From Arthrobacter burdickii (GTDB taxonomy: Bacteria; Actinomycetota; Actinomycetes; Actinomycetales; Micrococcaceae), in assembly GCF_030433645.1 (NCBI RefSeq), contig NZ_JAROCG010000001.1, positions 2,852,001-2,916,000 of the forward strand: a stretch of 64,000 bases of DNA, given 5' to 3'. Under the pieces are notes generated by a model. It worked only from the letters and a program-made list of their open reading frames with translations. It searched no databases and was not told the DNA's origin. Positions 1-64,000 of this stretch are shown in pieces. The position numbers and the translations under genes are program-made. The first letter of the stretch is position 1, and each line of letters opens with the position of its first letter.

Positions 1-2
1 TG

Positions 3-1430
3 ATCGGGATGTTCGCGATCGCCCTGTACGACCCCCGGCGCGACGAGGTCCTCCTGATCCGCGACCGGCTCGGGATCAAACCGCTGTACTTCTCCTCAGT
101 GCAGGGAAGGCTGCGTTTCGCATCCACCCTGCCCGCCCTGGTGGCCTCGGGTGGTGTGGACTCGGGACTCGACGAGGTCGCCCTGCACCACTACCTCAGC
201 TGGCACTCCATCCTTCCCGCTCCGCGGACCATCCTCCGCGGCATCCAGAAACTTCCCGCCGCCACCATCAGGACGGTTCGCGCGGACGGGACCTGGCACG
301 ACCGCGAGTACTGGCGCCCGTCCTACACGCGCCAGGCCGAATACTCGGACTGGTCAGCCACGGACTGGCAGGATGCCATCCGCGACGCCCTGCAGACCGC
401 GGTACGACGGCGGATGGTCGCCGATGTGCCCGTCGGGGTCCTCCTGTCCGGAGGACTGGATTCCAGCCTGCTGGTGGCACTGCTGGCGGAGGAGGGCCAG
501 CACGGGCTGTCCACGTTCAGCATCGGATTCGACGGCGCTGGCGGGGACGCCGGCAACGAGTTCGCCTACTCGGACCTGATCGCCGACACCTTCGGCACCC
601 GTCACGAACGGCTGCACATCAGCACCGCGGAATTCGGGCCGTCCATCGATGCCGCCGTGGGCGCGATGTCCGAACCGATGGCCAGCCATGACGTCACGGC
701 ATTCCACCTCCTGTCCGCAACGGTGTCCCGGCATCTCAAGGTGGTGCAGTGCGGGCAGGGCGCCGACGAGGTGTTCGCCGGCTACGCGTACCACCAGCCA
801 CTGGCCCGCGTTCCGCGTCAGGACGCCCTCGACACGTTCTCCGCCTCGTTCGTCGACTCCAGCCACGAGGAGCTGGCCGGGATCCTCGAGCCGGAGTGGA
901 GGGTGGAGACGGATGTGAGCCGGGAGGTGCTTGCCGCCCATCTGGCTGCTCCCGGTGCGAACACCGCGCTGGATGCCGCGCTCCGGCTGGATACGCACCT
1001 GCTCATGGTGGATGATCCGGTCAAGCGGCTGGACAACATGTCCATGGCGTGGGGCATCGAGGCGCGTGTCCCGTTCCTGGATCACGAACTGGTGCAGCTT
1101 GCCGCCGCGTGTCCACCCGAACTCAAGGCGGCGCAGGGCGGCAAGGGCATCCTCAAGGACCTGGGCAGGGAGCTGCTGCCCGCTGCCGTGATCGACCGGC
1201 CCAAGGGGTACTTCCCCGTCCCGGCACTCCGCCACCTCGAGGAGCCGTTCATCTCCCTGGTCCGTGACGCCCTGCATGCACCGGAGGCCAAGCAGCGCGG
1301 GCTCTTCACCCCGGACGTCGTCGAGGGCCTGCTCGCGGACCCCAACTCCCGACGGACCCCGGTCAACAGCAACGTCCTGTGGCAGTTCGCCCTGCTGGAG
1401 ATGTGGCTCCAGCACCACGGTGTGGGCTGA
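3..1430 (+). CDS. asnO: Asparagine-synthase-like amidotransferase, probably N-acetylglutaminylglutamine amidotransferase (5' end outside window)
   Basis: The frame is open at the left edge, so the N-terminal part of the glutaminase domain, including the expected Cys1, lies outside. What remains is the end of the class II glutaminase (RDRLGIKPLYF) and the full synthetase domain with the PP-loop SGGLDSS near nt 445-465. Several stretches (RLRFASTLPAL, ALHHYLSWHS, VVQCGQGADEVFAGY) match my recollection of the amidotransferase that makes the osmoprotectant dipeptide NAGGN better than ordinary AsnB. It would amidate N-acetylglutaminylglutamine using ATP and glutamine in the cytoplasm. The next gene is a dipeptidase starting at or within a few bases of the stop, as in NAGGN loci; the acetyltransferase/ligase partner would have to lie upstream. 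The family call is firm; the NAGGN specificity is inference. Confidence 0.8.
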   Translation: MGMFAIALYDPRRDEVLLIRDRLGIKPLYFSSVQGRLRFASTLPALVASGGVDSGLDEVALHHYLSWHSILPAPRTILRGIQKLPAATIRTVRADGTWHDREYWRPSYTRQAEYSDWSATDWQDAIRDALQTAVRRRMVADVPVGVLLSGGLDSSLLVALLAEEGQHGLSTFSIGFDGAGGDAGNEFAYSDLIADTFGTRHERLHISTAEFGPSIDAAVGAMSEPMASHDVTAFHLLSATVSRHLKVVQCGQGADEVFAGYAYHQPLARVPRQDALDTFSASFVDSSHEELAGILEPEWRVETDVSREVLAAHLAAPGANTALDAALRLDTHLLMVDDPVKRLDNMSMAWGIEARVPFLDHELVQLAAACPPELKAAQGGKGILKDLGRELLPAAVIDRPKGYFPVPALRHLEEPFISLVRDALHAPEAKQRGLFTPDVVEGLLADPNSRRTPVNSNVLWQFALLEMWLQHHGVG

Positions 1431-2846
1431 CGGCGTGTCACCGGTCACGGAGTCGGTGCTGCCCGGGCTGCGCCAGGCGGTTCGGGCCGGCTTTCCCGCC
1501 GTCGTCGACGAACTGTCCGCCCTCGTGGGGATCCCCGCGATGGCGTGGGATTCGTTCGATCCGTCCGAACTGCACCGGGCCGCGCGGGAGGTGGCCGGCC
1601 TCATTCGGGACGCCGGGATCCCGAATGTGGAGATCCACCAGGCGCCGCGGCCGGATGGCACACCGGGAGCGCCGGCGGTGGTGGGCCGGCGTCCGGCACA
1701 GCCCGGCAAGCCCACCATCCTCCTCTACGCTCACTACGACGTGCAGCCCGCCGGTGACCCGGACCTGTGGGTGAGCCCGCCCTTCGCGGCGGTCGCCAGG
1801 GACGGCCGGCTCTGGGGTAGAGGAGTAGCGGACAACAAGGCGGGGGTCCTCCCGCATTGTGCCGCCGTCCGCACGGTGCTGCGGGTTCTCGGGGACGGGT
1901 TCGGCGTCGGGGTGACCATCCTCATCGACGGCGAGGAGGAAGTCGGTTCGCCCAGCCTCCCCCTGCTGCTGCAACGGGTCGGCGGCGATCTCCGGGCCGA
2001 CGTGCTGGTGGTCGCCGACTCGGGGAACTGGCGCGTGGGCGTGCCGGCCCTCACCACCAGCCTTCGCGCGCTGGTCTTGGGCACCATCGAGGTCCGCGTG
2101 CTGGACCACGCCCTGCACTCGGGAACCTACGGCGGTCCCCTGGTGGATGCGATCGCCGCCCTGTCCCGGCTTCTTGCCACGCTCCACCACGACGACGGCA
2201 GCGTGGCAGTGCCCGGGTTGGTCGCGACCGAGGAACCGGGGCCGTCCCTGTCCGAAGCGGAGTTCCGGGCCGACTCAGGGGTCCGGCCCGCGTCCCCCTC
2301 GCCGGCTCCGGCAGCATCACCTCACGGCTGTGGACGAAGCCCGCCCTGACCATCATCGGAGTGGATGCGCCGTCCGTCGCGCTGTCCTCGGACACTCTGC
2401 AGCCGACGGCGAGGGCTCGATTCAGCCTGAGCCTCGCCCCGTCCAGTGACACCGCCGCAGCCATGGAGGCCGTCCGGCGGCACGTGGAAGCCCAGAAGCC
2501 CTTCGGGGCCGAGGTCCGGTTCCTGCCCGGCGGGCGGACAGAGGGCTTCGCCGTCGACTCGTCCTCGGGCGCGGCCCGGCTGAGGCTCTCGGCCATGGAA
2601 GAGGCGTGGGGTGTGCCGGCCGTGTGCATGGGAGTCGGAGGGTCGATTCCGGCCGTCGAGATCCTGAACACGCTGTATCCGCAGGCGGAGATCCTCATCA
2701 CGGGCGCCGAGGACCCGGACTCCCGGGCGCACGGCGCGAACGAGTCCATCCACCTGGGCGACTTCGAGAACGCGATCGTCGCCGAGGCGCTGCTGCTGGC
2801 CCGCCTCGACCAGCCCGATCAGCAAGATCCGGCGAGCGGGGTCTAG
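1420..2846 (+). pseudogene. M20-family dipeptidase, frameshifted
   Basis: Metallo-dipeptidase of the M20 family, cytoplasmic. The first part, to about nt 2290, reads in one frame and carries the zinc and catalytic motifs (AHYDVQPAGDPDLW, GRGVADNKAG, DGEEEVGS). The C-terminal part (LAGSGSITSRLWTKPAL to a stop at 2846) lies in another frame. Reading passes smoothly if one base is restored at about 2270-2295, in a GC-rich run. Without that, translation ends at 2349 and loses the last third, including the end of the dimerisation domain. Possible starts are GTG 1420, overlapping the previous stop, or GTG 1435. It sits with the NAGGN-type amidotransferase and could recycle that dipeptide. Whether the shift is real or a sequencing error cannot be told here. 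Confidence 0.8.
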
Positions 2847-3178
2847 ACGGCTCCCCCGAAGTACACCTCGACCTCGCACACCATGCCCACCTGCACGCGG
2901 ATCGCCTCCATGTTGCGGTAGGTCCGGCCGGCGACGTCGTACTCGTACCGGTGCAGGACCAGGCCGTCGACGTCGATGATCTGCAGGGTTCGTGCCGGCC
3001 CGTCGAAGTGGTCCGCGGACGGGAAGCACCGCTCCAACCAGGCGCGCTTGTCGATGTGGTCGTCCTGGGGACTGGTGAAGACGAAGTCGTCGGCCATCAT
3101 CGACTCGGCGACGTCCCGCTCCTGCTGATGGAACGCGCGCATGAATCGGAGAACCGTCTCGCGGCGTGGAAGCGTCAT
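2843..3178 (-). CDS. SnoaL-like (NTF2 fold) protein
   Basis: 111 residues, the size of a single NTF2-like alpha+beta barrel. The order of an N-terminal helix pair (VLRFMRAFHQQ), a strand with DDFVF, and a C-terminal run of strands (LVLHRYEYDVAGRTYRN, MVCEVEVYFGG) is typical of SnoaL-like proteins. The family binds small molecules or acts as isomerase or hydrolase; no specific substrate can be read here. Its stop codon overlaps the end of the converging dipeptidase by four bases. It is separated by 140 bp from the Cache gene on the same strand and may be read with it. Confidence 0.65.
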   Translation of the reverse strand: MTLPRRETVLRFMRAFHQQERDVAESMMADDFVFTSPQDDHIDKRAWLERCFPSADHFDGPARTLQIIDVDGLVLHRYEYDVAGRTYRNMEAIRVQVGMVCEVEVYFGGAV

Positions 3179-3319
3179 GTACTGATCCTGACCATGCCGC
3201 CGGCGGCTGTCCAGACCAGTGCGCTCGGACAGCCGGGATCGGAGGCGACGGCGGGGATCCGGTGCCGACGCCGTATTCCCAGGAGCGTTCCAGGAGCGGC
3301 TTTACTGCCGCGGCTGCTG

Positions 3320-4009
3320 TCAGGTGACGGGGTCCAGCAGCAGGACGAGGTGGTTCCCGATATCGAGTGAGGTGGTGAAATCGCCCTCGGTGACGAGGTC
3401 GCCGGGTTCCAGGGCATCCGCGGCCGACACGATCACGCGTCCGCCCTTGTTGACGAGCGTCGCCGTGGGTCCGAGGGCGGTCAGCGATCCCAGCAGCATC
3501 CTTTCGAGTGACTGCACGGAGATGTCCGCCCCGACGATTCCCGCAACGGGTCCGCCTGCCTGGAGGACGACGGGGTGCGTGAAGGTCATGACGTACTCGT
3601 CCGTGCACAGGAAATCGATGTAGGGACCCGTGGCATGCGGTTCCCCGGTCTCGAAGGGAACACGGAACCACTCCGCCCTGAGGTAACGGTCCATGGAGCT
3701 CGTGCTGAAGTTGGCAAGGGCATCGACCCGCTCGAGGTCCGGGCCCTGCCACCAGGCGATGTAGCTTCGATCGGCTGCCACCAGGCCGGAGCCCGCGATG
3801 AACCCTGCCCCCGTGATGTAGCGCTCGGCGTCGCCCAGCATCGCCTCGACGGCAGGAAGGGCGAGGGCATCGATGGCCGATCCGTGCACCTTCCCCCGGA
3901 CGCCGGCCAGTTGGCGCCCCAACTCGACCGCCCAGTCGGCCAGTCCGGACTGCACGCCACCGATCTGGGCACGGATCCGCGTCACCGCGGGCGACAGCTC
4001 CGTCGTCAC
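3320..4009 (-). CDS. Stand-alone Cache-domain protein
   Basis: 229 residues with a Cache/PDC-type sensor core: the helical lead, then WWQGPD, the FSTSSMDRYL region, GPYIDFLCTDEYVMTFTHPV and GIVGADISVQSLE match the extracellular small-molecule sensor fold of chemoreceptors and kinases. No signal peptide or membrane segment is visible, so unlike most Cache domains it should sit in the cytoplasm. It starts with GTG four bases after the stop of the FadR regulator (possible SD AAAGGG), so the two are co-translated. The likely role is ligand sensing for the regulator or the adjacent polyamine-type importer; that is inference. Confidence 0.6.
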   Translation of the reverse strand: MTTELSPAVTRIRAQIGGVQSGLADWAVELGRQLAGVRGKVHGSAIDALALPAVEAMLGDAERYITGAGFIAGSGLVAADRSYIAWWQGPDLERVDALANFSTSSMDRYLRAEWFRVPFETGEPHATGPYIDFLCTDEYVMTFTHPVVLQAGGPVAGIVGADISVQSLERMLLGSLTALGPTATLVNKGGRVIVSAADALEPGDLVTEGDFTTSLDIGNHLVLLLDPVT

Positions 4010-4013
4010 GTGC

Positions 4014-4766
4014 TCACCCTTTCGTCATCGGAAGCTCCCGTGCCCTCCGCCTGAGTAGCCAGGAGACCATCGTGTGGATGAGGTCCCTGGTCGCGTTCTG
4101 GGCGGCGAGGACATCCCCATCGCCGATGGCCCCTGCCACCTCGTTCCTGTGCCCGACCGAGGACTCCCGGAAGACGTCGTCGGTGTAGGGCAGAACTGTG
4201 AGCGTCCCGAGGTCAGCCTGCATGCGGACCAACTCCCTGCCGAGGCGGGCCGACCGGGCGATCGCACCGACCTCCAGCATGAACTCCGAATCGACCAGGC
4301 GCCATGATAGCAGCGTGTCCTCGTGCGGGCGCAGGTATTGGTGCAGGCGGTGCAGGTCGGCTGCGTCGGCACGACGCGCGGCGATGCCCGCGCAGGCCGA
4401 GGCGATGGCCTCGTAGTGCAACCCCAGGTCGTTGATCTGCAGCCGGGTCGTCGCCTGCAGGTTCTGGAGCGCCAGGTCCGTGGAGGGCAGGTAGCCATCG
4501 ATGATGAAGCTGCCCCCGTTGCGGCCGCGAACCGTCGTGATCAGTCCGCGCTCGCGGAGGATGGACAGTGCCTCCCGCGCGGTGACGGGAGAGACTCCGA
4601 GGGCCGCTGCGAGCTCGACCTCCCGCGGCAGCCGCTGGCCGCCCCTCAGGAGGCCTGTCTCGAGCGCCTGCTCGATCCGCCGGGTGACCTCTTCCGCGAG
4701 ACCTCCGGTCCTGATCGGTGCGAAGACGGCCGACAACCCCCTCGACGACGCCCGATGATGGTCCAT
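4014..4766 (-). CDS. FadR-family (GntR) transcriptional regulator
   Basis: 250 residues: an N-terminal winged helix ([51 protein letters not shown]) followed by an all-helical FCD ligand-binding domain with spaced Asp/His residues. FCD regulators respond to small acids, amino acids or sugars. It is divergent from the ABC importer at 4901 and probably controls it. No ribosome binding site precedes the ATG; TACAGT lies exactly six bases upstream on the coding strand (4778-4773), so a leaderless mRNA is likely. It is followed by the Cache gene with a 4-bp gap. Confidence 0.85.
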
Positions 4767-4900
4767 GGCATCACTGTAACGAGGAGTTAACGCAGCCGTA
4801 TATACATAATAGATATGAAGTTATACTCTTTCTCGGACGCCTCGCTTGTGACGGGCTTCACACCGAAGCAGCCACACCGGCAGCAGAGAAAGGGCCACGG
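4767..4900. promoter_or_regulatory. Divergent promoter/operator region between FadR regulator and ABC importer
   Basis: 134 bp that is strikingly AT-rich for this window between about 4796 and 4835. It contains the perfect palindrome GTATATAC (4798-4805), a CATAAT box (4805-4810) usable as a -10 toward the importer, and TACAGT (4778-4773, reverse strand) as the -10 of the regulator. An SD-like AGAGAAAGGG precedes the ATG at 4901. The palindrome between the two promoters is a plausible FadR-family operator; this is inference. Confidence 0.5.
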
Positions 4901-5968
4901 ATGACCTCGGCAGCCATGCCACAGACCTCGCGCAGGACGACCGCGCCTGCAGGGCCGGCCATCCGGCTCATCGGTCTCTCCAAGCGGTTCGGCGAGACGA
5001 CCGCCGTGGACTCCGTGGACCTCGAGATTCGGTCCGGGGAGTTCTTCTCCATGCTCGGCCCCTCGGGATCGGGAAAGACGACGGTCCTCCGGCTGATCGC
5101 CGGCTTCGAACTGCCGACCGCGGGCGTCATCGAACTCGAGGGCAAGGACGTGTCCGCGCGGGCCCCTTTCGAACGGGACGTGAACACCGTCTTCCAGGAC
5201 TACGCCCTCTTCCCGCACATGAGCCTGATGGAGAACGTGGCGTACGGACTGAGGGTCCGGGGCGTGAACAAGGCGGACCGCAGGCAGCGGGCGGCGGAAG
5301 CACTGGAGCAGGTCCAACTCGGGAGCTTCCTCGACCGGCGCCCGTCCCAGTTGTCGGGTGGCCAGCGGCAGCGGGTCGCCCTGGCCCGGGCGCTGGTCGT
5401 CCGGCCGAAAGTGCTCCTGCTGGATGAGCCCCTGGGCGCACTCGACCTGAAGCTGCGCCAGCAGATGCAGGTCGAGCTGAAGGAGCTGCAACAGGAGCTC
5501 GGCATCACCTTCATCTTCGTCACCCACGACCAGGAGGAAGCGCTCACGATGAGCGACCGCATAGGGGTGTTCAACAAGGGCCGGATCGAGCAGGTCGGTA
5601 CTCCCGAGGAGATCTACGAACGGCCCAACGGATCATTCGTGGCCAACTTCGTCGGGACGTCCAACATCTTCCCCAGCACTCTGGCCCGATCCCTCTACGG
5701 CCGGGACGACCGGTTCTCCGTGCGTCCGGAGCGCATCCAGCTACGCCCCCTCCCCCCGGAAGGGCCCGGCACCGGGATCGCAGTGACGGTCACCGCCCTG
5801 GTCTACCTGGGCCACGCCACGCAGGTCCGGGGCACCCTTTCCGACGGGACGACCGCCGTCGCGCTCATCCCCGTGACCGCCGGCAGAGGCGGAGAATTCG
5901 CCGTCGGCCAGCCGGCAGTCCTGTCCTGGAACCAGCAGGACGTCGTCTGGCTTCCGCCGGCATTCTGA
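4901..5968 (+). CDS. ABC transporter ATPase, spermidine/putrescine (PotA) type
   Basis: 355-residue cytoplasmic ATPase of a polyamine-type importer. Visible motifs are Walker A GPSGSGKT (residues 53-60), Q-loop FQDYALFPH, signature LSGGQRQRV, Walker [12 protein letters not shown] and switch THDQEEA, followed by the C-terminal TOBE region ([10 protein letters not shown]). The open frame extends upstream to 4718, but the ATG at 4901 gives the usual family length and has a ribosome binding site. It is the first gene of a binding-protein and two-permease operon and is probably controlled by the divergent FadR regulator. Substrate could be a polyamine or another amine; the sequence does not decide. 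Confidence 0.88.
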
Positions 5969-6002
5969 CACACCCCTCCTCCCCATCCCGAAAGGCACCC
6001 TC

Positions 6003-7199
6003 ATGGCACGCACCCAGTCAGCCCTGCCCCTTCTCTGCCTCACGACGGCAACCCTGCTCGCCCTCACCGCCTGCGGCACCAGCAACGGTTCCACGGAGGG
6101 GCAGGGATCCGCCCCCGAACTCACGGCGCAGGCCGAGGTCGGCGAAGGCGAAGGCAGCCTCTCGATCCTGGCGTGGCCCGGCTACGTCGAGGACGGCACC
6201 AATGATCCGGCCGTCGACTGGGTGTCCTCGTTCGAGGAGGAAACGGGCTGCATGGTCGACTTCAAGCCCTTCGGCACCTCGGACGAGGCAGTGACGCTCA
6301 TGCGGAGCGGCCAGTACGACGTCGTCTCCGCGTCGGGCGACGCGTCGCTGCGGCTCATCGCCGGCGGCGATGTGGAACCCGTGAACGTGGACCTGGTCGA
6401 GAGCTACGAGGGGATCTACCCCTTCCTGAAGGACCAGCTCTGGAACACCGTCGACGGCGTCAACTACGGCGTCCCCCACGGCTGGGGAGCGAACGTGCTG
6501 ATGTACCGGGCGGACCAGGTGACACCTGCCCCCACCTCCTGGCGGAGCGTCTTCGACGACGCCGAACAGAACTCCGGAAAAGTCACCGCCTACGACTCCC
6601 CCATCTACATCGCGGACGCGGCCGTCTACCTGATGGCCCACAATCCCGACCTCGGCATCACCAACCCCTACGCGCTCGACGCCGATCAGCTGGCCGCTGC
6701 CGTCGATCTCCTCAAGGCCCAGCGCGAGCACGTCGGCGAATACTGGTCCGACGTCGTCAAGGAAGTGCAGTCGTTCGCCAGCGGCAGCAGCGTCATCGGC
6801 ACCACGTGGCAGGTGGGCGCGAACATCGCGCAGGCCGACGGCGCCGACGTGAAGACGGTGCTGCCCGAGGAGGGCGCCACCGGCTGGTCCGACACCTGGA
6901 TGATCGGCGCTGAGTCCGAGCACAAGAACTGCGCCTACAAGTGGCTCGACCACATCGCCAGCCCTGAGATCAACGCGCAGGTGGCCGAGTACTTCGGTGA
7001 ATCACCGGCCACCCCCGCCGCCTGCGAACTGACCCAGGACGCGTCGCATTGCGAGACCTACCACTCCGGCGATGAGGAGTACGCGAGCCAAATCTGGTAC
7101 TGGACCACGCCCGTGGCCGACTGCATCGATGGCCGCACGGACGTCGAGTGCACCGACTACTCCGAGTGGACCAAGGCCTGGACCGAAATCAAGGGCTGA
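6003..7199 (+). CDS. Substrate-binding lipoprotein of a PotD-like ABC importer
   Basis: 398 residues. A signal peptide ends in the lipobox LTAC with Cys24 as the lipidation site, so the protein is anchored outside the membrane. The body (LSILAWPGYVEDG, GCMVDFKPFGTSDEAVTLMRSGQYDVVSASGD, NYGVPHGWGANVLMYR) is of the PotD/spermidine-putrescine class. It captures the ligand and hands it to the two permeases downstream. It starts 34 bp after the ATPase and ends 34 bp before the first permease. The Cys-rich C-terminal part could form disulfides outside the cell. Confidence 0.88.
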   Translation: MARTQSALPLLCLTTATLLALTACGTSNGSTEGQGSAPELTAQAEVGEGEGSLSILAWPGYVEDGTNDPAVDWVSSFEEETGCMVDFKPFGTSDEAVTLMRSGQYDVVSASGDASLRLIAGGDVEPVNVDLVESYEGIYPFLKDQLWNTVDGVNYGVPHGWGANVLMYRADQVTPAPTSWRSVFDDAEQNSGKVTAYDSPIYIADAAVYLMAHNPDLGITNPYALDADQLAAAVDLLKAQREHVGEYWSDVVKEVQSFASGSSVIGTTWQVGANIAQADGADVKTVLPEEGATGWSDTWMIGAESEHKNCAYKWLDHIASPEINAQVAEYFGESPATPAACELTQDASHCETYHSGDEEYASQIWYWTTPVADCIDGRTDVECTDYSEWTKAWTEIKG

Positions 7200-7233
7200 C
7201 CCTCGAACGACGACAGGAAGGAAGAGTCGGGAC

Positions 7234-8130
7234 ATGTCCGTCGACACACGCCCAGCTGACGCTGCCCCGGGGAGACCCTCACGGCAGGCACTGTCAGCAC
7301 TGCTGTATCGGCGGGGGCGCCTGCGCCTCGCCGGTCTCCTGACCGCCCCGGCAGCCTGGCTCATCCTGGTCTACATCGCAGCGCTGAGTGCACTGCTCAT
7401 CACCGCGCTGTGGACGGTGGACACCTTCACCGGGAAGGTGTCCACCACCTGGACCCTGGACAACCTCATCCAGGTCACCACCGATCCCGTCTACCAGACG
7501 ATCGCCCTCCGGACGCTGCGGATCGCCGTCCTCGTGACCGTCGTCGACATGGTGCTCGCGCTCCCCATCGCCTTCTTCATCGCGAAGGTCGCCTCGCCGC
7601 GCTGGCGGGGTGTCCTCGTCGTCGCCATCCTGATGCCGCTCTGGGCGAGCTACCTCGTGAAGGCCTACGCCTGGCGCAACGTCCTGGCCGAGGGCGGGCT
7701 GCTCGAATGGCTGGGCATCAACAGTCCGGGCTACAGTGAGGCCGCCGTCGTCATCGCGTTGTCCTACATCTGGCTGCCCTACATGATCCTGCCGATCCAT
7801 GCAGGCTTCGAACGGGTGCCGGACTCCCTGCTCGAAGCCTCGAGCGACCTCGGCGCGAAACCTCTCGCCACGCTCCGGCTGGTCATCCTGCCGATCCTCG
7901 TGCCCTCCATCATCGCCGGGACCATCTTCACCTTCGCCCTCACCCTGGGCGACTACATCACCGCGCAGATCGTCGGCGGGACGACACAGATGCTCGGGAC
8001 CGTCGTCTACGCGAACGTCGGCGCCGCCAACAACCTGCCGCTGGCCTCCGCCGTCGCACTGATCCCGATCGCCGTCATCATGGCCTACCTCCTCATCGTG
8101 CGGCGCACCGGCGCCCTGAACAATCTCTAG
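7234..8130 (+). CDS. ABC importer permease, PotB type
   Basis: 298-residue inner-membrane permease, about six membrane helices. The EAA loop that docks on the ATPase is visible as LLEASSDLGAKPLATLRLVILPIL. The ATG at 7234 has an AGGAAGGAAG ribosome binding site 10 bases upstream; longer starts would overlap the binding-protein gene. A hydrophilic N-terminal tail of about 40 residues precedes the first helix. It pairs with the second permease starting ten bases after its stop. Confidence 0.88.
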   Translation: MSVDTRPADAAPGRPSRQALSALLYRRGRLRLAGLLTAPAAWLILVYIAALSALLITALWTVDTFTGKVSTTWTLDNLIQVTTDPVYQTIALRTLRIAVLVTVVDMVLALPIAFFIAKVASPRWRGVLVVAILMPLWASYLVKAYAWRNVLAEGGLLEWLGINSPGYSEAAVVIALSYIWLPYMILPIHAGFERVPDSLLEASSDLGAKPLATLRLVILPILVPSIIAGTIFTFALTLGDYITAQIVGGTTQMLGTVVYANVGAANNLPLASAVALIPIAVIMAYLLIVRRTGALNNL

Positions 8131-8139
8131 GAGCCCGGA

Positions 8140-8994
8140 GTGAAACTGTCCAGAAGTGCCCGCATCACCCTCGGCACCCTCACGGCGGTGGTCCTGCTCT
8201 TCATCTACGTGCCGCTGCTCCTGGTGGTCGTCAACTCCTTCAACAGCGACCGGAGCTTCGGGTGGCCGCCGCGCAGCTTCACCCTGGAATGGTGGTCGCG
8301 GGCCTTCCAGTCCGAGGGCGTCCGGGAAGCCATCGCCACCTCCCTGTGGGTGGCCCTCATCTCCACGGCCATCTCACTGATCCTCGGGACCCTCCTGGCC
8401 CTGGCGCTGCAGCGGCACGACTTCTTCGGCAAGGACGTCATCAACCTCCTCGTCATCCTGCCGATCGCCCTCCCGGGCATCGTCACCGGTATCGCCCTCA
8501 ACAACCTGTTCACCACGGTGCTCGGCGTGTCCCTCAGCCTCTGGACCGTGATCATCGCCCACGCCACCTTCTGCATGGTGACCGTGTTCAACAACGCGAT
8601 CGCCAGGCTCCGGAGGACGAACAGCAGTCTCGAAGAGGCATCCTCGGACCTCGGCGCCGGTATCTTCACCACCTTCCGGCTCGTCACGCTCCCCCAGCTC
8701 CGCTCGGCGCTGGTCGCCGGCGGCCTCCTCGCCTTCGCGTTGAGCTTCGACGAGATCATCGTCACCACCTTCACCATCGGGGCAGGCCAGCAGACGCTGC
8801 CCGTGTGGATCCTCAACAACCTCTTCCGCCCCAACCAGGCACCCGTGGTCAACGTCGTCGCCGTCGTCCTGATCATCGCGTCCGTCGTCCCGGTCTGGCT
8901 CGCACAGCGCCTGTCCGGTGATGCCATCGGGATGACCAGGAGCCGCAAGAAGGCGTCGCCCGGCATCACGAAAGCGTCATCGACGGCACGGTGA
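8140..8994 (+). CDS. ABC importer permease, PotC type
   Basis: 284-residue second permease, about six membrane helices. EAA loop: LEEASSDLGAGIFTTFRLVTLP. It starts with GTG just downstream of the first permease (SD-like AGGAGCCCGGA). With the ATPase, binding protein and first permease it completes a polyamine-type importer. About 140 bp without a clear hairpin separate it from the next regulator, which has its own promoter. Confidence 0.88.
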   Translation: MKLSRSARITLGTLTAVVLLFIYVPLLLVVVNSFNSDRSFGWPPRSFTLEWWSRAFQSEGVREAIATSLWVALISTAISLILGTLLALALQRHDFFGKDVINLLVILPIALPGIVTGIALNNLFTTVLGVSLSLWTVIIAHATFCMVTVFNNAIARLRRTNSSLEEASSDLGAGIFTTFRLVTLPQLRSALVAGGLLAFALSFDEIIVTTFTIGAGQQTLPVWILNNLFRPNQAPVVNVVAVVLIIASVVPVWLAQRLSGDAIGMTRSRKKASPGITKASSTAR

Positions 8995-9099
8995 CGAAAG
9001 TACCCTTCGGCTCCCAGGCGGTCTCGGACGCGGGGTGAGCGGTCGCACCCGAGTTCCGTCGTGAGCGGTGACCTCGCCGGCAGGTAGGCCGGGACCGCA

Positions 9100-9129
9100 T
9101 TGACGTGGGTCTGTGATGTGTGCCATATT
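9100..9129 (+). promoter_or_regulatory. Promoter for the asparagine-cluster regulator
   Basis: TTGACG (9100-9105) and CATATT (9124-9129) are spaced 18 bp apart and end six bases before the GTG at 9136. This predicts transcription starting at or next to the start codon, i.e. a leaderless mRNA. Confidence 0.55.
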
Positions 9130-9135
9130 TCTCCT

Positions 9136-9864
9136 GTGAACCTGTCAGACAGCCGGACAGCCGGACAGCATCCCGCCGATCCGCCGGCCGCCACCAGCTA
9201 TCCGCTGGCCCGCGTCAGTGCCGCGGAGGCCGTCTTCAATGCGCTCCGCAGCGACATCGAGAACGGTGCGCTGGAGGTGGGTGCCAAGCTGAGTTCGGAG
9301 GCCGCCCTCGCACAGCGGTACGGCGTGAGCCGGTCTGTGGTCCGGGAGGCCCTGCGTTCCTGCAACGCCCTCGGACTGACCGTGACCAGGACGGGACGCG
9401 GCACCTTCGTACTGGCGAACCACGTGGCCAAGGATCTGGTGCTCGGCCAGTACTCCGCACTGGACCTCACCGAAGCCCGTCCGCACATCGAAGTACCCGC
9501 GGCAGGACTCGCCGCGGAACGGCGTACCCCCGAGGAGCTCGAAGCCCTGCGGGACATCGTGGCCGCCATGGCCGCCGAGGACGATCCCGAAGCCTGGGTC
9601 GCCCTCGACTCCGGCTTCCACGTCGCGATCGCCCGGGCCAGCCACAACCAGGTCTTCGAGGACGTCGTCTCCAGCATCCGCGATGCGCTGGCCCATCAGT
9701 CGGAGACCCTCAACATGGTGGCCGACCGCCAGCACGCGTCGGATCGCGAACACCAGCAGATCCTTGCCGCCGTGGAGGCGGGCGACGCCGAGGAGGCCCG
9801 CGCCGCCATGAGCCGGCACCTCCACGCCGTGGGCGCCGCCCTCGACTCCATCCTCAGCCCGTAA
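9136..9864 (+). CDS. FadR-family (GntR) regulator of the asparagine cluster
   Basis: 242 residues: winged helix (SAEAVFNALRSDIENGALEVGAKLSS region, YGVSRSVVREALR, LGLTVTRTGRGTFV) plus a helical FCD domain (DSGFHVAIARASHN, DREHQQILAAVEAGD) with the Asp/His set that usually holds a metal. It precedes asparaginase by 60 bp on the same strand and probably controls the asparaginase-aspartase-permease genes, perhaps in response to aspartate or asparagine (inference). The frame is open upstream to 9100, but the promoter boxes occupy that stretch, so GTG 9136 is preferred. Confidence 0.85.
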   Translation: MNLSDSRTAGQHPADPPAATSYPLARVSAAEAVFNALRSDIENGALEVGAKLSSEAALAQRYGVSRSVVREALRSCNALGLTVTRTGRGTFVLANHVAKDLVLGQYSALDLTEARPHIEVPAAGLAAERRTPEELEALRDIVAAMAAEDDPEAWVALDSGFHVAIARASHNQVFEDVVSSIRDALAHQSETLNMVADRQHASDREHQQILAAVEAGDAEEARAAMSRHLHAVGAALDSILSP

Positions 9865-9924
9865 CTCTCCGCACAGCGTGCCCGTCACCCTGTCGCCGAC
9901 CGCCAGAACACCCTCGAGGACTCC

Positions 9925-10983
9925 ATGCCCTTCCCTGCCCTAGCCGACCCCGCCCCGGAACCGGCGTCCCACCACCTTCCGCAGCACGTGCCCCTCGCCG
10001 CACAGACCCGCGACGGGCTGGTGGAGAGCATCCACTACGGGTCGCTGATCGCCACCGCCGAGGCAGGCGCGGGCACCCGAACCGTCCTCACGGCGGGCGA
10101 TCCACTGGCTCCCTTCTACCCGCGCTCGGCGCTCAAGCCGCTCCAGGCCGTCGCCCTGGTGCGCGCCGGACTCGATCTTCCCGCCGATCTGCTCGCCCTC
10201 ACGGCGGCCAGCCACTCCGGCGCCCCACAGCACGTCGACGGTGTCCGACGGATCCTGGAGATGCACGGACTGGCCCCGGACGTACTGGGCAACAGCTCCG
10301 ACCTCCCGTACGGAAGCACCGAGCGCGACGAGTGGCTCCGCGCGGGCCGGACGGCTACGCAGCTAACCCAGAACTGCTCCGGCAAGCACGCCTCCATGGC
10401 TGCCACCTGCGTGATCAACAGCTGGCCGGTCACGGGCTACCTCGATCCCGGCCACCCCCTGCAACGGCTGGTGGCCCGGTCCGTCGCCGAGCTGACGGAT
10501 GAGCAGCCCTCGGGACTGTCCACCGACGGCTGTGGAACCCCGTTGTTCGCCCTGACCCTCCGCGGCATGGCCCGAGCGTTCGGTGTCATTGCCCGCGCTG
10601 CAGCGGAAGCGGAGGGAGCGGTCGGCACACCGACTGCGGAAGCCGCCGTCGGACTGGCCATGCAACGGCACCCGGACATGGTGGCCGGAGAACACCGCGA
10701 CGTCACGGAGTTCATGCGCCTCACTCCCGGTGCGGTCGCGAAGGACGGCTTCCAGGGTGTCCAGCTGATCGGCCTGCCGGACGGCCGGGCCGTGGCGGTC
10801 AAGATCTCCGACGGCGGGGACAGCGCCCGCATGCCCGTCGCCGTCTCCGTACTGGAAGCTCTCGGCGTCGACACCGGACCGCTGGCCCCGATCGCCAGGA
10901 CCGCGGTGCTCGGCGGAGGCCGGCCCGTCGGCACCTTCCAGGCCCTCGACTTCCTGTCCACGCCCCCCGACGAAGCCCCGTAA
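9925..10983 (+). CDS. L-asparaginase (thermolabile asparaginase II family, PF06089 type)
   Basis: 352 residues. The motifs NCSGKHASM and STDGCGTP identify the family of Rhizobium-type asparaginase, distinct from the E. coli AnsA/AnsB fold. It hydrolyses L-asparagine to L-aspartate and ammonia in the cytoplasm. Aspartase follows nine bases after the stop, so the pair converts asparagine to fumarate and two ammonia. Start ATG 9925 gives the usual family length. Confidence 0.88.
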   Translation: MPFPALADPAPEPASHHLPQHVPLAAQTRDGLVESIHYGSLIATAEAGAGTRTVLTAGDPLAPFYPRSALKPLQAVALVRAGLDLPADLLALTAASHSGAPQHVDGVRRILEMHGLAPDVLGNSSDLPYGSTERDEWLRAGRTATQLTQNCSGKHASMAATCVINSWPVTGYLDPGHPLQRLVARSVAELTDEQPSGLSTDGCGTPLFALTLRGMARAFGVIARAAAEAEGAVGTPTAEAAVGLAMQRHPDMVAGEHRDVTEFMRLTPGAVAKDGFQGVQLIGLPDGRAVAVKISDGGDSARMPVAVSVLEALGVDTGPLAPIARTAVLGGGRPVGTFQALDFLSTPPDEAP

Positions 10984-10991
10984 GGATCACG

Positions 10992-12398
10992 ATGACCGAC
11001 CACTCCCCCTTCCGCTCCGAGCATGACCTCCTCGGCGACAGGGACGTCCCCGCGCATGCGTACTGGGGGGTCCACACCCTGCGCGCGGTCGAGAACTTCC
11101 CCATCACCGGCCAGCCCCTGTCCTCCAACATGCATCTGGTCCGGGGCCTGGCTGCCGTGAAGCTCGCCGCCGCCCGCACCAACCACGAGCTCGGCCTGCT
11201 CGACGGCGAGCGCGCCCGGGCCATCGAGGAAGCCTGTGCCGACGTTTTGGCGGGCCGGCTCAGCGAGCAGTTCGTGGTGGACGTCATCCAGGGCGGTGCC
11301 GGGACGTCCTCGAACATGAACGCCAACGAGGTGATCGCCAACAGGGCCCTGGAGATCCTCGGACACCCCAAGGGCGACTACGCGCGGCTGCACCCCAATG
11401 ACCACGTCAACCTCAGCCAGTCCACGAACGACGTGTACCCCACGGCGGTCAAGCTGGGCACGATCTTCGCCGCCCGGGAGCTGCTCGAAGCGCTCACTGA
11501 GCTCGAAGATGCCTTCGCTGCCAAGGCCCTCGAATTCCGCACGGTCGTGAAGATGGGCCGCACGCAGCTCCAGGATGCGGTCCCCATGACTCTCGGCCAG
11601 GAATTCGGGACGTACGCCGTCACGATCGGCGAGGATCGACTCCGCCTGGCGGAAGCCGATCTGCTGATCCACGAGATCAACCTCGGCGCGACGGCGATCG
11701 GCACCGGCCTGAACGCCCCCGCCGGGTACGCCGAGGCCGCCTGCCGGCACCTGGCGGAGATCACCGGCCTGCCGCTCGTCACGGCGGTGGACCTGATCGA
11801 GGCGACGCAGGACGTCGGCGCCTTCGTGCACCTCTCCGGCGTGCTCAAGCGCGTCGCGGTGAAACTGTCCAAGATCTGCAACGACCTGCGGCTGCTCTCT
11901 TCCGGCCCGCGCGCCGGCTTCGGCGAGATCAACCTCCCGGCGGTGCAGTCCGGTTCCTCGATCATGCCCGGGAAGATCAACCCGGTCATCCCGGAGGTGG
12001 TCAGCCAGGTCGCCTACGAGGTCATCGGCAACGACGTCACCATCACCATGGCTGCGGAAGCCGGCCAGCTGCAGCTCAACGCCTTCGAACCGATCATCGT
12101 CCACAGCCTCCACAAGAGCATCTCCCACCTGGAAGCAGCCTGCCGCACCCTCGCGGCCCGCTGCGTCCGGGGCATCACCGCCAACACCGAACACCTCCGC
12201 CTCACGGTGGAACAATCCATCGGCCTGGTCACGGCCCTCAACCCGCAACTGGGCTACGCCACCGCAACAGCCATCGCCCAGGAAGCCCTCGCCACCGGTA
12301 AGGGCGTTGCCGAACTCGTACTCGAACACGGGCTGCTCACCGGCGAGCAGCTCACCGAACTCCTCAGCCCGCGGCGCCTCGCCAACCTGAGCAAGTAA
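10992..12398 (+). CDS. aspA: Aspartate ammonia-lyase
   Basis: 468 residues of the fumarase/aspartase superfamily, with the signature GSSIMPGKINPV and the conserved GGAGTSSNMNANEV. It converts L-aspartate to fumarate and ammonia as a cytoplasmic tetramer. It lies between asparaginase and an amino acid permease with gaps of eight to nine bases, so it acts as the second step of asparagine breakdown. SD-like AAGG precedes the ATG. Confidence 0.92.
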   Translation: MTDHSPFRSEHDLLGDRDVPAHAYWGVHTLRAVENFPITGQPLSSNMHLVRGLAAVKLAAARTNHELGLLDGERARAIEEACADVLAGRLSEQFVVDVIQGGAGTSSNMNANEVIANRALEILGHPKGDYARLHPNDHVNLSQSTNDVYPTAVKLGTIFAARELLEALTELEDAFAAKALEFRTVVKMGRTQLQDAVPMTLGQEFGTYAVTIGEDRLRLAEADLLIHEINLGATAIGTGLNAPAGYAEAACRHLAEITGLPLVTAVDLIEATQDVGAFVHLSGVLKRVAVKLSKICNDLRLLSSGPRAGFGEINLPAVQSGSSIMPGKINPVIPEVVSQVAYEVIGNDVTITMAAEAGQLQLNAFEPIIVHSLHKSISHLEAACRTLAARCVRGITANTEHLRLTVEQSIGLVTALNPQLGYATATAIAQEALATGKGVAELVLEHGLLTGEQLTELLSPRRLANLSK

Positions 12399-12407
12399 AG
12401 GACCCTC

Positions 12408-13955
12408 ATGACACAGCAACGACCGGCCACGCAGCAACCGGCCATCTCCGACCACACGATCCCTGCCCACGCCCACGCCTCCGAGGCGACCCTCCACCGC
12501 GAGGACGAGGGCTACCACAAGGGCCTGAAGCCCCGGCAGGTCCAGATGATCGCCATCGGTGGCGCCATCGGCACCGGCCTGTTCATGGGTGCCGGCGGCC
12601 GCCTCGCCACGGCGGGTCCTGCGCTCATCCTCAGCTACGCGATCTGCGGCTTCTTCGCCTTCATGATCCTCCGGGCCCTCGGCGAACTGGTCATGCACCG
12701 GCCGTCCTCCGGTTCGTTCGTCTCCTACGCCCGCGAGTTCTTCGGCGAGAAGGCCGCCTTCGTCACGGGCTGGCTGTACTGGCTCAACTGGGCCATGACC
12801 GCGATCGTCGACATCACGGCCGTCGCGCTCTACATGAACTTCTTCCGGAAGTACTGGGCGCCGATCGCGGACGTGCCGCAGTGGGCCTGGGCCCTGGCCG
12901 CCCTGATCCTGGTGCTGGGCCTGAACCTCATCAGCGTGAAGGTGTTCGGGGAACTCGAATTCTGGTTCGCACTGATCAAGGTGGTCGCCCTGGTGTCCTT
13001 CCTCGTCGTGGGCATCTACTTCGTGATCTTCGGGACTCCTGTGGACGGCCAGGAGGTCGGCTTCAGCCTCATCGCGGACAACGGTGGCATGTTCCCCAAC
13101 GGCCTGCTGCCCGCCGTCGTGGTGATGCAGGGTGTCGTGTTCGCCTATGCCTCGATCGAGCTGATCGGCACCGCGGCGGGTGAGACCGAGAACCCGGAGA
13201 AGATCATGCCCAAGGCCATCAACACGGTGATCGTGCGCATCGCGGTGTTCTACGTCGGCTCGCTCATCCTGCTCTCGCTGCTGCTGCCCTACACCTCCTA
13301 CAAGGCCGGCGAGAGCCCGTTCGTGACGTTCTTCGGCTCCATTGGGGTGAGCGGCGTGGATGCCATCATGAACCTGGTGGTCCTCACTGCAGCGTTGTCC
13401 TCGCTCAATGCCGGCCTGTACTCCACGGGCCGCATCATGCGCTCCATGTCGGTCGCCGGTTCCGCCCCGAAGTTCGCGTCACGGATGAACAAGGCAGGCG
13501 TTCCGTACGGCGGCATCGCCCTGACCGCGGCCGTCGCCCTTCTCGGCGTCGTCCTCAACGCGGTGGTTCCCGCTCAGGCGTTCGAGATCGTGCTGAATGT
13601 CGCGTCCCTGGGCATCATCAGCACCTGGGGCGTCATCGTCCTGTGCCAGATGCAGCTGGCGCGGCTGGCCAAGCGCGGCGAGCTGCTGCGCCCCGCCTTC
13701 CGCATGCCCGGTGCCCCCGTCACCGGGTGGATCACCCTCGCGTTCCTGCTGGCGGTGCTGGTCCTGATGGCCTTCGACTCGCCCGTGGGCACGTGGACCA
13801 TCGGCTCCCTGGTGGTCATCATCCCCCTGCTGATGCTCGGCTGGCGGCTGTGCCGTGACCGCGTCCTGGAACTCGCGGCAGTCCGCGACGGCCACACCGG
13901 TCCCTACCCCTTGGTGGCGAACCGTCCCGGTCCTGGTGCGAAGGCCCGCGACTAG
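12408..13955 (+). CDS. Amino acid permease (APC family), probably asparagine/aspartate uptake
   Basis: 515 residues with about twelve membrane helices. The APC amino acid transporter opening is clear ([25 protein letters not shown]), followed by [13 protein letters not shown] and the central [20 protein letters not shown]. This is the AnsP/GabP-like branch. Being the last gene of the asparaginase-aspartase operon, its substrate is probably asparagine or aspartate; that is from context only. The N-terminal tail of about 40 residues is hydrophilic and His-rich. Confidence 0.85.
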
Positions 13956-13979
13956 TCGTCCCATCCGGCATCGCTGGAC

Positions 13980-14029
13980 CGAACGGACGCAGAAGAACCC
14001 GCGCCACGCGGGGACTCTGCGTCCGTTCG
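13980..14029 (+). terminator. Hairpin terminator of the asparagine operon
   Basis: A 14-bp perfect inverted repeat (13980-13993 / 14016-14029) encloses a second 6-bp stem (13998-14003 / 14007-14012). It begins 25 bases after the permease stop. No strong T-run follows, as is common in high-GC actinobacteria. Confidence 0.8.
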
Positions 14030-14139
14030 TGCTTCCCCTCCCCCTCGGTGTCGACGTCGCCCCTTCCTGGTGCTGCAACTCGTGCCACGGCGCCCTTTTG
14101 TCCCTAGGATGACGAAGGACCGGGAGAAAGCGTGTCGAC

Positions 14140-14994
14140 ATGCACGAGCAGACTGCAATATTCGAGGGTGAGCGCCCGCGGCTCCTCCGCCTGGCCGAGC
14201 GGATCATCTCCGACCATGCCGAAGCAGAGGACATCGTCCAGCAGGCATGGCTGCGCCTGTCCTCTGCGGAGCAGATCGACCATGTCCCGGCCTGGCTGAC
14301 GACCGTGACCACCCGGTTGTGCCTCGACCGGCTGAGGGCGAAGACGCCCGTGCCCCAGGACGAACTCGAGGATGACGATCCCGCCGAGACCTATCCGGAT
14401 CCGGCCGACGAGGTGGCCCTGGCCGATACCGTCGGTCTCGCCCTGCAGGTCGTGCTCGAACGCCTGACGCCCCGGGAGCGGGTGGCATTCGTCCTTCACG
14501 AAAGCTTCGACATCGACTTCGCGACCATCGCCACAATCCTCGACGCCAGCCCCGACTCGGCCCGAAAGCTCGCCTCGCGGGCTCGTGCAAAGGTCGCCCG
14601 CCCCTCCCCCGTCAGAATGCCCGACTGGCAGGTCGTGGATGCCTTCCTCGCTGCCGCGCGCGGAGGTGACTTCAGCCGCCTGCTCGAACTGCTCGCTCCC
14701 GACGTGATCGTCACGGGCGACGACGCCGCTGTTGCGCTGGGCACCCCGCAGAGGATGGCGGGGCGCCAGCAGGTGGCTTCCTTCTTCAACGGCGCCGCCA
14801 AGACGGCGTTCGCGGTGTTCCTTGGTTCGCGCCCCGGCGCGGCGTGGATCCACCGCGGCGAGGCCAAGGTGGTCTTCGATTTCACCGTCGTCGGCGGCCG
14901 GGTCAGCGGAATCACCTTCCGGGCCGCCCCCGAAGCACTGGCCTCGGTGCAGCGCCGTGAGGCAGACGGGCCGGCTCAGTCCTCCGACAGCTGA
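14140..14994 (+). CDS. SigJ/ECF41-like RNA polymerase sigma factor with SnoaL-like C-terminal domain
   Basis: 284 residues: sigma region 2 (LRLAERIISDHAEAEDIVQQAWLRLS, VPAWLTTVTTRLCLDRLRA), region 4 (LTPRERVAFVLHESFDIDFATIATILDAS) and a C-terminal NTF2/SnoaL-like domain from about residue 170. In this class the extension controls activity in place of an anti-sigma factor. The DGGG-type motif usually seen at the start of the ECF41 extension is not recognisable here (the region reads VIVTGDDAAVALG), so it may be a variant group. SD GGGAGAAAG precedes the ATG. The 3' end overlaps the converging DUF1059 gene. Confidence 0.85.
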   Translation: MHEQTAIFEGERPRLLRLAERIISDHAEAEDIVQQAWLRLSSAEQIDHVPAWLTTVTTRLCLDRLRAKTPVPQDELEDDDPAETYPDPADEVALADTVGLALQVVLERLTPRERVAFVLHESFDIDFATIATILDASPDSARKLASRARAKVARPSPVRMPDWQVVDAFLAAARGGDFSRLLELLAPDVIVTGDDAAVALGTPQRMAGRQQVASFFNGAAKTAFAVFLGSRPGAAWIHRGEAKVVFDFTVVGGRVSGITFRAAPEALASVQRREADGPAQSSDS

Positions 14995-15212
14995 GCGAAG
15001 GCCTTCTTCGTGTCGCGGTACCAACCCATCGCGGCGAACGGCTTACGCCACCGGCTCTTCATCTCCTCGTGTGCCGGCCCATGGCTGGTATCGCCGGCCC
15101 GGACGGCGTCGCGGAGATGGCGGTCCTGGGCCTTGATCACCGCGTCGGCGTCGTCGCCCCGGAGCGTGTGGTCGCAGGGGCCGCCGAGCTGGCTGCAGGT
15201 CATCGTCTTCAT
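14976..15212 (-). CDS. DUF1059-family small protein
   Basis: 78 residues. The opening MKTMTCSQLGGPCD and the spaced HLRDAV, DTSHGPAHEEMKSRWR, WYRDTKK pattern match my recollection of DUF1059, a small Cys-containing family of unknown function. A longer frame exists upstream, but ATG 15212 is preceded by AAAGGATG and matches the family start. Its last 19 bases overlap the end of the sigma factor gene on the opposite strand. Confidence 0.7.
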   Translation of the reverse strand: MKTMTCSQLGGPCDHTLRGDDADAVIKAQDRHLRDAVRAGDTSHGPAHEEMKSRWRKPFAAMGWYRDTKKAFAQLSED

Positions 15213-15399
15213 GGTGATCATCCTTTGGTCTATACGGGTTTCCCCCGGCAGGGCTCCGATGCCCTGCACTCCTATGACGAGTGGCGAGGGGGAATTGTGA
15301 CCGATGGCGAATATCCGGCAGCGTTCCTGGTGCGACACCGTTCCATCACGATTTCAGGGCTCGCCGCCCCGGGGACACTACCCTCGATATCCTCGGCAC

Positions 15400-15840
15400 A
15401 TGCGGGCCATCGCGACCAGTCTCGGCGCCGCCCTGTTCCTCCCCGGCCTCGCCGGCTGTGGGTACGCTTCGGGCGCGACCTGCGTCGATTGGGTCCGCAT
15501 CGAGACGCCGCAGGAGACGTTCGATCAGGCGGAGCTGGTGATCGTCGGGGCAGGGACGGAACGGGACGGGACCGAGTCGATCTACGATGCCGAGGCGCAC
15601 TCCTACCGGATGGACGTTTCCGAAGTGCTGAAAGGCGATCTCCCGAGTGGGACCATACGGGTCTCGTCGATGCCGGTGACCTGCACCGAGGGCAGCCAGT
15701 ACCCCGACGGTGATCCGCTCGACACGGCTTCCGACGTGCTGATCTTCGCAAACAGGTACGACGACGAGTGGTTCACCCTGACGCCCTTCGACGGAGTCCT
15801 CCGCTACTCCCAGGACACCGCGGATTCCCTCATCCGATAG
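15400..15840 (+). CDS. Putative lipoprotein of unknown function
   Basis: 146 residues. The N-terminus MRAIATSLGAALFLPGLAGC is a short lipoprotein signal with lipobox LAGC, so the mature protein should be anchored outside the membrane. The body has beta-rich character (YRMDVSEVLKGDLPSGTIRVSS, ASDVLIFANRY) and two Cys that could pair. I do not recognise the family, though such sequences occur in exported proteins with an OB- or TIMP-like fold. The start is fixed by the signal peptide and by TATCCT (15388-15393) exactly six bases before the ATG, suggesting a leaderless mRNA. Confidence 0.6.
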   Translation: MRAIATSLGAALFLPGLAGCGYASGATCVDWVRIETPQETFDQAELVIVGAGTERDGTESIYDAEAHSYRMDVSEVLKGDLPSGTIRVSSMPVTCTEGSQYPDGDPLDTASDVLIFANRYDDEWFTLTPFDGVLRYSQDTADSLIR

Positions 15841-15980
15841 ACCTTCATCGGAGGACACGCAGGCACGACGACGGGTGCCGCACCTCTCTGCGGAACCGGC
15901 GGGAGGTCCCGTGGCCGGATTCTATCGGTGGAGGGCGTTTTTACTACTCTTCTGCGGGGCCGTAACCCGCCAGTGTTACT

Positions 15981-16005
15981 CGTGGGCCCGGAGGTCGGGC
16001 CCACG
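15981..16005 (+). other. Perfect hairpin in the leader of the membrane DJ-1/PfpI-like gene
   Basis: A 10-bp perfect inverted repeat (15981-15990 / 15996-16005, loop GAGGT) ends three bases before the ribosome binding site AGGAG of the GTG at 16021. It is 140 bp after the lipoprotein stop, so it could end that transcript or gate translation of the next gene. No T-run follows. Confidence 0.5.
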
Positions 16006-16020
16006 AACAGGAGTCGGACA

Positions 16021-17436
16021 GTGGAGCAGCCCGTGCAATCGATCAAGAAGAATCCAGGAACCGTCGTGCGAGCATTACTCCGACGCCTGGCAAGCATCAC
16101 CGTTGCCGTGGCATTGGTCGCGGGCACACTCGTCGGGACCGTCCTGGCGGGCTCGGAGATCGTCCAGCGGGACAACGCTGCCGCTATTCCCGTTGCATCA
16201 AGCCTCGCCCTGCCGGTACCGGCGGCATCCTCGGAAGGCCCTGTCAGGGTTGCCGTGCTTCTCGGGCGGACCGGAACCGAGGCGGCAGATGTCCTGGCCC
16301 CCTACGACGTGCTTGCGAGCTCGGATTCATTCTCGGTGTACACCGTCTCGCAGGACAGGGCGCCGGTTCAATTGGTGGGAGCACCCCCGGTTCTTCCGAC
16401 CCACACCTTTGCCGACATCGACAGCGGCGCTGTCGCCCCGCCGGATCTGGTGGTGGTTCCGGCAGTCGAGGAACCGGCCGGCGAGGAGGAGGCGGGCACA
16501 CGCGCGTGGATCGTCCGGCAGGCCGATCACGGTGCCCGGATCCTGGGAGTCTGCAGTGGATCGATGCTGCTGGCAGCCGCGGGTCTGCTCGACGGGCATA
16601 CGGCGACGTCCCACTGGTCCCGCCTTGGTTCGCTGCGTGAGAGCAACCCGGACGTCCAGTGGGTCGGCGGACAGCGCTACGTCCAGGACGGCCAGTTCAC
16701 GACGACGGCCGGCGTGAGTTCCGGTGTGCCCGGTGCCTTACGGATGATTCATGACTTCGCAGGTCCCGAAGAAGCGGCCCGGGTCGGCGCGCTGGTGGGT
16801 TACCCCGGCTGGTCCGTGACCAGAAGTACGGCCATCCCGGAACAGGCATTCGCCGCTGCAGACGCGCAGGTGGGGCTGAACGCCGTCCTTCCCTGGTTCC
16901 GCCCCACTGTCGGCGTCGGGCTGACGGACGGCATCGGCGAGATGGACGCCGTGGCGACGTTCGAGGCCTATATGGTCTCGGGAGCCGCCCGAACGGTCGC
17001 CGTCGCGGCCACCGCCAGCGTGACCACCCGGCACGGGATGGTGCTGCTCACCACGCCGGTGTCCACGCACGGACCCGCCGTCGATCGCCTGGTGCTCCCG
17101 GGCTCGGCGGCCCCGGACCCCCGTTTAGGTGCCTGGGCTTCGGAGCGGTCGATCAGGACGGAGGTGATCGCCCCCAGCGAGGGACGAACGGCGTTCGACA
17201 GCGCGTTGGAAGAACTTTCCGCCCATGCTGGACGCGCTACCGTCGCCGCCACGGCGAAGTTCATCGAATATCCCATCGAGCAACTCGACCTGGACACGGA
17301 GGCGCGCGGCTTCCGATCGACTCTCCTGCTGGGCGTTGCAGTCCTTCTCGCACTGGGAGCCGGTGCCCTTCCCAGCCTCCTCACCCACCTGACGCGGCGA
17401 TCCCGGGCCCGCAGTGGTCTGAGGACCAGCCCGTGA
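16021..17436 (+). CDS. Membrane-anchored DJ-1/PfpI (GATase1-like) domain protein
   Basis: 471 residues. A membrane helix near the N-terminus (ASITVAVALVAGTLVGTVLAG) is followed by an extracytoplasmic GATase1-like domain (VRVAVLLGRTGTEAADVLAPYDVL, ILGVCSGSMLLAAAGLLDG, ATSHWSRL, TTAGVSSGVPGALRMIHDF). A less clear second half ends in a C-terminal helix (LLLGVAVLLALGAGALPSLL) and a basic tail. The nucleophile-elbow Cys (VCSGS) is present. This domain is normally the sensor half of AraC-type regulators, but no HTH is present. GTG 16021 with AGGAG is preferred over longer starts. The last 13 codons lie inside the first copy of a 67-bp repeat. Function unknown. Confidence 0.7.
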   Translation: MEQPVQSIKKNPGTVVRALLRRLASITVAVALVAGTLVGTVLAGSEIVQRDNAAAIPVASSLALPVPAASSEGPVRVAVLLGRTGTEAADVLAPYDVLASSDSFSVYTVSQDRAPVQLVGAPPVLPTHTFADIDSGAVAPPDLVVVPAVEEPAGEEEAGTRAWIVRQADHGARILGVCSGSMLLAAAGLLDGHTATSHWSRLGSLRESNPDVQWVGGQRYVQDGQFTTTAGVSSGVPGALRMIHDFAGPEEAARVGALVGYPGWSVTRSTAIPEQAFAAADAQVGLNAVLPWFRPTVGVGLTDGIGEMDAVATFEAYMVSGAARTVAVAATASVTTRHGMVLLTTPVSTHGPAVDRLVLPGSAAPDPRLGAWASERSIRTEVIAPSEGRTAFDSALEELSAHAGRATVAATAKFIEYPIEQLDLDTEARGFRSTLLLGVAVLLALGAGALPSLLTHLTRRSRARSGLRTSP

Positions 17437-17598
17437 CCACCGCCGGAGCCCTCGTGCCGGGCGACGATCCCGGGCCCGCAGTGGTCTGAGGACCAACCGG
17501 TGACCACCGCCGGAGCTCTCGTGTCGGACGGCGATCCCGGGCCCGCAGCGGTCTGAGGACCAGCCCGTGACCACCGCCGGAGCTCTCGTGCCGGGCCA
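17398..17598. repeat. Three tandem copies of a 67-bp repeat
   Basis: Copies start at 17398, 17465 and 17532 with an exact 67-bp period and few differences. Each contains CCCGGGCCCG and the small dyad GGTC-TGAG-GACC. The first copy encodes the C-terminus and stop of the membrane DJ-1-like gene; the others fill the space before the converging AraC-family gene. There are no unique spacers, so it is not a CRISPR array. A transcription-terminating role between convergent genes is possible. Confidence 0.9.
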
Positions 17599-17627
17599 CC
17601 CGACCCCCACCATCCAGGTCGATACGC

Positions 17628-18581
17628 CTAGGCTGGGGCAGCCGCCCGGTTCCTGCCTTGGTACAGGCGACGGTAGCTGGAGGGCGTCGTGGTGAGTCTC
17701 CGCTCGAACTGGAGCCGGAAGTTCGCGGTTGTTCCCAGGCCGGTCCTTGCGGCTATGGCCTGCACCGTCAGATCAGTGGTCTCCAGGAGCCGGCATGCCT
17801 CCGCGATGCGTTGGTCGGTGAGCCACCGCAGCGGCGGCGTTCCTGCCTCGGACACGAATTTCCGGGTGAAGCTCCTGGGGGCCCACCCTGCATGGGCGGC
17901 AAGGGCGTCGACCGTGAGCGGCTCGGCCAGGTTCTGCCGGGCCCACGCACAGGTCTCGGCGAAGAGGTCCAGGGGCGCTGCGACCGGACGTTCGATGAAC
18001 TGGATCTGGCCCCCTTCCCTGTGCGGGGCCACGAGCATACGCCGTGCAATGCTGTTCGCAGCCTCGGTTCCATGGTCCTTCCGGACCAGATGTAGGCAAA
18101 GGTCGATGCCGGCCGCCACTCCGGCGCTCGTACTGATCCGGCCCTCGTCGATGTACAGAACACCTGCGTCGACCGAGACTCCTGGATACAGGGTCTGTAG
18201 GCGTTGGGCGTTCTTCCAGTGGGTAGTCGCCCTCTTACCGTCCAGCAGGCCTGCAGCAGCGAGAGCGAAGGCTCCGGTGCAGACCGACACCACGCGAGCG
18301 CCACGCGCCGCCGCGTCGCGAAGGGCCTGGCAGACATCCGGAGGAGGATCGTTCAACGGCGCGTAACCGGGCACCACGATGGTGTCCGCCGACAGTAAGG
18401 CGTCGAGCCCATCCTGGGCTTGAATGGAGTACCCGGAGGTGGTGGGGACCAGCCCGGGCTCCGCTGCACAAACCCGGAAGGAGTATCTCTCCCGCTCATC
18501 CTCATGGCCGAAAACCTGGGCCGGGATCGCGAGGTCGAAGGCCACCACGTTGGGCAAGGCCAGGGCGACGACTCGGTGCAT
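17628..18581 (-). CDS. AraC-family regulator with N-terminal GATase1-like domain (FtrA type)
   Basis: 317 residues: a DJ-1/PfpI-like sensor half (VVALALPNVVAFDLAIPAQVFG, VVSVCTGAFALAAAGLLDGK, TSAGVAAGIDLCLHLV) and a C-terminal pair of AraC HTH motifs (LTVDALAAHAGWAPRSFTRKF, LTVQAIAARTGLGTTANFRLQF). Proteins of this layout activate stress or catabolic genes. ATG 18581 begins exactly at the domain, and TACAGT (18593-18588) lies six bases upstream with no ribosome binding site, so the mRNA is probably leaderless. It converges on the membrane-anchored protein that shares its sensor domain. Confidence 0.88.
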   Translation of the reverse strand: MHRVVALALPNVVAFDLAIPAQVFGHEDERERYSFRVCAAEPGLVPTTSGYSIQAQDGLDALLSADTIVVPGYAPLNDPPPDVCQALRDAAARGARVVSVCTGAFALAAAGLLDGKRATTHWKNAQRLQTLYPGVSVDAGVLYIDEGRISTSAGVAAGIDLCLHLVRKDHGTEAANSIARRMLVAPHREGGQIQFIERPVAAPLDLFAETCAWARQNLAEPLTVDALAAHAGWAPRSFTRKFVSEAGTPPLRWLTDQRIAEACRLLETTDLTVQAIAARTGLGTTANFRLQFERRLTTTPSSYRRLYQGRNRAAAPA

Positions 18582-18749
18582 GGGACCACTGTACTGACCG
18601 GCGGCTTCATCGACCCTTGTCGGCGTCCCTGTCGCACTGCCCGCCAGCGTCACCCCGTCCGACGACGGGCTCCCCTGCCGCACCCGACCCAGCCGGCCAG
18701 CTGCTCCGGGAGGGCCTCAAAATGTCAGTGGCAGGCGAGAAAATAGGAC

Positions 18750-20165
18750 ATGGACGGCAGCGAAGAAGCTCTGAGGGAAGCAGTCGCACATCGCTGTGGC
18801 GCTGCATCAGCCTCCGCTGTCCGTCATCTCGGCGTGCGGGATCTCATCGACGCGGTCGGTTCCATTCGATCCGGCAGCGGAAGCGCCGAACTGATCGACC
18901 AGGTGCGTGACCTCGAAGACCTCAAGTCTGCCGTCGCCGCACTTCAGGCCAGGCTCGCCGTTGCGTTCGACGTGTCTGAGCGCCGCACGCAGGCTGAGGC
19001 GGGCGTTCCCGCTGCAGAGCAGGGGCAGGGCGTCGGCGCGCAGATCGCCCTCGCCCGCCGCGAGTCCCCGTCCCGCGGGAGTCGCCTGCTGGGTCTGGCC
19101 AGGGCGCTCGTCACGGAGATGCCGCACACCCTGGCCGCGCTGGAGACAGGCCGGCTGAACGAATGGCGCGCAACGCTCCTGGTGAGGGAGACGGCGTGCG
19201 TGAGCGCCTCGGATCGCTGTGCGGTGGATGAGGAGCTGTCGGCCGATACAGGGACCTTCGTGGGCGCCGGCGATCGTGCGATCGTCGCCGCCGCCCGAAC
19301 GGCGTCGTACCGCAGGGATCCTCGCTCAGTCACGGACCGGGCACGCCACGCAGCCGGTGAGCGGCATGTCAGTCTGCGCCCGGCGCCCGACACGATGGCC
19401 TACCTGACAGCCCTGCTTCCCGTCGCCGAAGGCGTGGCGGTGTACGCAGAACTCGCCCGGCATGCAGATTCCCTGCGTTCAGACGGGGATGCCCGTAGCC
19501 GCGGTCAGGTCATGGCGGATGCGCTGGTCGAACGGACCACCGGCACGCCGGGAGGCATCTCCGGGGTGGAGATCCAGCTCATCATGACGGACCGCACGCT
19601 CTTTGAGGGAGACAGCGAACCGGCCCGTCTCGCCGGGTACGGCGTCGTTCCAGGCGGTTGGGCTCGGACGCTGGTGACTCCGCACCTGTCCGATTCCAGG
19701 AAGGACTTCCAAGCCTGGCTCCGGCGCCTGTATACCGCCCCCGGAAGCGGCGAGCTCCTCGCCGTAGACTCCCGGGCCCGGCTCTTCTCGGCAGGCCAAC
19801 GCCGTTTCATCGAAGCTCGGGATCACTCTTGCAGAACGCCCTATTGTGACGCGCCTATCCGCCACTACGACCACATCGTCCCCTGGCGCGACGGCGGACC
19901 CACGAGTCTTTCCAACAGCGCCGGTCTCTGTGAAGCCTGCAACCACACGAAGGAACTTCAAGGCTGGATGGTGAGGGCAGTCCCCGCTGTCCGGCATGCA
20001 CTTGAAGTTCGCACTCCCACCGGCCACACGTACAGGTCGACAGCGCCTCCTCCGCCGGGCAACGGCGTTGAAGTGGGCGACGTGTCGTTGCGGCGGTATC
20101 GGCGGCTGATGCGCCGACACATCAAGGCGCTCCGCGCCGATCGTCTGGACAAGCTCGCCGCCTGA
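18750..20165 (+). CDS. DUF222 / HNH endonuclease signature protein (13E12 family)
   Basis: 471 residues. The helical DUF222 region occupies most of the length, and the C-terminus carries an HNH zinc nuclease core ([36 protein letters not shown]). These genes are multicopy in actinobacteria; a mobile or repair role has been suggested but not settled. The core residues look intact. Ends with a basic tail after the HNH. Confidence 0.88.
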
Positions 20166-20372
20166 CGCACGCGCCGGCTGATCGGGATGTCACGCGGTTG
20201 GGAATGCCTGCTGCCCCATGATGAGCTCGAGGGCCGACACCGGCAGGGAATGGGAGGCAACGACGTTCACCCTCGCAGACACCTGCGTCTCCGTCGAAAG
20301 CACCGGTGAACACGGGTCAGACATAGGCACCCAGTAGCTGGATCTGATCGCGCAGCTTGCCCTCCACCACAT

Positions 20373-20936
20373 TCACTTTCTGTAGCCGAACCGCTGAGGA
20401 CGCGAACGCCGCAACCCCGAAAGTCGCGGGGGCCACTGCGCACACGAGGAAAAAGAGGCCCTCAGTGGATCACGAAGGAAACCACAAATATCGAAGAGGA
20501 TGACCATCGCCGTCCCGGCGGGCAGGACACGCAAGGCTAGCGAGTACGCCCTCTCGTAATGTGCGAGTTCATCACGCCAGTCGCTGAAAAGACTGGCGAG
20601 TGGCAGAACGCCTGTGCGGAGCGCATAGTGCAGTTGAATTCTGTGTTCCTCCAGCATCCTCACGGTGAGTGCATGGGCCGGTACTGGTTTGAGCGCCACC
20701 ATGATGCCCGACGTCAGGAGCTGTACCGCTGAGGACAGGTGAAGTTCGTAGGTAGTACCCCGATAGAGATTCAGAAGCAGGACCAGGCAGCAAGGCAGGA
20801 AGGTCATCGAACACGCGGCGAGAAGCCACAACAGACCGCCTCTGAGCAGCGAGCGGCCATGGGTATAGGAACGGAAGACAAGACATACAACAGTAGTGAA
20901 TACCTGCCTGCTCGTGGCACTACCCGTCGAATGCAA
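20373..20936 (-). CDS. Hypothetical membrane protein
   Basis: 187 residues with two hydrophobic stretches (GGLLWLLAACSMTFLPCCLVLLLNLY and LRVLPAGTAMVILFDICGF) separated by a charged helical region (MLEEHRIQLHYAL, SDWRDELAHYERAYSLALR). I recognise no family. The DNA here is AT-richer than the neighbours and codon use is less GC-biased, so it may be acquired or a relic. The exact start is unsure; an SD is not obvious. Could be non-coding. Confidence 0.35.
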   Translation of the reverse strand: MHSTGSATSRQVFTTVVCLVFRSYTHGRSLLRGGLLWLLAACSMTFLPCCLVLLLNLYRGTTYELHLSSAVQLLTSGIMVALKPVPAHALTVRMLEEHRIQLHYALRTGVLPLASLFSDWRDELAHYERAYSLALRVLPAGTAMVILFDICGFLRDPLRASFSSCAQWPPRLSGLRRSRPQRFGYRK

Positions 20937-21262
20937 GTACTTAACAGCGCCCAGAATAAAGGAAATGAAATGCTAGATTGCTTAGCGGAATGACCGGAAA
21001 GATTAGGCTAGTTAGCAAATAACGGCACAATAACCCTAGGCTACTTAGTAATCAACTCCGAGAAAGCGCTTGCGCCGATCAACCCCGAACGCTAATACTC
21101 GCCAGTACGAAATAAGGCCCCTACTATGTGTGCATTGGGTGTGGCTGGGGTCACATAGGGCAAGCCCTATCCCGTTTTCGGGCCGGCCGGAACGCAGCGT
21201 TGAGTTCCGGATTCAATGAACGACCCGAGCAGTTCCTCTGCCTGGGTGATTAGGGGGTAGTT
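20937..21262. other. AT-richer intergenic stretch with spaced TAG-N6-TAG repeats
   Basis: No gene is visible. Three related 12-mers (TAGATTGCTTAG at 20974, TAGGCTAGTTAG at 21004, TAGGCTACTTAG at 21037) lie 30 and 33 bp apart, about three helical turns. The last 20 bases (GATTAGGGGGTAG) contain the ribosome binding site of the DUF1508 gene. Confidence 0.5.
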
Positions 21263-21505
21263 ATGGCTGGAACGTTCGAGCTTTTCCAGGACGGTGGAGT
21301 TTCCTTCAGGTTCAGGTTGAAAGCGTCCGATGGGACGGTCGTGGCCGTGTCCGGGCAGTTCTCGGATAAAGCGTCAGCGGTGGAGGGTATTCGCGTGGTC
21401 CGTGAGTGCGCTGGGACGGGGCTGATCACGGACCTCTGCCCGAAGATGTCCCGCAAAGCAGTAACGAAGCCAGCACCCTCATCGGCGTACTCGGACGCGT
21501 CATAA
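21263..21505 (+). CDS. DUF1508 (YegP-like) small protein
   Basis: 80 residues. The DUF1508 unit is readable as FELFQDGGVSFRFRLKASDGTVVAVSGQFSDKASAVEGI followed by VVRECA. The family is a small alpha/beta protein, single or tandem, of unknown function. One unit is present. A strong G-rich SD (AGGGGG) precedes the ATG. It sits alone in an AT-richer accessory stretch. Confidence 0.75.
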   Translation: MAGTFELFQDGGVSFRFRLKASDGTVVAVSGQFSDKASAVEGIRVVRECAGTGLITDLCPKMSRKAVTKPAPSSAYSDAS

Positions 21506-21838
21506 ACCCCTCAGTCCAAGTGTGGCCGCCTGCTAAGGGCAATGCCCGATAGACGCCAGACCGTCTGATACTTGAAGCGCTTACAGCGCCCGGCCAAGAT
21601 ATGCCGGAGCTGCGGAACGACAACTCGCTTCGAGATCTGGTTTTCGGTCTTCCGGGTAGGGATGACGCGCCCATACGCGCGGTTGTCGAGGATGGCTGAA
21701 CGTGAACGTTCACCACTTCCGGCAATTACTTGCTGCGTGAATCAGGAAAACAAGTAGTAGCTACTCATGCGGGACACGTCGGCGGCAGTCACTGTTGGTG
21801 AAGACACGGAAGTGTCTCGTGAGACGTAAGGAGCAGAC
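21506..21838 (+). promoter_or_regulatory. Intergenic region with overlapping dyads upstream of the BldC-like gene
   Basis: No convincing gene in this stretch. Near its end AGACAC-GGAA-GTGTCT (21802-21817) overlaps GTCTC-GT-GAGAC (21814-21825). The SD TAAGGAG (21827-21833) follows directly. The two dyads share GTCT, so they could be alternative hairpins in the leader or an operator for the HTH protein. Confidence 0.45.
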
Positions 21839-22036
21839 GTGACAATGGTGCAGAATAATTCAACGGAGAACCTGCTGACAGTTGCGGAGATCGCGGCCCG
21901 GATGCGGGTCTCGAAGATGACGGTGTACCGTCTGGTGCAGTCCGGAGCAATGCACGGGATTCGGTTTGGCCGCTCCTACAGGGTGACCGAAACAGCCGTG
22001 CAGCAGTACCTCGAAGCCGTCAACTCCGGGCACTGA
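21839..22036 (+). CDS. Excisionase/BldC-like helix-turn-helix protein
   Basis: 65 residues, one MerR-type winged HTH: LLTVAEIAARMRVSKMTVYRLVQSG then IRFGRSYRVTETAVQQYL. Small proteins of this kind include BldC, which binds DNA cooperatively, and phage or ICE excisionases. No integrase is nearby, so a regulator is more likely. The start is GTG 21839 or ATG 21845; TAAGGAG is five bases before the GTG. Overlapping dyads just upstream may be its own operator. Confidence 0.8.
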   Translation: MTMVQNNSTENLLTVAEIAARMRVSKMTVYRLVQSGAMHGIRFGRSYRVTETAVQQYLEAVNSGH

Positions 22037-22150
22037 TCCACCCCTCGTCGCCAACCTCGGTGGCACGACACCCGCGCACCGGGAGTCGTCGTTGTTGGCG
22101 GCGGGGTGGACGGTCCGGACACGGCGTTCATGGGTCTGCTCTGGTTCCGG

Positions 22151-22586
22151 TCACTCCTGTTCTTGGGCAGTGGAAGGCTTCGTACCCAACAGCATGTTGA
22201 GTCCCCATCCGAACATCGTGATGAAAATTATGGCTCCCGCCATGGACAGCAGTAGTGGGGGTCCGGTCAGTATGCCGAGACTGACGATGAGGGTTGTCGC
22301 GCCAGCTGGTGGGTGCGGCCTCTTTGCCCACGTCAGCACCAGGGTTGTCACTGCGACCGACAGGCTCCTGCCAGGAGGTGCGCGATGGTCAGGCCTCCGG
22401 CAGGAGCCGATGGATCATCCTGCAAGCCGAATCCATAGAGGCGGGGAACAACCAGGGGGCGTGAAGAGCCAGGCCGACGGCTCCGCTTGCTGCAAGGACG
22501 ATCAGGGACAGCGTCGCGGCGTACAATCCACCGCCAAGACGGCTGCCCGAGCCTGCGAGACGCACATGGAGTGACTTCTTCGTCAT
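22151..22586 (-). pseudogene. HPP-family membrane protein, decayed
   Basis: Pieces of an HPP-family integral membrane protein lie in three frames. The N-terminal piece starts at ATG 22586 (MTKKSLHVRL, then ALHAPWLFPAS). A middle piece (LQDDPSAPAGGLTIAHLLAGA) and the C-terminal piece with the name motif KRPHPPAGATTLIV follow in other frames. At least two frameshifts, near 22430 and 22370, and probably a deletion of helices between middle and end disrupt it. The normal family length is well over 150 residues; what is left could encode about 145. An SD (AAAGGGAATTG) remains. HPP proteins have been linked to nitrite transport in plastids. Confidence 0.7.
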
Positions 22587-22731
22587 CAATTCCCTTTCGA
22601 TCCTGTGAGCCCACTCCGGAGCCGCCGAAGTAGCTGACGAAGCCATGACAGCCGCCCTGGGCATCGGGTGACCCACGGCGTCCGTGAAGGCCGCAGGGGT
22701 GAGGCGCCGCCGGCACCCCGCAGACCATGGG

Positions 22732-23193
22732 TCACTCAGCGACGATGAGGGCTTGTGGAGCTGCTTGTTTCATGCGGGTCTGCAGCCATTTGAGTTGGGT
22801 TTTGGTTTGTCCGTCACAGTTGGTCACCACGTCCAACAGGTCCTTGTCCCTGAGCCCCTGGGCTGCTTGTTTGATCATGGTCCAGGTGATGTCGACCAGA
22901 CTCGCGAGAAGGTAGAGGTCCTGCAGATCCCGCAGGAGTCCGACAGGTCCTGATCGGATTTCGGACAGTCCGTCGGCATGCAGGCGTTCAGGTTCGTCGT
23001 CCTTATCCACCTCGCCGTATCGTTCGATGACCGGAGCCAGGGCTTGCTGGTGTCCATCGCACTGCGCCGCAAGGGCCTGACATATGAAGTAGACGTCAGG
23101 TTCATGCCCGTGTCCTTCGGACACCTGCCGAAAAGACCGGGCAAGGGTGGCCTCGGACTTGTGCAGCAGGCCGAGGTAGACAGGAAGCCTCAT
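22732..23193 (-). CDS. Helical protein co-translated with the molybdopterin oxidoreductase
   Basis: 153 residues, almost entirely helical, with a His/Glu-rich first half (LLHKSEATLARSFRQVSEGHG, HQQALAPVIERYGE) and a C-terminal long helix (DLLDVVTNCDGQTKTQLKWLQTRMKQA). The pattern resembles ferritin-like four-helix bundles, but a full EXXH pair is not evident and no named family is recognised. Its ATG overlaps the stop of the oxidoreductase by four bases (ATGA), so the two are made together and may form a complex. Confidence 0.6.
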   Translation of the reverse strand: MRLPVYLGLLHKSEATLARSFRQVSEGHGHEPDVYFICQALAAQCDGHQQALAPVIERYGEVDKDDEPERLHADGLSEIRSGPVGLLRDLQDLYLLASLVDITWTMIKQAAQGLRDKDLLDVVTNCDGQTKTQLKWLQTRMKQAAPQALIVAE

Positions 23194-25691
23194 GAATGTT
23201 CCTCCTCCGTCGCGACCATCGGCGGATCCACGGGCGCCATGGTTTCCTTGGCCTGGGCTGCGGGTCCACCGACCGTGGGCAGCACGTGCTTGCGATTCCC
23301 GCCCCGTTCCGCGGGGCGTGAGGCGGTGGTGGTCGGGGCCAAAGACTGCCCGACCCCGTCGGCGATCTTCTCGACGCGGACGGCCGCATTTTTCAGCACG
23401 GGTTGTTTGGAGACCGGATCCCACTCGGTGATGGTGAGTTCGTTCGCGGCCCGGTACCTCGTGTTCGGCGCTGCGCCTCCGCTCGTGCCTTCGTCCCAGT
23501 ACCCATAGTGGAACGGGGCGAAGATGCTGCCATCCCGGATCCCGCTGACTCGCACGGGGGCGGTGATATGCCCGCGTCGGGATTCGACCCGCACGATGTC
23601 GCCTTCGATCAGCCCGTGGGACTCGGCGTCGTTGACGGACATCTCCACCCAGGCATCGGGTGCGGCGTGGTTGAGCTGCGGGGACCTGGCGGTCTTGGTA
23701 CGGGTATGGAAGTGATACACGGTGCGCCCCGTCGTGAATCTGAAGGGGTAGTCCTCGTCCGGTGTCTCGTGTGCCGGCTGGTACGGCGCGGTCTTGAAGA
23801 TCGCGCGCCCCGCGGGCTTCATCGCCTTATAGGTTTCCGGGCCGATTGTCGCACCGGTCAGCAGGTCATGCCCGTACGTTTCGCAATATTCCGGGTCGGT
23901 GGCGAACACCCCGTCCCGGTACAGCCGCACCACTCCGTCGGGGTGGTCCTCGTTGCACGGCCACGGGACACCGCTGCCGCCGCGGAGCTTGTCATAGGTG
24001 ATGCCGGTGTAGTCACATGGACGACCACGGGTGCATTCCTTCCAGGCGTTGAAAACATCCTCCGGCCCCTTCCAGTCCAGCAGGGGTGTTCCATCAAGTC
24101 GGGTGAAGCCCATGCGCCTGGAGTAGTCCAGGAACGTGTCGAGGTCGCTGCGGGCCTCCCCCGGCGGATCGATTGCCTGCTCCGACAGGTGCACGGTGCG
24201 GTTGACGTTGGTGAACGTCCCGGTCTTCTCACCCCACCCGGCGGCGGGCAGGACGACATCGGCGTAGCGGGCGGTCTCGGTCAGATAGAGATCCTGCACC
24301 ACCAGGAACAGGCTCGAACTGGCGAGGATGTCCCGGATGCGGGGCAGTTGCGGCATGGACACCGCCGGGTTCGTGGCCGAGATCCACAGGAACTCGATCG
24401 AGCCCTGTTCGACGTACCGGAAGATCTGCATCGCGTGGGTGGGCGGAGACCAGTGCGGAATGATTACCGAATCGACGTTCCACAGGTCCGCCAACTCCTG
24501 GACGTGCTCGGGGTTCTCCCAGTTCCGGAATCCGGACAGGTCCCCGTCGGCCCCGCACTCGCGGTTGTTCTGCGCCGTGGGCTGCCCGTTCATCTGCAGG
24601 ATCCCGCACCCGGGCCTGCCGATCAGCCCGCGCAGCATGTGCAGATTGTTCACCGCACACGAGGACGCCGTGGCCTGGGAGGACTGGTAGAAGCCCTGCA
24701 GGACCGTGGACAGAACCCGGTCCGACGTGCCGAAGATCTCGGCCGCGCGGCGCACGTCCTCTGCGTCGACGCCACACGTCTCCGCCACGGAATCCAGGGT
24801 CCACGGCTCGACGGTAGTGCGCAGCTCATCCATGTTCATGGTGTGCTGGTCGATGTAGTCCTGGTCGATCCACCCGTTGGTGAACAGTTCGCGTACCAGC
24901 CCGTGCATCAGCGCCAGGTTCGTACCGGGCCGGACCGCCAGGTGCACCTCCGCGTGGCGGGCGACGTCGGTCAACCTGGGGTCCACGCATACGATCCTCG
25001 GCTTGTCCGGGCCGGTGATCCGATCAAGGACCCGCGCCCAGAGCACGGTCTGCGTTTCGGCCATGTTGTGCCCGAACAGGAACATGGCGTCGCACTCATC
25101 GATGTCGACGTAGCTACCCGGTTGACCGTCCGAGCCGAAGGATTCCTTCATGGCCGTAGCCGCTGTCGCCGTGCACAACCGGGTGTTGCCATCCATGTGC
25201 GGGGTGCCGATGCCGGCTTTCCCGACGATCGCCTGCGCGTAGTACTCCTCGAGGAACAACTGCCCGCTCGTATAGAAGCCGTGGGACAAGGGGCCCTTGT
25301 TCTCGAGCAGGGTCTTGCTGCGGGAAACGATCCGCTGCATCGCTGTGTCCCAGTCCGACTCCACCAGCACCCCGTTCTCCCGGACCAGGGGTCGGGTGAG
25401 GCGGTCCTTGTTGTCCACGCCCTGCCAGCTCGCGAACAAACCCTTCGGTCCCAGCCGACCATGGTTCACGATATCCATCGCCCTGCCACGGACCCCCACC
25501 ATCGACCCGTCCTTGACAGCGATGTCGATGCCGCACCCGTTGCTGCACAACACGCAAGCGGACTGCACCCACCGCTCGACGTCGGACTCGTGGATGCCCT
25601 CGGCCAGGACCTGGTCCACCCGCACCGGCCACCGCTCATCGCGGGCATAGGGAGTGCGGGTGCCCCATATCTCGGCAATACGATCAACCAT
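23190..25691 (-). CDS. Molybdopterin oxidoreductase, assimilatory nitrate reductase/formate dehydrogenase-like
   Basis: 833 residues with a bis-MGD oxidoreductase layout: N-terminal cluster site (ACVLCSNGCGIDI), substrate domains (HMDGNTRLC, LFGHNMAETQTVLW, ADVVLPAAGWGEKTGTFTN) and the C-terminal dinucleotide-binding domain (VEMSVNDAESHGLIEGDIVRVESRRG). The usual fourth cluster Cys is replaced by Gly (NHGRLGPKG), and where NapA-type enzymes have Cys before Tyr there is Ser (QPGSYVDI), so neither cluster nor Mo ligation is standard. No Tat signal, hence cytoplasmic. ATG 25691 has GGAGGG eight bases upstream. Substrate unknown. Confidence 0.8.
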   Translation of the reverse strand: MVDRIAEIWGTRTPYARDERWPVRVDQVLAEGIHESDVERWVQSACVLCSNGCGIDIAVKDGSMVGVRGRAMDIVNHGRLGPKGLFASWQGVDNKDRLTRPLVRENGVLVESDWDTAMQRIVSRSKTLLENKGPLSHGFYTSGQLFLEEYYAQAIVGKAGIGTPHMDGNTRLCTATAATAMKESFGSDGQPGSYVDIDECDAMFLFGHNMAETQTVLWARVLDRITGPDKPRIVCVDPRLTDVARHAEVHLAVRPGTNLALMHGLVRELFTNGWIDQDYIDQHTMNMDELRTTVEPWTLDSVAETCGVDAEDVRRAAEIFGTSDRVLSTVLQGFYQSSQATASSCAVNNLHMLRGLIGRPGCGILQMNGQPTAQNNRECGADGDLSGFRNWENPEHVQELADLWNVDSVIIPHWSPPTHAMQIFRYVEQGSIEFLWISATNPAVSMPQLPRIRDILASSSLFLVVQDLYLTETARYADVVLPAAGWGEKTGTFTNVNRTVHLSEQAIDPPGEARSDLDTFLDYSRRMGFTRLDGTPLLDWKGPEDVFNAWKECTRGRPCDYTGITYDKLRGGSGVPWPCNEDHPDGVVRLYRDGVFATDPEYCETYGHDLLTGATIGPETYKAMKPAGRAIFKTAPYQPAHETPDEDYPFRFTTGRTVYHFHTRTKTARSPQLNHAAPDAWVEMSVNDAESHGLIEGDIVRVESRRGHITAPVRVSGIRDGSIFAPFHYGYWDEGTSGGAAPNTRYRAANELTITEWDPVSKQPVLKNAAVRVEKIADGVGQSLAPTTTASRPAERGGNRKHVLPTVGGPAAQAKETMAPVDPPMVATEEEHS

Positions 25692-25734
25692 GGCCACTAC
25701 CCTCCATTGCAGCTGCTCCGTCTGATCTCACGGT

Positions 25735-26226
25735 TCAATGCTTCCTGCCCCCGACACCTGGCACGGACGCCACCTGTGTCATCCACGCCGCGACCTGGGT
25801 GTCGTCGAGGTCTTCTTCCGACTCGAGCTCCACACCCCGCGTCGACTTGCCCATCCCCACCGGTGTCGTCGGCGGTGCCGGTTCGAGCGCCGCGCCATTG
25901 ATGAACATGAGCTTGACGTGGCCGGCGAAGCCGCCGCAGCTGAAGCACCACCCGTCGCCCACGCCGTAGTACGCCATGCCCCACTTCACGCAGCGCTGCA
26001 GGTCGGGCAGCGTCTTGGCCGCCAGGGAATCGACCGCTTCGGCGATGCCGCGCTGAGGCTGCGGCAGGCTGGCGATGTAGGCGAAGACGGGCTTGTCCCC
26101 GACCGCCGCGTTCGTGGGGCTTGCCCGGCCCGTCATGGCTTCCGGCAGTGTCCAGGCGGCGCCCTGAACCGCGGCCCTGGTGGCCGCACTCGGGACCTCG
26201 CTCTTCAGGTCTTCCTCGCTGTCCAT
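25735..26226 (-). CDS. DUF1801-family protein
   Basis: 163 residues. The DUF1801 (YdhG-like) core is seen in FAYIASLPQPQRGIAEAVDSLAAKTLP, CVKWGMAYYGV, FSCGGFAGHVKLMFINGA. The family is a small alpha/beta fold of unknown function. A leading segment of about 50 residues is low-complexity. ATG 26226 is chosen because TACCAT (26238-26233) is exactly six bases upstream and no SD exists, pointing to a leaderless mRNA; a TTG at 26310 is also open. It ends 44 bp before the oxidoreductase on the same strand. Confidence 0.7.
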   Translation of the reverse strand: MDSEEDLKSEVPSAATRAAVQGAAWTLPEAMTGRASPTNAAVGDKPVFAYIASLPQPQRGIAEAVDSLAAKTLPDLQRCVKWGMAYYGVGDGWCFSCGGFAGHVKLMFINGAALEPAPPTTPVGMGKSTRGVELESEEDLDDTQVAAWMTQVASVPGVGGRKH

Positions 26227-26408
26227 GGCGAGATGGTAGTCCTTCGACACTGCGGATGGAGCGATAGCGCATGCCTTCTGGGACAGAATGCGGAAAATGG
26301 TTCTGGGCAAACCCTCAGACGGAGGCCGCCCTGGAATGGATCACGGGTTACTCGAGCTGATCCGACGTCGACTCCAACGAGCCTGCCACTTCACAGGCTG
26401 CACGAAAA

Positions 26409-26447
26409 CGGAGAGCCCAGTTGGACGACGTCCAACCAGGCTCTCCG
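26409..26447 (-). terminator. Rho-independent terminator of nrdHIEF
   Basis: Arms CGGAGAGCC / GGCTCTCCG (26409-26417 / 26439-26447) enclose GTTGGAC / GTCCAAC. On the reverse strand TTTT follows directly. It lies 60 bp past the nrdF stop. Confidence 0.9.
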
Positions 26448-26506
26448 CATCCTTCAACTAAGCCCGCATCTCGCAGCGCCTAGCGATCTGACTTGTCACT
26501 GGGCTG

Positions 26507-27566
<1,060 letters not shown>

Positions 27567-27577
27567 GACTTAGTTGC

Positions 27578-29737
27578 CTAGAGCATGCAACTGACGCAGC
27601 CCTCCACCTCGGTCCCTTCCAGCGCGAGCTGGCGGAGACGGATGTAGTAGACGGTCTTGATGCCCTTGCGCCAGGCGTAGATCTGCGACTTGTTGATCTC
27701 ACGCGTGGTGGCGGTGTCCTTGAAGAACAACGTCAGGGACAGGCCCTGGTCCACGTGCTGCGTGGCAGCGGCGTACGTGTCGATGATCTTCTCATAGCCG
27801 ATCTCGTACGCGTCCTGGTAGTACTCCAGGTTGTCGTTGGTCAGGTACGGCGCCGGGTAGTACACGCGGCCCAGCTTGCCTTCCTTGCGGATCTCGATCT
27901 TCGAAGCCACCGGGTGGATGGAGGACGTCGAGTTGTTGATGTACGAGATGGAACCGGTCGGCGGGACGGCCTGCAGGTTCTGGTTGTAGATACCGTGCTC
28001 CATGACCGAGGCCTTCAGGGCACGCCAGTCCTCCTGCGTGGGGATATGCACGTCGGCGAACAGCTCACGCACGCGCGGCGTCGCCGGCTCCCACACCTGG
28101 TCGGTGTACTTGTCGAAGAACTCTCCGCTCGCGTACTTGGACTTCTCGAAGCCGGCGAAGCGGCGGCCGGTCTCGATGGACATCAGGTTCGACGCCCGGA
28201 TGCAGTGGTACACCACGGAGTAGAAGTAGATGTTGGTGAAGTCCAGGCCCTCTTCGGAGCCGTAGTGGACCCGCTCCCGGGCGAGGTAGCCGTGCAGGTT
28301 CATCTGGCCGAGGCCGATGGCGTGCGAGGCGTCGTTGCCCTTGGCGATCGACGGCACCGAGCTGATGTGGCTCATGTCCGAGACGGCCGAGAGGGTGCGG
28401 ATCGCGGTCTCGATGGTCCGGCCGAAATCGGGCGAGTCCATGGTCTTCGCGATGTTCAGCGAGCCGAGGTTGCAGGAGATGTCCTTGCCCACCTGGTCGT
28501 AGGACAGGTCCTCGTTGTACGTCGTGGGCTCGGAGACCTGGAGGATTTCGGAGCACAGGTTGGACATGATGATCTTGCCGTCGATCGGGTTGGCCCGGTT
28601 CACGGTGTCCTCGAACATGATGTACGGGTAGCCGGACTCGAACTGGATCTCCGCCAGCGTCTGGAAGAACTCGCGCGCCTTGATCTTGGTCTTCTTGATG
28701 CGGGCGTCGTCCACCATCTCGTAGTACTTCTCGGTGACCGAGATGTCGGAGAACGGCATGCCGTAGACGCGCTCGACGTCGTACGGCGAGAACAGGTACA
28801 TGTCCTCGTCGCGCTTGGCGAGCTCGAAGGTGATGTCGGGGACCACGACGCCGAGGGACAGCGTCTTGATGCGGATCTTCTCGTCGGCGTTCTCGCGCTT
28901 GGTGTCGAGGAAGCGGTTGATGTCCGGGTGGTGGGCGTGCAGGTACACGGCGCCGGCACCCTGGCGGGCACCGAGCTGGTTCGCGTAGGAGAAGCTGTCC
29001 TCGAGGAGCTTCATCACGGGGATGACGCCGGACGACTGGTTCTCGATCTGCTTGATCGGCGCGCCGACCTCACGGATGTTCGTCAGCGCGAACGCGACGC
29101 CGCCGCCGCGCTTGGAGAGCTGCAGGGCCGAGTTGATGGACCGGCCGATGGACTCCATGTTGTCTTCGATGCGGAGCAGGAAGCAGGAGACCAGCTCGCC
29201 GCGCTGGCGCTTGCCGGCGTTGAGGAACGTGGGGGTGGCGGGCTGGAAGCGGCCGTCGATGATCTCGTCGACCATCTGCGTGGCGAGCTCCTCATTGCCG
29301 CGGGCCAGGTGGAGGGCGACCATGCACACGCGGTCCTCGTAGCGCTCGAGGTAGCGCTTGCCGTCGAACGTCTTCAGCGTGTACGAGGTGTAGTACTTGA
29401 AGGCGCCGAGGAAGGTCTCGAAGCGGAACTTCTTGGCGTAGGCGCGCTTGAAGAGGTCACGGATGAAGTTCATCGTGTACTGGTGGAGCGTCTCCCGCTC
29501 GTAGTACTCGTTCTTCACGAGGTAGTCGAGCTTCTCCTCGAGGTCGTGGAAGAACACGGTGTTGTTGTTCACGTGCTGCAGGAAGTACTGGTGCGCAGCC
29601 TCGCGGTCGGCGTCGAACTGGATCTCTCCGTTCGCGCCGTACAGGTTGAGCATGGCGTTCAGCTCGTGATAGCCCATGTCCTTGAAGCGGTCCACCGCGG
29701 CTGCGGGTGCGCCCGTCTCCGTCTCTGCAACACTCAT
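27578..29737 (-). CDS. nrdE: Class Ib ribonucleotide reductase large subunit
   Basis: 719 residues. It reduces NDPs to dNDPs and holds the active-site cysteines and allosteric site; the C-terminal redox pair is seen as GCVSCML. Family landmarks include [24 protein letters not shown] and [20 protein letters not shown] 29737 with GGAAGAG is preferred to a TTG two codons upstream, and it overlaps the nrdI stop by four bases. As in other class Ib operons, NrdH supplies electrons and NrdI matures NrdF. Confidence 0.95.
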
Positions 29738-30207
29738 GTCCAAAACTCTTCCAATCCTCTGGTAACTCGGTCCACGTCCTCGGACGTGCCCATGACTTCA
29801 AATCTGTACAGGACGGGGACGTTGCATTTGGCGGCGACGATGTCGGCGGCAAGGCAGTAGGTCTCACCGAAGTTGGTGTTACCGGCCCCGATGACCCCCC
29901 GGAGGAGGTTGCGGTTCTGCTCGTTGTTCAGGAATTTCACGACCTGGCGGGGTACCGCACCCTTGCCGGTGATTCCCCCGTAGGTGGGAAGGACCAGCAC
30001 GTAGGGCCGAAGCGCCCGCAGCGTCGGCTCCCTGGTGAGCAGTGGCATGCGGGCGGCCCGGACCCCCAGCTTCTCGACGAAGCGGTGGGTGTTGTCGGAG
30101 ACCGACGAGAAGTAGATCAGCCGGGCATCGGTGACCGGACCCTCCCCGCCTCCGGCTTCTGCCGGATCGGGGCGGTCGGCTCGGTCCTCCACGGCAATCG
30201 TGGCCAT
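29734..30207 (-). CDS. nrdI: NrdI flavodoxin-like protein
   Basis: 157 residues. The FMN-binding flavodoxin-like core starts at [18 protein letters not shown] and includes VLVLPTYGG and [12 protein letters not shown]. NrdI delivers oxidant to the manganese site of NrdF. The family proper begins about 28 residues after the ATG chosen here, so an internal GTG near VTDARLIYF may be the true start. It overlaps nrdE by four bases and follows nrdH by 38 bp. Confidence 0.9.
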
Positions 30208-30245
30208 GTCCGATGCCACACCAGCGGATCCCCGAGGGGAACCGG

Positions 30246-30491
30246 TCAGGCTACCGAGCTCACGACGGAGTCGGCGAGCGAGTTGATCTTGTCGGGACGG
30301 AATCCGGACCAGTGGTCGTTGTCCGTGATGACGACCGGAGCCTGCATGTAGCCCATCGAGCGGACGCGCTCGAGTGCAGCGGGATCCTGCGAGATGTCGA
30401 CGCTCTGGTAGGCGATGCCCTTCTTGTCCAGAGCCCGGTAGGTGGCGTTGCACTGTACGCAAGCCGGCTTTGTGTAAACCGTGACGGTCAT
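30246..30491 (-). CDS. nrdH: NrdH glutaredoxin-like redoxin
   Basis: 81 residues, single thioredoxin-fold domain with the redox motif CVQC and the NrdH pattern [31 protein letters not shown]. It passes electrons from thioredoxin reductase to NrdE. First gene of nrdHIEF, with GGGGA before the ATG. The upstream region carries tandem NrdR boxes. Confidence 0.95.
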
Positions 30492-30622
30492 GTCTAAGTC
30501 CCCTTTTCTCTACTGCTGTCATGCTGTGTCATGGGTGGCGCGCGGCCCCGGAAAGGGGAAGGAAATCCGGGGATTTCCGCGCCTCCGGGCCCATGCCCGT
30601 CCAGCGGTTGTTCTGTCCCTCG

Positions 30623-30670
30623 ATACTACATCTAGTGCGACCAACTCATGCATACCCCTAGATGATGTAT
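30623..30670 (-). promoter_or_regulatory. Tandem NrdR boxes upstream of nrdHIEF
   Basis: Box 1 (30623-30638) holds CTACATCTAG, an exact fit to the conserved C-W-A-N-A-T-N-T-W-G core. Box 2 (30655-30670) holds CTAGATGATG, with one mismatch. Their centres are 32 bp apart, three helical turns, the spacing NrdR uses. NrdR is the ATP/dATP-sensing repressor of ribonucleotide reductase genes. Confidence 0.85.
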
Positions 30671-30696
30671 TACAAGTATGTCATTACGGGAGCGAG

Positions 30697-30781
30697 TAGT
30701 CCACACGATGTCCACAGATCCGGGGCTCCGGAAAGCGCGGAAACGAGCCGATCCGAGGTCGAAAAAGGCACATGGTCCACA
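30697..30781 (+). promoter_or_regulatory. Cluster of three DnaA-box-like 9-mers
   Basis: TAGTCCACA (30697-30705), ATGTCCACA (30708-30716) and TGGTCCACA (30773-30781) each differ by one base from the actinobacterial DnaA box TTGTCCACA. The first two are 11 bp apart. The third is half of a dyad TCCACA-CAC-TGTGGA (30776-30790). They lie between the NrdR boxes and the LysR gene. Confidence 0.55.
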
Positions 30782-30899
30782 CACTGTGGAGTACTTCCGC
30801 ACAGGCTGAAAAACTTCCGTGTCGCGTTTCCCTGGCGTGTCGCGGGAGTCGCGTGTAGAAGACTGGGGCGAAAGAATCAGCCGACGAGAAGAGTACGAC

Positions 30900-31853
30900 G
30901 TGGTCAACCCGGTCCACCTGCGGACACTGCTCGAGGTCATCCGCCACGGGTCCTTCAGCGGCGCCGCCACGAGCCTCGGCTACACGGCGTCGGCGGTATC
31001 CCAGCAGATGTCGGCACTGGAACGGGACACCGGCGCCACGCTCTTCACGCGGGCCGCCCGCAGCGCGATTCCTACGGACGCCGCCCTCGCGATGTCCCGG
31101 CATGCCTCGAAGGTCCTGACCGATATCGATGCGCTGCTCGCCTCGACCGCCCGTGCCGGCACTGGTCCCGCCCATGAGCTCCGGCTCGGCATCTTCCCCA
31201 GCCTCGTGACGTTCGCGCTCCCGCGACTGCTGCGCATGCCGGAATGGCAGCGGCTCGGTGTGTCGTTGCGCGTCTTCGTCGGGGAACCGGCGCACACGAT
31301 CCAGGGGTTGCGCACCGGGGGCGATCTCGACCTCGCGCTCGTGTACCAGGTCGGGCAGGCCGGACTCGCCTGGCCGTCGACCCTGAGCCGCCAGTGGATC
31401 GGCGACGACGACTTCCGGGTCATCCTCCCGGCGAGCTGGGGCATCCGCAGCGGGTCGCGCGTCACCGCCGACCAGCTCGCGGACATGCCGTGGATCATGC
31501 ACCACCCCGGCACCGCGGACGCGACGGTCATCGAACGCCTCTTCGCGAGCTGCAACCTCCATCCACGTATCGCGGCCTACTGCGACGACTTCAATGCAAG
31601 CCTCGAGCTCACCGCAGCGGGCCTGGGAGCAGCCCTGGTGCCCGAACTCGCCATGGTCAACCGGCCCGAGGGCATCGTGGCGCTCGACGTCCCGGAGATC
31701 CGGCTGGCGCGCAGCATCTTCGCCCTGCGCACGGGTGATGCCGACGACGCACGGGTGCGGCTCTTCATGGACCAACTCGCGGATATCCTCCGGGGTCAGA
31801 GCATCGGTCCCAAGCACACCGCCCCCGGCTACGCACGCACCTCCGGCTCCTGA
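30900..31853 (+). CDS. LysR-family transcriptional regulator
   Basis: 317 residues: N-terminal HTH (LRTLLEVIRHGSFSGAATSLGYTASAVSQQMSALE) and a periplasmic-binding-like effector domain (LRLGIFPSLVTFALPRLL, DLDLALVYQ, GLGAALVPELAMV). GTG 30900 with AGAAGAG gives the normal family start; the open frame runs further up. It is followed after 92 bp by an SDR oxidoreductase on the same strand, which may be its target. The dyad at 30776-30790 upstream could be its site. Confidence 0.88.
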   Translation: MVNPVHLRTLLEVIRHGSFSGAATSLGYTASAVSQQMSALERDTGATLFTRAARSAIPTDAALAMSRHASKVLTDIDALLASTARAGTGPAHELRLGIFPSLVTFALPRLLRMPEWQRLGVSLRVFVGEPAHTIQGLRTGGDLDLALVYQVGQAGLAWPSTLSRQWIGDDDFRVILPASWGIRSGSRVTADQLADMPWIMHHPGTADATVIERLFASCNLHPRIAAYCDDFNASLELTAAGLGAALVPELAMVNRPEGIVALDVPEIRLARSIFALRTGDADDARVRLFMDQLADILRGQSIGPKHTAPGYARTSGS

Positions 31854-31945
31854 ATTCCCGTTGCAAGCGTCCGGCGCTGTCCGTACCTTCGGGTCAGGAG
31901 CGGGCACCGGTCCGCTGGTTTTCTGATCTTCCGAGGAGGAACCCA

Positions 31946-32992
31946 ATGCGGATCAAGAACAGCGTGGTCGTCATCACCGGGGCAGCGAGCGGCATCGGCC
32001 GGGCCACAGCCCTTCGGTTCGCCCGTCGCCGCACGAACCTCGTCCTCGCCAGCCGGAGGGTGGAAGCGCTCGAGACGCTCGTCGCCGAGTGCACGGCGCT
32101 GGGTTCCCGTGCCATCGCCGTTCCCACCGACACCTCCGAGTACGACGCTGTCCAGGAGCTCGCGAGCAGGGCCGTCGAGGAGTTCGGGCGCATCGACGTA
32201 TGGGTCAACAACGCCGCCGTCTCGTTCTTCTCGCCGTTCCTCGAGGTGCCGCTGCGCGATTTCGAGCGGGTGATCGACGTCAACGTGATGGGCTACGTCT
32301 ACGGAGCCCGGGCCGCACTGGAGCGCATGCAGGACCAGGGGTCAGGCGTCCTCGTCAACGTCGCGTCCATCGTCGGGGAGATCCCCCAGCCCTACACCTC
32401 CGCCTACTCCATGTCGAAGGCGGCCGTCCGGGCCCTCGGTGTCAGCCTGCGGTCCGAGCTGAAACTGGACCGGAAGAAGCACATCCACGTGTGCACGGTC
32501 CTTCCGCCCACCATCGACACGCCCTTCTTCAACCACGCCGCGAACTACACCGGCCGCCGCGCCGTGGCGATGCCGCCGGTCTACAGCGCGGATCGCGTCG
32601 CGAAGGCCATCCTCGACGTCGTCGAGGTACCGACCCGGGAGGTGGCGGTCGGCAGGATCGGCCGTTCCATGGTCCGGCAGCACCGGCTCATGCCGGCCCG
32701 GCTCGAGAAGGTGATGGCCGTGCAGGTGGAGAACAGCCATCTGTCCAAGAAGGAACCGGCCGAGGACTCGACCGGCAACCTGTACGGGCCCTCCCTGGAC
32801 CCGGCGAATGCCGCAGTGACCGGTGGCTGGAGCGGTAAACGGCGCACGGCCCAGCGGATGGTCCTCGGCACCGCGCTCGTGGGTGCGGGCGCGGTCGTGT
32901 TCGGCGACAAGCTCAAGGGCGCCCTCCCCGTGGTGGCAGGGGCCGCGGGGACGGTGGGACAGGCCGTCAAGGCCGCGAGCAAGGGTTCCTAG
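31946..32992 (+). CDS. Short-chain dehydrogenase/reductase with C-terminal extension
   Basis: 348 residues. NAD(P)-binding TGAASGIGRAT, NNAAV and catalytic YSMSKAA are all present, so the classical SDR core is intact. After about residue 250 there is an extension ending in a hydrophobic stretch (MVLGTALVGAGAVVFGD, VVAGAAGTVGQAVKAAS) that may associate with membrane. SD GAGGAGG precedes the ATG. Substrate unknown. Confidence 0.85.
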   Translation: MRIKNSVVVITGAASGIGRATALRFARRRTNLVLASRRVEALETLVAECTALGSRAIAVPTDTSEYDAVQELASRAVEEFGRIDVWVNNAAVSFFSPFLEVPLRDFERVIDVNVMGYVYGARAALERMQDQGSGVLVNVASIVGEIPQPYTSAYSMSKAAVRALGVSLRSELKLDRKKHIHVCTVLPPTIDTPFFNHAANYTGRRAVAMPPVYSADRVAKAILDVVEVPTREVAVGRIGRSMVRQHRLMPARLEKVMAVQVENSHLSKKEPAEDSTGNLYGPSLDPANAAVTGGWSGKRRTAQRMVLGTALVGAGAVVFGDKLKGALPVVAGAAGTVGQAVKAASKGS

Positions 32993-33025
32993 GCCCGCGG
33001 ACGCAGGCCTTCGGCTGCCGGTCGG

Positions 33026-33928
33026 CTACATCGAGGCTGCGAGGCCGGCCTCCGGTGGGCGCTCCAGCTCGAGGGCATCCAGGACGTCGAGCGCGGCGGA
33101 ATGCTCGTTGAAGGTGTAGAGGTGGAGCCCCGGCGCACCGTCGTCGAGCGCCGCCCGTGCGAGGTCCACGGTCGCCTCGACGCCGATTCGGCGGCGTTCC
33201 TCGTCGGTGCGGGCGCCCTCCAGGCGTCCCCAAAGGGCCTCGTCGACGTCGATGCCCGCGAGCCCGCTCAGCTTCTTCAGGCGCCGGGTACTCGTCATCG
33301 GCATGACGCCGGGGATGATCGGGATGGTGACGCCGGCTTGCCGTGCGCGCGTGACCAGCCGCGAATAGTCGGAGGCCTGGAAGAACACCTGGGTGATCGC
33401 GAAGTCGGCCCCCGCCACTTCCTTGGCGAGCAGCACCTCGATGTCCTGATCGAAGCTCGGCGAGTCCGGATGCCGGGTCGCGTAGGCCGCTACCCCGACC
33501 GATACCTTGCCGGCTGCCAGCTGGGCGACCCGCTGCGCTTCGACCTCCCGGATCAGCCGCACGAGCTCGTCCGCGTGCTCGACGTCGCCGGGCCGGCTCT
33601 CCCGTCCTTCGGGCGCGTCGCCGCGGAGGGCGAGGATGCCGCGGACCCCGCCGCCGATGAGCCGGTCGACGATCTCCGTCAGGTCGGCGCGGCTGGTCCC
33701 GACGCAGGTCAGGTGCGCCAGCGGCTTGAGCGTCGTCTCCGTCAACAGGCGCCGCAGAAGGTCGATCGCCGTCTCCTGGTTGCTGCCGGCAGCACCATAG
33801 GTGACGGACACGAAATCGGGACGCGTGCCCTCGAGGCGACGGATGGTCGTCCAGAGCGAGTCCTCCGCCTCGGCGTTCCGGGGCGGGTACAGCTCGTAGG
33901 ACAGGGCGGGATAGGTGGGTGGCGACAT
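33026..33928 (-). CDS. metF: Methylenetetrahydrofolate reductase
   Basis: 300 residues, normal MetF length. A flavin TIM barrel reduces 5,10-methylene-THF to 5-methyl-THF for methionine synthesis. Landmarks: SYELYPPRNAEAE, FVSVTYGAAGSN, THLTC-type segment AHLTCVGTSR, GILALRGD, ITQVFF and PGVMPMTS. ATG 33928 has GAAGAGGA upstream. The adjacent App1-like gene ends 33 bp before it on the same strand, so they may be co-transcribed. Confidence 0.92.
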   Translation of the reverse strand: MSPPTYPALSYELYPPRNAEAEDSLWTTIRRLEGTRPDFVSVTYGAAGSNQETAIDLLRRLLTETTLKPLAHLTCVGTSRADLTEIVDRLIGGGVRGILALRGDAPEGRESRPGDVEHADELVRLIREVEAQRVAQLAAGKVSVGVAAYATRHPDSPSFDQDIEVLLAKEVAGADFAITQVFFQASDYSRLVTRARQAGVTIPIIPGVMPMTSTRRLKKLSGLAGIDVDEALWGRLEGARTDEERRRIGVEATVDLARAALDDGAPGLHLYTFNEHSAALDVLDALELERPPEAGLAASM

Positions 33929-33960
33929 CTGGGTCCTCTTCGTAGGTGCCGCAGGATCGA

Positions 33961-35100
33961 TCAGTCCGTTTCCTCCGGTACATCGGCCGAGCGTACCTCG
34001 CTGTGGATGATGCCGAGCTCCTCGAGCTTCTCGGACATCCCGGCTCCGTCGGGCGCGTAGATCCACGGGATACCCGGTGTCGGCTGGACGCCGGTCTTGG
34101 AGCGGCCACCCGCGAGTACCGCTTCACCGACGGACAGCTGGCGGATGGCGATGGCGCGGACGTTCTGCGGGTGGCGCTGCGCGAACTCGGAATATATCGC
34201 CTCGTCGTGCTGGCCGTCGTCGCCCACCAGCAGCCACTTGACGCCGGGGAACTCCTCGGCCAGCCGTTCGAGCGACGTCCGCTTGTGTTCCTGGCCGCTA
34301 CGGAACCACCGGTCGCGGGTCGGTCCCCAGTCGGTCAGGAGCTTGGGCCCTGCCGGATACAGGTTGCGGGAGAGGAAGCGGGACAGGGTCGGCGCGACAT
34401 TCCAGGCGCCCGTCGACAGGTAGAGCACGGGCGCCGACGGAAGGGTCCGTACGATCCGCTCGTACAGCACGGCCATGCCGGGAGTCGGTGTCCGTGCGTG
34501 CTCGTCGAGCACGAAGGTGTTCCAGGCGGCGAGGAAGGGGCGTGGGAGGGCCGTCACCATCACGGTGTCGTCGATGTCGGAGACGACGCCGAAATCCGTC
34601 GTGTCCGCGACGATCCGCACCGGGGCCTCCACGACGCGGGAATTTCCCGACTGCACGGTGATGGTGTGCCAGCCGGCGTCGAGCGTCACAGGGATGCGCG
34701 CGTCGACGACGCCGCCGCGGTCCGCCTCGACGTCGTGCACGGTGTCGCCGATAGTGACGTGGACCACCGCGTGGGCCACCGGGGCGCTCGTGAAGTTGCG
34801 CCAGCCGCGCATGCCCTCCTTGAGAGGCTTGAGCGGGCCGGACTGCGCGCCCCGCCCCGTGTCCCTCGGATCACCGAGCACGACGCGTGCCAGGACCCGC
34901 ACCCACGACGTCGTACCGTACCCCGTGTATGGGATGACGGTGTCGACCCTGCCGCGCCGGACCGCCAGGCGCGTCTGGAACTTGAGCCAGGCGTCGTCGA
35001 GACGCACCGCGAGGTGGCGGTCTTCGAGCCCCGGCTTCACGGGATTCCTGCTTCCGCGGCCGGCGGACGGGGTGTGCGACTTCGCAGATCGTGGACACAT
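33961..35100 (-). CDS. App1-like phosphatase (DUF2183 family)
   Basis: 379 residues. The C-terminal half has the HAD-like DxDxT site (VVSDIDDTVM), LYLSTGAWN and KWLLVGDDGQHD of the App1/DUF2183 family, which in yeast is a phosphatidate phosphatase. The N-terminal half is a beta-rich domain of unknown role. No signal peptide, so cytoplasmic. Start ATG 35100 is a guess among several; a longer frame reaches 35202. Substrate in bacteria is not established. Confidence 0.8.
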   Translation of the reverse strand: MCPRSAKSHTPSAGRGSRNPVKPGLEDRHLAVRLDDAWLKFQTRLAVRRGRVDTVIPYTGYGTTSWVRVLARVVLGDPRDTGRGAQSGPLKPLKEGMRGWRNFTSAPVAHAVVHVTIGDTVHDVEADRGGVVDARIPVTLDAGWHTITVQSGNSRVVEAPVRIVADTTDFGVVSDIDDTVMVTALPRPFLAAWNTFVLDEHARTPTPGMAVLYERIVRTLPSAPVLYLSTGAWNVAPTLSRFLSRNLYPAGPKLLTDWGPTRDRWFRSGQEHKRTSLERLAEEFPGVKWLLVGDDGQHDEAIYSEFAQRHPQNVRAIAIRQLSVGEAVLAGGRSKTGVQPTPGIPWIYAPDGAGMSEKLEELGIIHSEVRSADVPEETD

Positions 35101-35279
35101 GCCCCCAGTCTGGCACGGCGGCATCCCGGGGACGACCTCTCCCGTGCTGGTCGCGCAGAACGGGAGGCACAGGTCACAGGCGTCTAACAACTCCGACTTC
35201 ACGTCTGGACGATCTTGAAGCAGGCAGTGGTGGCTGGGACGCTGGAACTTCGATCAGGCGAACGATCAGTGGGGATGTC

Positions 35280-35633
35280 ATGGCATTAGGCTGGGAATAC
35301 AAGGGCGTGCGCCTCGTGGAGGAAAGGGTCCTGCACGACTGGGACACCTGCGCGAAACTCGACCCCCGCACCACCGCGGCCGATCTGGCGCATGCCATCC
35401 GGTTCGGCAAGGCGCAATCGGCCCTCGAGGCGGTGGCAGCCGGCGGGGCCACGCTCACCACCGACCATGCCTGGGCACTCCATTTCGCCAACGAGATGGC
35501 CGAGTTGCGGCACTACGGGCCCCTGATCGCGGTGGAGGACAACGTCCCCGTCCTGGCGCCCGGCATCCGGCAGATCATCGGGACGTTCGGCGAATACGGG
35601 CTGTGGGACGGCCAGCCGTCCTGGACCCTCTGA
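35280..35633 (+). CDS. Small conserved-looking hypothetical protein
   Basis: 117 residues, soluble, alpha/beta in appearance (WEYKGVRLVEERVLHDWDTCAKL; LAHAIRFGKAQSALEAVAAGGATLT; LIAVEDNVPVLAPGIRQIIGTFGEYGLWDG). I recognise no family. A GTGGGGATG sequence could serve as ribosome binding site. It stands alone between the App1-like gene and an HNH nuclease. Coding is supported by GC at third positions and the compact start. Confidence 0.55.
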   Translation: MALGWEYKGVRLVEERVLHDWDTCAKLDPRTTAADLAHAIRFGKAQSALEAVAAGGATLTTDHAWALHFANEMAELRHYGPLIAVEDNVPVLAPGIRQIIGTFGEYGLWDGQPSWTL

Positions 35634-35775
35634 CGACAAGACTGGGGCACCAAGTCTGCCTTCCCGGGTCTCCGACGCGTTCCGATTCTCTCGGCCTGGG
35701 ACGAGTCGGTTCACCGGTTGCTGAAGGACTGTCCTCCCCTCGGCCTCCCGGACCGGCCGTGGGACACTCGATGCC

Positions 35776-36627
35776 ATGACCGCACTGATCATCGAGTGGG
35801 ACCCCGAGCGGCCGGGATGGAGGGGGACGTTCGCTTCGGACGTCGGCACCGTCCGGAGCACCGGCGTCCTCAGGCAGCGCTGGATGGTTCCGGCCAGGAC
35901 GCCACTGGACCACGGCATGGATGTCTGGCTCATCGTCGCCGGCCGGCGTCCTGCCATGCGGGGACTGATCGGGCATGGGAGCCTTGCGGGCATCGCCTCC
36001 GATGGTGCTGCTGCAGGGGGAACCGACGAGCCGGCACAGTGCATCGAGGTCGATTTCGACAACCTGCTCCCCCACGGCGACCAGGTACCGCTGGACCAGC
36101 TCATCGAGCGGCTCCCCGCCCTGGCCGGGGGCTTCGGCGTGCTCGCCGTCGACGGCGGGACCGGGGTGGCGCTGCGCTCTCTCTGGGCAGCCACCGGTTC
36201 CCCTGAGCCCGGCTCACTCGATCCGATCCCCGGAGCGTTACCGTCCACGGCGACCCAGCATGTGGTGGTCAATCGCTTCGAGCGCGACCCCGAGTTGCGC
36301 CGGGTGGCGGTGGCCCACCGCGGGTCAGCGTGCCATGCATGCGGCATGGACTTCGAGCAGGGCTACGGCGGAGCCGCGGATCTGATCCAGGTCCACCACA
36401 TCACGCCGCTGGAGCTCGTGGACTCCGGGTACGAGGTCGACCCGCTCGTCGACCTGATCCCCCTCTGCGCGAACTGCCACGTCGTGGCCCACAGCCGGTG
36501 GCCCGAACCGCTCACCGTGGAGGAGATCAGGACCCGGCTGCGGACCAGCGGATTCCTGCGCGGATCCGTGCTGACCGACGAGCAGCTCGACGCAGAGGCG
36601 GCCGCCGCCCGGATCCTGGGCGCCTGA
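35776..36627 (+). CDS. HNH endonuclease domain protein
   Basis: 283 residues. The C-terminal third has a zinc-type HNH nuclease: ACHACGMDFEQGYG, IQVHHITPLELV and DLIPLCANCHVVAH, with the catalytic His pair and four Cys. The N-terminal two thirds (ALIIEWDPERPGWRGTFASDV, DVWLIVAGRRPAMRGLIGHG) form an unrecognised domain that may read DNA or an effector. This arrangement resembles stand-alone McrA-like nucleases, so modified-DNA restriction is possible but unproven. Confidence 0.8.
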   Translation: MTALIIEWDPERPGWRGTFASDVGTVRSTGVLRQRWMVPARTPLDHGMDVWLIVAGRRPAMRGLIGHGSLAGIASDGAAAGGTDEPAQCIEVDFDNLLPHGDQVPLDQLIERLPALAGGFGVLAVDGGTGVALRSLWAATGSPEPGSLDPIPGALPSTATQHVVVNRFERDPELRRVAVAHRGSACHACGMDFEQGYGGAADLIQVHHITPLELVDSGYEVDPLVDLIPLCANCHVVAHSRWPEPLTVEEIRTRLRTSGFLRGSVLTDEQLDAEAAAARILGA

Positions 36628-36681
36628 TCCTGCCGATCGCGGCCGTTCCCGTGTGGAGCGATTGTCAGTACACTAGGGCGC

Positions 36682-38160
36682 ATGACCGGGCAGGACCCGG
36701 CCCTGCCCAGGGCCGCTGCGGTTCCAGGCGACGCGGGCCTCCCCGAGGATCTGCCCGTCCCCTCCCTGCAGGACGCGGACGAGGCCGGCCGGCGCCCAGA
36801 CGATGACGGCGCCATCGACACGTCCCTGCGGAGTCCGGCGGAGCGGTCCCGCGCCTTCCTGGGCATCCTGGTGAACACCGGCCTCGCGAACATCACGACC
36901 AGTTACCTCTGGTTCGCCCTGACGTTCTGGGCATACCTGCAGACGCGCAACGTGATCGCCACCGGGGTGATCGGTGGGGCCTACATGCTGCTGATCGCCC
37001 TTTCCAGCATCAGCTTCGGCACCTTCGTGGACCGCTACCGCAAGCTGGCGGTGATGCGCTTCGCTGCCGGCTTCACGCTGGCGATGTTCGCGCTGTCCGG
37101 GGTCCTGTTCCTGCTCACGCCCGCCGCCAGGCTGCTGGACCTGGGGCAGCCATGGTTCTGGGTCTTCACCCTGATCATCCTGATCGGCGCCGTCGTGGAG
37201 AACCTGCGGAACATCGCCCTCTCCACCACGGTCACCATCCTCATCGAGCCGGATCGGCGGGCCAACGCCAACGGGCTGGTGGGCATGGCGCAGGGACTGA
37301 TGTTCGTCATCACCTCGGTGCTCTCCGGGCTGTCGGTCGGGCTGGTCGGCATGGGCTGGACCATCGTCGTCGCCCTCGTGCTGACGGCACTGGCCTTCGC
37401 GCACCTGCTCACGCTGCGCATGCCCGAAGAGGTGCGCGCGGCTGCGACGGACGCGCACGGAGGCTTTGACCTCCGCGGCTCCGTGGCGGCGATCCTGGTC
37501 ATTCCGGGACTGTTCGCGCTGATCGTGTTCTCCACGTTCAACAACTTCGTGGGCGGCGTCTACATGGCGTTGATGGATCCCTACGGCCTGGAACTGTTCT
37601 CCGTCGAGTTGTGGGGAACCTACTTCGCGCTCGGCGCCACCGGGTTCATCGTGGGCGGTACCCTGATCGGCAAATTCGGCCTCGGGTCCAACCCGCTGCG
37701 CACCATGCTCATCGCCGTCATTTTGATGGGTGTTGTCGGTGCGCTGTTCACGGTCCGGGAATGGGCATGGCTGTACGTCGTCGGCATCTGGCTCTATCTG
37801 GTCCTGGTGCCGTTCATCGAGGCCGCCGAACAGACGGTCATCCAGCAGGTCGTGCCCCTGCACCGGCAGGGGCGCGTGTTCGGATTCGCCATGGCGTTCG
37901 AGTCCGCGGCAGCGCCGGTCACCGCGTTCCTGATCGCGCCGATCGCCCAATTCTGGATCATCCCGTACGCCCGGTCGACCGCAGGAGGCGCCCAGCTGGC
38001 CCCGGTGCTCGGCGAGGGAACCTCCCGGGGCATCGCCCTGGTCTTCCTGGCCGCAGGGGTCGTGATCATCGCTGCGGCACTGGTGGCCTTCGGAACGCCG
38101 GTCTACCGCCGGATCTCGGCGTCGTATGCGCGGACGGCCGCAGCGGTTCCCGCTCCGTGA
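36682..38160 (+). CDS. Major facilitator superfamily transporter
   Basis: 492 residues, about twelve membrane helices after a 60-residue acidic N-terminal tail. The cytoplasmic loop GTFVDRYRKLAVMRF matches the MFS loop 2-3 signature in weakened form, and a second copy (IGKFGLGSNPLRTML) follows. Exporter of unknown substrate. TACACT (36669-36674) lies seven bases before the ATG without an SD, so the mRNA may be leaderless. Confidence 0.85.
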   Translation: MTGQDPALPRAAAVPGDAGLPEDLPVPSLQDADEAGRRPDDDGAIDTSLRSPAERSRAFLGILVNTGLANITTSYLWFALTFWAYLQTRNVIATGVIGGAYMLLIALSSISFGTFVDRYRKLAVMRFAAGFTLAMFALSGVLFLLTPAARLLDLGQPWFWVFTLIILIGAVVENLRNIALSTTVTILIEPDRRANANGLVGMAQGLMFVITSVLSGLSVGLVGMGWTIVVALVLTALAFAHLLTLRMPEEVRAAATDAHGGFDLRGSVAAILVIPGLFALIVFSTFNNFVGGVYMALMDPYGLELFSVELWGTYFALGATGFIVGGTLIGKFGLGSNPLRTMLIAVILMGVVGALFTVREWAWLYVVGIWLYLVLVPFIEAAEQTVIQQVVPLHRQGRVFGFAMAFESAAAPVTAFLIAPIAQFWIIPYARSTAGGAQLAPVLGEGTSRGIALVFLAAGVVIIAAALVAFGTPVYRRISASYARTAAAVPAP

Positions 38161-38282
38161 TGACTCCGCGGGAACAGGCGCTCGCGTCGCACCTCCGGTA
38201 GGTCGTCGTCGTGCTTGCGGCCCTTCACCGGCGGCCTACGCGGCTGGCCCGGCGCACTGTCCCCGCACCCTAGGATGAGCCC

Positions 38283-40979
38283 ATGGTGATGGAGGTCCTG
38301 GCGACGAAGCTCTTCGTGCCGTCCCCGCGCCCGCAGGCGATCTCCCGGCCCCGTCTCGTCGGCCGGCTGACCGCCGCACTCCAGGCAGGACGACGACTCA
38401 CCCTCGTCTCTGCGCCCGCCGGGTTCGGCAAGACGGCCCTCTTCGCCGAGTGGATCGCCCAGCTGCGTCGGCAGGAGCCGGGAATGCGCGTCGCGTGGTT
38501 GTCACTCGAGGACAGTGACAACGACCCCGTCCGTTTCCTCACCTACCTGGCGGCCGCACTCCACCACGCCGACCCCGACGTCGGCCCGGAGGAGCACGAC
38601 GTGCGGTCGTCGGCCGAAGCGGCCCTCACCGCGCTCATCAACGACATGTCCCGCGGCGCCCGGCCGATGATCCTCTTCCTGGATGACTTCCAGGTCATCG
38701 AGAACCCGTCCGTCCGCGACGCCGTCGTCTTCCTGCTCGACCATCTGCCGCCCACGACGCATGTCGCTCTTGCGAGCCGTTCCGATCCGCTCCTGCCCGT
38801 GGCGCGGCTGCGGGCCGGCGGCGACCTGACCGAGTTGCGCGCCGCCGACCTGCGCTTCACGCCCGATGAGGCGGCCGCGTTCCTCAACGGGGTGACAGGA
38901 CTCGCCCTCACGCGCGAGGACGTCGCAGCGCTCGAGACGCGCACAGAGGGGTGGATCGCAGGGCTTCAACTCGCGGCACTGTCCCTGCGCGACAGCCCCG
39001 ACGTCCCCGCCTTCATCGACGCCTTCACAGGCAGCAATCGCTTCGTGATCGATTACCTCACCGAAGAGGTTCTCCGGCATGCACCACTCCACGTGCGCGA
39101 GTTCCTCCTCCAGACCGCCATCCTCGACCGGCTCAGCGGTCCGCTGTGCGACGCGGTGACCGGGCAGACCGACAGCACCCAGATGCTGGAGTCGCTCGAG
39201 CGCGCCAACCTGTTCATCGTTCCGTTGGACGACAGCCGGCAGTGGTACCGATACCACCACCTGTTCGCGGACGTGCTGCGCTCGAGGCTGCTCGCGCGCG
39301 GCCCGGGAGAGAGCGCGGAGCTCCACACCCTGGCCAGTGAGTGGTACGAGACCAACGGGTCGCCCGACGAGGCGGTCCGGCATGCGTTCGAAGCTGCCGA
39401 CTTCCCGCGGGCCGCGCGGGTCGTCGAGACAACCATCCCCGGTGTCCGCAGGAGCCGGCAGGATGCGACCCTCCTCGGATGGCTGGCAAGGCTTCCGGAG
39501 GACGCCCAGAAGCGCAGGCCCGTGCTCCGCGTGTTCTCCGCATGGTCCTCACTCGTCGCCGGCGACCTCGCCTCCGCCGATCGCCGACTGACCGAGGCGG
39601 AACGTCTCCTCGCGGGCGACGGCGACGGCACAGCACCCCGGCACGATTCGGAGCCCGGCGAGGAACTCCTGGCCCTGCCCGTCACCATTGCGCTCTACCG
39701 CGCCTCCCTCGCCCTGGCGAAGGGAGACCAGCCCGGGATGACCCTTCACGCCCGCCGCGCACTGGACGCGGCGGGACCAGAGGACCACCTGGGACGGGGC
39801 GCCGCGGCCGGTATGGTGGGCATCGCCCTGTGGGCCGACGGCGACCTCGAGGCCGCCGTCATCGCCTTCGGGAACTCCGCAAAAAGTCTTCAGGCTGCCG
39901 GCAACCTGACCGACGCCCTGAGCACCACCATGGTCATCGCCGACATGCTGCTGCCGCTCGGCCGGCTGCGCGAGGCGCAGACGCTCTATGAGGCCGCGCT
40001 GCAGCAGTCCATCGAGCAGTGCAACGGCGGTCAGCCGACAGCAGACCTCCACGCGGGCATCAGCGAGATGTATCGCGAGCGCAATGACCTCGCGACCGCG
40101 AGGAGTCATCTGGCGGCGAGCACGGATCTGGGCGACACCGCCCTCTCGCACGAGCATCGCTACCGGTGGTTCGTGGCGATGGCGGGAGTGCAGGAGGCCG
40201 ACGGTGAACCGGATCTCGCTCTCGAGTCGCTGGCGCGCGCGGAAGAGGTCTACCGCCGTGGGTTCTTCCCCGACGTCCGCCCCATCGGCGCGCTTCGGGC
40301 CCGCATCCTCATCACGCAGGGACGCCTGCCCGAGGCGCGGGCCTGGGTGGACGAGCAAGGGCTGGCGTTCACGGACACGCCGGACTATCTCCGGGAGTTC
40401 GGACACGTCACCCTCGCCCGGCTCCTGATCGCGGAGCACGCCGTCACTCCCCTCGGCCGTTCGCTCGACAATGCGCAGGAACTGCTCGGCCGATTGGCGG
40501 CTTCGGCGGAACGCGGCGGGCGTATGGGAAGCCTGAGCGAGATCCGCGTGCTGCAGGCTCTGGCATTCCACGCGCAGGGCGAAACAGCACGTGCACTCGC
40601 CCCCCTCGAACGCGCCCTCGCGCAGGCCGAACCTGAGGGCGGCTTCCGGCTCTTCATCCACGAGGGCGCGCCCATGCTGGCCCTCCTGCGCGCCGCGGCC
40701 GGCGCCGGGATCCGCCCCGAGTACGTCCGTCGGCTCAGCCAGGCACTCCGCGATACGGCTCCCGCCCTGGCCTCCGAGTACCCCGCCGAGGCGTTGAGCG
40801 AGCGCGAACTCCACGTGCTGAGGCTCCTCGCCACAGGACTGTCGGGCCCGGAGATCGCCCGGGAACTCTACGTCTCGCTCAACACGATGCGGACCCACAC
40901 GAAACACATCTACGTAAAACTCGAGGTCAGCAGCCGGGCCTCTGCTGTCCGCCGCGCCGAAGCGCTGGGGTTGATCTAG
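38283..40979 (+). CDS. Large ATP-binding LuxR-family regulator (MalT/LAL type)
   Basis: 898 residues: N-terminal NTPase with Walker A APAGFGKT and Walker B-like MILFLDDFQ; long TPR-like helical middle; C-terminal LuxR HTH (LSERELHVLRLLATGLSGPEIARELYVSLNTMRTHTKHIYVKL). Such regulators bind ATP and an inducer and activate nearby genes. Its start is fixed by TAGGAT (38271-38276) exactly six bases before the ATG with no SD, a leaderless arrangement. A perfect 9-bp dyad lies 17 bp after its stop, before two small genes on the same strand. Confidence 0.9.
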   Translation: MVMEVLATKLFVPSPRPQAISRPRLVGRLTAALQAGRRLTLVSAPAGFGKTALFAEWIAQLRRQEPGMRVAWLSLEDSDNDPVRFLTYLAAALHHADPDVGPEEHDVRSSAEAALTALINDMSRGARPMILFLDDFQVIENPSVRDAVVFLLDHLPPTTHVALASRSDPLLPVARLRAGGDLTELRAADLRFTPDEAAAFLNGVTGLALTREDVAALETRTEGWIAGLQLAALSLRDSPDVPAFIDAFTGSNRFVIDYLTEEVLRHAPLHVREFLLQTAILDRLSGPLCDAVTGQTDSTQMLESLERANLFIVPLDDSRQWYRYHHLFADVLRSRLLARGPGESAELHTLASEWYETNGSPDEAVRHAFEAADFPRAARVVETTIPGVRRSRQDATLLGWLARLPEDAQKRRPVLRVFSAWSSLVAGDLASADRRLTEAERLLAGDGDGTAPRHDSEPGEELLALPVTIALYRASLALAKGDQPGMTLHARRALDAAGPEDHLGRGAAAGMVGIALWADGDLEAAVIAFGNSAKSLQAAGNLTDALSTTMVIADMLLPLGRLREAQTLYEAALQQSIEQCNGGQPTADLHAGISEMYRERNDLATARSHLAASTDLGDTALSHEHRYRWFVAMAGVQEADGEPDLALESLARAEEVYRRGFFPDVRPIGALRARILITQGRLPEARAWVDEQGLAFTDTPDYLREFGHVTLARLLIAEHAVTPLGRSLDNAQELLGRLAASAERGGRMGSLSEIRVLQALAFHAQGETARALAPLERALAQAEPEGGFRLFIHEGAPMLALLRAAAGAGIRPEYVRRLSQALRDTAPALASEYPAEALSERELHVLRLLATGLSGPEIARELYVSLNTMRTHTKHIYVKLEVSSRASAVRRAEALGLI

Positions 40980-40995
40980 CGACGTCCGCGGCGGT

Positions 40996-41024
40996 ATCAC
41001 CACACGCTCGACGGATGTGGTGAT
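40996..41024. promoter_or_regulatory. Inverted repeat between LAL regulator and membrane gene
   Basis: ATCACCACA / TGTGGTGAT (40996-41004 / 41016-41024), 9-bp perfect arms 11 bp apart, flanked by GCGG/CCGC that extend the stem. It may be a terminator of the regulator (no T-run) or an operator for the membrane gene starting at 41099. Confidence 0.55.
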
Positions 41025-41098
41025 GCCGCGTCACCACGTCGCTGCGTAGCTTTCGACTGTGGCCGGATCGCCCGGCCATGGAACACGAGGAGCGCATC

Positions 41099-41785
41099 AT
41101 GAGCATCACGCCGTCCACCCTTACCCGCGGAGGCGCAGTCGCCGCCGTCCTGGCGGGGCTCGCGTACATCGTCATCCAATTCATCCACCCCGCCGACGTG
41201 GTCGCTTCGCTGTCCACACAACGCTGGGCGGTCGTGCACATCCTGAGCTTCGCCGAGGCGGTGCTCGCCGTCGTCGGAATCACAGCCATCTATCTGCGGC
41301 AGGTACGGCACTTCGGGATCCTCGGGCTCATCGGGTACCTCATGTTCGGTTTCTTCTTCATCCTGCAGTCCTCGTTCACCTTCGTCGAAGCGTTCGTCGC
41401 GCCCCTGTTCGTCGCCGACGCGCCCCAGGTCTCCGTGGATGTCGTCGGGCTGTTCGGCCGGTACGAGGCCGTGACGGACCTGGGCCCGCTGGCCGCACTC
41501 CCCGATGTCGGAGCTTTGCTGTATGTGGGCGGCGCGCTGCTCTTCGGGATCGCCGTCACCCGCGCCCGGGTGCTGTCGCGCGGAGCGGGCATCCTGCTGA
41601 TCGCCGCGGCGGCCGCGACGCCGATCGCCGGGGCGTTCCTGCCCCACACCCTTGAGCGCATGGCTGCCGTCCCCATGGGCTTCGCCCTGATCTGGCTCGG
41701 CTGTTCCCTCTGGTCCGAGCAGCGGAACGCCTCCGTGTCGCGGGCGGGAGCGGACGAAGCGGGCATCGGCCGCCTGGTGCGATGA
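41099..41785 (+). CDS. Integral membrane protein of unknown function
   Basis: 228 residues with about six hydrophobic segments (AAVLAGLAYIVIQFIH, VHILSFAEAVLAVVGITAIYL, LIGYLMFGFFFILQSSFTFVEAFVAPLF, GILLIAAAAATPIAGAF). No motif I can name; the layout resembles DUF4386-type membrane proteins. ATG 41099 has GAGGAG seven bases upstream; ATG 41078 is possible. Its stop overlaps the next gene's ATG by four bases, and it follows the LAL regulator, which may activate it. Confidence 0.65.
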   Translation: MSITPSTLTRGGAVAAVLAGLAYIVIQFIHPADVVASLSTQRWAVVHILSFAEAVLAVVGITAIYLRQVRHFGILGLIGYLMFGFFFILQSSFTFVEAFVAPLFVADAPQVSVDVVGLFGRYEAVTDLGPLAALPDVGALLYVGGALLFGIAVTRARVLSRGAGILLIAAAAATPIAGAFLPHTLERMAAVPMGFALIWLGCSLWSEQRNASVSRAGADEAGIGRLVR

Positions 41786-42111
41786 ACCGCTACGAGATCC
41801 GCCTGGCAGCGCAGATCGATGCGGGATGGGATTCCTGGTTCGAGGGCTTCACGCTCACGCAGGGTGCGGAGGGCTCCACCGTGCTCACCGGAGCCGTCGT
41901 CGATCAGGCCGCCCTCCACGGGGTGCTTCGGCGAGTCGGCGATCTGGGAGTGGTCCTGCTCTCGATCACCATCCTGCGCGACGACGTCGTCGACCGTACC
42001 CTGCGCACACAGAGCGCCGATGACGACGCACCAGAACCGCTGGCCTCAATCGGCAGGCGTGCCGGTACTACCCCTGCCCACGACGGAACGGCAGCCGGCG
42101 TCTGTCGATGA
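41782..42111 (+). CDS. Small protein co-translated with the membrane gene
   Basis: 109 residues. The first 75 (RYEIRLAAQIDAGWDSWFEGFTLT, STVLTGAVVDQAALHGVLRRVGDLG) resemble a common actinobacterial small protein found beside similar membrane genes; its role is unknown. Starts with an ATGA overlap. The C-terminal 30 residues read into the end of the converging MFS gene and look poorly conserved. Confidence 0.6.
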   Translation: MNRYEIRLAAQIDAGWDSWFEGFTLTQGAEGSTVLTGAVVDQAALHGVLRRVGDLGVVLLSITILRDDVVDRTLRTQSADDDAPEPLASIGRRAGTTPAHDGTAAGVCR

Positions 42112-43300
42112 TGCTGACGGTCGTGGCCAGTGCGGTGAGTGTTACCGCGAGGACGAGTGGCACCCAGGCGGCGGGGGATGTCGTTGCACCGGCGACGGCG
42201 GTTCCAGCTGATCCCGCGGCGATCTTGAGGGCACCCACCCAGATGAAGATCTGCCCGCGGGACTCGATGGGTGCATACTCGCTGCGGGCGGCCAATGTCG
42301 CCGCGAAGAACAGCGCGTTGGCCACCCCGGCGAGGCAGAATGCGACCAGGGAAGCCTCGAGGAAGGGGGCGAGAATCACCAGGATCAATGCTGCCGCCAC
42401 GAGGACGGCCAGGGAGCTCATGAGCCGGTCTGCGTCGCCGCGAAGCGGCCGGACCATGAGTCCTGCTGACCCGAGGAGATTGCCTACCCCGTACGCGGCG
42501 ACCAATAGTCCGGCCGTTGCAGCGCCGCCGAGGCCGGGAGCGATGGCGACCGCGTAGATCGGTAACGCGGCGACCGAAAAAGCGACCGTGACGGTGAGGC
42601 CCAGCGTGCGCCGCAGCGGTCCGTGTCGCGACATGCTCCGGAGTGTCTGGCGCGGCGACGGCACCGCTACCGCGTGATCGGGTGGTGCCTGGCGGGGAAG
42701 CACGAGGACCGCTCCGGCACCGAGGACCGCCGCTCCCGCGAGGACCAAGGATGCTGTCAGCGCGTCGGAGGTGGCCGCGATCCAGGCCACCGCCGCAGGA
42801 CCGAGGGTTCCGCTGATCCCGTAACTCGCCACATCCCAGCTCTGCGCCCTGCGCTGGTCGCGCTTCCCCGGTCCGGCGATGGAGGGCAGGCGGCTACTGA
42901 TCCCGCCGGTGAGCATCGGCCCGAAGACCCCGGAGACGAACAGCAGGACGGCCGGCCAGAGCGCCCATGTGACGGGGATGAGCAGTGCCGCGCCGGCAAG
43001 GAGCAGGCCATGGAGGACAGCGGAGAACGCGATGACCCGGCGTCCGTCGCGGGCGGTATCCAGCCGGCGGGCGATGAAGGGCCCCAGGAGGTGGGGGGCG
43101 GTGATGGACGCTCCCAGCAACCCCGCCAGCCAGTTGGGTAGCCCCGAGGCATGGGCGAGGAGGACGATGGCCACCACCGCACCGCCGTCGGCACTCCGGA
43201 CCAGTGTCGCAGCGAAGACGTAGCGGCCCAACGCCCCGCGACGACGCTTCATCAGCGCCGGAGCCCGGGTGTCGGGGTTACCGGTCGAGGCCGAGTTCAT
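42068..43300 (-). CDS. Major facilitator superfamily transporter
   Basis: 410 residues, about twelve membrane helices, with FIARRLDTARDGRRVIAF as the loop 2-3 motif. Family members are drug or metabolite exporters. Its ATG lies 23 bp inside the end of the DapA-like gene, so it is the last gene of the reverse-strand operon starting at 46429. Its 3' end overlaps the small gene on the other strand. Confidence 0.82.
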   Translation of the reverse strand: MNSASTGNPDTRAPALMKRRRGALGRYVFAATLVRSADGGAVVAIVLLAHASGLPNWLAGLLGASITAPHLLGPFIARRLDTARDGRRVIAFSAVLHGLLLAGAALLIPVTWALWPAVLLFVSGVFGPMLTGGISSRLPSIAGPGKRDQRRAQSWDVASYGISGTLGPAAVAWIAATSDALTASLVLAGAAVLGAGAVLVLPRQAPPDHAVAVPSPRQTLRSMSRHGPLRRTLGLTVTVAFSVAALPIYAVAIAPGLGGAATAGLLVAAYGVGNLLGSAGLMVRPLRGDADRLMSSLAVLVAAALILVILAPFLEASLVAFCLAGVANALFFAATLAARSEYAPIESRGQIFIWVGALKIAAGSAGTAVAGATTSPAAWVPLVLAVTLTALATTVSIIDRRRLPFRRGQG

Positions 43301-44174
43301 CGATCACTTCGACGACACGATGACGTTGGGCCTCGGTCAGGCCCTGCAGGGGCAGGGGCAGGCTGGATGTGGTCGCCAGCGCCAGGTGTTCGGCGATAGC
43401 GGCCACGACGCGGATGCTCCCACCGAACTCGGAGAACAAGTTCCACAACGGGGCGAGCCGTTCCGACTCGGCGATGGCGTCGGAGAACCGCCCTTCCCTG
43501 GCCGCCCGGGTGATCCCCAGGGCGAGGACCGGCAGGGTTCCTCCGATGACCGAGTACCAGGCGTCGCAGCCGGCGGCCAGTCCGGCGGCCGCGCGGGCGT
43601 CGCCCGAGACACCGATGGTCACGTGGTCGGGGATGACAGCCCGGATCTCCCCGACCCTGGTTCGGGCCGCCTCCGGTTCGGCGGGCACGCCGGGGATCTT
43701 GATGGAGGCTATCCCGGGCAGTTCGGCGATGCGCCCATACAGCTCGGGAGAAAAGATGAAGTGGGTGGTGCCCGGGTTGTCGTACACGATGACGGGCAGT
43801 GACGAGTGCGCCGTGACGGTCCGGAACAGTGCGAAGACGTCGTCCTCCGTGAGGGGCTGATACGTCATCGGTGCCAGGAGGAGGCCCGCTGCCCCGGCCT
43901 TCTCAACGTTGGCCGCGTTGGCGAGGACCTGCGAGGTCCGCAAGGCTCCGATGCCGATGACGACAGGAGTGCCGGCAGCGTGGTCGACGGCCAGCCGGGC
44001 GACGCGGCTCCTTTCCTCAGGGGTGAGGTACGCGTAGGAGCCCGTGGATCCGAGAGCCGTGATGGAGTCGACGCCCGCTGTCGCGAGACGTTCGATCAGG
44101 CGCACGAAAGCTCTCTCGTCGACCTCGTCGTCGACGAGTGGGGTGAGGGGGAAGGCGCTGAGGCCGGTGAACAT
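43278..44174 (-). CDS. DapA-like (dihydrodipicolinate synthase/N-acetylneuraminate lyase family) aldolase
   Basis: 298 residues. TIM-barrel class I aldolase with GSTGSYAYLTPEER, YDNPG and the Schiff-base Lys in ASIKIPG. The usual partner Tyr (VIVYDNPG) is present. The gene context (exporters, XRE-cupin regulator) does not fit lysine synthesis, so a catabolic or other pyruvate-aldol reaction is more likely. 27 bp after the EamA gene. Confidence 0.85.
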   Translation of the reverse strand: MFTGLSAFPLTPLVDDEVDERAFVRLIERLATAGVDSITALGSTGSYAYLTPEERSRVARLAVDHAAGTPVVIGIGALRTSQVLANAANVEKAGAAGLLLAPMTYQPLTEDDVFALFRTVTAHSSLPVIVYDNPGTTHFIFSPELYGRIAELPGIASIKIPGVPAEPEAARTRVGEIRAVIPDHVTIGVSGDARAAAGLAAGCDAWYSVIGGTLPVLALGITRAAREGRFSDAIAESERLAPLWNLFSEFGGSIRVVAAIAEHLALATTSSLPLPLQGLTEAQRHRVVEVIDELGLDR

Positions 44175-44201
44175 GGAGTGGCTCCGATGGTGGGTAGGGC
44201 G

Positions 44202-45101
44202 TTATGGGATGGGGTCCAGCGTCGACCCGCCGGGCAATTGCTCGGCGGGACTTCGCCGTCGGCCTCCACGTTGTGCTGCGGCGCCGGCCAGGACGACGAG
44301 GAGGATCCCGAGGAACTGGAGGGAAGAGGGTTGCTGGTGGAGCACGATCATCCCGAGCACCAGGCCCACGGCAGGTTCCAGGGCCATGAGGGTCCCGAAA
44401 GCGGTCGCTGTCATCCGGCGCAGCGCCAGCATCTCGAGGGCGAAGGGCAGCACGGGCAGGAGGATGGCCAGGCCGGCTGCCGCGGCGAGAATACCGGGGC
44501 TGAGGTGCCCCACCGCTTGCGGGATACCGATGGCCGCGGCGGTGACGGCCGCGACCGGGATCGTCAGGGACAGCGCGGAGATCCCGGTGAACCGGTCGCC
44601 GATGCGCTGGGTGAGCGTGATGTAGACACCCCACCCGACGGCGGCCAGTCCTGCGAACAGGATGCCGGTCAGGTTGATCGCGCCGTGCCAGGGCTCGGTG
44701 AGGAGGAGAACACCGCACAGGGCGAGACCGGGCCAGATCAACGCACGCAGGGAACGGCTCTGCAGGGCGGCGACGGTCAGCGGGCCGAGGAATTCGATGG
44801 CGACCGCCGTGCCGAGCGGGATGTGTTCGATCGCGGCGAGGAACCCGACTGTCACGAGCCCGGTGGTGATCCCCAATCCCAGCAGCACCGGAACATCGCT
44901 CCGCCGCACCCGCGACAGGGGTGGTCGGGCGATGATCAGGAAGATCACCGCGCCCATGCTCAGCCTGAGCCATGCGGTACCTCCGGCACCTACCTCCCGG
45001 ATGAGGTCCACGGAGAGGGCCGACCCCAGCTGCACGGAAAGGATCGCTGCCACCGCGAGCGCCCATGGCGGCACCGCGGCACCCGCCCTAGGACTGCTCA
45101 T
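44202..45101 (-). CDS. EamA-family (DMT) transporter
   Basis: 299 residues, ten predicted membrane helices in two EamA repeats (LRLSMGAVIFLIIARPPL, LGTAVAIEFLGPLTVAAL, ALEPAVGLVLGMIVL). RhtA-like members export amino acids. ATG 45101 has GGGGAG and overlaps the B3/B4 gene by 14 bp; a longer frame reaches 45158. In this operon it could export the compound handled by the DapA-like enzyme. Confidence 0.85.
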   Translation of the reverse strand: MSSPRAGAAVPPWALAVAAILSVQLGSALSVDLIREVGAGGTAWLRLSMGAVIFLIIARPPLSRVRRSDVPVLLGLGITTGLVTVGFLAAIEHIPLGTAVAIEFLGPLTVAALQSRSLRALIWPGLALCGVLLLTEPWHGAINLTGILFAGLAAVGWGVYITLTQRIGDRFTGISALSLTIPVAAVTAAAIGIPQAVGHLSPGILAAAAGLAILLPVLPFALEMLALRRMTATAFGTLMALEPAVGLVLGMIVLHQQPSSLQFLGILLVVLAGAAAQRGGRRRSPAEQLPGGSTLDPIP

Positions 45102-45831
45102 GATGGCGCTCCCCGTCGTCGGTGATGAAGCGGCCGACGACGGTGACGTCCGGTCCACAATCCATCAGGTGGCCGGTCAGGTCGTCGGCAGCGGCAGTGA
45201 GGGCATCATCGGTCAGGGGCGCCAGGGCGTCGAGGATGAACAGAGCCGTGGTTGTACCGTCGGTGAGCTGGGTGCGGCGGCCCTGACGCCAGTTCCAGCG
45301 ACGACACGTCACGCCCGCCTCATCACACCAGATGACCTCCCCGGGGTCCGGGTGTTCGATCACTTCATCGCCGCCGGCGATGGTGTCGAAGGCCTCGACG
45401 CCTGTGGCACGGATGAGTCGGGGCGGACCGGTGTAGCCGGCCAGGTCCTCGCCGCCCAGTGGCACCTGGTGCAGTACCGACACCGCGTTGTAGATGTCGG
45501 TCAGTCGGTTCACCCGGGGCAACCCGGACCCCGCGCGGCGCAGCAGCGACTCCAGGCTGTTGCGCGTCCGCTGCGGCTTCGCCCCGAACGACTTGTAGGC
45601 CTCGCGCCAGGCAGCCACCTGTGGGAGGTTTTCCACCGGCAGTTCCTCCAGCGCTTTCCGCGCCGCAGTTTCCGCTGCCTGCAGCAGCAGGTCGCCGGAC
45701 TCGTCGCTGGGACCGGGCAGCAGCCCGTCCACCGCCAGCAGGACGGCGCGGTAGTCGGGCCGGAGCGAGAACACCGCATCGTCCACCCAAGCACCGTCCA
45801 GGAATTCCTGGAGCATCTCCGTCTCACGCAC
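45088..45831 (-). CDS. B3/B4 tRNA-editing-like domain protein
   Basis: 247 residues. The B3/B4 fold of the phenylalanyl-tRNA synthetase beta subunit is recognised by EAYKSFGAKPQRTRNSLESLLRR, LPRVNRLTDIYNAVSVLHQVPLGGEDL and GEVIWCDEAGVTCRRWNWRQG. Free-standing copies may hydrolyse wrongly charged tRNA. GTG 45831 follows GGAGG and overlaps the regulator by eight bases. Its place in an exporter operon suggests protection against a noncanonical amino acid (inference). Confidence 0.8.
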   Translation of the reverse strand: MRETEMLQEFLDGAWVDDAVFSLRPDYRAVLLAVDGLLPGPSDESGDLLLQAAETAARKALEELPVENLPQVAAWREAYKSFGAKPQRTRNSLESLLRRAGSGLPRVNRLTDIYNAVSVLHQVPLGGEDLAGYTGPPRLIRATGVEAFDTIAGGDEVIEHPDPGEVIWCDEAGVTCRRWNWRQGRRTQLTDGTTTALFILDALAPLTDDALTAAADDLTGHLMDCGPDVTVVGRFITDDGERHHEQS

Positions 45832-46429
45832 CGGCTACCTCCACTCCATGTCCTGACCCTGCACCGGGCTCGAAGACCGCCAGGGAGAACCATGCCGGTT
45901 CCGTGCCTCCGTTGGCGTAGGCATGGGCGACGTCGCCGGGGAAGGACACGGCGTCACCCTCCTCGAGGACGAACGACTCGTCCCCCACCTCTACTGTGAC
46001 CGACCCCTGCCGGACCTGCAGCAGTTCCTTCGTGCCCTCCGAGTGGGCCTCGCTTCCGTGTCGGTCCCCTGGACCCAGCGTCCAATCCCAGAGCTCCACC
46101 ACATCCGGCAGTTCCGTGCCGGCCACCAGGACACCCCGGCCATCGGATTCCGACCTCCACAGAACCGCGCCCTCGCCCTTCCGGGTGACCGCCACGGGCC
46201 TGGGGCGCGGTGACTCGACCAATGCCGGCAGCCCGACGCCCAGCGCGTCCCCGATTCTCAGCAGCGTACCCACGCTCGGGTTCACCGCTCCCTGCTCAAC
46301 GTTGACGACCATCCGCCGGCTCACCCCCGCCGCTTCCGCCAACTGATCGAGGGTCCAGCGCCTCGACTGTCGCTGCTCCTTCACCCGATCGCCGATCGCC
46401 GTGGCCAGGGCCGATGTGCTTGCATCCAT
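45824..46429 (-). CDS. XRE-family regulator with C-terminal cupin domain
   Basis: 201 residues: HTH (RWTLDQLAEAAGVSRRMVVNVEQGAVNPSVGTLLRIGDALG) and a cupin sensor (HSEGTKELLQVRQGSVTVEVG, LEEGDAVSFPGDVAHAYANGG). Such proteins repress their own operon and respond to small ligands. ATG 46429 follows TATGAT (46441-46436) by exactly six bases with no SD, so the mRNA is leaderless; a dyad covers the promoter. First gene of a five-gene operon. Confidence 0.88.
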   Translation of the reverse strand: MDASTSALATAIGDRVKEQRQSRRWTLDQLAEAAGVSRRMVVNVEQGAVNPSVGTLLRIGDALGVGLPALVESPRPRPVAVTRKGEGAVLWRSESDGRGVLVAGTELPDVVELWDWTLGPGDRHGSEAHSEGTKELLQVRQGSVTVEVGDESFVLEEGDAVSFPGDVAHAYANGGTEPAWFSLAVFEPGAGSGHGVEVAGA

Positions 46430-46435
46430 AAGTGC

Positions 46436-46461
46436 ATCATACTGCACTAGAAGTGCAGTAT
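46436..46461 (-). promoter_or_regulatory. Promoter and operator of the XRE-cupin operon
   Basis: TATGAT (46441-46436) is the -10 box. ATACTGCAC-TAGAA-GTGCAGTAT (46439-46461), a perfect 9-bp dyad, overlaps it and the spacer; a further AGTGCA half-site is at 46431-46436. This is a textbook autorepression layout. Confidence 0.7.
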
Positions 46462-46528
46462 TTAATGCTTCACGTGCCGAGTGGCGACGGCACCTCTTTC
46501 CGTGTCGGCGAGTCGACCTGACGACGAA

Positions 46529-46554
46529 GGCGGGCCCGGGAGTCCGGGCCCGCC
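46529..46554 (-). terminator. GC-rich hairpin after the subtilase
   Basis: A perfect 11-bp stem (46529-46539 / 46544-46554) with loop GAGT lies 15 bp past the subtilase stop. TTCGTC rather than a T-run follows on the reverse strand. Confidence 0.75.
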
Positions 46555-46569
46555 ACCATCATTGATGCC

Positions 46570-49371
46570 CTACCGGGTGACAGCCACGGTCCGCACCGAG
46601 TACGACAGGACCTTGTTGTAGCCGGCCTTGGAGCCCGTCACCCCGACGCTCATGGTCTTGCCGAGGTCCGCGGTGGTGAGCTTGTAGGTCTTCGCGGTCG
46701 CACCTGTGATCGCAACTCCGGTGCGGAACCACTGGTAGGTGAACGTCGTCCCCGTGGTCCACGTGCCGGTGTTTGCCGTCAGCGTGTAGTTCAGGCGAGT
46801 GGTACCCGACACGGTCGGCTTCGAGGCGGTCAGCGTGCCTGCGGCGACGGCAACCGTCCGCACCGAGTACACGGTCGCGTTGGAGTACCCGGCCTTGGAG
46901 CCGGTCACTCCGACGCTGATGTTCTTGCCGAGATCGGCCGCGGTGAGCGCGTACGTCTTTCCGGTCGCGCCGGTGATGGGGACGCCGGTGCGGAACCACT
47001 GGTACTTGAAGGTCGTCCCCGAGGTCCAGGTGCCGGTGTTCGCCGTGAGGGTGTAGCCGACCTTGGTCGTGCCGGTGACGGTGGGCTTTGCGGTTGCCAG
47101 GCTTCCGGCCACGACGGTCCCGGACCACGCCGAGTACTTCAGGACGGTGGTGTAGCCGGGCTTCGAGCCGGTCACTCCGACGCTGACACTCCTGCCGAGG
47201 TCGGCGGCCGTCAGGGCGAAGGTGGCGCCTGTCGCTCCGGTGATCGGGACACCGGAGCGGTACCACTGGTACTTCAGCGTCGTCCCCGTCGTCCAGGCGC
47301 CGGTGTTCGCGGTCAGGGTGTAGCCGACCTTGGTCGTACCGGAGACCGTCGGAACGGGGGCCGTCAGGGAGCCGGCGGTGACGGCAGCGGTCTGAGCGGA
47401 CACCTTCGTCAGCCCGTCATAGCCGGGCTTGGTCCCGATTGCCTGGACGGAGATCCTGTGTCCGATGTCCTCGAGGGTGATCGCATAGGTCGGTCCGGTT
47501 TTGTCGGCCAGGAGGCCGTCGTCGCGGAACCACCGGTACTCGAACGCCGTGCCTGTGGTCCAGATTCCTGCATCAACCGTGAGGGTCTGGCCGTAGGATG
47601 CTGCGCCCCTGATGAGCGGGGTCGAGCCGGTGAGCTCACCCGGTGCGATCGGACCGGTCTGCGCGGAGGCCGCAGAGACGGATGCCGAACCGGTCCTGGT
47701 GCCGGTGACGACGACGCTGATGCGCTTGTCGTGGTCGGCCGACTCGAGCACGTAAACCTTGCCGGTGCCGTCGACGGTGATGGGCTCCCCGTTGCGCAGC
47801 CACTGGTAGGTGAGCGTCTCCGGTGCCGGCGACCACGTTCCCGGATGAGCGGTGAGAGCCTGGCCGACGCGCGGGTTCCCCGTGATGGCCACGGAGCCGG
47901 GGACGATGACCGTGCCAGGCCCGGGCGGAGTAGGCAACCCGCCGGCAACTGCTGCATCGACGGCTGCTCGGGCGTCGATGAGTCCGGTGCCGCAACCCCC
48001 TCCGCACGGGATCGGCAGCGGCCTGGTCGTGCCCTTGAGGATGTCCTCGACCGTCGCCGGGGTCAGGGTGCGGTTGGCGGAGAGCATGAGGGCGGCGGTC
48101 GCTGAGACGTGCGGTGCTGCCATCGAGGTGCCCTGGTAGAACGCGTAGTCCTGCCCGGTGAAGTCCTCGACCGGACCGCTGGAACCCATGTTGATCGTGG
48201 ACAGGATGCCGCCGAGCGGATCGATGTCCATGTTGCCGCCGGGGGCGACGACGTCGACGATGTCGCCGTAGTTCGAGTAGGGCGCCAGTCCCCCGTCGCG
48301 GCCGGAAGCAGCGACGGCGATGACGTGCTCGCAGTTGGCCGGGCTGACGAAGGCTGCGTTCTCGTTGTCGTTGCCGGCGGCCGCGACGACGATCGATCCA
48401 CGGCCGAGAGCCCCGTTGATCGCGCTCTGCCAGCTGGTGGTGCACCCGCCGCTGCCGCCGACACTGAGGTTGACGACCTGGGCGGGGTTCGGGTTCGCCG
48501 GGACGCCCGGTACGGCTCCTCCGGAGGCCCAGATCACCCCGTCCATGATGTCGGACATCCAGCCACCGCATTCGGCGAGGGCCCGTACGGGGAGGATCTT
48601 CGCCCCCGGTGCGATGCCCACGACGCCCTGGTCATTGGCGGCGGCCGCGATGGTTCCCGCGACATGGGTGCCATGCCAGGACGATGGCGCTGTACCGCAC
48701 TCCCCCGATTCGCCGTAGTCGCCTTCATCGGACGCGTCCGGGTCCCGCCCGTCACCGTCGCGGCCCTCCGCGGGATCACCGATCATGTCGTAGCCCGGGA
48801 GGACGTTGGCGTCGAGGTCTGCGTGGCGGGTGATGCCGGTATCGACGACGGCGACCGTGATCCCGTCTCCGGTCGTGGTGTCCCAGGCAGCGTTGGCATC
48901 GATGCCGTTCTCGCCGAAGATCGGCCACTGGTAGTGGTAGAACTCGTCTTGCGGCGACAGCGAGGTGACCTGCAGGATCTGGTCCGGCTCGGCGTACTCG
49001 ACGGCGGTGGTCGCCTCGAGCGACTCGACGAATGCCTCGGCCTCGCCTGCCTCGAGCTCACGGCTCGTCTCCACGACGGTAGCCCCGGTGCCCATGACCT
49101 TGAGCTCCTTGACCGAGATGCCGAGCTCCCTGGCCTTCACCCCATAGGCATTGCCGCGAGTTCTGGAGCTCGCCTGCCCCTGGTCCTGGAACTTGACGAT
49201 GAAGCGGTCGGTCGGCTGCTGCGCCGCGGTGCCGCGGACCTCCGGGTTGGCGCCCGGCTCCGGTGGTGCTTCCGCGGCGGACGCCGGGACGGCCAACAGC
49301 GGACTGGCGAGCAGGGCTGCGATGGTGGCTGCCGCCGCTCCTCGGGTGATACGGCGGGGGCGGGTGAACAT
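46570..49371 (-). CDS. Secreted subtilase (S8) with five Ig-like repeats
   Basis: 933 residues. Signal peptide (ITRGAAAATIAALLASPLLAVPASA), an inhibitor_I9-like propeptide (DRFIVKFQDQ), then an S8 catalytic domain with Asp (VAVVDTGI), His (SWHGTHVAGT), oxyanion Asn (AAAGNDN) and Ser (GTSMAAPHV). The C-terminal ~440 residues are five repeats of about 88 residues (GTTKVGYTLTANTG, YQWFRTGVPITGA, LTAADLGKNISVGVTGSKAGY), the last two nearly alike. ATG 49371 has GAGGA upstream. Exported protease; no LPXTG or membrane anchor. Confidence 0.92.
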   Translation of the reverse strand: MFTRPRRITRGAAAATIAALLASPLLAVPASAAEAPPEPGANPEVRGTAAQQPTDRFIVKFQDQGQASSRTRGNAYGVKARELGISVKELKVMGTGATVVETSRELEAGEAEAFVESLEATTAVEYAEPDQILQVTSLSPQDEFYHYQWPIFGENGIDANAAWDTTTGDGITVAVVDTGITRHADLDANVLPGYDMIGDPAEGRDGDGRDPDASDEGDYGESGECGTAPSSWHGTHVAGTIAAAANDQGVVGIAPGAKILPVRALAECGGWMSDIMDGVIWASGGAVPGVPANPNPAQVVNLSVGGSGGCTTSWQSAINGALGRGSIVVAAAGNDNENAAFVSPANCEHVIAVAASGRDGGLAPYSNYGDIVDVVAPGGNMDIDPLGGILSTINMGSSGPVEDFTGQDYAFYQGTSMAAPHVSATAALMLSANRTLTPATVEDILKGTTRPLPIPCGGGCGTGLIDARAAVDAAVAGGLPTPPGPGTVIVPGSVAITGNPRVGQALTAHPGTWSPAPETLTYQWLRNGEPITVDGTGKVYVLESADHDKRISVVVTGTRTGSASVSAASAQTGPIAPGELTGSTPLIRGAASYGQTLTVDAGIWTTGTAFEYRWFRDDGLLADKTGPTYAITLEDIGHRISVQAIGTKPGYDGLTKVSAQTAAVTAGSLTAPVPTVSGTTKVGYTLTANTGAWTTGTTLKYQWYRSGVPITGATGATFALTAADLGRSVSVGVTGSKPGYTTVLKYSAWSGTVVAGSLATAKPTVTGTTKVGYTLTANTGTWTSGTTFKYQWFRTGVPITGATGKTYALTAADLGKNISVGVTGSKAGYSNATVYSVRTVAVAAGTLTASKPTVSGTTRLNYTLTANTGTWTTGTTFTYQWFRTGVAITGATAKTYKLTTADLGKTMSVGVTGSKAGYNKVLSYSVRTVAVTR

Positions 49372-49568
49372 GCGCGTCCTCGGTGGTCGTCCCACCATGG
49401 TGGGCAGCGGCGGGGAAGCCCTGATGCTGTCCCCTGCCGAAGCGTATCCGAGAGACGACGTGGTTCTACCAGCAAGTAACCGCAGTGTTTCCGCAGGTCA
49501 GCGGCAAGGTAATGACACCCAATCGACCGGGCCGCTCCGCCTTCGGTGCCAGATTTGCTAGCGCGCGG

Positions 49569-50708
49569 TCATTCCTCGGATTCCGGCTCGTCGCCGACCT
49601 CACCGAGGTACTGGATGGTCAGGACCGGGCTGTGCATCTCATCGGTGCCGGCGACCAGGGCGACGTACGCGTGCTCGCCGTCGAAGCCCGGAGCGATGTA
49701 GTCGTAGCTCTTCCAGGTCGGGTGCTCTGCGGCACCGTGCCAGGCGATCTGCAGCAGCAGGTCCTCCCACTCGGCCTCGTCCGGCAGGTCCGTGAACCCG
49801 AGGACTTCCAGAACTTCCTTCTCGACGGCGACCGGGCACAGGAAGTACTGGCGGGAGGCGTACGGGCTGATGTCGACCAGGTCACCTGTACGAAGCGCCC
49901 GCTGGCGTGCAGGGCCGGGATACTTCTCCGGCACCTCGCTCGTGACCTGGTGCTCGAGCAGATCGACCTGTTCCGTGGTGGGCATGCCCTGCGGGTAGAG
50001 GTAGGCGTTGACGCGGGACGCCGGATCGTAGGGAACGAACCAGGCCGGCGCTTCGGGCTCCTCGCCGTCGGGTGCCCGGTGGTAGGCCTGTTCGAGGACG
50101 GTGCGGTCCTCGAGAAGGCCGACCGTCGCCCGGTCGAGGTTGACCGCTCCGAGGTTCGCGCCGTACTCGGTGTCAGCGTTCCGGACACCTTTCTTCGCGA
50201 TGCAGTAGACGGCGAGCTCGTGCGCGAAGGTGCGGGCGCTGTGCCAGCCCAGTTCGAACTCGGAAGCGACCTCGGCCGCGGCGACGGCAAAGCGCTGCAG
50301 GAATGCCGCGGTGTAGTGGCGCCGGTATGCCGGCGGCAGCATGTCGACCACCTTCGCCCCGGCCGAAGAGATGTACTCCTGCAGGTTCCCGCCGGCAGCC
50401 TCGATCGTACGCAGCGCGAAGACGTCGTCGAAGAGCCCGTCGAGCACGATCGGAATCGCCTGGCGCAAGGCTCCGCGCAGGAGCTGCGCGATCACCAGGG
50501 CTTCCAGCCGATCCTCGGGTGAGTCGTAGTTGGACGCCGGGAGCTGGCCGTCCTCGTCGAGCTGCATCCGGCCGATGCACGCACCCTGCAATTCGGGGCC
50601 CCCGAAGTAGCCGAACATGGTGAGATCGATGCCCTCGAGCTTCCGGCCTTCGTTGATCAGCTCGATTTGCTTCGGTGTCAGGTCCTGCGGGTCGATGGTC
50701 GGTGCCAC
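49569..50708 (-). CDS. Conserved-looking hypothetical protein
   Basis: 379 residues, soluble and acidic. It has a helical centre (LVIAQLLRGALRQAIPIVLDGLFDD, FAVAAAEVASEFELGWHSARTFAHELAVYCIAKKG) and aromatic-rich C-terminal half (SYDYIAPGFDGEHAYVALVAGTD). I recognise no family. GTG 50708 with AAGGAG is clearly the start; the open frame goes further. Stands alone between the subtilase and the monooxygenase. Confidence 0.65.
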   Translation of the reverse strand: MAPTIDPQDLTPKQIELINEGRKLEGIDLTMFGYFGGPELQGACIGRMQLDEDGQLPASNYDSPEDRLEALVIAQLLRGALRQAIPIVLDGLFDDVFALRTIEAAGGNLQEYISSAGAKVVDMLPPAYRRHYTAAFLQRFAVAAAEVASEFELGWHSARTFAHELAVYCIAKKGVRNADTEYGANLGAVNLDRATVGLLEDRTVLEQAYHRAPDGEEPEAPAWFVPYDPASRVNAYLYPQGMPTTEQVDLLEHQVTSEVPEKYPGPARQRALRTGDLVDISPYASRQYFLCPVAVEKEVLEVLGFTDLPDEAEWEDLLLQIAWHGAAEHPTWKSYDYIAPGFDGEHAYVALVAGTDEMHSPVLTIQYLGEVGDEPESEE

Positions 50709-50833
50709 TGTGCTCCTTGGTCCGGTGGCGCCAGAGTAACAGCAGTCCGGCACCCTACGCGCGTGGAGGGCCCGGGCACCGCCGGTGCTCCCGGTCATGC
50801 ACAATATCCTCGCCCCTGCGGCCCGGCCCACGC

Positions 50834-52042
50834 TCAGTGACTCGTCGCCCCCAGGTAGGTCCGCACCGAATCCGCGATGAGGTCGGCATCCTTGGGGAAG
50901 CCGATGAAGTTTCCTGACGTGCGGCGGACAAGCCACCGCAGGCCGATGAACCAGATCCCCGGAGCAGGCGAAGCCGTCCCCCGGCGCAACGGCGCTCCGT
51001 TCGCATCGGTCAGGTCATCCCCGAGCCAGCGGAAGGCGCCCGTGTATCCCATGCACCAGACAACACTGGCAATCCCCGTACTCGAGAGGCGAAGTTGTCG
51101 CGGTGGGTCGCCCTCGATCGGCTGTTCCGTTTCGTCCGATCCTGCCGCAGGGGCGCCGATGTGGTGGGTGCGGATGTGTGCGTCGATCCGGGTGCGGATG
51201 GTGGCTGCGGCACCATCTCCGTAAGCGACATTGGCTGCTGTGCTGTCGTCGAAGGTGAGCGCCTCGCCGTCGGCTGCTACGAGGCGACCGGTAAGTGTTG
51301 CTCCAGCCTGAGCGAGCAGTTGGAGGCTCATGCTGTGCCCACCCGGTGCGAGCAGGGCCGGCACGGCCAGGATTGCTCGAGGGTCCGGCAGGCTCTCGGG
51401 CCGGTCCTCGAAGAACCCTGTCTCGTCCAGCCACCTGAGGATATTTCTGCCGCGGTACTCAGCCCATACGCGGCCCACCGGACTGGTCGCCAGCCACACA
51501 GACCTGCCGGCCGCCAGCAGCTCCTGGGTGATCTGCGTCCCGGACTGGGCGCTGCCGACGACGAGTACGCCCCCGTCAGGCAGCTCGCCCGGATTCCTGT
51601 ACGTGGCCGCGTGGCGCTGGACGATCCGATCCGGCAGCCGGCTCGCCAGGGCAGGCACCCTAGGCACGTTCTCACCCCCGGTTGCCACCACGATGGTGCG
51701 GGCTTCGACCGGGCCGTCACTGGTGTGCAGAAGCCACCATCCGCTGAGCCGCGACAGCCCGATCACGGCGGTCCCCGTGATCACCGGTGCCTTCGAAGCC
51801 AGCGTCTCCAGTCGCTGGACTACGTCAAGCCGGGTCAGGTACGTGTCCGGATCCTGCTCGCCCAACATCGTGTTCATGAACCCTGGGTTGTTGAGGTGCA
51901 GCGAATCCCACCGCTGGGTCCGCCATGTCTCGCCCGGTCGGGCCCGCTCCAGGACAACATGCTCGATGCCGGACCCCGACAGCGAGACACTTGCGGCAAG
52001 CCCGGCGGGACCGGCTCCGATCACTGCGCACTCGATCACCAT
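50834..52042 (-). CDS. Flavin-containing monooxygenase-like oxidoreductase
   Basis: 402 residues. FAD site GAGPAGLAASVSL at residues 8-20, the NADP site VLVVGSAQSGTQITQELL and ATGGENVPRVP between them: a class B flavoprotein monooxygenase or FAD-dependent reductase. The C-terminal IWFIGLRWL..FIGFPKDADL matches the end of the family. Substrate unknown. It starts just downstream of the tmRNA-type terminator on the same strand. Confidence 0.85.
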   Translation of the reverse strand: MVIECAVIGAGPAGLAASVSLSGSGIEHVVLERARPGETWRTQRWDSLHLNNPGFMNTMLGEQDPDTYLTRLDVVQRLETLASKAPVITGTAVIGLSRLSGWWLLHTSDGPVEARTIVVATGGENVPRVPALASRLPDRIVQRHAATYRNPGELPDGGVLVVGSAQSGTQITQELLAAGRSVWLATSPVGRVWAEYRGRNILRWLDETGFFEDRPESLPDPRAILAVPALLAPGGHSMSLQLLAQAGATLTGRLVAADGEALTFDDSTAANVAYGDGAAATIRTRIDAHIRTHHIGAPAAGSDETEQPIEGDPPRQLRLSSTGIASVVWCMGYTGAFRWLGDDLTDANGAPLRRGTASPAPGIWFIGLRWLVRRTSGNFIGFPKDADLIADSVRTYLGATSH

Positions 52043-52116
52043 GACACGCCTGCCTCGGCTCGACTCCTCGTGGTACCAGTGTGGACCCGGGAGCGAGTAG
52101 GGCGCTCTTAATGCAA

Positions 52117-52162
52117 CAAAAAACCGCCGGACCAGGGCGTTTGCCCTGTCGTCCAGCGGTTC
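52117..52162 (-). terminator. Terminator of the tmRNA-like gene
   Basis: ACCGCCGGACCAGGGC (52123-52138) pairs with the segment ending at 52162 around a GTTT loop with small bulges; on the reverse strand it is followed by a run of T. It directly follows the tRNA-like 3' end. Confidence 0.85.
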
Positions 52163-52166
52163 GTTG

Positions 52167-52191
52167 TGGAGCTAAGGGGATTCGAACCCCT
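52167..52191 (-). other. attachment site: 3' end of a tmRNA-like gene
   Basis: On the reverse strand the sequence reads as a T-arm (AGGGG-TTCGAAT-CCCCT) and an acceptor 3' strand TAGCTCC plus discriminator A, then a terminator. The AGCTCCA end fits tmRNA (ssrA), a common phage integration target; a tRNA is not excluded. No D or anticodon arm, or tmRNA body, lies upstream (52192 on), so this is the displaced 3' end left at one junction of an integrated element. The rest of the gene should be at the other end. Confidence 0.75.
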
Positions 52192-52328
52192 TTTTGAGGT
52201 GCACGCTTGGGCGTGTCCCTCGGAATGGCGCGTCATTACGAGGCCATTCGTACCCCTTTGACTGCTCATAGATGCCCATGGTGTTCACAACGTGAACAGG
52301 CCTATTCGGCTCATCGGTCGGCTGCCGG

Positions 52329-52733
52329 TCAACAGACCTCCTCCTTCCGCAGGAGGTTGCTCACGAAGAGGATCTCGTTCGGCGTGAGCGTCGAGATGTA
52401 GGTGTCGACGTCCGATGGCATGACGCCGAGGATCTGAGCGATACCAGTACGGTGCTCACTGACGCGCAGTGCATCGATGAAATCGGATGCCCGGATGAGG
52501 CGGCGGGCCGCCCACACAGAGGCTTCACGCTCCTGCCGCGGTGTCGTGCCCCTGTGCATGTGCCAAGCGTGGCCTAGCTCGTGGGCCAGCGTCGAGTCGT
52601 ACTGGACCACACCAAGTCTCGGCCGCAAGACGATCCGGTGGTCGCGCCAGTCGTACGCGCCCCACCAGCCTCGCGGCAAGTCCCCCGTGACCACCTTGAC
52701 CCCAGTCTCAGCGATGATCTTCTCGAAATCCAT
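52329..52733 (-). CDS. ImmA/IrrE-family metallopeptidase
   Basis: 134 residues with the zinc motif HELGHAWH and the following helical DUF955-type region (EREASVWAARRLI). ImmA proteases cut the neighbouring phage or ICE repressor upon damage signals. GGAGG precedes ATG 52733. It follows the repressor gene on the same strand by 40 bp, fitting that role here. Confidence 0.85.
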   Translation of the reverse strand: MDFEKIIAETGVKVVTGDLPRGWWGAYDWRDHRIVLRPRLGVVQYDSTLAHELGHAWHMHRGTTPRQEREASVWAARRLIRASDFIDALRVSEHRTGIAQILGVMPSDVDTYISTLTPNEILFVSNLLRKEEVC

Positions 52734-52773
52734 AAGGCCTCCGACCCTACGGAGGCCACCTGACATTATCGGG

Positions 52774-53265
52774 TCAGGGTTGGTTTTCCTCGGGGTCGAT
52801 GCCGTGGTCGCCAACACGTGCTGCAAGTTCGACGTCGTCCTTCGTGAGCTCCGCGGCGGCCAGCTCGGGCTTCGCTGGCGCGGGCACTTCGGGCTGCTCG
52901 CCCCAGGGGGTTTCGTACGCAGTGCGGAGCTCGCGGGCAAGGCTGATGAGGAGGTCCTGCGACTGCTTCGGGAGAGTGCCGGCGCCGACGATGCGCAGCA
53001 CGCCCTTGTCCTCCCCCTCCATGGGCAGACCCAGGCTGACCGCGTAAGCCCGGATGACGTCAGCGATCGGAACGTTGAGCGCCCTGGACAGACCGCTGAT
53101 GGTACGTGGGTCCGGGAACCCGGAGGCGGGGCTGGTAGCAGCCTTCTGGAGTGCGCGAGAGCTGGGGTAGCCGCCGGCGTCCCGCTCGAGGCGGCCGTAG
53201 GAGCGGTCGCCTTTGTGGTTCAGGATCAGGTTCTGAATACCGTCGGCGGGGAATGTTTTAGTCAT
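52774..53265 (-). CDS. Probable phage repressor (HTH protein)
   Basis: 163 residues. The helical N-terminal domain (IQNLILNHKGDRSYGRLERDAGGYPSSRALQKAAT, PDPRTISGLSRALNVPIADVIRAYAVSLGL) is an atypical XRE-type HTH, followed by an acidic tail. Position, divergent from the Cro-like gene over palindromic operators and beside an ImmA protease, says lysogeny repressor. ATG 53265 is chosen on domain start; the SD is weak and a few more residues are possible. Confidence 0.7.
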   Translation of the reverse strand: MTKTFPADGIQNLILNHKGDRSYGRLERDAGGYPSSRALQKAATSPASGFPDPRTISGLSRALNVPIADVIRAYAVSLGLPMEGEDKGVLRIVGAGTLPKQSQDLLISLARELRTAYETPWGEQPEVPAPAKPELAAAELTKDDVELAARVGDHGIDPEENQP

Positions 53266-53549
53266 GGGGCAGATGCTTTCGTTCCATGTGGCGTGGGCGC
53301 AATCCACTACTTTCCGTGCCGCCTACTGGTAGGCGTAGCCCCATCGTACGGTTTGTGCCTACCGATTTTGGGAAGCTCCAGCGCACTTCCGCACCGTTAT
53401 TAGGAAGAAGAGGTGCACAGGCAGTTGACGCCCGCCTACTGGTAGGCGTAGCTTCTACAACTAGCGGTTGCCAATAGGCGACTACCAAGGGAGAATAGGA
53501 GAGTGCGTTGTTCTATCGCAGACCGAAGCGTTGGAGGAAAGGAACCTAC
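53266..53549. promoter_or_regulatory. Lysogeny control region with repeated operators
   Basis: GCCTAC-TG-GTAGGC followed by GTAGC occurs exactly twice, at 53321-53334 and 53433-53446. The second lies between TTGACG (53424) and TAGCTT (53448), a promoter toward the Cro-like gene. A degraded half-site (GCCTACCGAT) is at 53356 and GCCAATAGGC at 53470. Fits repressor/Cro binding. Confidence 0.75.
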
Positions 53550-53864
53550 ATGAAGCTGACCAGCCCCGAGCGCCTCAAGACGTTCGTCATCACCCAGGAG
53601 GACGTCGAAGCATCCCGCAAGGGACGCCCGATCGACCCCCGTAAAATCCCACAGCGCGAACTGTCCAGGCGCATCGGAGCCAGCCACTCCCTGATCTATC
53701 AGCTGACCAGCGGCCGCAACCGCACCTGCACCCCGGAGACCGCCGAGCGCATCGCGGAGGTACTCGGCGTCGACGTGACTGTCCTTTTCGACCCCATCGA
53801 ACCCACTGCTACGCGGCAGAACGGCCCCCGGCAGGCGTCAAACCGTCAGGTGGTGGCGGCATGA
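53550..53864 (+). CDS. Cro-like HTH protein
   Basis: 104 residues with an XRE-like HTH: IPQRELSRRIGASHSLIYQLTSGRNRTCTPETAERIAEVLGV, then a short tail. GGAGGAAAGGA precedes ATG 53550. First rightward gene of the element, divergent from the repressor. It probably binds the same palindromes and starts the early programme. Its stop overlaps the next ATG by four bases. Confidence 0.75.
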   Translation: MKLTSPERLKTFVITQEDVEASRKGRPIDPRKIPQRELSRRIGASHSLIYQLTSGRNRTCTPETAERIAEVLGVDVTVLFDPIEPTATRQNGPRQASNRQVVAA

Positions 53865-54124
53865 GCCAGGCAGCAGTGCTCGAGGAAAAGACTTGGCGTC
53901 AGCAGGGCCTCGAACTCATTGAGCGTGTCGCCTCCGAGGGCCGCCCGTTCGACGCATACACGCTGTCGCAGCGCGGACTCCCCGCTCCCCCACACCACAA
54001 CCAGTGGGGCGCCCTGTTCACCTCCGCGAAAGCCAAAGGCCTGATCGAGCTTCACGACTACCACCGGTCCGAGCGACCCAACAGGGCACGCGGCCTCTGC
54101 GCCCTGTGGAAAAAGAAGCCGTGA
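53861..54124 (+). CDS. Phage early protein of unknown function
   Basis: 87 residues, with a winged-helix-like look (GLELIERVASEGRPFDAYTLSQRGLPAPPHHNQWGALF) and a basic C-terminus. Function not recognised. ATGA overlap with the Cro-like gene and GTGA overlap with the next gene show tight co-translation. Confidence 0.6.
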   Translation: MSQAAVLEEKTWRQQGLELIERVASEGRPFDAYTLSQRGLPAPPHHNQWGALFTSAKAKGLIELHDYHRSERPNRARGLCALWKKKP

Positions 54125-54366
54125 TTCAGGACCACTACACGCCGGCGGTCCTCGCGGAGAAGCTCCATGTCTCCGCCTCGATGGTGAAGGCAAAGGGTCA
54201 CTCCGGTGAGTGGCCGTGCTTGAAGCTCGGGCCCCGCACCATCCGCTTCACCGAAAGCCACTACCAGCAGATCGTCGAGCTGACCGAGCACAAAGCCCCA
54301 CAGCAGACGGAAACCCCTCGCGAGCGCAACAAGCGCCTCCGCGCACTACTCGCCAACGCCAGCTAG
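54121..54366 (+). CDS. Small HTH/excisionase-like protein
   Basis: 81 residues: HYTPAVLAEKLHVSASMVKAKGHSGEWPCLKLGPRTIRFTESHYQQI is a MerR/excisionase-type winged HTH, with a basic C-terminal helix. It could be an excisionase or a regulator. GTG 54121 overlaps the previous stop (GTGA). Confidence 0.65.
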   Translation: MIQDHYTPAVLAEKLHVSASMVKAKGHSGEWPCLKLGPRTIRFTESHYQQIVELTEHKAPQQTETPRERNKRLRALLANAS

Positions 54367-54375
54367 GAGAACCAC

Positions 54376-54564
54376 ATGGACCACGTATGGAAAGCCCTCG
54401 AAGGTTGGGCGGAGAAGCTCGGGCTCGTCGCCGACGACGCGACCAGCAAGCGCCTCGACGTCGCAGACCTGAACATCAAGGCCTCGGACACGAACGTCTC
54501 CGAGTTCACCCGCCGGCGGAACCACCAGGACGTCCTCGGCGCCGCGAAGGTGGCAGCAGCATGA
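54376..54564 (+). CDS. Small phage protein of unknown function
   Basis: 62 residues, helical, soluble (MDHVWKALEGWAEKLGLV, TSKRLDVADLNIKASDTN). No family recognised. SD TAGGAGAA seven bases before the ATG and an ATGA overlap with the next gene support it as real. Confidence 0.55.
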   Translation: MDHVWKALEGWAEKLGLVADDATSKRLDVADLNIKASDTNVSEFTRRRNHQDVLGAAKVAAA

Positions 54565-54971
54565 CCGCCCCAACAACAGAGAGCCGCAGCGGCCAGGCTG
54601 CGACTCTCCACGGATCCAGCACTTCTCAGGGCACAGCATCCACCACCGATCCTACCCGCGCCGAAGCAGTCGCGATCCTCACGGGCCTCCTCCCGAAGCT
54701 GTGGGACGAAGCGACCGAGCGGGACGGCGACGAGAACTACCGGCCGCAGGTGCACGCCGTCAGCCAGGCACTGCATCGGGACGTGAACCGGTACGAAGTC
54801 ATCCACGCCATGGAGGCCTGCGCCGCGATCAGCCGACTGCAGGCCGGGAACTGCCTGGTCGACATGTATGGGCGCCCGAACACGGAGGAGGGCCGGGATG
54901 GATGGCTCGACTGCGAGCGGCAGAACCTCACTGTGGCGATCCAGAACCTCACGTTTGGGATCCCGGCATGA
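54561..54971 (+). CDS. Phage protein of unknown function
   Basis: 136 residues. The N-terminal 35 are Ser/Thr-rich and likely disordered; the rest is helical (AEAVAILTGLLPKLWDEATERDGDE, RYEVIHAMEACAAISRLQAGNCLVD). No known family. ATGA overlaps at both ends. Confidence 0.55.
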   Translation: MTAPTTESRSGQAATLHGSSTSQGTASTTDPTRAEAVAILTGLLPKLWDEATERDGDENYRPQVHAVSQALHRDVNRYEVIHAMEACAAISRLQAGNCLVDMYGRPNTEEGRDGWLDCERQNLTVAIQNLTFGIPA

Positions 54972-55078
54972 GCCGCCGTATGTCCGTCACTGCCCGCCAG
55001 TACATGGACTCGTTCGCCTGCCTCATGTCGGGCCTCGCGTTCCTCGTGTGCGTCTTCGTCATCTTGGACTCGATGTGA
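54968..55078 (+). CDS. 36-residue single-pass membrane protein
   Basis: Short basic N-terminus (MSRRMSVTARQYMDS) followed by one hydrophobic helix (FACLMSGLAFLVCVFVILD). ATGA overlap with the gene before and GTGA overlap with the gene after make it part of the chain. Phage membrane miniproteins can alter host functions; role unknown. Confidence 0.55.
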   Translation: MSRRMSVTARQYMDSFACLMSGLAFLVCVFVILDSM

Positions 55079-55206
55079 ACGTCTGCCGGCACTGCGGCAA
55101 CGACGCCGAATCGTACGAGTGCGGCCGCGACGACCGCCGCCCCTGCTTTCAAGACCCGACCCCAGCCGAACGCTGGGAAGTCACCACCCCGAAGGACCTC
55201 CCGTGA
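55075..55206 (+). CDS. 43-residue zinc-ribbon-like protein
   Basis: MNVCRHCGNDAESYECGRDDRRPC carries CxxC and two more Cys, a probable zinc knuckle, then a Pro-rich tail. Starts with GTG inside the previous stop and overlaps the next GTG (GTGA). Function unknown. Confidence 0.55.
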   Translation: MNVCRHCGNDAESYECGRDDRRPCFQDPTPAERWEVTTPKDLP

Positions 55207-55772
55207 ACAAGACCCCCACCGCCCTCTACACGACCGACCAAACCGACCGCCTCGACGCATGGGAAGCCGAAGCCGAGAGGCTGATCGCCGAGTACAACGC
55301 CAAGATCAAGGCGTGGTTCGCGGAGATCGGCAAGGAGGAGGCAGTCGGCATCCAGCGCGTGGGCCACCGCTTCATCACGGGCTATGAGGACAAGAACCTC
55401 GCCATCCCGCCCCTAAAGGGCTGGCGCCGCACCCGCGAGAACGAGGACTTCTGCGTCCCGGCGCTCCGCACCAAGGAGGGCAAGGCAGCTGAGAAGCGCC
55501 TGGCCGAGCTTCAGGTCAGGTACGCCGCCGCACCCGGGCTGCCGGATCGCGTCTGGGGCCTCGGCTATGTCGGCCCGATGATCGCCCGCAAGCTCGGCGG
55601 TCGCTGGTACGCCTACACGACGGTGCCCCTCAAGCACGATGTAACAGCGTTCGGCAGCACCAACTTCACCGAGGACGGCGAGCTGAAGGAAGTGGACACG
55701 ACCATCTGGACCAAGGCCAAGCTGTCCGATTACTTTCTCGCGCTCGAGGCAGAAGAGACGGTGGCGGCATGA
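55203..55772 (+). CDS. Phage early protein of unknown function
   Basis: 189 residues, helical N-terminus (DRLDAWEAEAERLIAEYNAKIKAWFAEIG) and a mixed C-terminal domain (GRWYAYTTVPLKHDVTAFGSTNF, AKLSDYFLALEAEE). No family recognised. It lies directly before the RecE-like and RecT genes with an ATGA overlap, so a role in recombination or in host inhibition is possible. Confidence 0.6.
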   Translation: MNKTPTALYTTDQTDRLDAWEAEAERLIAEYNAKIKAWFAEIGKEEAVGIQRVGHRFITGYEDKNLAIPPLKGWRRTRENEDFCVPALRTKEGKAAEKRLAELQVRYAAAPGLPDRVWGLGYVGPMIARKLGGRWYAYTTVPLKHDVTAFGSTNFTEDGELKEVDTTIWTKAKLSDYFLALEAEETVAA

Positions 55773-56581
55773 CCGCGACGATCGCCGAGACAGGCCTGAT
55801 CGATGGTCTGTCGAACGAGGCGTACCACTCGCACGACAGCCTGTCCGCGACGGGGCTGAAGATCCTCGCCATGCAGACACCGGCGCACTACCGGCACCGC
55901 ATGGACAACCCGGAGCACAAGGCCATCTTCGACGTCGGCACTGCCACCCACTCCCTCGTCCTCGAGGATGACCACTCGAAGATCCAGCGCCTCGACTTCC
56001 CCGACTGGAAGACGAAGGCCGCCCGCGAGGAGAGGGACGCCGCATACGCGAAGGGCATGGTCCCACTGCTCGAGAAGGACTACCAGGTGGTCCTCGCGAT
56101 GCGGGACAGTGTCGCAGGTCACCCCGTCGCCCGCCTCGCCCTCACCGGAGGGAAAGCCGAGCAGTCCCTCTTCTGGCAGCACGAGTCCGGGGCTGCGCTG
56201 CGGTGCCGGCCGGACAAGCTCGACCTCGAATCCCCGATCGGCCCCATCGTCAGCGACCTGAAGTCCACCGTGAACGCGGATCCAAGGAAGTTCGGGAAGA
56301 CCGCCTTCGACCTCGGGTATTTCCAGCAGGACCCCCACTACCGGGACGGCGTCCACCAGGTCACCGGAGTCCGCCCAGACTTCCTGTTCATCCTCGTCGA
56401 GAAGGCGCCCCCCTACCTCGTTTCCGTCGTCGAACTCGACGCCGAAGCGATCGACCTCGGCCGGGCAGCCAACGCCCGCGCCATCAACACCTACAACCAC
56501 TGCCGCGCCACCAACACGTGGCCCGGTTATCCACAAGCCGACCCCATCAGCCTGCCCACCTGGGCAACCCGAGAAGCATAG
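55769..56581 (+). CDS. RecE-like PD-(D/E)XK exonuclease
   Basis: 270 residues. Exonuclease VIII-like core: SNEAYHSHDSLSATGLKIL, DVGTATHSLVLE, ALRCRPDKLDLE and VSDLKST give the Glu, Asp and DxK active-site pieces. It degrades one strand of DNA ends for RecT-mediated annealing. Ten bases before the RecT gene. This pair is the usual recombination module of siphophages. Confidence 0.82.
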   Translation: MTATIAETGLIDGLSNEAYHSHDSLSATGLKILAMQTPAHYRHRMDNPEHKAIFDVGTATHSLVLEDDHSKIQRLDFPDWKTKAAREERDAAYAKGMVPLLEKDYQVVLAMRDSVAGHPVARLALTGGKAEQSLFWQHESGAALRCRPDKLDLESPIGPIVSDLKSTVNADPRKFGKTAFDLGYFQQDPHYRDGVHQVTGVRPDFLFILVEKAPPYLVSVVELDAEAIDLGRAANARAINTYNHCRATNTWPGYPQADPISLPTWATREA

Positions 56582-56591
56582 GAAACCGACC

Positions 56592-57575
56592 ATGACCGAA
56601 GTAGCGAACCGCAATACCGCGGCGCTCGACCTCTCCCCCGCCAACGTCCTCGGTACACCCGGCGCCGGCACCATCCAGCTCGCCGAGTGGGCCATGGAAC
56701 TCACCGCAGCCCACCAGCTCGGCACCGCGCTCTGCCAGACCGACTTCGTGCCCGCCGCATTCAAGGGCAAGCCCGAAGCCGCGGCCGCCGCGATCCTCGC
56801 AGGCAAGTCCCTCGGCCTCGACCCGATGAACGCCCTCGCGAACATCTTCGTCGTCCACGGCAAGCCCGCCCTCTACGCCCGCACCATGGCCGCCCTCATA
56901 CTCCGCGAAGGCCACGAAGTAATCCGGACCGCGGCCACCAACGATTCGGTCACCGTCAAGGCCCGCCGCAAGGGGACCAGGGACTGGCAGGAGTTCACCT
57001 GGGACATCGCCCGGGCCACGCAGGCAAAGTACATGACCAACGAGAAGTACCGGACCAACCCGATCGAGATGCTCACGGCGAAGGCCCTCGCCGAAGCATG
57101 CAGGGTCATCGCGCCCGACGTCCTCACCGGCGTCGCTGCTTACTCCGTCGAGGAGGTCGAGCTCGAGGACATGGGCGAGCGGCAGCAGGCGCCAGCGAAG
57201 GAGCAGCCGCTCTCCGCCTCTGCACGCCTCGCGGCAGCGGCAGCCGAAGCGGCGCCGCCCGAGCCTGCCGAACCGACGGCCGAGCCGCTCTGCTCCCGCA
57301 AGCAGCAGACAGACCTCGGCAACGCCCTCAAGGCCCTCGGCCACACGACGAAGGACGAGATGCTCGGAGTCGTGTCGGCGTGGGTCGGCCGCGAGATCAG
57401 CGGGTCGAGGGACCTCACCGTCGGCGAAGCAAAGCAGCTCACCGAGGAACTCCTCGCCGAAGCGGCCGAGAAGAACCAGGCAGCAGAGGATGTTGTCGAT
57501 GCGGACGGCGTGGTCACCGAACCCGCGGCCGTCGACGCCGAGGCTGACGCCGCATGGCTGGCAGGTACCAACTGA
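56592..57575 (+). CDS. RecT-family single-strand annealing protein
   Basis: 327 residues. The RecT-like fold is indicated by [37 protein letters not shown] and [19 protein letters not shown]; the C-terminal third is Ala/Glu-rich and probably flexible, ending in a short helical region. It anneals ssDNA made by the exonuclease. Its stop shares one base with the SSB start. Confidence 0.85.
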
Positions 57576-58039
57576 TGGCAGGCGAGACGGTCATCACGAT
57601 CATCGGGAACCTGACCAACGATCCCGAGCTGTGCTTCACCCCGTCCGGCTCCGCAGTAGCGAACTTCACGATCGCGTCCACGCCGCGGACCTTCGACCGG
57701 CAAACCAACGACTGGAAGGACGGCGACACATTGTTCCTCCGGACGTCCGTTTGGCGTGAGGCTGCGGAGAACGTCGCCGAGTCCCTCACCAAGGGCACAC
57801 GGGTCATCGCCCAGGGGCGCCTCAAGTCCCGGTCCTATGACACCAAGGAAGGCGAGAAGCGCACCGTGATGGAACTTGAGGTAGACGAGATCGGTCCCAG
57901 CCTGAAGTCCGCGAGCGCGAAGATCACCCGCACCCAGCGAGCCGCCGGCGGGAACGGCGGAGGCACCTCAGGCAGCTGGGGGCAGCAGCCTGCAGCCGAC
58001 GCTTGGGGCGCACCAGCAAGCAACGAACCCGCATTCTGA
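57575..58039 (+). CDS. ssb: Phage single-stranded DNA-binding protein
   Basis: 154 residues. OB-fold ([64 protein letters not shown]), a Gly/Gln-rich linker and a short acidic-aromatic tip (NEPAF) for partner binding. Phage-encoded, beside RecT. TGATG stop-start overlap. Confidence 0.9.
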
Positions 58040-58110
58040 CCCACCTCCCTTCGTGCTGCCGTCAGATACCCCCATCGGGCGGCAGCACTACCACCAGCAG
58101 AGGAAGCACC

Positions 58111-58197
58111 ATGAACACCACCACCCCCGCACCCGAGATCTGCACCTCCTGCGGATCCCCCATCCGATCTACCGGCGAATGCAGGTGCTCAGATTGA
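58111..58197 (+). CDS. 28-residue Cys-rich miniprotein
   Basis: MNTTTPAPEICTSCGSPIR then CRCSD: CxxC and CxC, a minimal zinc ribbon. AGAGGAAG lies six bases before the ATG. Its stop overlaps the TTG of the next gene. Function unknown; coding supported by SD and position. Confidence 0.5.
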   Translation: MNTTTPAPEICTSCGSPIRSTGECRCSD

Positions 58198-59135
58198 GCC
58201 CTCAGATCCTCTCGCTGGGCGCCGGCGTTCAGTCGACCGCCCTACTTCTCCTGTCCGCGATGGGGCGCCTGCCTAAGCTCGATGGCGCCATCTTTTCGGA
58301 CACCGGGTGGGAACCAGCCTCCGTGTACGCGCATCTCAACCGGATTGAGGAGGAGATTGCGCGGCCCGCCGGCATCCCGATCTATCGGGTCTCCTCCGGG
58401 AACATCCGGAACGATGCTCTCGACCCAGCCCACCGATTCGCGTCCATGCCGCTCTACATCAAGAACAGGGATGGTGGGGACGGCATGACCAGGCGCCAGT
58501 GCACCAGCGAGTACAAGCTCAAGCCGATCAAGGAGCAGGTACGGCGGATCCTTGGTGCCGAACCACGCGAGGACGGCAAGCCAGGGCGCGTATCCAGAGG
58601 ACGCTCTGTCGACCAGTGGATCGGCATAAGCACCGATGAGCGGGACCGGGCGCTCGATCAGGACGGAAACCTCAAGACAGGGGACGTCTCCTACTCGAGG
58701 AACCGGTATCCACTGCTCGAGCTGGGCATGAGCCGGGAGCAGTGCATCATCCTCCTGACCTCGCAGGGCTTCGGCTCGACACCAAAGTCGGCGTGCATCG
58801 GGTGCCCATTCCACACGAACCGCCAATGGCGGGACCTCCGGGACAACAACCCAGTGGAATGGCAGGACGCTGTTGACTTCGACGCCTCGATCAGAGCCGG
58901 CTCAGCGAAAGCAAACGCTCAGGGCCAGCCACTGCTCGGGCAGGCATTTCTCCACCGGTCTCGCATGGCGCTCTCTGATGCCCCCATTGACCGTGTCAGC
59001 TACCACGAGTGGGCCAGCAGGCAGGGAAACCTCCTGCACGCCATTGCGGCCGCCGAGTTCGAGGAGTCCCTCGAGGATGACAGCTCTCTGGCTGGCTGCA
59101 GCCCATTCTCTTGCCGGTCGGGGGCTGATGACTGA
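58194..59135 (+). CDS. PAPS-reductase-like phage protein
   Basis: 313 residues. Starts with the PP-loop variant ILSLGAGVQSTAL and continues with IFSDTGWEP, TRRQCTSEYKLKP and CIGCPFHTN, the pattern of phage PAPS-reductase/ATP-pyrophosphatase-family proteins. These occur in many actinophages; their reaction is not settled, although DNA or tRNA modification has been suggested. TTG 58194 overlaps the previous stop (TTGA); GTG 58185 or ATG 58179 in frame are alternatives. Confidence 0.75.
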   Translation: MSPQILSLGAGVQSTALLLLSAMGRLPKLDGAIFSDTGWEPASVYAHLNRIEEEIARPAGIPIYRVSSGNIRNDALDPAHRFASMPLYIKNRDGGDGMTRRQCTSEYKLKPIKEQVRRILGAEPREDGKPGRVSRGRSVDQWIGISTDERDRALDQDGNLKTGDVSYSRNRYPLLELGMSREQCIILLTSQGFGSTPKSACIGCPFHTNRQWRDLRDNNPVEWQDAVDFDASIRAGSAKANAQGQPLLGQAFLHRSRMALSDAPIDRVSYHEWASRQGNLLHAIAAAEFEESLEDDSSLAGCSPFSCRSGADD

Positions 59136-59164
59136 TGCCTACTTCGAATCAGGAACGGCGACGA

Positions 59165-60121
59165 TCAGAAAGCCCGCGTCGACCCGGACTCGTGCAACTG
59201 GAAGGAGCTAGTATCCCCTACGCGCCACACGGCTGCGATGTCGTGCTCGGCGAGAAGCTCGAGCAGGTCGCCGTTGGGTGCGGCGGGGAGCAGCAGCCGG
59301 CAGGGTCGACCGTCTACGTATCGCCGGTAGTCGAGCAGTTGGCCAAGCCCGGCGCGCACACTGTTCCGGGTCGCGTCGGCCTTGGCTTCGTAGAGGATTC
59401 CTTCGGTTGCGTCATGGATGTCGGTGAAGAGCGGCATGGTGCTGCCCTTTGGGTAGACCTTGAATCGGTCGAGCTTGTGGCCCCTGCTCTCCAGGATCGT
59501 CTGGAAGACGTTGACAAGGTCCTGTTCGCGTTTCTTGCCGGTACCCGCTTCAGTGCCGGCGCGCTCAAACTCTTCAACGGCGTGGTTTTCGAGCGGTACC
59601 TGGCTTGCGCTGCCGGAGTCCGTCGGGGCTGCAGCCTTCGAGCTCAGATCCTCTTCGCGTCGGAGGATCTCCCCGACTGGGCGCAGGTGGAACACGAAGA
59701 CCGTTCGCAAGACCCCGTCTACGCCGGGGGCATCCTCTGTGGAGTAAGGGTAGTCGTCGTCGATCGCAAACTCGCCCAAGTAGATGCGGTCCTGCCCGTT
59801 TCCGACGGCGGCCTTTCCGCTCACTCCAAAGAGGCGGACGGCTTTGCCGTTCAGCTTATGGTCACGCAGCGCGAGGTTGCCCTTGTGCATCTTCTGCGGC
59901 CCGACACGATCCATGCCGGTGTACGAAAACACCTCGCCGTCGGCGGACCAGCCGTCAAACTCGTAACCGTTCTCGCGGCCCACCTTCGGATCCGAGAACA
60001 GCAATACATTCGGCGAGGTGCTTGGCGTCTCCATCCCACCGAACCTCGTGCCGCCGTACATGGCAGCAATCTCTTTACGCGTGCCCGTCCAGCCGACAGG
60101 TATTCCCCACTCATTGGCCAT
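59165..60121 (-). CDS. ScoMcrA-like SRA domain plus PD-(D/E)XK nuclease
   Basis: 318 residues on the strand opposite to all neighbours. N-terminal half is like the SRA domain of ScoMcrA (VLLFSDPKVGRENGYEFDGW, EVFSYTGMDRVGPQKMHKGNLALRDHKLNGKAVRLF, YLGEFAID, VFVFHLRPVG), which reads modified bases. C-terminal half has a PD-(D/E)XK-like site (LFTDIHDATEGILYEAKAD). The two halves would make a modification-dependent restriction enzyme. ATG 60121 is chosen on domain start; the SD is weak. It follows a membrane protein gene by 55 bp. Confidence 0.7.
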   Translation of the reverse strand: MANEWGIPVGWTGTRKEIAAMYGGTRFGGMETPSTSPNVLLFSDPKVGRENGYEFDGWSADGEVFSYTGMDRVGPQKMHKGNLALRDHKLNGKAVRLFGVSGKAAVGNGQDRIYLGEFAIDDDYPYSTEDAPGVDGVLRTVFVFHLRPVGEILRREEDLSSKAAAPTDSGSASQVPLENHAVEEFERAGTEAGTGKKREQDLVNVFQTILESRGHKLDRFKVYPKGSTMPLFTDIHDATEGILYEAKADATRNSVRAGLGQLLDYRRYVDGRPCRLLLPAAPNGDLLELLAEHDIAAVWRVGDTSSFQLHESGSTRAF

Positions 60122-60176
60122 GTCGTGAAGCCTATCGGCACTGCCGCTCCAACACATCGAGCGGTCGAACTGCTAC

Positions 60177-60725
60177 TCAGCCGCCGTCGCGCTCTTCCCT
60201 ATCGGTGGTTGAGGCAAGTCGTTCTTCTAATAGTTCCGCGACTAGTCGATCGCGATGCTTTCCTCGAGCTCCCGACCACTCGATCGCCATGCTCCTCAAT
60301 ACGACCACATTCAAGCTCAGCCGATCGAAAGCATCTTCAATCTCGTGCTCATCCTGGCGTGCATGCGCTTTCACGAGATCTAGGCCGAGGAAGCCGACGT
60401 GGTGAGGCCACCTCCTTATTTCTTCTGCAAGGCCTTTGTGAGTGGTGTCCATAGCCCATCGGAAAGCGGCCGCCTGTGCCTCCACCACAAGTTCGCGGAC
60501 CTTGTGCTTGCCCTCGTCATACATCTTGAGGATGCCGTTGGTTGCCGCAAGTAGGTCAGCGGCGGCAGCACGCTCCCGGCCGACCGCAGCGATCTTGCTC
60601 TGGTGGCTATTCGTGAGTCGAACAACCAGGAGCGCGACGAGTCCGCCGACTATAGCCGCGATGAATGAACCGATGACTCCGCTCCACAGCTGTGCCCACG
60701 AATTTGTATCAATACCCCAAAGCAT
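60177..60725 (-). CDS. Membrane protein paired with the SRA nuclease
   Basis: 182 residues. One N-terminal membrane helix (GVIGSFIAAIVGGLVALLVVRL) then a long helical, mostly charged cytoplasmic part (AAVGRERAAAADLLAATNGILKMY, HARQDEHEIEDAFDRLSLNVVVLRSM). No enzymatic motif. It is upstream of the SRA-nuclease on the same reverse strand, likely one transcript; a defence effector or sensor is possible but unproven. Confidence 0.6.
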   Translation of the reverse strand: MLWGIDTNSWAQLWSGVIGSFIAAIVGGLVALLVVRLTNSHQSKIAAVGRERAAAADLLAATNGILKMYDEGKHKVRELVVEAQAAAFRWAMDTTHKGLAEEIRRWPHHVGFLGLDLVKAHARQDEHEIEDAFDRLSLNVVVLRSMAIEWSGARGKHRDRLVAELLEERLASTTDREERDGG

Positions 60726-60753
60726 CCCCTCACTCTAAACGGAGGTAGCACCC

Positions 60754-61095
60754 ATGGCATGGTTCAACGCGGACGACAAGATGCACTCCCACCCGAAGCC
60801 AAGGCAGGCAGGCCTCGAGGCGATGGGGCTGTGGTTGATGGCAGGAACCTACTGCTCTGACTACCTGACCGAGGGGTTGGTGCCTGGCTGGTATGTGGAC
60901 TCGTGGCCCCGCGGCCACCGCCTCGCGCAGCAACTGGTCACCGCGAGGTTCTGGGAGCCCGCCGGTACGGACTGGCAGTTCCTGTCCTGGACGGAGTACC
61001 AGCGCACGAAGGAACAGGTCGAGGAGGACCGGGCGAAGGCCCGCGCACGACAGAAGGCGTGGCGCGACAAGAGACGTGACAAGCCCGACGGGTAA
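60754..61095 (+). CDS. Phage replication-associated protein
   Basis: 113 residues: MAWFNADDKMHSHPKPRQAG, EAMGLWLMAGTYCSDYLTEGLV and a basic C-terminal helix (DRAKARARQKAWRDKRRDK). Proteins with this opening are found at the replication spot of many actinophages and resemble the N-terminal domain of replication initiators. Directly followed by iteron-like repeats. Confidence 0.7.
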   Translation: MAWFNADDKMHSHPKPRQAGLEAMGLWLMAGTYCSDYLTEGLVPGWYVDSWPRGHRLAQQLVTARFWEPAGTDWQFLSWTEYQRTKEQVEEDRAKARARQKAWRDKRRDKPDG

Positions 61096-61160
61096 CGCGT
61101 GACGTAACGCGTGACAGACGCCGTTACTAACGCTTCCCCAATACCAAGACCAATACCAAG
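61092..61160. repeat. Iteron-like tandem repeats, possible phage origin
   Basis: GTAACGCGTGAC occurs twice in tandem (61092-61103, 61104-61115), and CCAATACCAAG twice at 12-bp period (61138-61148, 61150-61160). They fill the gap after the replication-like gene. The first starts inside that gene's stop. Confidence 0.55.
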
Positions 61161-61255
61161 TACTTAACTCACCTCCCAGCATGGATGGGTTTTCAAGATG
61201 AAGTCCAAGACAAGCAAGCAATCGTTCGGGACATTAGGCGCGAGGGAGAAGACAC

Positions 61256-61648
61256 TTGCCTGCTGAAAATCCTCATCCCGTGACCCGCGAACAGGCCGTC
61301 ATCCTCGCCAAGTTGCTGCACGAGATCCGGCCCCGCTGGTCAATCGAAGCCATCGTGTCCCTGGTCGGGAAGAACCTCGCCACGATCCCCAGCTTCCCCG
61401 CCCTCGCAGAAGCCGCCATCCGAGTAGCGAACGACCCCACCAAGAACACCCCGGCGATCATCTTCCTCGACGGCCGGCACTGGGAACGACCAGACCAACC
61501 ACGCGAAGCACCACCACCCGGCCCACCCTGCGAAGACCACCCCACCGAACCCGCACACACCTGCCACTGCTGCAAAGCCGACATCCTCGTCGGAGACAGA
61601 CCACCCACCCACCAAGGCAAACACTGGAACCCAGGAGACACACCATGA
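61256..61648 (+). CDS. Phage protein with C-terminal zinc motif
   Basis: 130 residues. N-terminal helical domain (VTREQAVILAKLLHEIRPRWSIEAIVSLVGKN) and C-terminal CHCCKADI with a distal His. TTG 61256 with GAGGGAG is the likely start. Proteins of this shape sit next to replication genes in actinophages; function unknown. ATGA overlap with the next gene. Confidence 0.6.
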   Translation: MPAENPHPVTREQAVILAKLLHEIRPRWSIEAIVSLVGKNLATIPSFPALAEAAIRVANDPTKNTPAIIFLDGRHWERPDQPREAPPPGPPCEDHPTEPAHTCHCCKADILVGDRPPTHQGKHWNPGDTP

Positions 61649-61809
61649 GTGAAGACCCGACCACCAAACTCGAGGAGATCCGAGAAGCGTGGAGCCAGCG
61701 GAAAGAGCACTTCAACCCGAGAGGCACACTCCGCCTCTGCTCCATCCCGACCGCCGCAGCGCACCGCATTACGGAGATCCACGACCTGACGACGGAGGCC
61801 ACCCAATGA
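61645..61809 (+). CDS. 54-residue phage protein
   Basis: MSEDPTTKLEEIREAWSQRK then an RGTLRLCSIPTAAAHRITEIHDLT tail; helical. Overlaps the previous stop (ATGA), and the next ATG overlaps its own stop by four bases. No function recognised. Confidence 0.55.
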   Translation: MSEDPTTKLEEIREAWSQRKEHFNPRGTLRLCSIPTAAAHRITEIHDLTTEATQ

Positions 61810-61858
61810 CCACGATCAGCGGACCCTCCCGTAGGGCGACCACCCACGCTGGGCACCG

Positions 61859-63237
61859 GGGACTGTAAGAAAAACGGTGTGTGAGGGGCCGGCCTGATCC
61901 GGAAGGAGATGGCCGTGAACGACTTCACGACCGAAGTATCAGAGACGATGATCGATCCTGTGACGGGAGAATTCATCGATCAAAAGGACCTTGCCGAACG
62001 CCTGCTTGCCCAAGCGAAGGAGCAAGGCGTGAGCTTGGTCGGCCCTGGTGGGCTGTTGAACCAACTCACGAAGAACGTCCTCGAGACGGCGTTGGACGCC
62101 GAGTTGACGGAGCACCTCGGGCACGAGCACGGCGGGATGCCGATCGCAGCGAATATGCGCAACGGCACGAGGTCGAAGACCGTGTTGACCGAGATCGGCC
62201 CAGTCGAGATCGAGGTGCCCCGGGATCGCGACGGGTCGTTCGAACCGGTGATCGTGCCCAAGCGGAAACGGCGCTTGGACGGGATCGATCAGATTGTGCT
62301 CTCCCTCTCCGCCCGCGGGCTGACCACCGGGGAAATCGCGGCGCACTTCGAGGAGGTCTACGGGGCGAAGGTCTCCAAGGACACCATCAGCCGAATCACG
62401 GAGAAAGTCGCCGGGGAGCTGTCCGAGTGGTCCTCCCGTCCCCTGGATCCGCTCTACCCGGTGCTCTTCGTCGACGCGATCGTCGTAAAAGTCCGCGATG
62501 GACAAGTGCGGAACACTCCGTTCTATGTGGTCATGGGCGTCACCACAAACGGGGAACGCGAGATCCTGGGCATCTGGGCCGGCGACGGAGGTGAAGGCGC
62601 GAGGTTCTGGCTGCAGGTCTTCTCCGAGCTGAAGAACCGTGGCGTCACCGATGTGCTCATCGCCGTCTGTGACGGTCTCAAGGGCCTGCCGGAAGCGATC
62701 ACGACCACCTGGGAGCGGACCGTGGTGCAGCAGTGCGTCGTGCACCTGATCCGCAACAGCTTCCGTTACGCCGGCCGCCAACACCGTGACGGCATCGTCA
62801 AAGCCCTCAAACCCGTCTATACGGCCCCGAGTGAGGCTGCGGCAAAGGACCGGTTCACGGAGTTCGCCGCCGAGTGGGGCTCACGGTATCCGGCGATCGT
62901 GAAGCTCTGGGAAAGCTCTTGGGCGGAGTTCGTACCCTTCCTTGAGTACGACGTGGAGATTCGTCGGGTGATCTGCACGACGAACGCGATCGAGTCGATC
63001 AACGCGCGCTACCGCCGAGCGGTGCGGGCCAGGGGTCATTTCCCGAACGAGGCCGCAGCCCTGAAGTGTCTCTACCTCGTCACCAGGTCCCTTGACCCGA
63101 CCGGCGGCGGCAGAGCACGCTGGGTGATCAGGTGGAAACCCGCACTCAACGCGTTCGCGATCACCTTCGCGGGCCGATTCGAGAAAACCAACCACTAATG
63201 AAATGCCGGACCCACACACCGTTTATACGACAGTCCC
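61859..63237 (+). mobile_element. IS256-family insertion sequence, 1379 bp
   Basis: Imperfect terminal inverted repeats (both ends start GGGACTGT and share AAACGGTGTGTG) bound one transposase gene. The flanks carry a perfect 8-bp target duplication GGGCACCG (61851-61858 and 63238-63245). Insertion is recent and complete. Confidence 0.95.
61909..63198 (+). CDS. IS256-family (Mutator type) transposase
   Basis: 429 residues. DDE residues appear in LFVDAIVVKVRDG, AVCDGLKGLPEAI and CTTNAIESINARYRRA; the helical insert with CVVHLIRN is typical. N-terminal part GGLLNQLTKNVLETALDAELTEHLG holds the DNA-binding region. SD GGAAGGAG before ATG 61909. Intact in length and frame, so probably active. Confidence 0.95.
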   Translation: MAVNDFTTEVSETMIDPVTGEFIDQKDLAERLLAQAKEQGVSLVGPGGLLNQLTKNVLETALDAELTEHLGHEHGGMPIAANMRNGTRSKTVLTEIGPVEIEVPRDRDGSFEPVIVPKRKRRLDGIDQIVLSLSARGLTTGEIAAHFEEVYGAKVSKDTISRITEKVAGELSEWSSRPLDPLYPVLFVDAIVVKVRDGQVRNTPFYVVMGVTTNGEREILGIWAGDGGEGARFWLQVFSELKNRGVTDVLIAVCDGLKGLPEAITTTWERTVVQQCVVHLIRNSFRYAGRQHRDGIVKALKPVYTAPSEAAAKDRFTEFAAEWGSRYPAIVKLWESSWAEFVPFLEYDVEIRRVICTTNAIESINARYRRAVRARGHFPNEAAALKCLYLVTRSLDPTGGGRARWVIRWKPALNAFAITFAGRFEKTNH

Positions 63238-63611
63238 GGGCACCGACCCACCGAGGTGGATGTGGCAGAGGCTCGTTTCGTCGAGGCGAAGGCCATCACG
63301 GACGCCCTGGTGGTCCGGTTGTCGCGTGAGCGTTCGGCGTTGGCTGGGGCTCCTGAGGAGGACCGGCTTTTGGTGGAGCGGCGGGTGCAGGTGACGAAGC
63401 TGGAACTAACTGATGCTCGGGCGTATGAGGATCGGGTGTTTGGGGTGTGGGAGCATGAGCGTTCGTTGGCGGCTGGGTGGCCGGTGGCGGGGCTCAGGAG
63501 CGATCAGAGCGCCCCGCATGGGTATTCGGGCGTCTCGGTCGTTCCTAGGGCTTCTGAGCGCCTGCCAGCACTCCCGGTAGGCGTGGAAGCTACGACCACC
63601 AGGTGGAGCGC

Positions 63612-63950
63612 GTGATCTCCCGCCTGACAGACCGGGACAAGTTGCTGCGCCTGGTCACCGAACGGCAGCTGCAGCGGCAGGTCGAAGGAATCCTCACGGC
63701 GTACGGTTGGCGCTGGTTCCACGCCCCGGACAACCGCCCGGCGAACGGCAGGGTGCAGAAAATCCGGCCCGGCTTTCCTGACCTGCTCGCCGTGCGCGGC
63801 CCGCGGCTCGTCGTCATCGAGCTGAAGACCGAGACGGGTCGGATCGCATCCGAGCAGGTTGAGTGGATGCAGAACTTCGAGGCGGCCGGCGCCGAAGCAT
63901 ACGTGTGGCGGCCCCGCGACACCGAAACAGCCCGGCGCGCCCTTGCGTAG
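63612..63950 (+). CDS. VRR-NUC domain nuclease
   Basis: About 112 residues. GRVQKIRPGFPDLLAVRGPRLVVIELKTETG is the VRR-NUC active region (Asp and ExK), followed by EQVEWMQNFEAAGAEAYVWRPRD. In phages these nucleases resolve branched DNA. GTG 63612 overlaps the stop of the disrupted gene; GTG 63603 is also possible. Last complete gene in the window. Confidence 0.82.
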   Translation: MISRLTDRDKLLRLVTERQLQRQVEGILTAYGWRWFHAPDNRPANGRVQKIRPGFPDLLAVRGPRLVVIELKTETGRIASEQVEWMQNFEAAGAEAYVWRPRDTETARRALA

Positions 63951-64000
63951 AACTACCCCCACCGGTAGTAGAAGTACCGCCTGGTGAAAGGTAGATTGTT

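Follow-up and report, generated by a model that had tools for sequence, protein, structure and literature searches.

A candidate canavanine resistance operon of Arthrobacter burdickii with a CtdA-family tRNA-editing gene and a conserved operator

A five-gene operon of Arthrobacter burdickii probably combines trans-editing of mischarged tRNA with export to confer inducible resistance to canavanine, a toxic arginine mimic produced by legumes, or to a very close arginine analogue. The operon lies within a window of 64,000 nt (GCF_030433645.1, NZ_JAROCG010000001.1, positions 2,852,001 to 2,916,000 of the forward strand), which is the whole stretch of DNA analysed and to which all coordinates below refer. 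The computed evidence comprises the gene set, an operator and its conservation, the membership of the B3/4 protein in the CtdA family, the distinctness of the aldolase from DapA, and the linkage to canavanine-type regions. A preliminary description made from the DNA alone had suggested a defence against a toxic amino-acid-like compound; the comparisons support this, with canavanine as the likely compound in view of the CtdA family and the linkage.

Operon layout and the three-half-site operator

The five genes occupy 42068–46429 on the minus strand. The first encodes an XRE-cupin transcriptional regulator (45824–46429; 201 aa from the ATG at 46429; Pfam HTH_3 and Cupin_2), followed by a stand-alone tRNA-editing protein of the B3/4 type, a CtdA family member by sequence (45088–45831; 247 aa; PF03483 with 76.1 bits, cut-off 29.3) and an EamA/DMT-family exporter, RhtA-like by sequence (44202–45101; 299 aa; PF00892). 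The last two genes encode a putative Schiff-base lyase/aldolase of the DHDPS family, from a subfamily other than DapA (43278–44174; 298 aa; PF00701) and an MFS transporter (42068–43300; 410 aa; PF07690). By ORF coordinates, the genes are joined by three overlaps, namely 8 bp between XRE and B3/4, 14 bp between B3/4 and EamA, and 23 bp between DHDPS and MFS, and by one 27-bp gap between EamA and DHDPS; the EamA start was placed at an internal ATG, on which the overlap arithmetic depends. All five reading frames, their families and their overlapping or nearly touching arrangement are thus as previously described.

The perfect 9-bp dyad of that description is present at 46440–46460 as TACTGCACT-N3-AGTGCAGTA, and its arms even extend to 10 bp. 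At up to three mismatches, 0.02 matches are expected in the window. In a scan of the 3.95-Mb genome, no site other than the dyad has fewer than three mismatches, and a genome-wide regulon was rejected on this ground; the one further site found has three mismatches, the level of the reversed-pattern control. The dyad belongs to an operator of three half-sites on the minus strand (46431–46461; TGCACT at 46452–46457, AGTGCA at 46443–46448 and TGCACT at 46431–46436), which reaches up to the start codon of the regulator gene. Located 6 bp after the second half-site and directly before the regulator ATG, the third half-site adjoins a TATGAT −10-like hexamer (46436–46441), and an in-frame GTG at 46447 falls within the operator. 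Neither this half-site nor the modular make-up of the gene set appeared in the preliminary description.

The operator is conserved. After removal of nine duplicate loci, the first two half-sites were found with at most two mismatches at −26 to −29 before 38 of 54 related XRE genes, against a background of 0.12%, and the third half-site is exact in 42 of the 54 (background, 0.19%). The proposed leaderless promoter fared less evenly: the spacing of operator and −10 hexamer agrees with it, but across 41900–46700 the consensus scanner detected neither a promoter of the sigma-70 type nor a terminator, so that the transcription start is a matter of inference. Guanidine riboswitch control is described for many B3/4 genes, though not for all. 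Such control was rejected here, as no Rfam family matches within the window at gathering scores and the genome contains no guanidine-I riboswitch (RF00442), while the B. subtilis control gives a match. The regulator itself is 37% identical (E 3e-38) to the XRE-cupin protein encoded beside CtdA on R. leguminosarum pRLN3, which likewise combines HTH_3 and Cupin_2.

The B3/4 protein and canavanine-type regions

Sequence analysis places the B3/4 protein in the CtdA family, as a predicted canavanyl-tRNA deacylase. It matches PDB 9f7e (CtdA Canavanyl tRNA Deacylase) at E 2.9e-44 and PDB 9mkl at E 8e-42; PF03483 is its sole Pfam match at E 0.001, the other PheRS domains being absent. Identity to 13 other stand-alone proteins is 35–69%, versus 23% to the PheT of the same genome; it is 39–43% to four B3/4 proteins from canavanine-type regions and about 40% to the R. 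leguminosarum homologue. Furthermore, the protein has the motifs that are invariant across 14 aligned stand-alone proteins (itself included), most of which are missing from its own PheT. Described CtdA genes accompany canavanine-degradation genes, which is not a property of the enzyme itself. The P. canavaninivorans protein was shown to have CtdA activity, as was a Clostridium homologue with 35% identity (PMC10018355).

The relatives of the operon connect it with canavanine-type regions. On Rhizobiaceae plasmids, homologous genes for the XRE-cupin regulator and the B3/4 editor are adjacent. In a closely packed Microbacterium locus (L038), XRE, B3/4, PLP lyase, DHDPS, MFS and ArgP-like genes occur together, with 4-bp overlaps at the last three joints and two divergent SMR genes. 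The PLP lyases beside B3/4 in this locus and in a Paenarthrobacter locus (L012) are 69–70% identical to the Rhizobiaceae operon enzymes, with which they form a 100/100 group, and at most 38% identical to the enzymes of their family in their own genomes. In an Arthrobacter locus (L004), a B3/4-EamA pair is accompanied by an amino-acid ABC importer, an ArgP-like LysR regulator, a homoserine dehydrogenase that passes its equivalog cut-off, and an aldehyde dehydrogenase. The presumed R. leguminosarum canavanine region has two PLP genes. The PLP enzymes of the Sphingomonas (L091) and Bosea (L079) regions fall outside the Rhizobium operon group, and the designation of both regions as canavanine-type therefore rests on gene content. 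Two further PLP enzymes (L052 and L051), considered as canavanine lyases on BLAST likeness, were dropped since they group with cystathionine-type enzymes of their own genomes.

By Pfam, a PLP-dependent canavanine gamma-lyase is not among the five genes of the operon. A lyase of the Rhizobium type elsewhere in the window genome was likewise rejected: the genome contains no orthologue, the best match being 39%. The best match to the Sphingomonas PLP enzyme reaches 46%, and that enzyme groups nearer ordinary enzymes. At E 1e-130, the Rhizobium-type lyase was found in none of 38 genus genomes, a search that had no positive control and carries little weight.

A system of the same kind might instead act on another non-protein amino acid, with the B3/4 protein editing a different tRNA. 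Candidates include arginine, lysine and homoserine analogues (such as canaline or homoarginine) and aromatic analogues that would be mischarged on tRNA-Phe. B3/4 domains of PheRS edit Tyr-tRNA-Phe. Lysyl-tRNA synthetase carries a fused CtdA-like domain at a Simkaniaceae locus and, judged by eye, at a second chlamydial locus, and the CtdA-like fold can therefore serve another tRNA; the missing Rhizobium-type lyase also fits this reading. It is nevertheless rather unlikely. The protein is closer to the four canavanine-type B3/4 proteins than to its own PheT, the lyase and SMR genes known from the Rhizobium region are present in close relatives of the operon, and the published work on CtdA reported no editing of homoarginyl-tRNA-Arg (PMC10018355).

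The DHDPS-family aldolase and the modular gene set

Characteristic residues of DapA are the Schiff-base Lys161, Tyr133, and Arg138, which binds aspartate semialdehyde. The aldolase of the operon keeps Lys161, Tyr133 and Tyr107 and has Thr at position 138, as do all 34 other rows of its subfamily. Its score against the dapA equivalog is 112.5 bits, below the cut-off of 206.15. In a phylogenetic tree, from which L011 was left out as too short, a 100/99 branch separates the aldolase from E. coli DapA and from L092, another DHDPS-family gene of the window genome that has Arg138 and groups with E. coli DapA; the program warned of long branches. A role as the DapA of lysine biosynthesis was rejected on Arg138, the grouping, the cut-off and the second DapA-like gene. 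The aldolase is thus predicted not to be a lysine-pathway enzyme, contrary to what would have spoken against the preliminary description. Its nearest solved structure is 2r8w (AGR_C_1641p, Agrobacterium; 217.8 bits), which is known in the structure listing by locus name only.

The Sphingomonas and R. leguminosarum regions each encode a DHDPS-family protein related to the aldolase, with 48% and 43% identity, respectively; both genes immediately follow a LysE gene and have an ArgP regulator nearby. Plasmids of Pantoea and Citrobacter, as well as one further genome (G174), carry a DHDPS-family gene next to B3/4 and XRE. Among the 13 plasmid B3/4 regions inspected out of 178 records, those of Tistrella, Geminocystis and one Pantoea are without such partners, and the Nonomuraea region is unannotated. 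In the class sample, 8 of 13 non-own DHDPS loci have no gene of the query set alongside (two of the 8 end at contig ends), and the function of the subfamily is therefore not tied to canavanine everywhere. We consider only tentatively that the aldolase is a new canavanine-detoxifying enzyme able to replace the tRNA editor. Such an enzyme might be a Schiff-base lyase freeing hydroxyguanidine from keto-canavanine, or an aldolase acting on the homoserine keto acid. Within one genus, a similar regulator and exporter occur with the editor alone, with the aldolase-MFS pair alone, or with both.

The system is modular, and the five genes together represent one of its arrangements, not a fixed unit. The occurrence of the full set in other genomes, to which the preliminary description had pointed, was found in part: all five genes recur in six other loci (L003, L005, L006, L008, L018 and L133, with a partial MFS match in L005 and L006), but B3/4 is missing from three genus genomes that retain XRE-EamA-DHDPS-MFS. 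The pair found most often is XRE and B3/4 (34 of 50 loci), EamA, DHDPS and MFS being variable; no XRE gene was detected near the other 16 B3/4 loci, L004 included. Within the genus, EamA lies beside B3/4 in 13/13 genomes having B3/4, and B3/4 and DHDPS share one operon in each of the five genomes in which a scan for the two genes found both. An MFS gene repeatedly follows the DHDPS gene, even in loci that lack B3/4 (L114, L115, L130–L132). Across 296 class genomes, B3/4 occurs in 40 and the DHDPS subfamily in 14; both occur in only 2, no more than chance, and in each of these the two genes are within 1 kb.

These data also bear on a role in amino-acid homeostasis or utilisation, in which the EamA and MFS proteins would export surplus amino acids or intermediates, the aldolase would be catabolic and the B3/4 protein would provide incidental quality control. 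The RhtA-like exporter is in line with such a role, as is L114, where the DHDPS-MFS pair adjoins a MocR-type regulator and an ArgP-LysE pair without B3/4. The prevalence of the XRE-B3/4 pairing, the conserved operator on the regulator gene and the adjacency of homologous regulator and editor genes on Rhizobiaceae plasmids make it improbable. That the genes are chance neighbours or were transferred together without a common function, the aldolase being an ordinary lysine-pathway enzyme, agrees with the class-wide co-occurrence but is highly improbable against the gene overlaps, the recurrence of all five genes, the operons shared by B3/4 and DHDPS within the genus, and the replacement of an Arg138 that L092 retains.

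Putative mechanism and comparison with known systems

From our preferred reading of the operon as an inducible defence against canavanine or a closely similar analogue, we propose a putative model. The XRE-cupin protein would act as a repressor by occupying the three-half-site operator, which covers the −10 region of its own gene, and binding of the compound, or of a derivative, to the cupin domain would release it. Judged by homology, the B3/4 protein would hydrolyse mischarged tRNA-Arg, while the RhtA-like EamA protein would expel the free amino acid, an O-substituted homoserine. More speculatively, the DHDPS-family enzyme may process a 2-oxo acid derived from the compound, e.g. canavanine or homoserine keto acid, and the MFS protein may export a product. 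If this model is true, canavanine defence by tRNA editing would be widespread in soil Actinomycetota, with transcriptional control replacing riboswitches. It would also give a testable role to a DHDPS-family enzyme that annotation tends to tie to lysine biosynthesis, and offer one regulator/operator system for comparing trans-editing, export and a metabolic enzyme as alternative responses to a single plant toxin.

CtdA and canavanine breakdown are already known; in a search of open-access papers, we found no description of the operon, its operator or the aldolase link. Like CtdA (Hauth, Funck, Hartig 2023, PMC10018355; 9f7e), the B3/4 protein described here is stand-alone and of similar length. 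The present system differs in that its own XRE-cupin gene leads the operon with an operator, no riboswitch being found, in that its activity is a prediction, and in that the genome is without the Rhizobium-type lyase. The presumed R. leguminosarum pRLN3 region similarly has an XRE-cupin gene adjoining a B3/4 gene, and, at a distance of about 11 kb, a DHDPS gene of the same subfamily that follows a LysE gene. In contrast, that region has an importer, a PLP lyase, an SMR protein, a homoserine dehydrogenase and an aldehyde dehydrogenase, none of which is encoded in the window operon, whereas the latter carries EamA and MFS genes. The canavanine exporter MsiA is of the LysE type and has a LysR-type regulator. 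Export as a means of resistance is common to MsiA of Mesorhizobium tianshanense, as described in PMC3333776, and the present operon, which has an EamA protein instead. The threonine/homoserine exporter RhtA belongs to the same family as this EamA protein, which scores 144 bits against NCBIfam RhtA, well under the equivalog cut-off of 354. Finally, DapA and 2r8w share the fold family and the Schiff-base lysine with the aldolase, in which the Arg138 of DapA is Thr.

Operon layout and the regulator's operator

The operon consists of five minus-strand ORFs (42068-46429), which a family profile search assigned to XRE-cupin, B3_4, EamA, DHDPS and MFS, in agreement with every family named in the preliminary description. 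The genes were also said to overlap or nearly touch; indeed, adjoining ORFs overlap by 8, 14 and 23 bp, EamA and DHDPS instead being separated by a 27-bp gap. The dyad claimed to be perfect was found so at 46440-46460. It is the sole site with fewer than three mismatches in the whole 3.95-Mb genome; the single second match has three, the level of the reversed-pattern control.

We compared 54 related XRE genes from loci found via B3/4 or DHDPS similarity, leaving out the window and nine duplicate loci and including two genes from the Microbacterium locus L038. Among these interrelated and therefore not independent genes, 38 of 54 carry TGCACT-N3-AGTGCA (at most two mismatches) at −26 to −29 from the regulator start codon, against a background of 0.12% at random positions in the same loci. 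A third half-site, TGCACT, is exact immediately 5' of the ATG in 42 of the 54 (background 0.19%), with TAT between half-sites two and three in the consensus. The pattern does not fit 16 genes, some of which show an altered spacer by eye (e.g. L040 and L043). This arrangement supports local autoregulation of a putatively leaderless gene with a predicted start of transcription. The leaderless promoter proposed earlier fits this spacing, but a consensus promoter scanner found no promoter.

Between this promoter and the stop of an S8 protease gene lies a G+C hairpin with 11-bp arms (46529-46554), where no terminator was called; it may separate the two transcripts. The S8 subtilase itself (46570-49398) has a long C-terminal part, repeat-like by eye.

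Editing protein and aldolase

Two solved structures match the window B3/4 protein at E <0.001: 9f7e, the canavanyl-tRNA deacylase CtdA (E 2.9e-44), and 9mkl, a B3/4 domain-containing protein (E 8e-42). By this protein, the closest named relative is Arthrobacter agilis strain 4041 (89%). When 14 stand-alone proteins including the window's were aligned, they shared the invariant motifs FG, D.YNA.S, P.GGE, EV.W.D and GVTCR.WNWRQ..RT, most of which are missing from the domain of the same genome's PheT. Hauth et al. 2023 (PMC10018355) showed hydrolysis of canavanyl-tRNA-Arg by stand-alone CtdA, incorporation of canavanine by CtdA deletion strains, and likewise activity of a Clostridium homologue 35% identical to CtdA.

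In a chlamydial MAG (Simkaniaceae bacterium; L061, 5983-8298), lysyl-tRNA synthetase carries a CtdA-like B3/4 domain as an in-frame N-terminal fusion (PF03483, 91.6 bits; lysS_bact, 556 bits versus 427.6). A similar fusion was seen by eye in the chlamydial MAG of Ca. Neptunochlamydia (L060, 5983-8286). To our knowledge, a B3/4 domain built into LysRS would be unusual. The fusion suggests editing on tRNA-Lys, a warning that substrates may differ within the CtdA-like family, which weighs against canavanine as the compound handled by the window protein.

In E. coli DapA numbering, the window DHDPS protein keeps Lys161, Tyr133 and Tyr107 and has Thr for Arg138, as do 34/34 other subfamily rows. 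The window genome holds four DHDPS-family genes. In a tree for which the program gave a long-branch warning, the paralogue L094, also with Thr, joins the window protein's side; E. coli DapA, the Rhizobium operon dapA and the paralogue L092, which keeps Arg138, lie opposite across a 100/99 branch. Given the substituted Arg138 and this branch, an ordinary DapA was rejected. The nearest solved relative, 2r8w, has only a locus name attached. Speculatively, candidate chemistries are keto-canavanine elimination, 4-hydroxy-2-oxobutanoate cleavage and canaline capture.

Gene neighbourhoods in the genus and class

The window B3/4 protein retrieved 60 loci, 50 with sufficient flank; near B3/4 in these 50 lie XRE (34), EamA (20), DHDPS (12) and MFS (6). 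A PaiB-like FMN_bind_2 (PF04299) gene is near B3/4 in 11 of the 50 (L009, 6731-7396, among them); EamA was not found at nine of these 11, and L045 and L049 carry both. On three Deinococcus plasmids (L080, L087 and L088), B3/4 is accompanied by genes for a MocR-type regulator, a GNAT acetyltransferase and a pyridoxamine-oxidase-like protein; two of the three also have an EamA-family gene that does not closely resemble the window's. From Lactobacillus curiae, a GNAT acetylating canavanine is described (PMC10416765).

Within the genus, 35 genomes (own included) were scanned for both proteins: B3/4 occurs in 13, with EamA adjoining in all 13 and XRE in 11; DHDPS occurs in 8; and both occur in 5, as one operon in 5/5. 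Over 38 genus genomes, 9 have the DHDPS protein, the match in G008 covering residues 1-193 only. Recurrence of the gene set was borne out in part: G346 has all five genes; G006, G012 and G013 have XRE-EamA-DHDPS-MFS without B3/4. Together with other genus loci, these four place XRE and EamA beside DHDPS in 9/9 DHDPS-positive genomes.

In a class sample of 296 genomes, B3/4 occurs in 40 and the DHDPS subfamily in 14; only G000 and G174 have both, less than 1 kb apart in each. Of 13 non-own DHDPS loci, query-set partners were found at L105 (XRE, EamA), L110 (B3/4, XRE), L114 (ArgP, MocR, MFS), L115 (MFS) and, weakly, L112 (MocR); none were found at eight, two of them at contig ends. L114 (1823-7184) has adjoining ArgP-like, LysE and MocR-type genes and a DHDPS-MFS pair, without B3/4; by eye, an MFS-like ORF adjoins DHDPS at L111. 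The subfamily is often without recognised partners, which counts against a canavanine role.

Relation to canavanine gene sets

On plasmid pRLN3 of Rhizobium leguminosarum, an XRE-cupin gene adjoins a B3/4 gene; next come genes for an ABC importer, a PLP enzyme, an SMR protein, homoserine dehydrogenase and aldehyde dehydrogenase, together with one annotated as dapA. ArgP and LysE genes and one of the DHDPS family lie farther along, ~11 kb from B3/4. We infer that this is the region meant in PMC10018355, which locates the R. leguminosarum B3/4 homologue among canavanine degradation genes. The pRLN3 regulator and the window XRE share 37% identity. For the window DHDPS, identity is 43% to the LysE-linked gene, 48% to a Sphingomonas plasmid gene and 28% to the pRLN3 operon dapA. 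The Sphingomonas plasmid carries a similar set, grouping ArgP, SMR, LysE (61% identical to Rhizobium LysE) and DHDPS.

Among Actinomycetota, Microbacterium L038 combines XRE and B3/4 with a PLP lyase, DHDPS, MFS and an ArgP-like gene (29%), consecutive genes overlapping by 4 bp from the lyase on; two SMR genes are divergent. In Paenarthrobacter L012, XRE and B3/4 occur with an Lrp-like gene, a PLP lyase and two SMR genes. The two lyases share 69-70% identity with the operon enzymes of Rhizobiaceae, with which they group (100/100), and at most 38% with three window-genome enzymes of the family. This Paenarthrobacter contig has two B3/4 genes, each in a different setting (L012, 3905-7990). In Arthrobacter L004, B3/4-EamA without XRE is joined to an amino-acid importer, homoserine dehydrogenase and aldehyde dehydrogenase. 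XRE, B3/4 and DHDPS adjoin on Pantoea and Citrobacter plasmids (two of eight DHDPS matches inspected from 192 records). Among 13 B3/4 plasmid regions inspected from 178 records, Tistrella, Geminocystis and one Pantoea region lack partners of this kind, and a Nonomuraea region is unannotated.

The earlier proposal of defence against a toxic amino-acid-like compound is supported in direction and narrows to canavanine or a close analogue, which we consider a fairly likely target; the substrates of EamA and MFS are guesses from family. Against canavanine, a genome search found neither the Rhizobium-type lyase nor a guanidine-I riboswitch in the window genome. As far as the open-access literature was searched, the operon in its actinobacterial form, the operator it carries and its link with a DHDPS enzyme other than DapA are new; among the papers found, one plant root-hair review contained both terms, canavanine and dihydrodipicolinate synthase.
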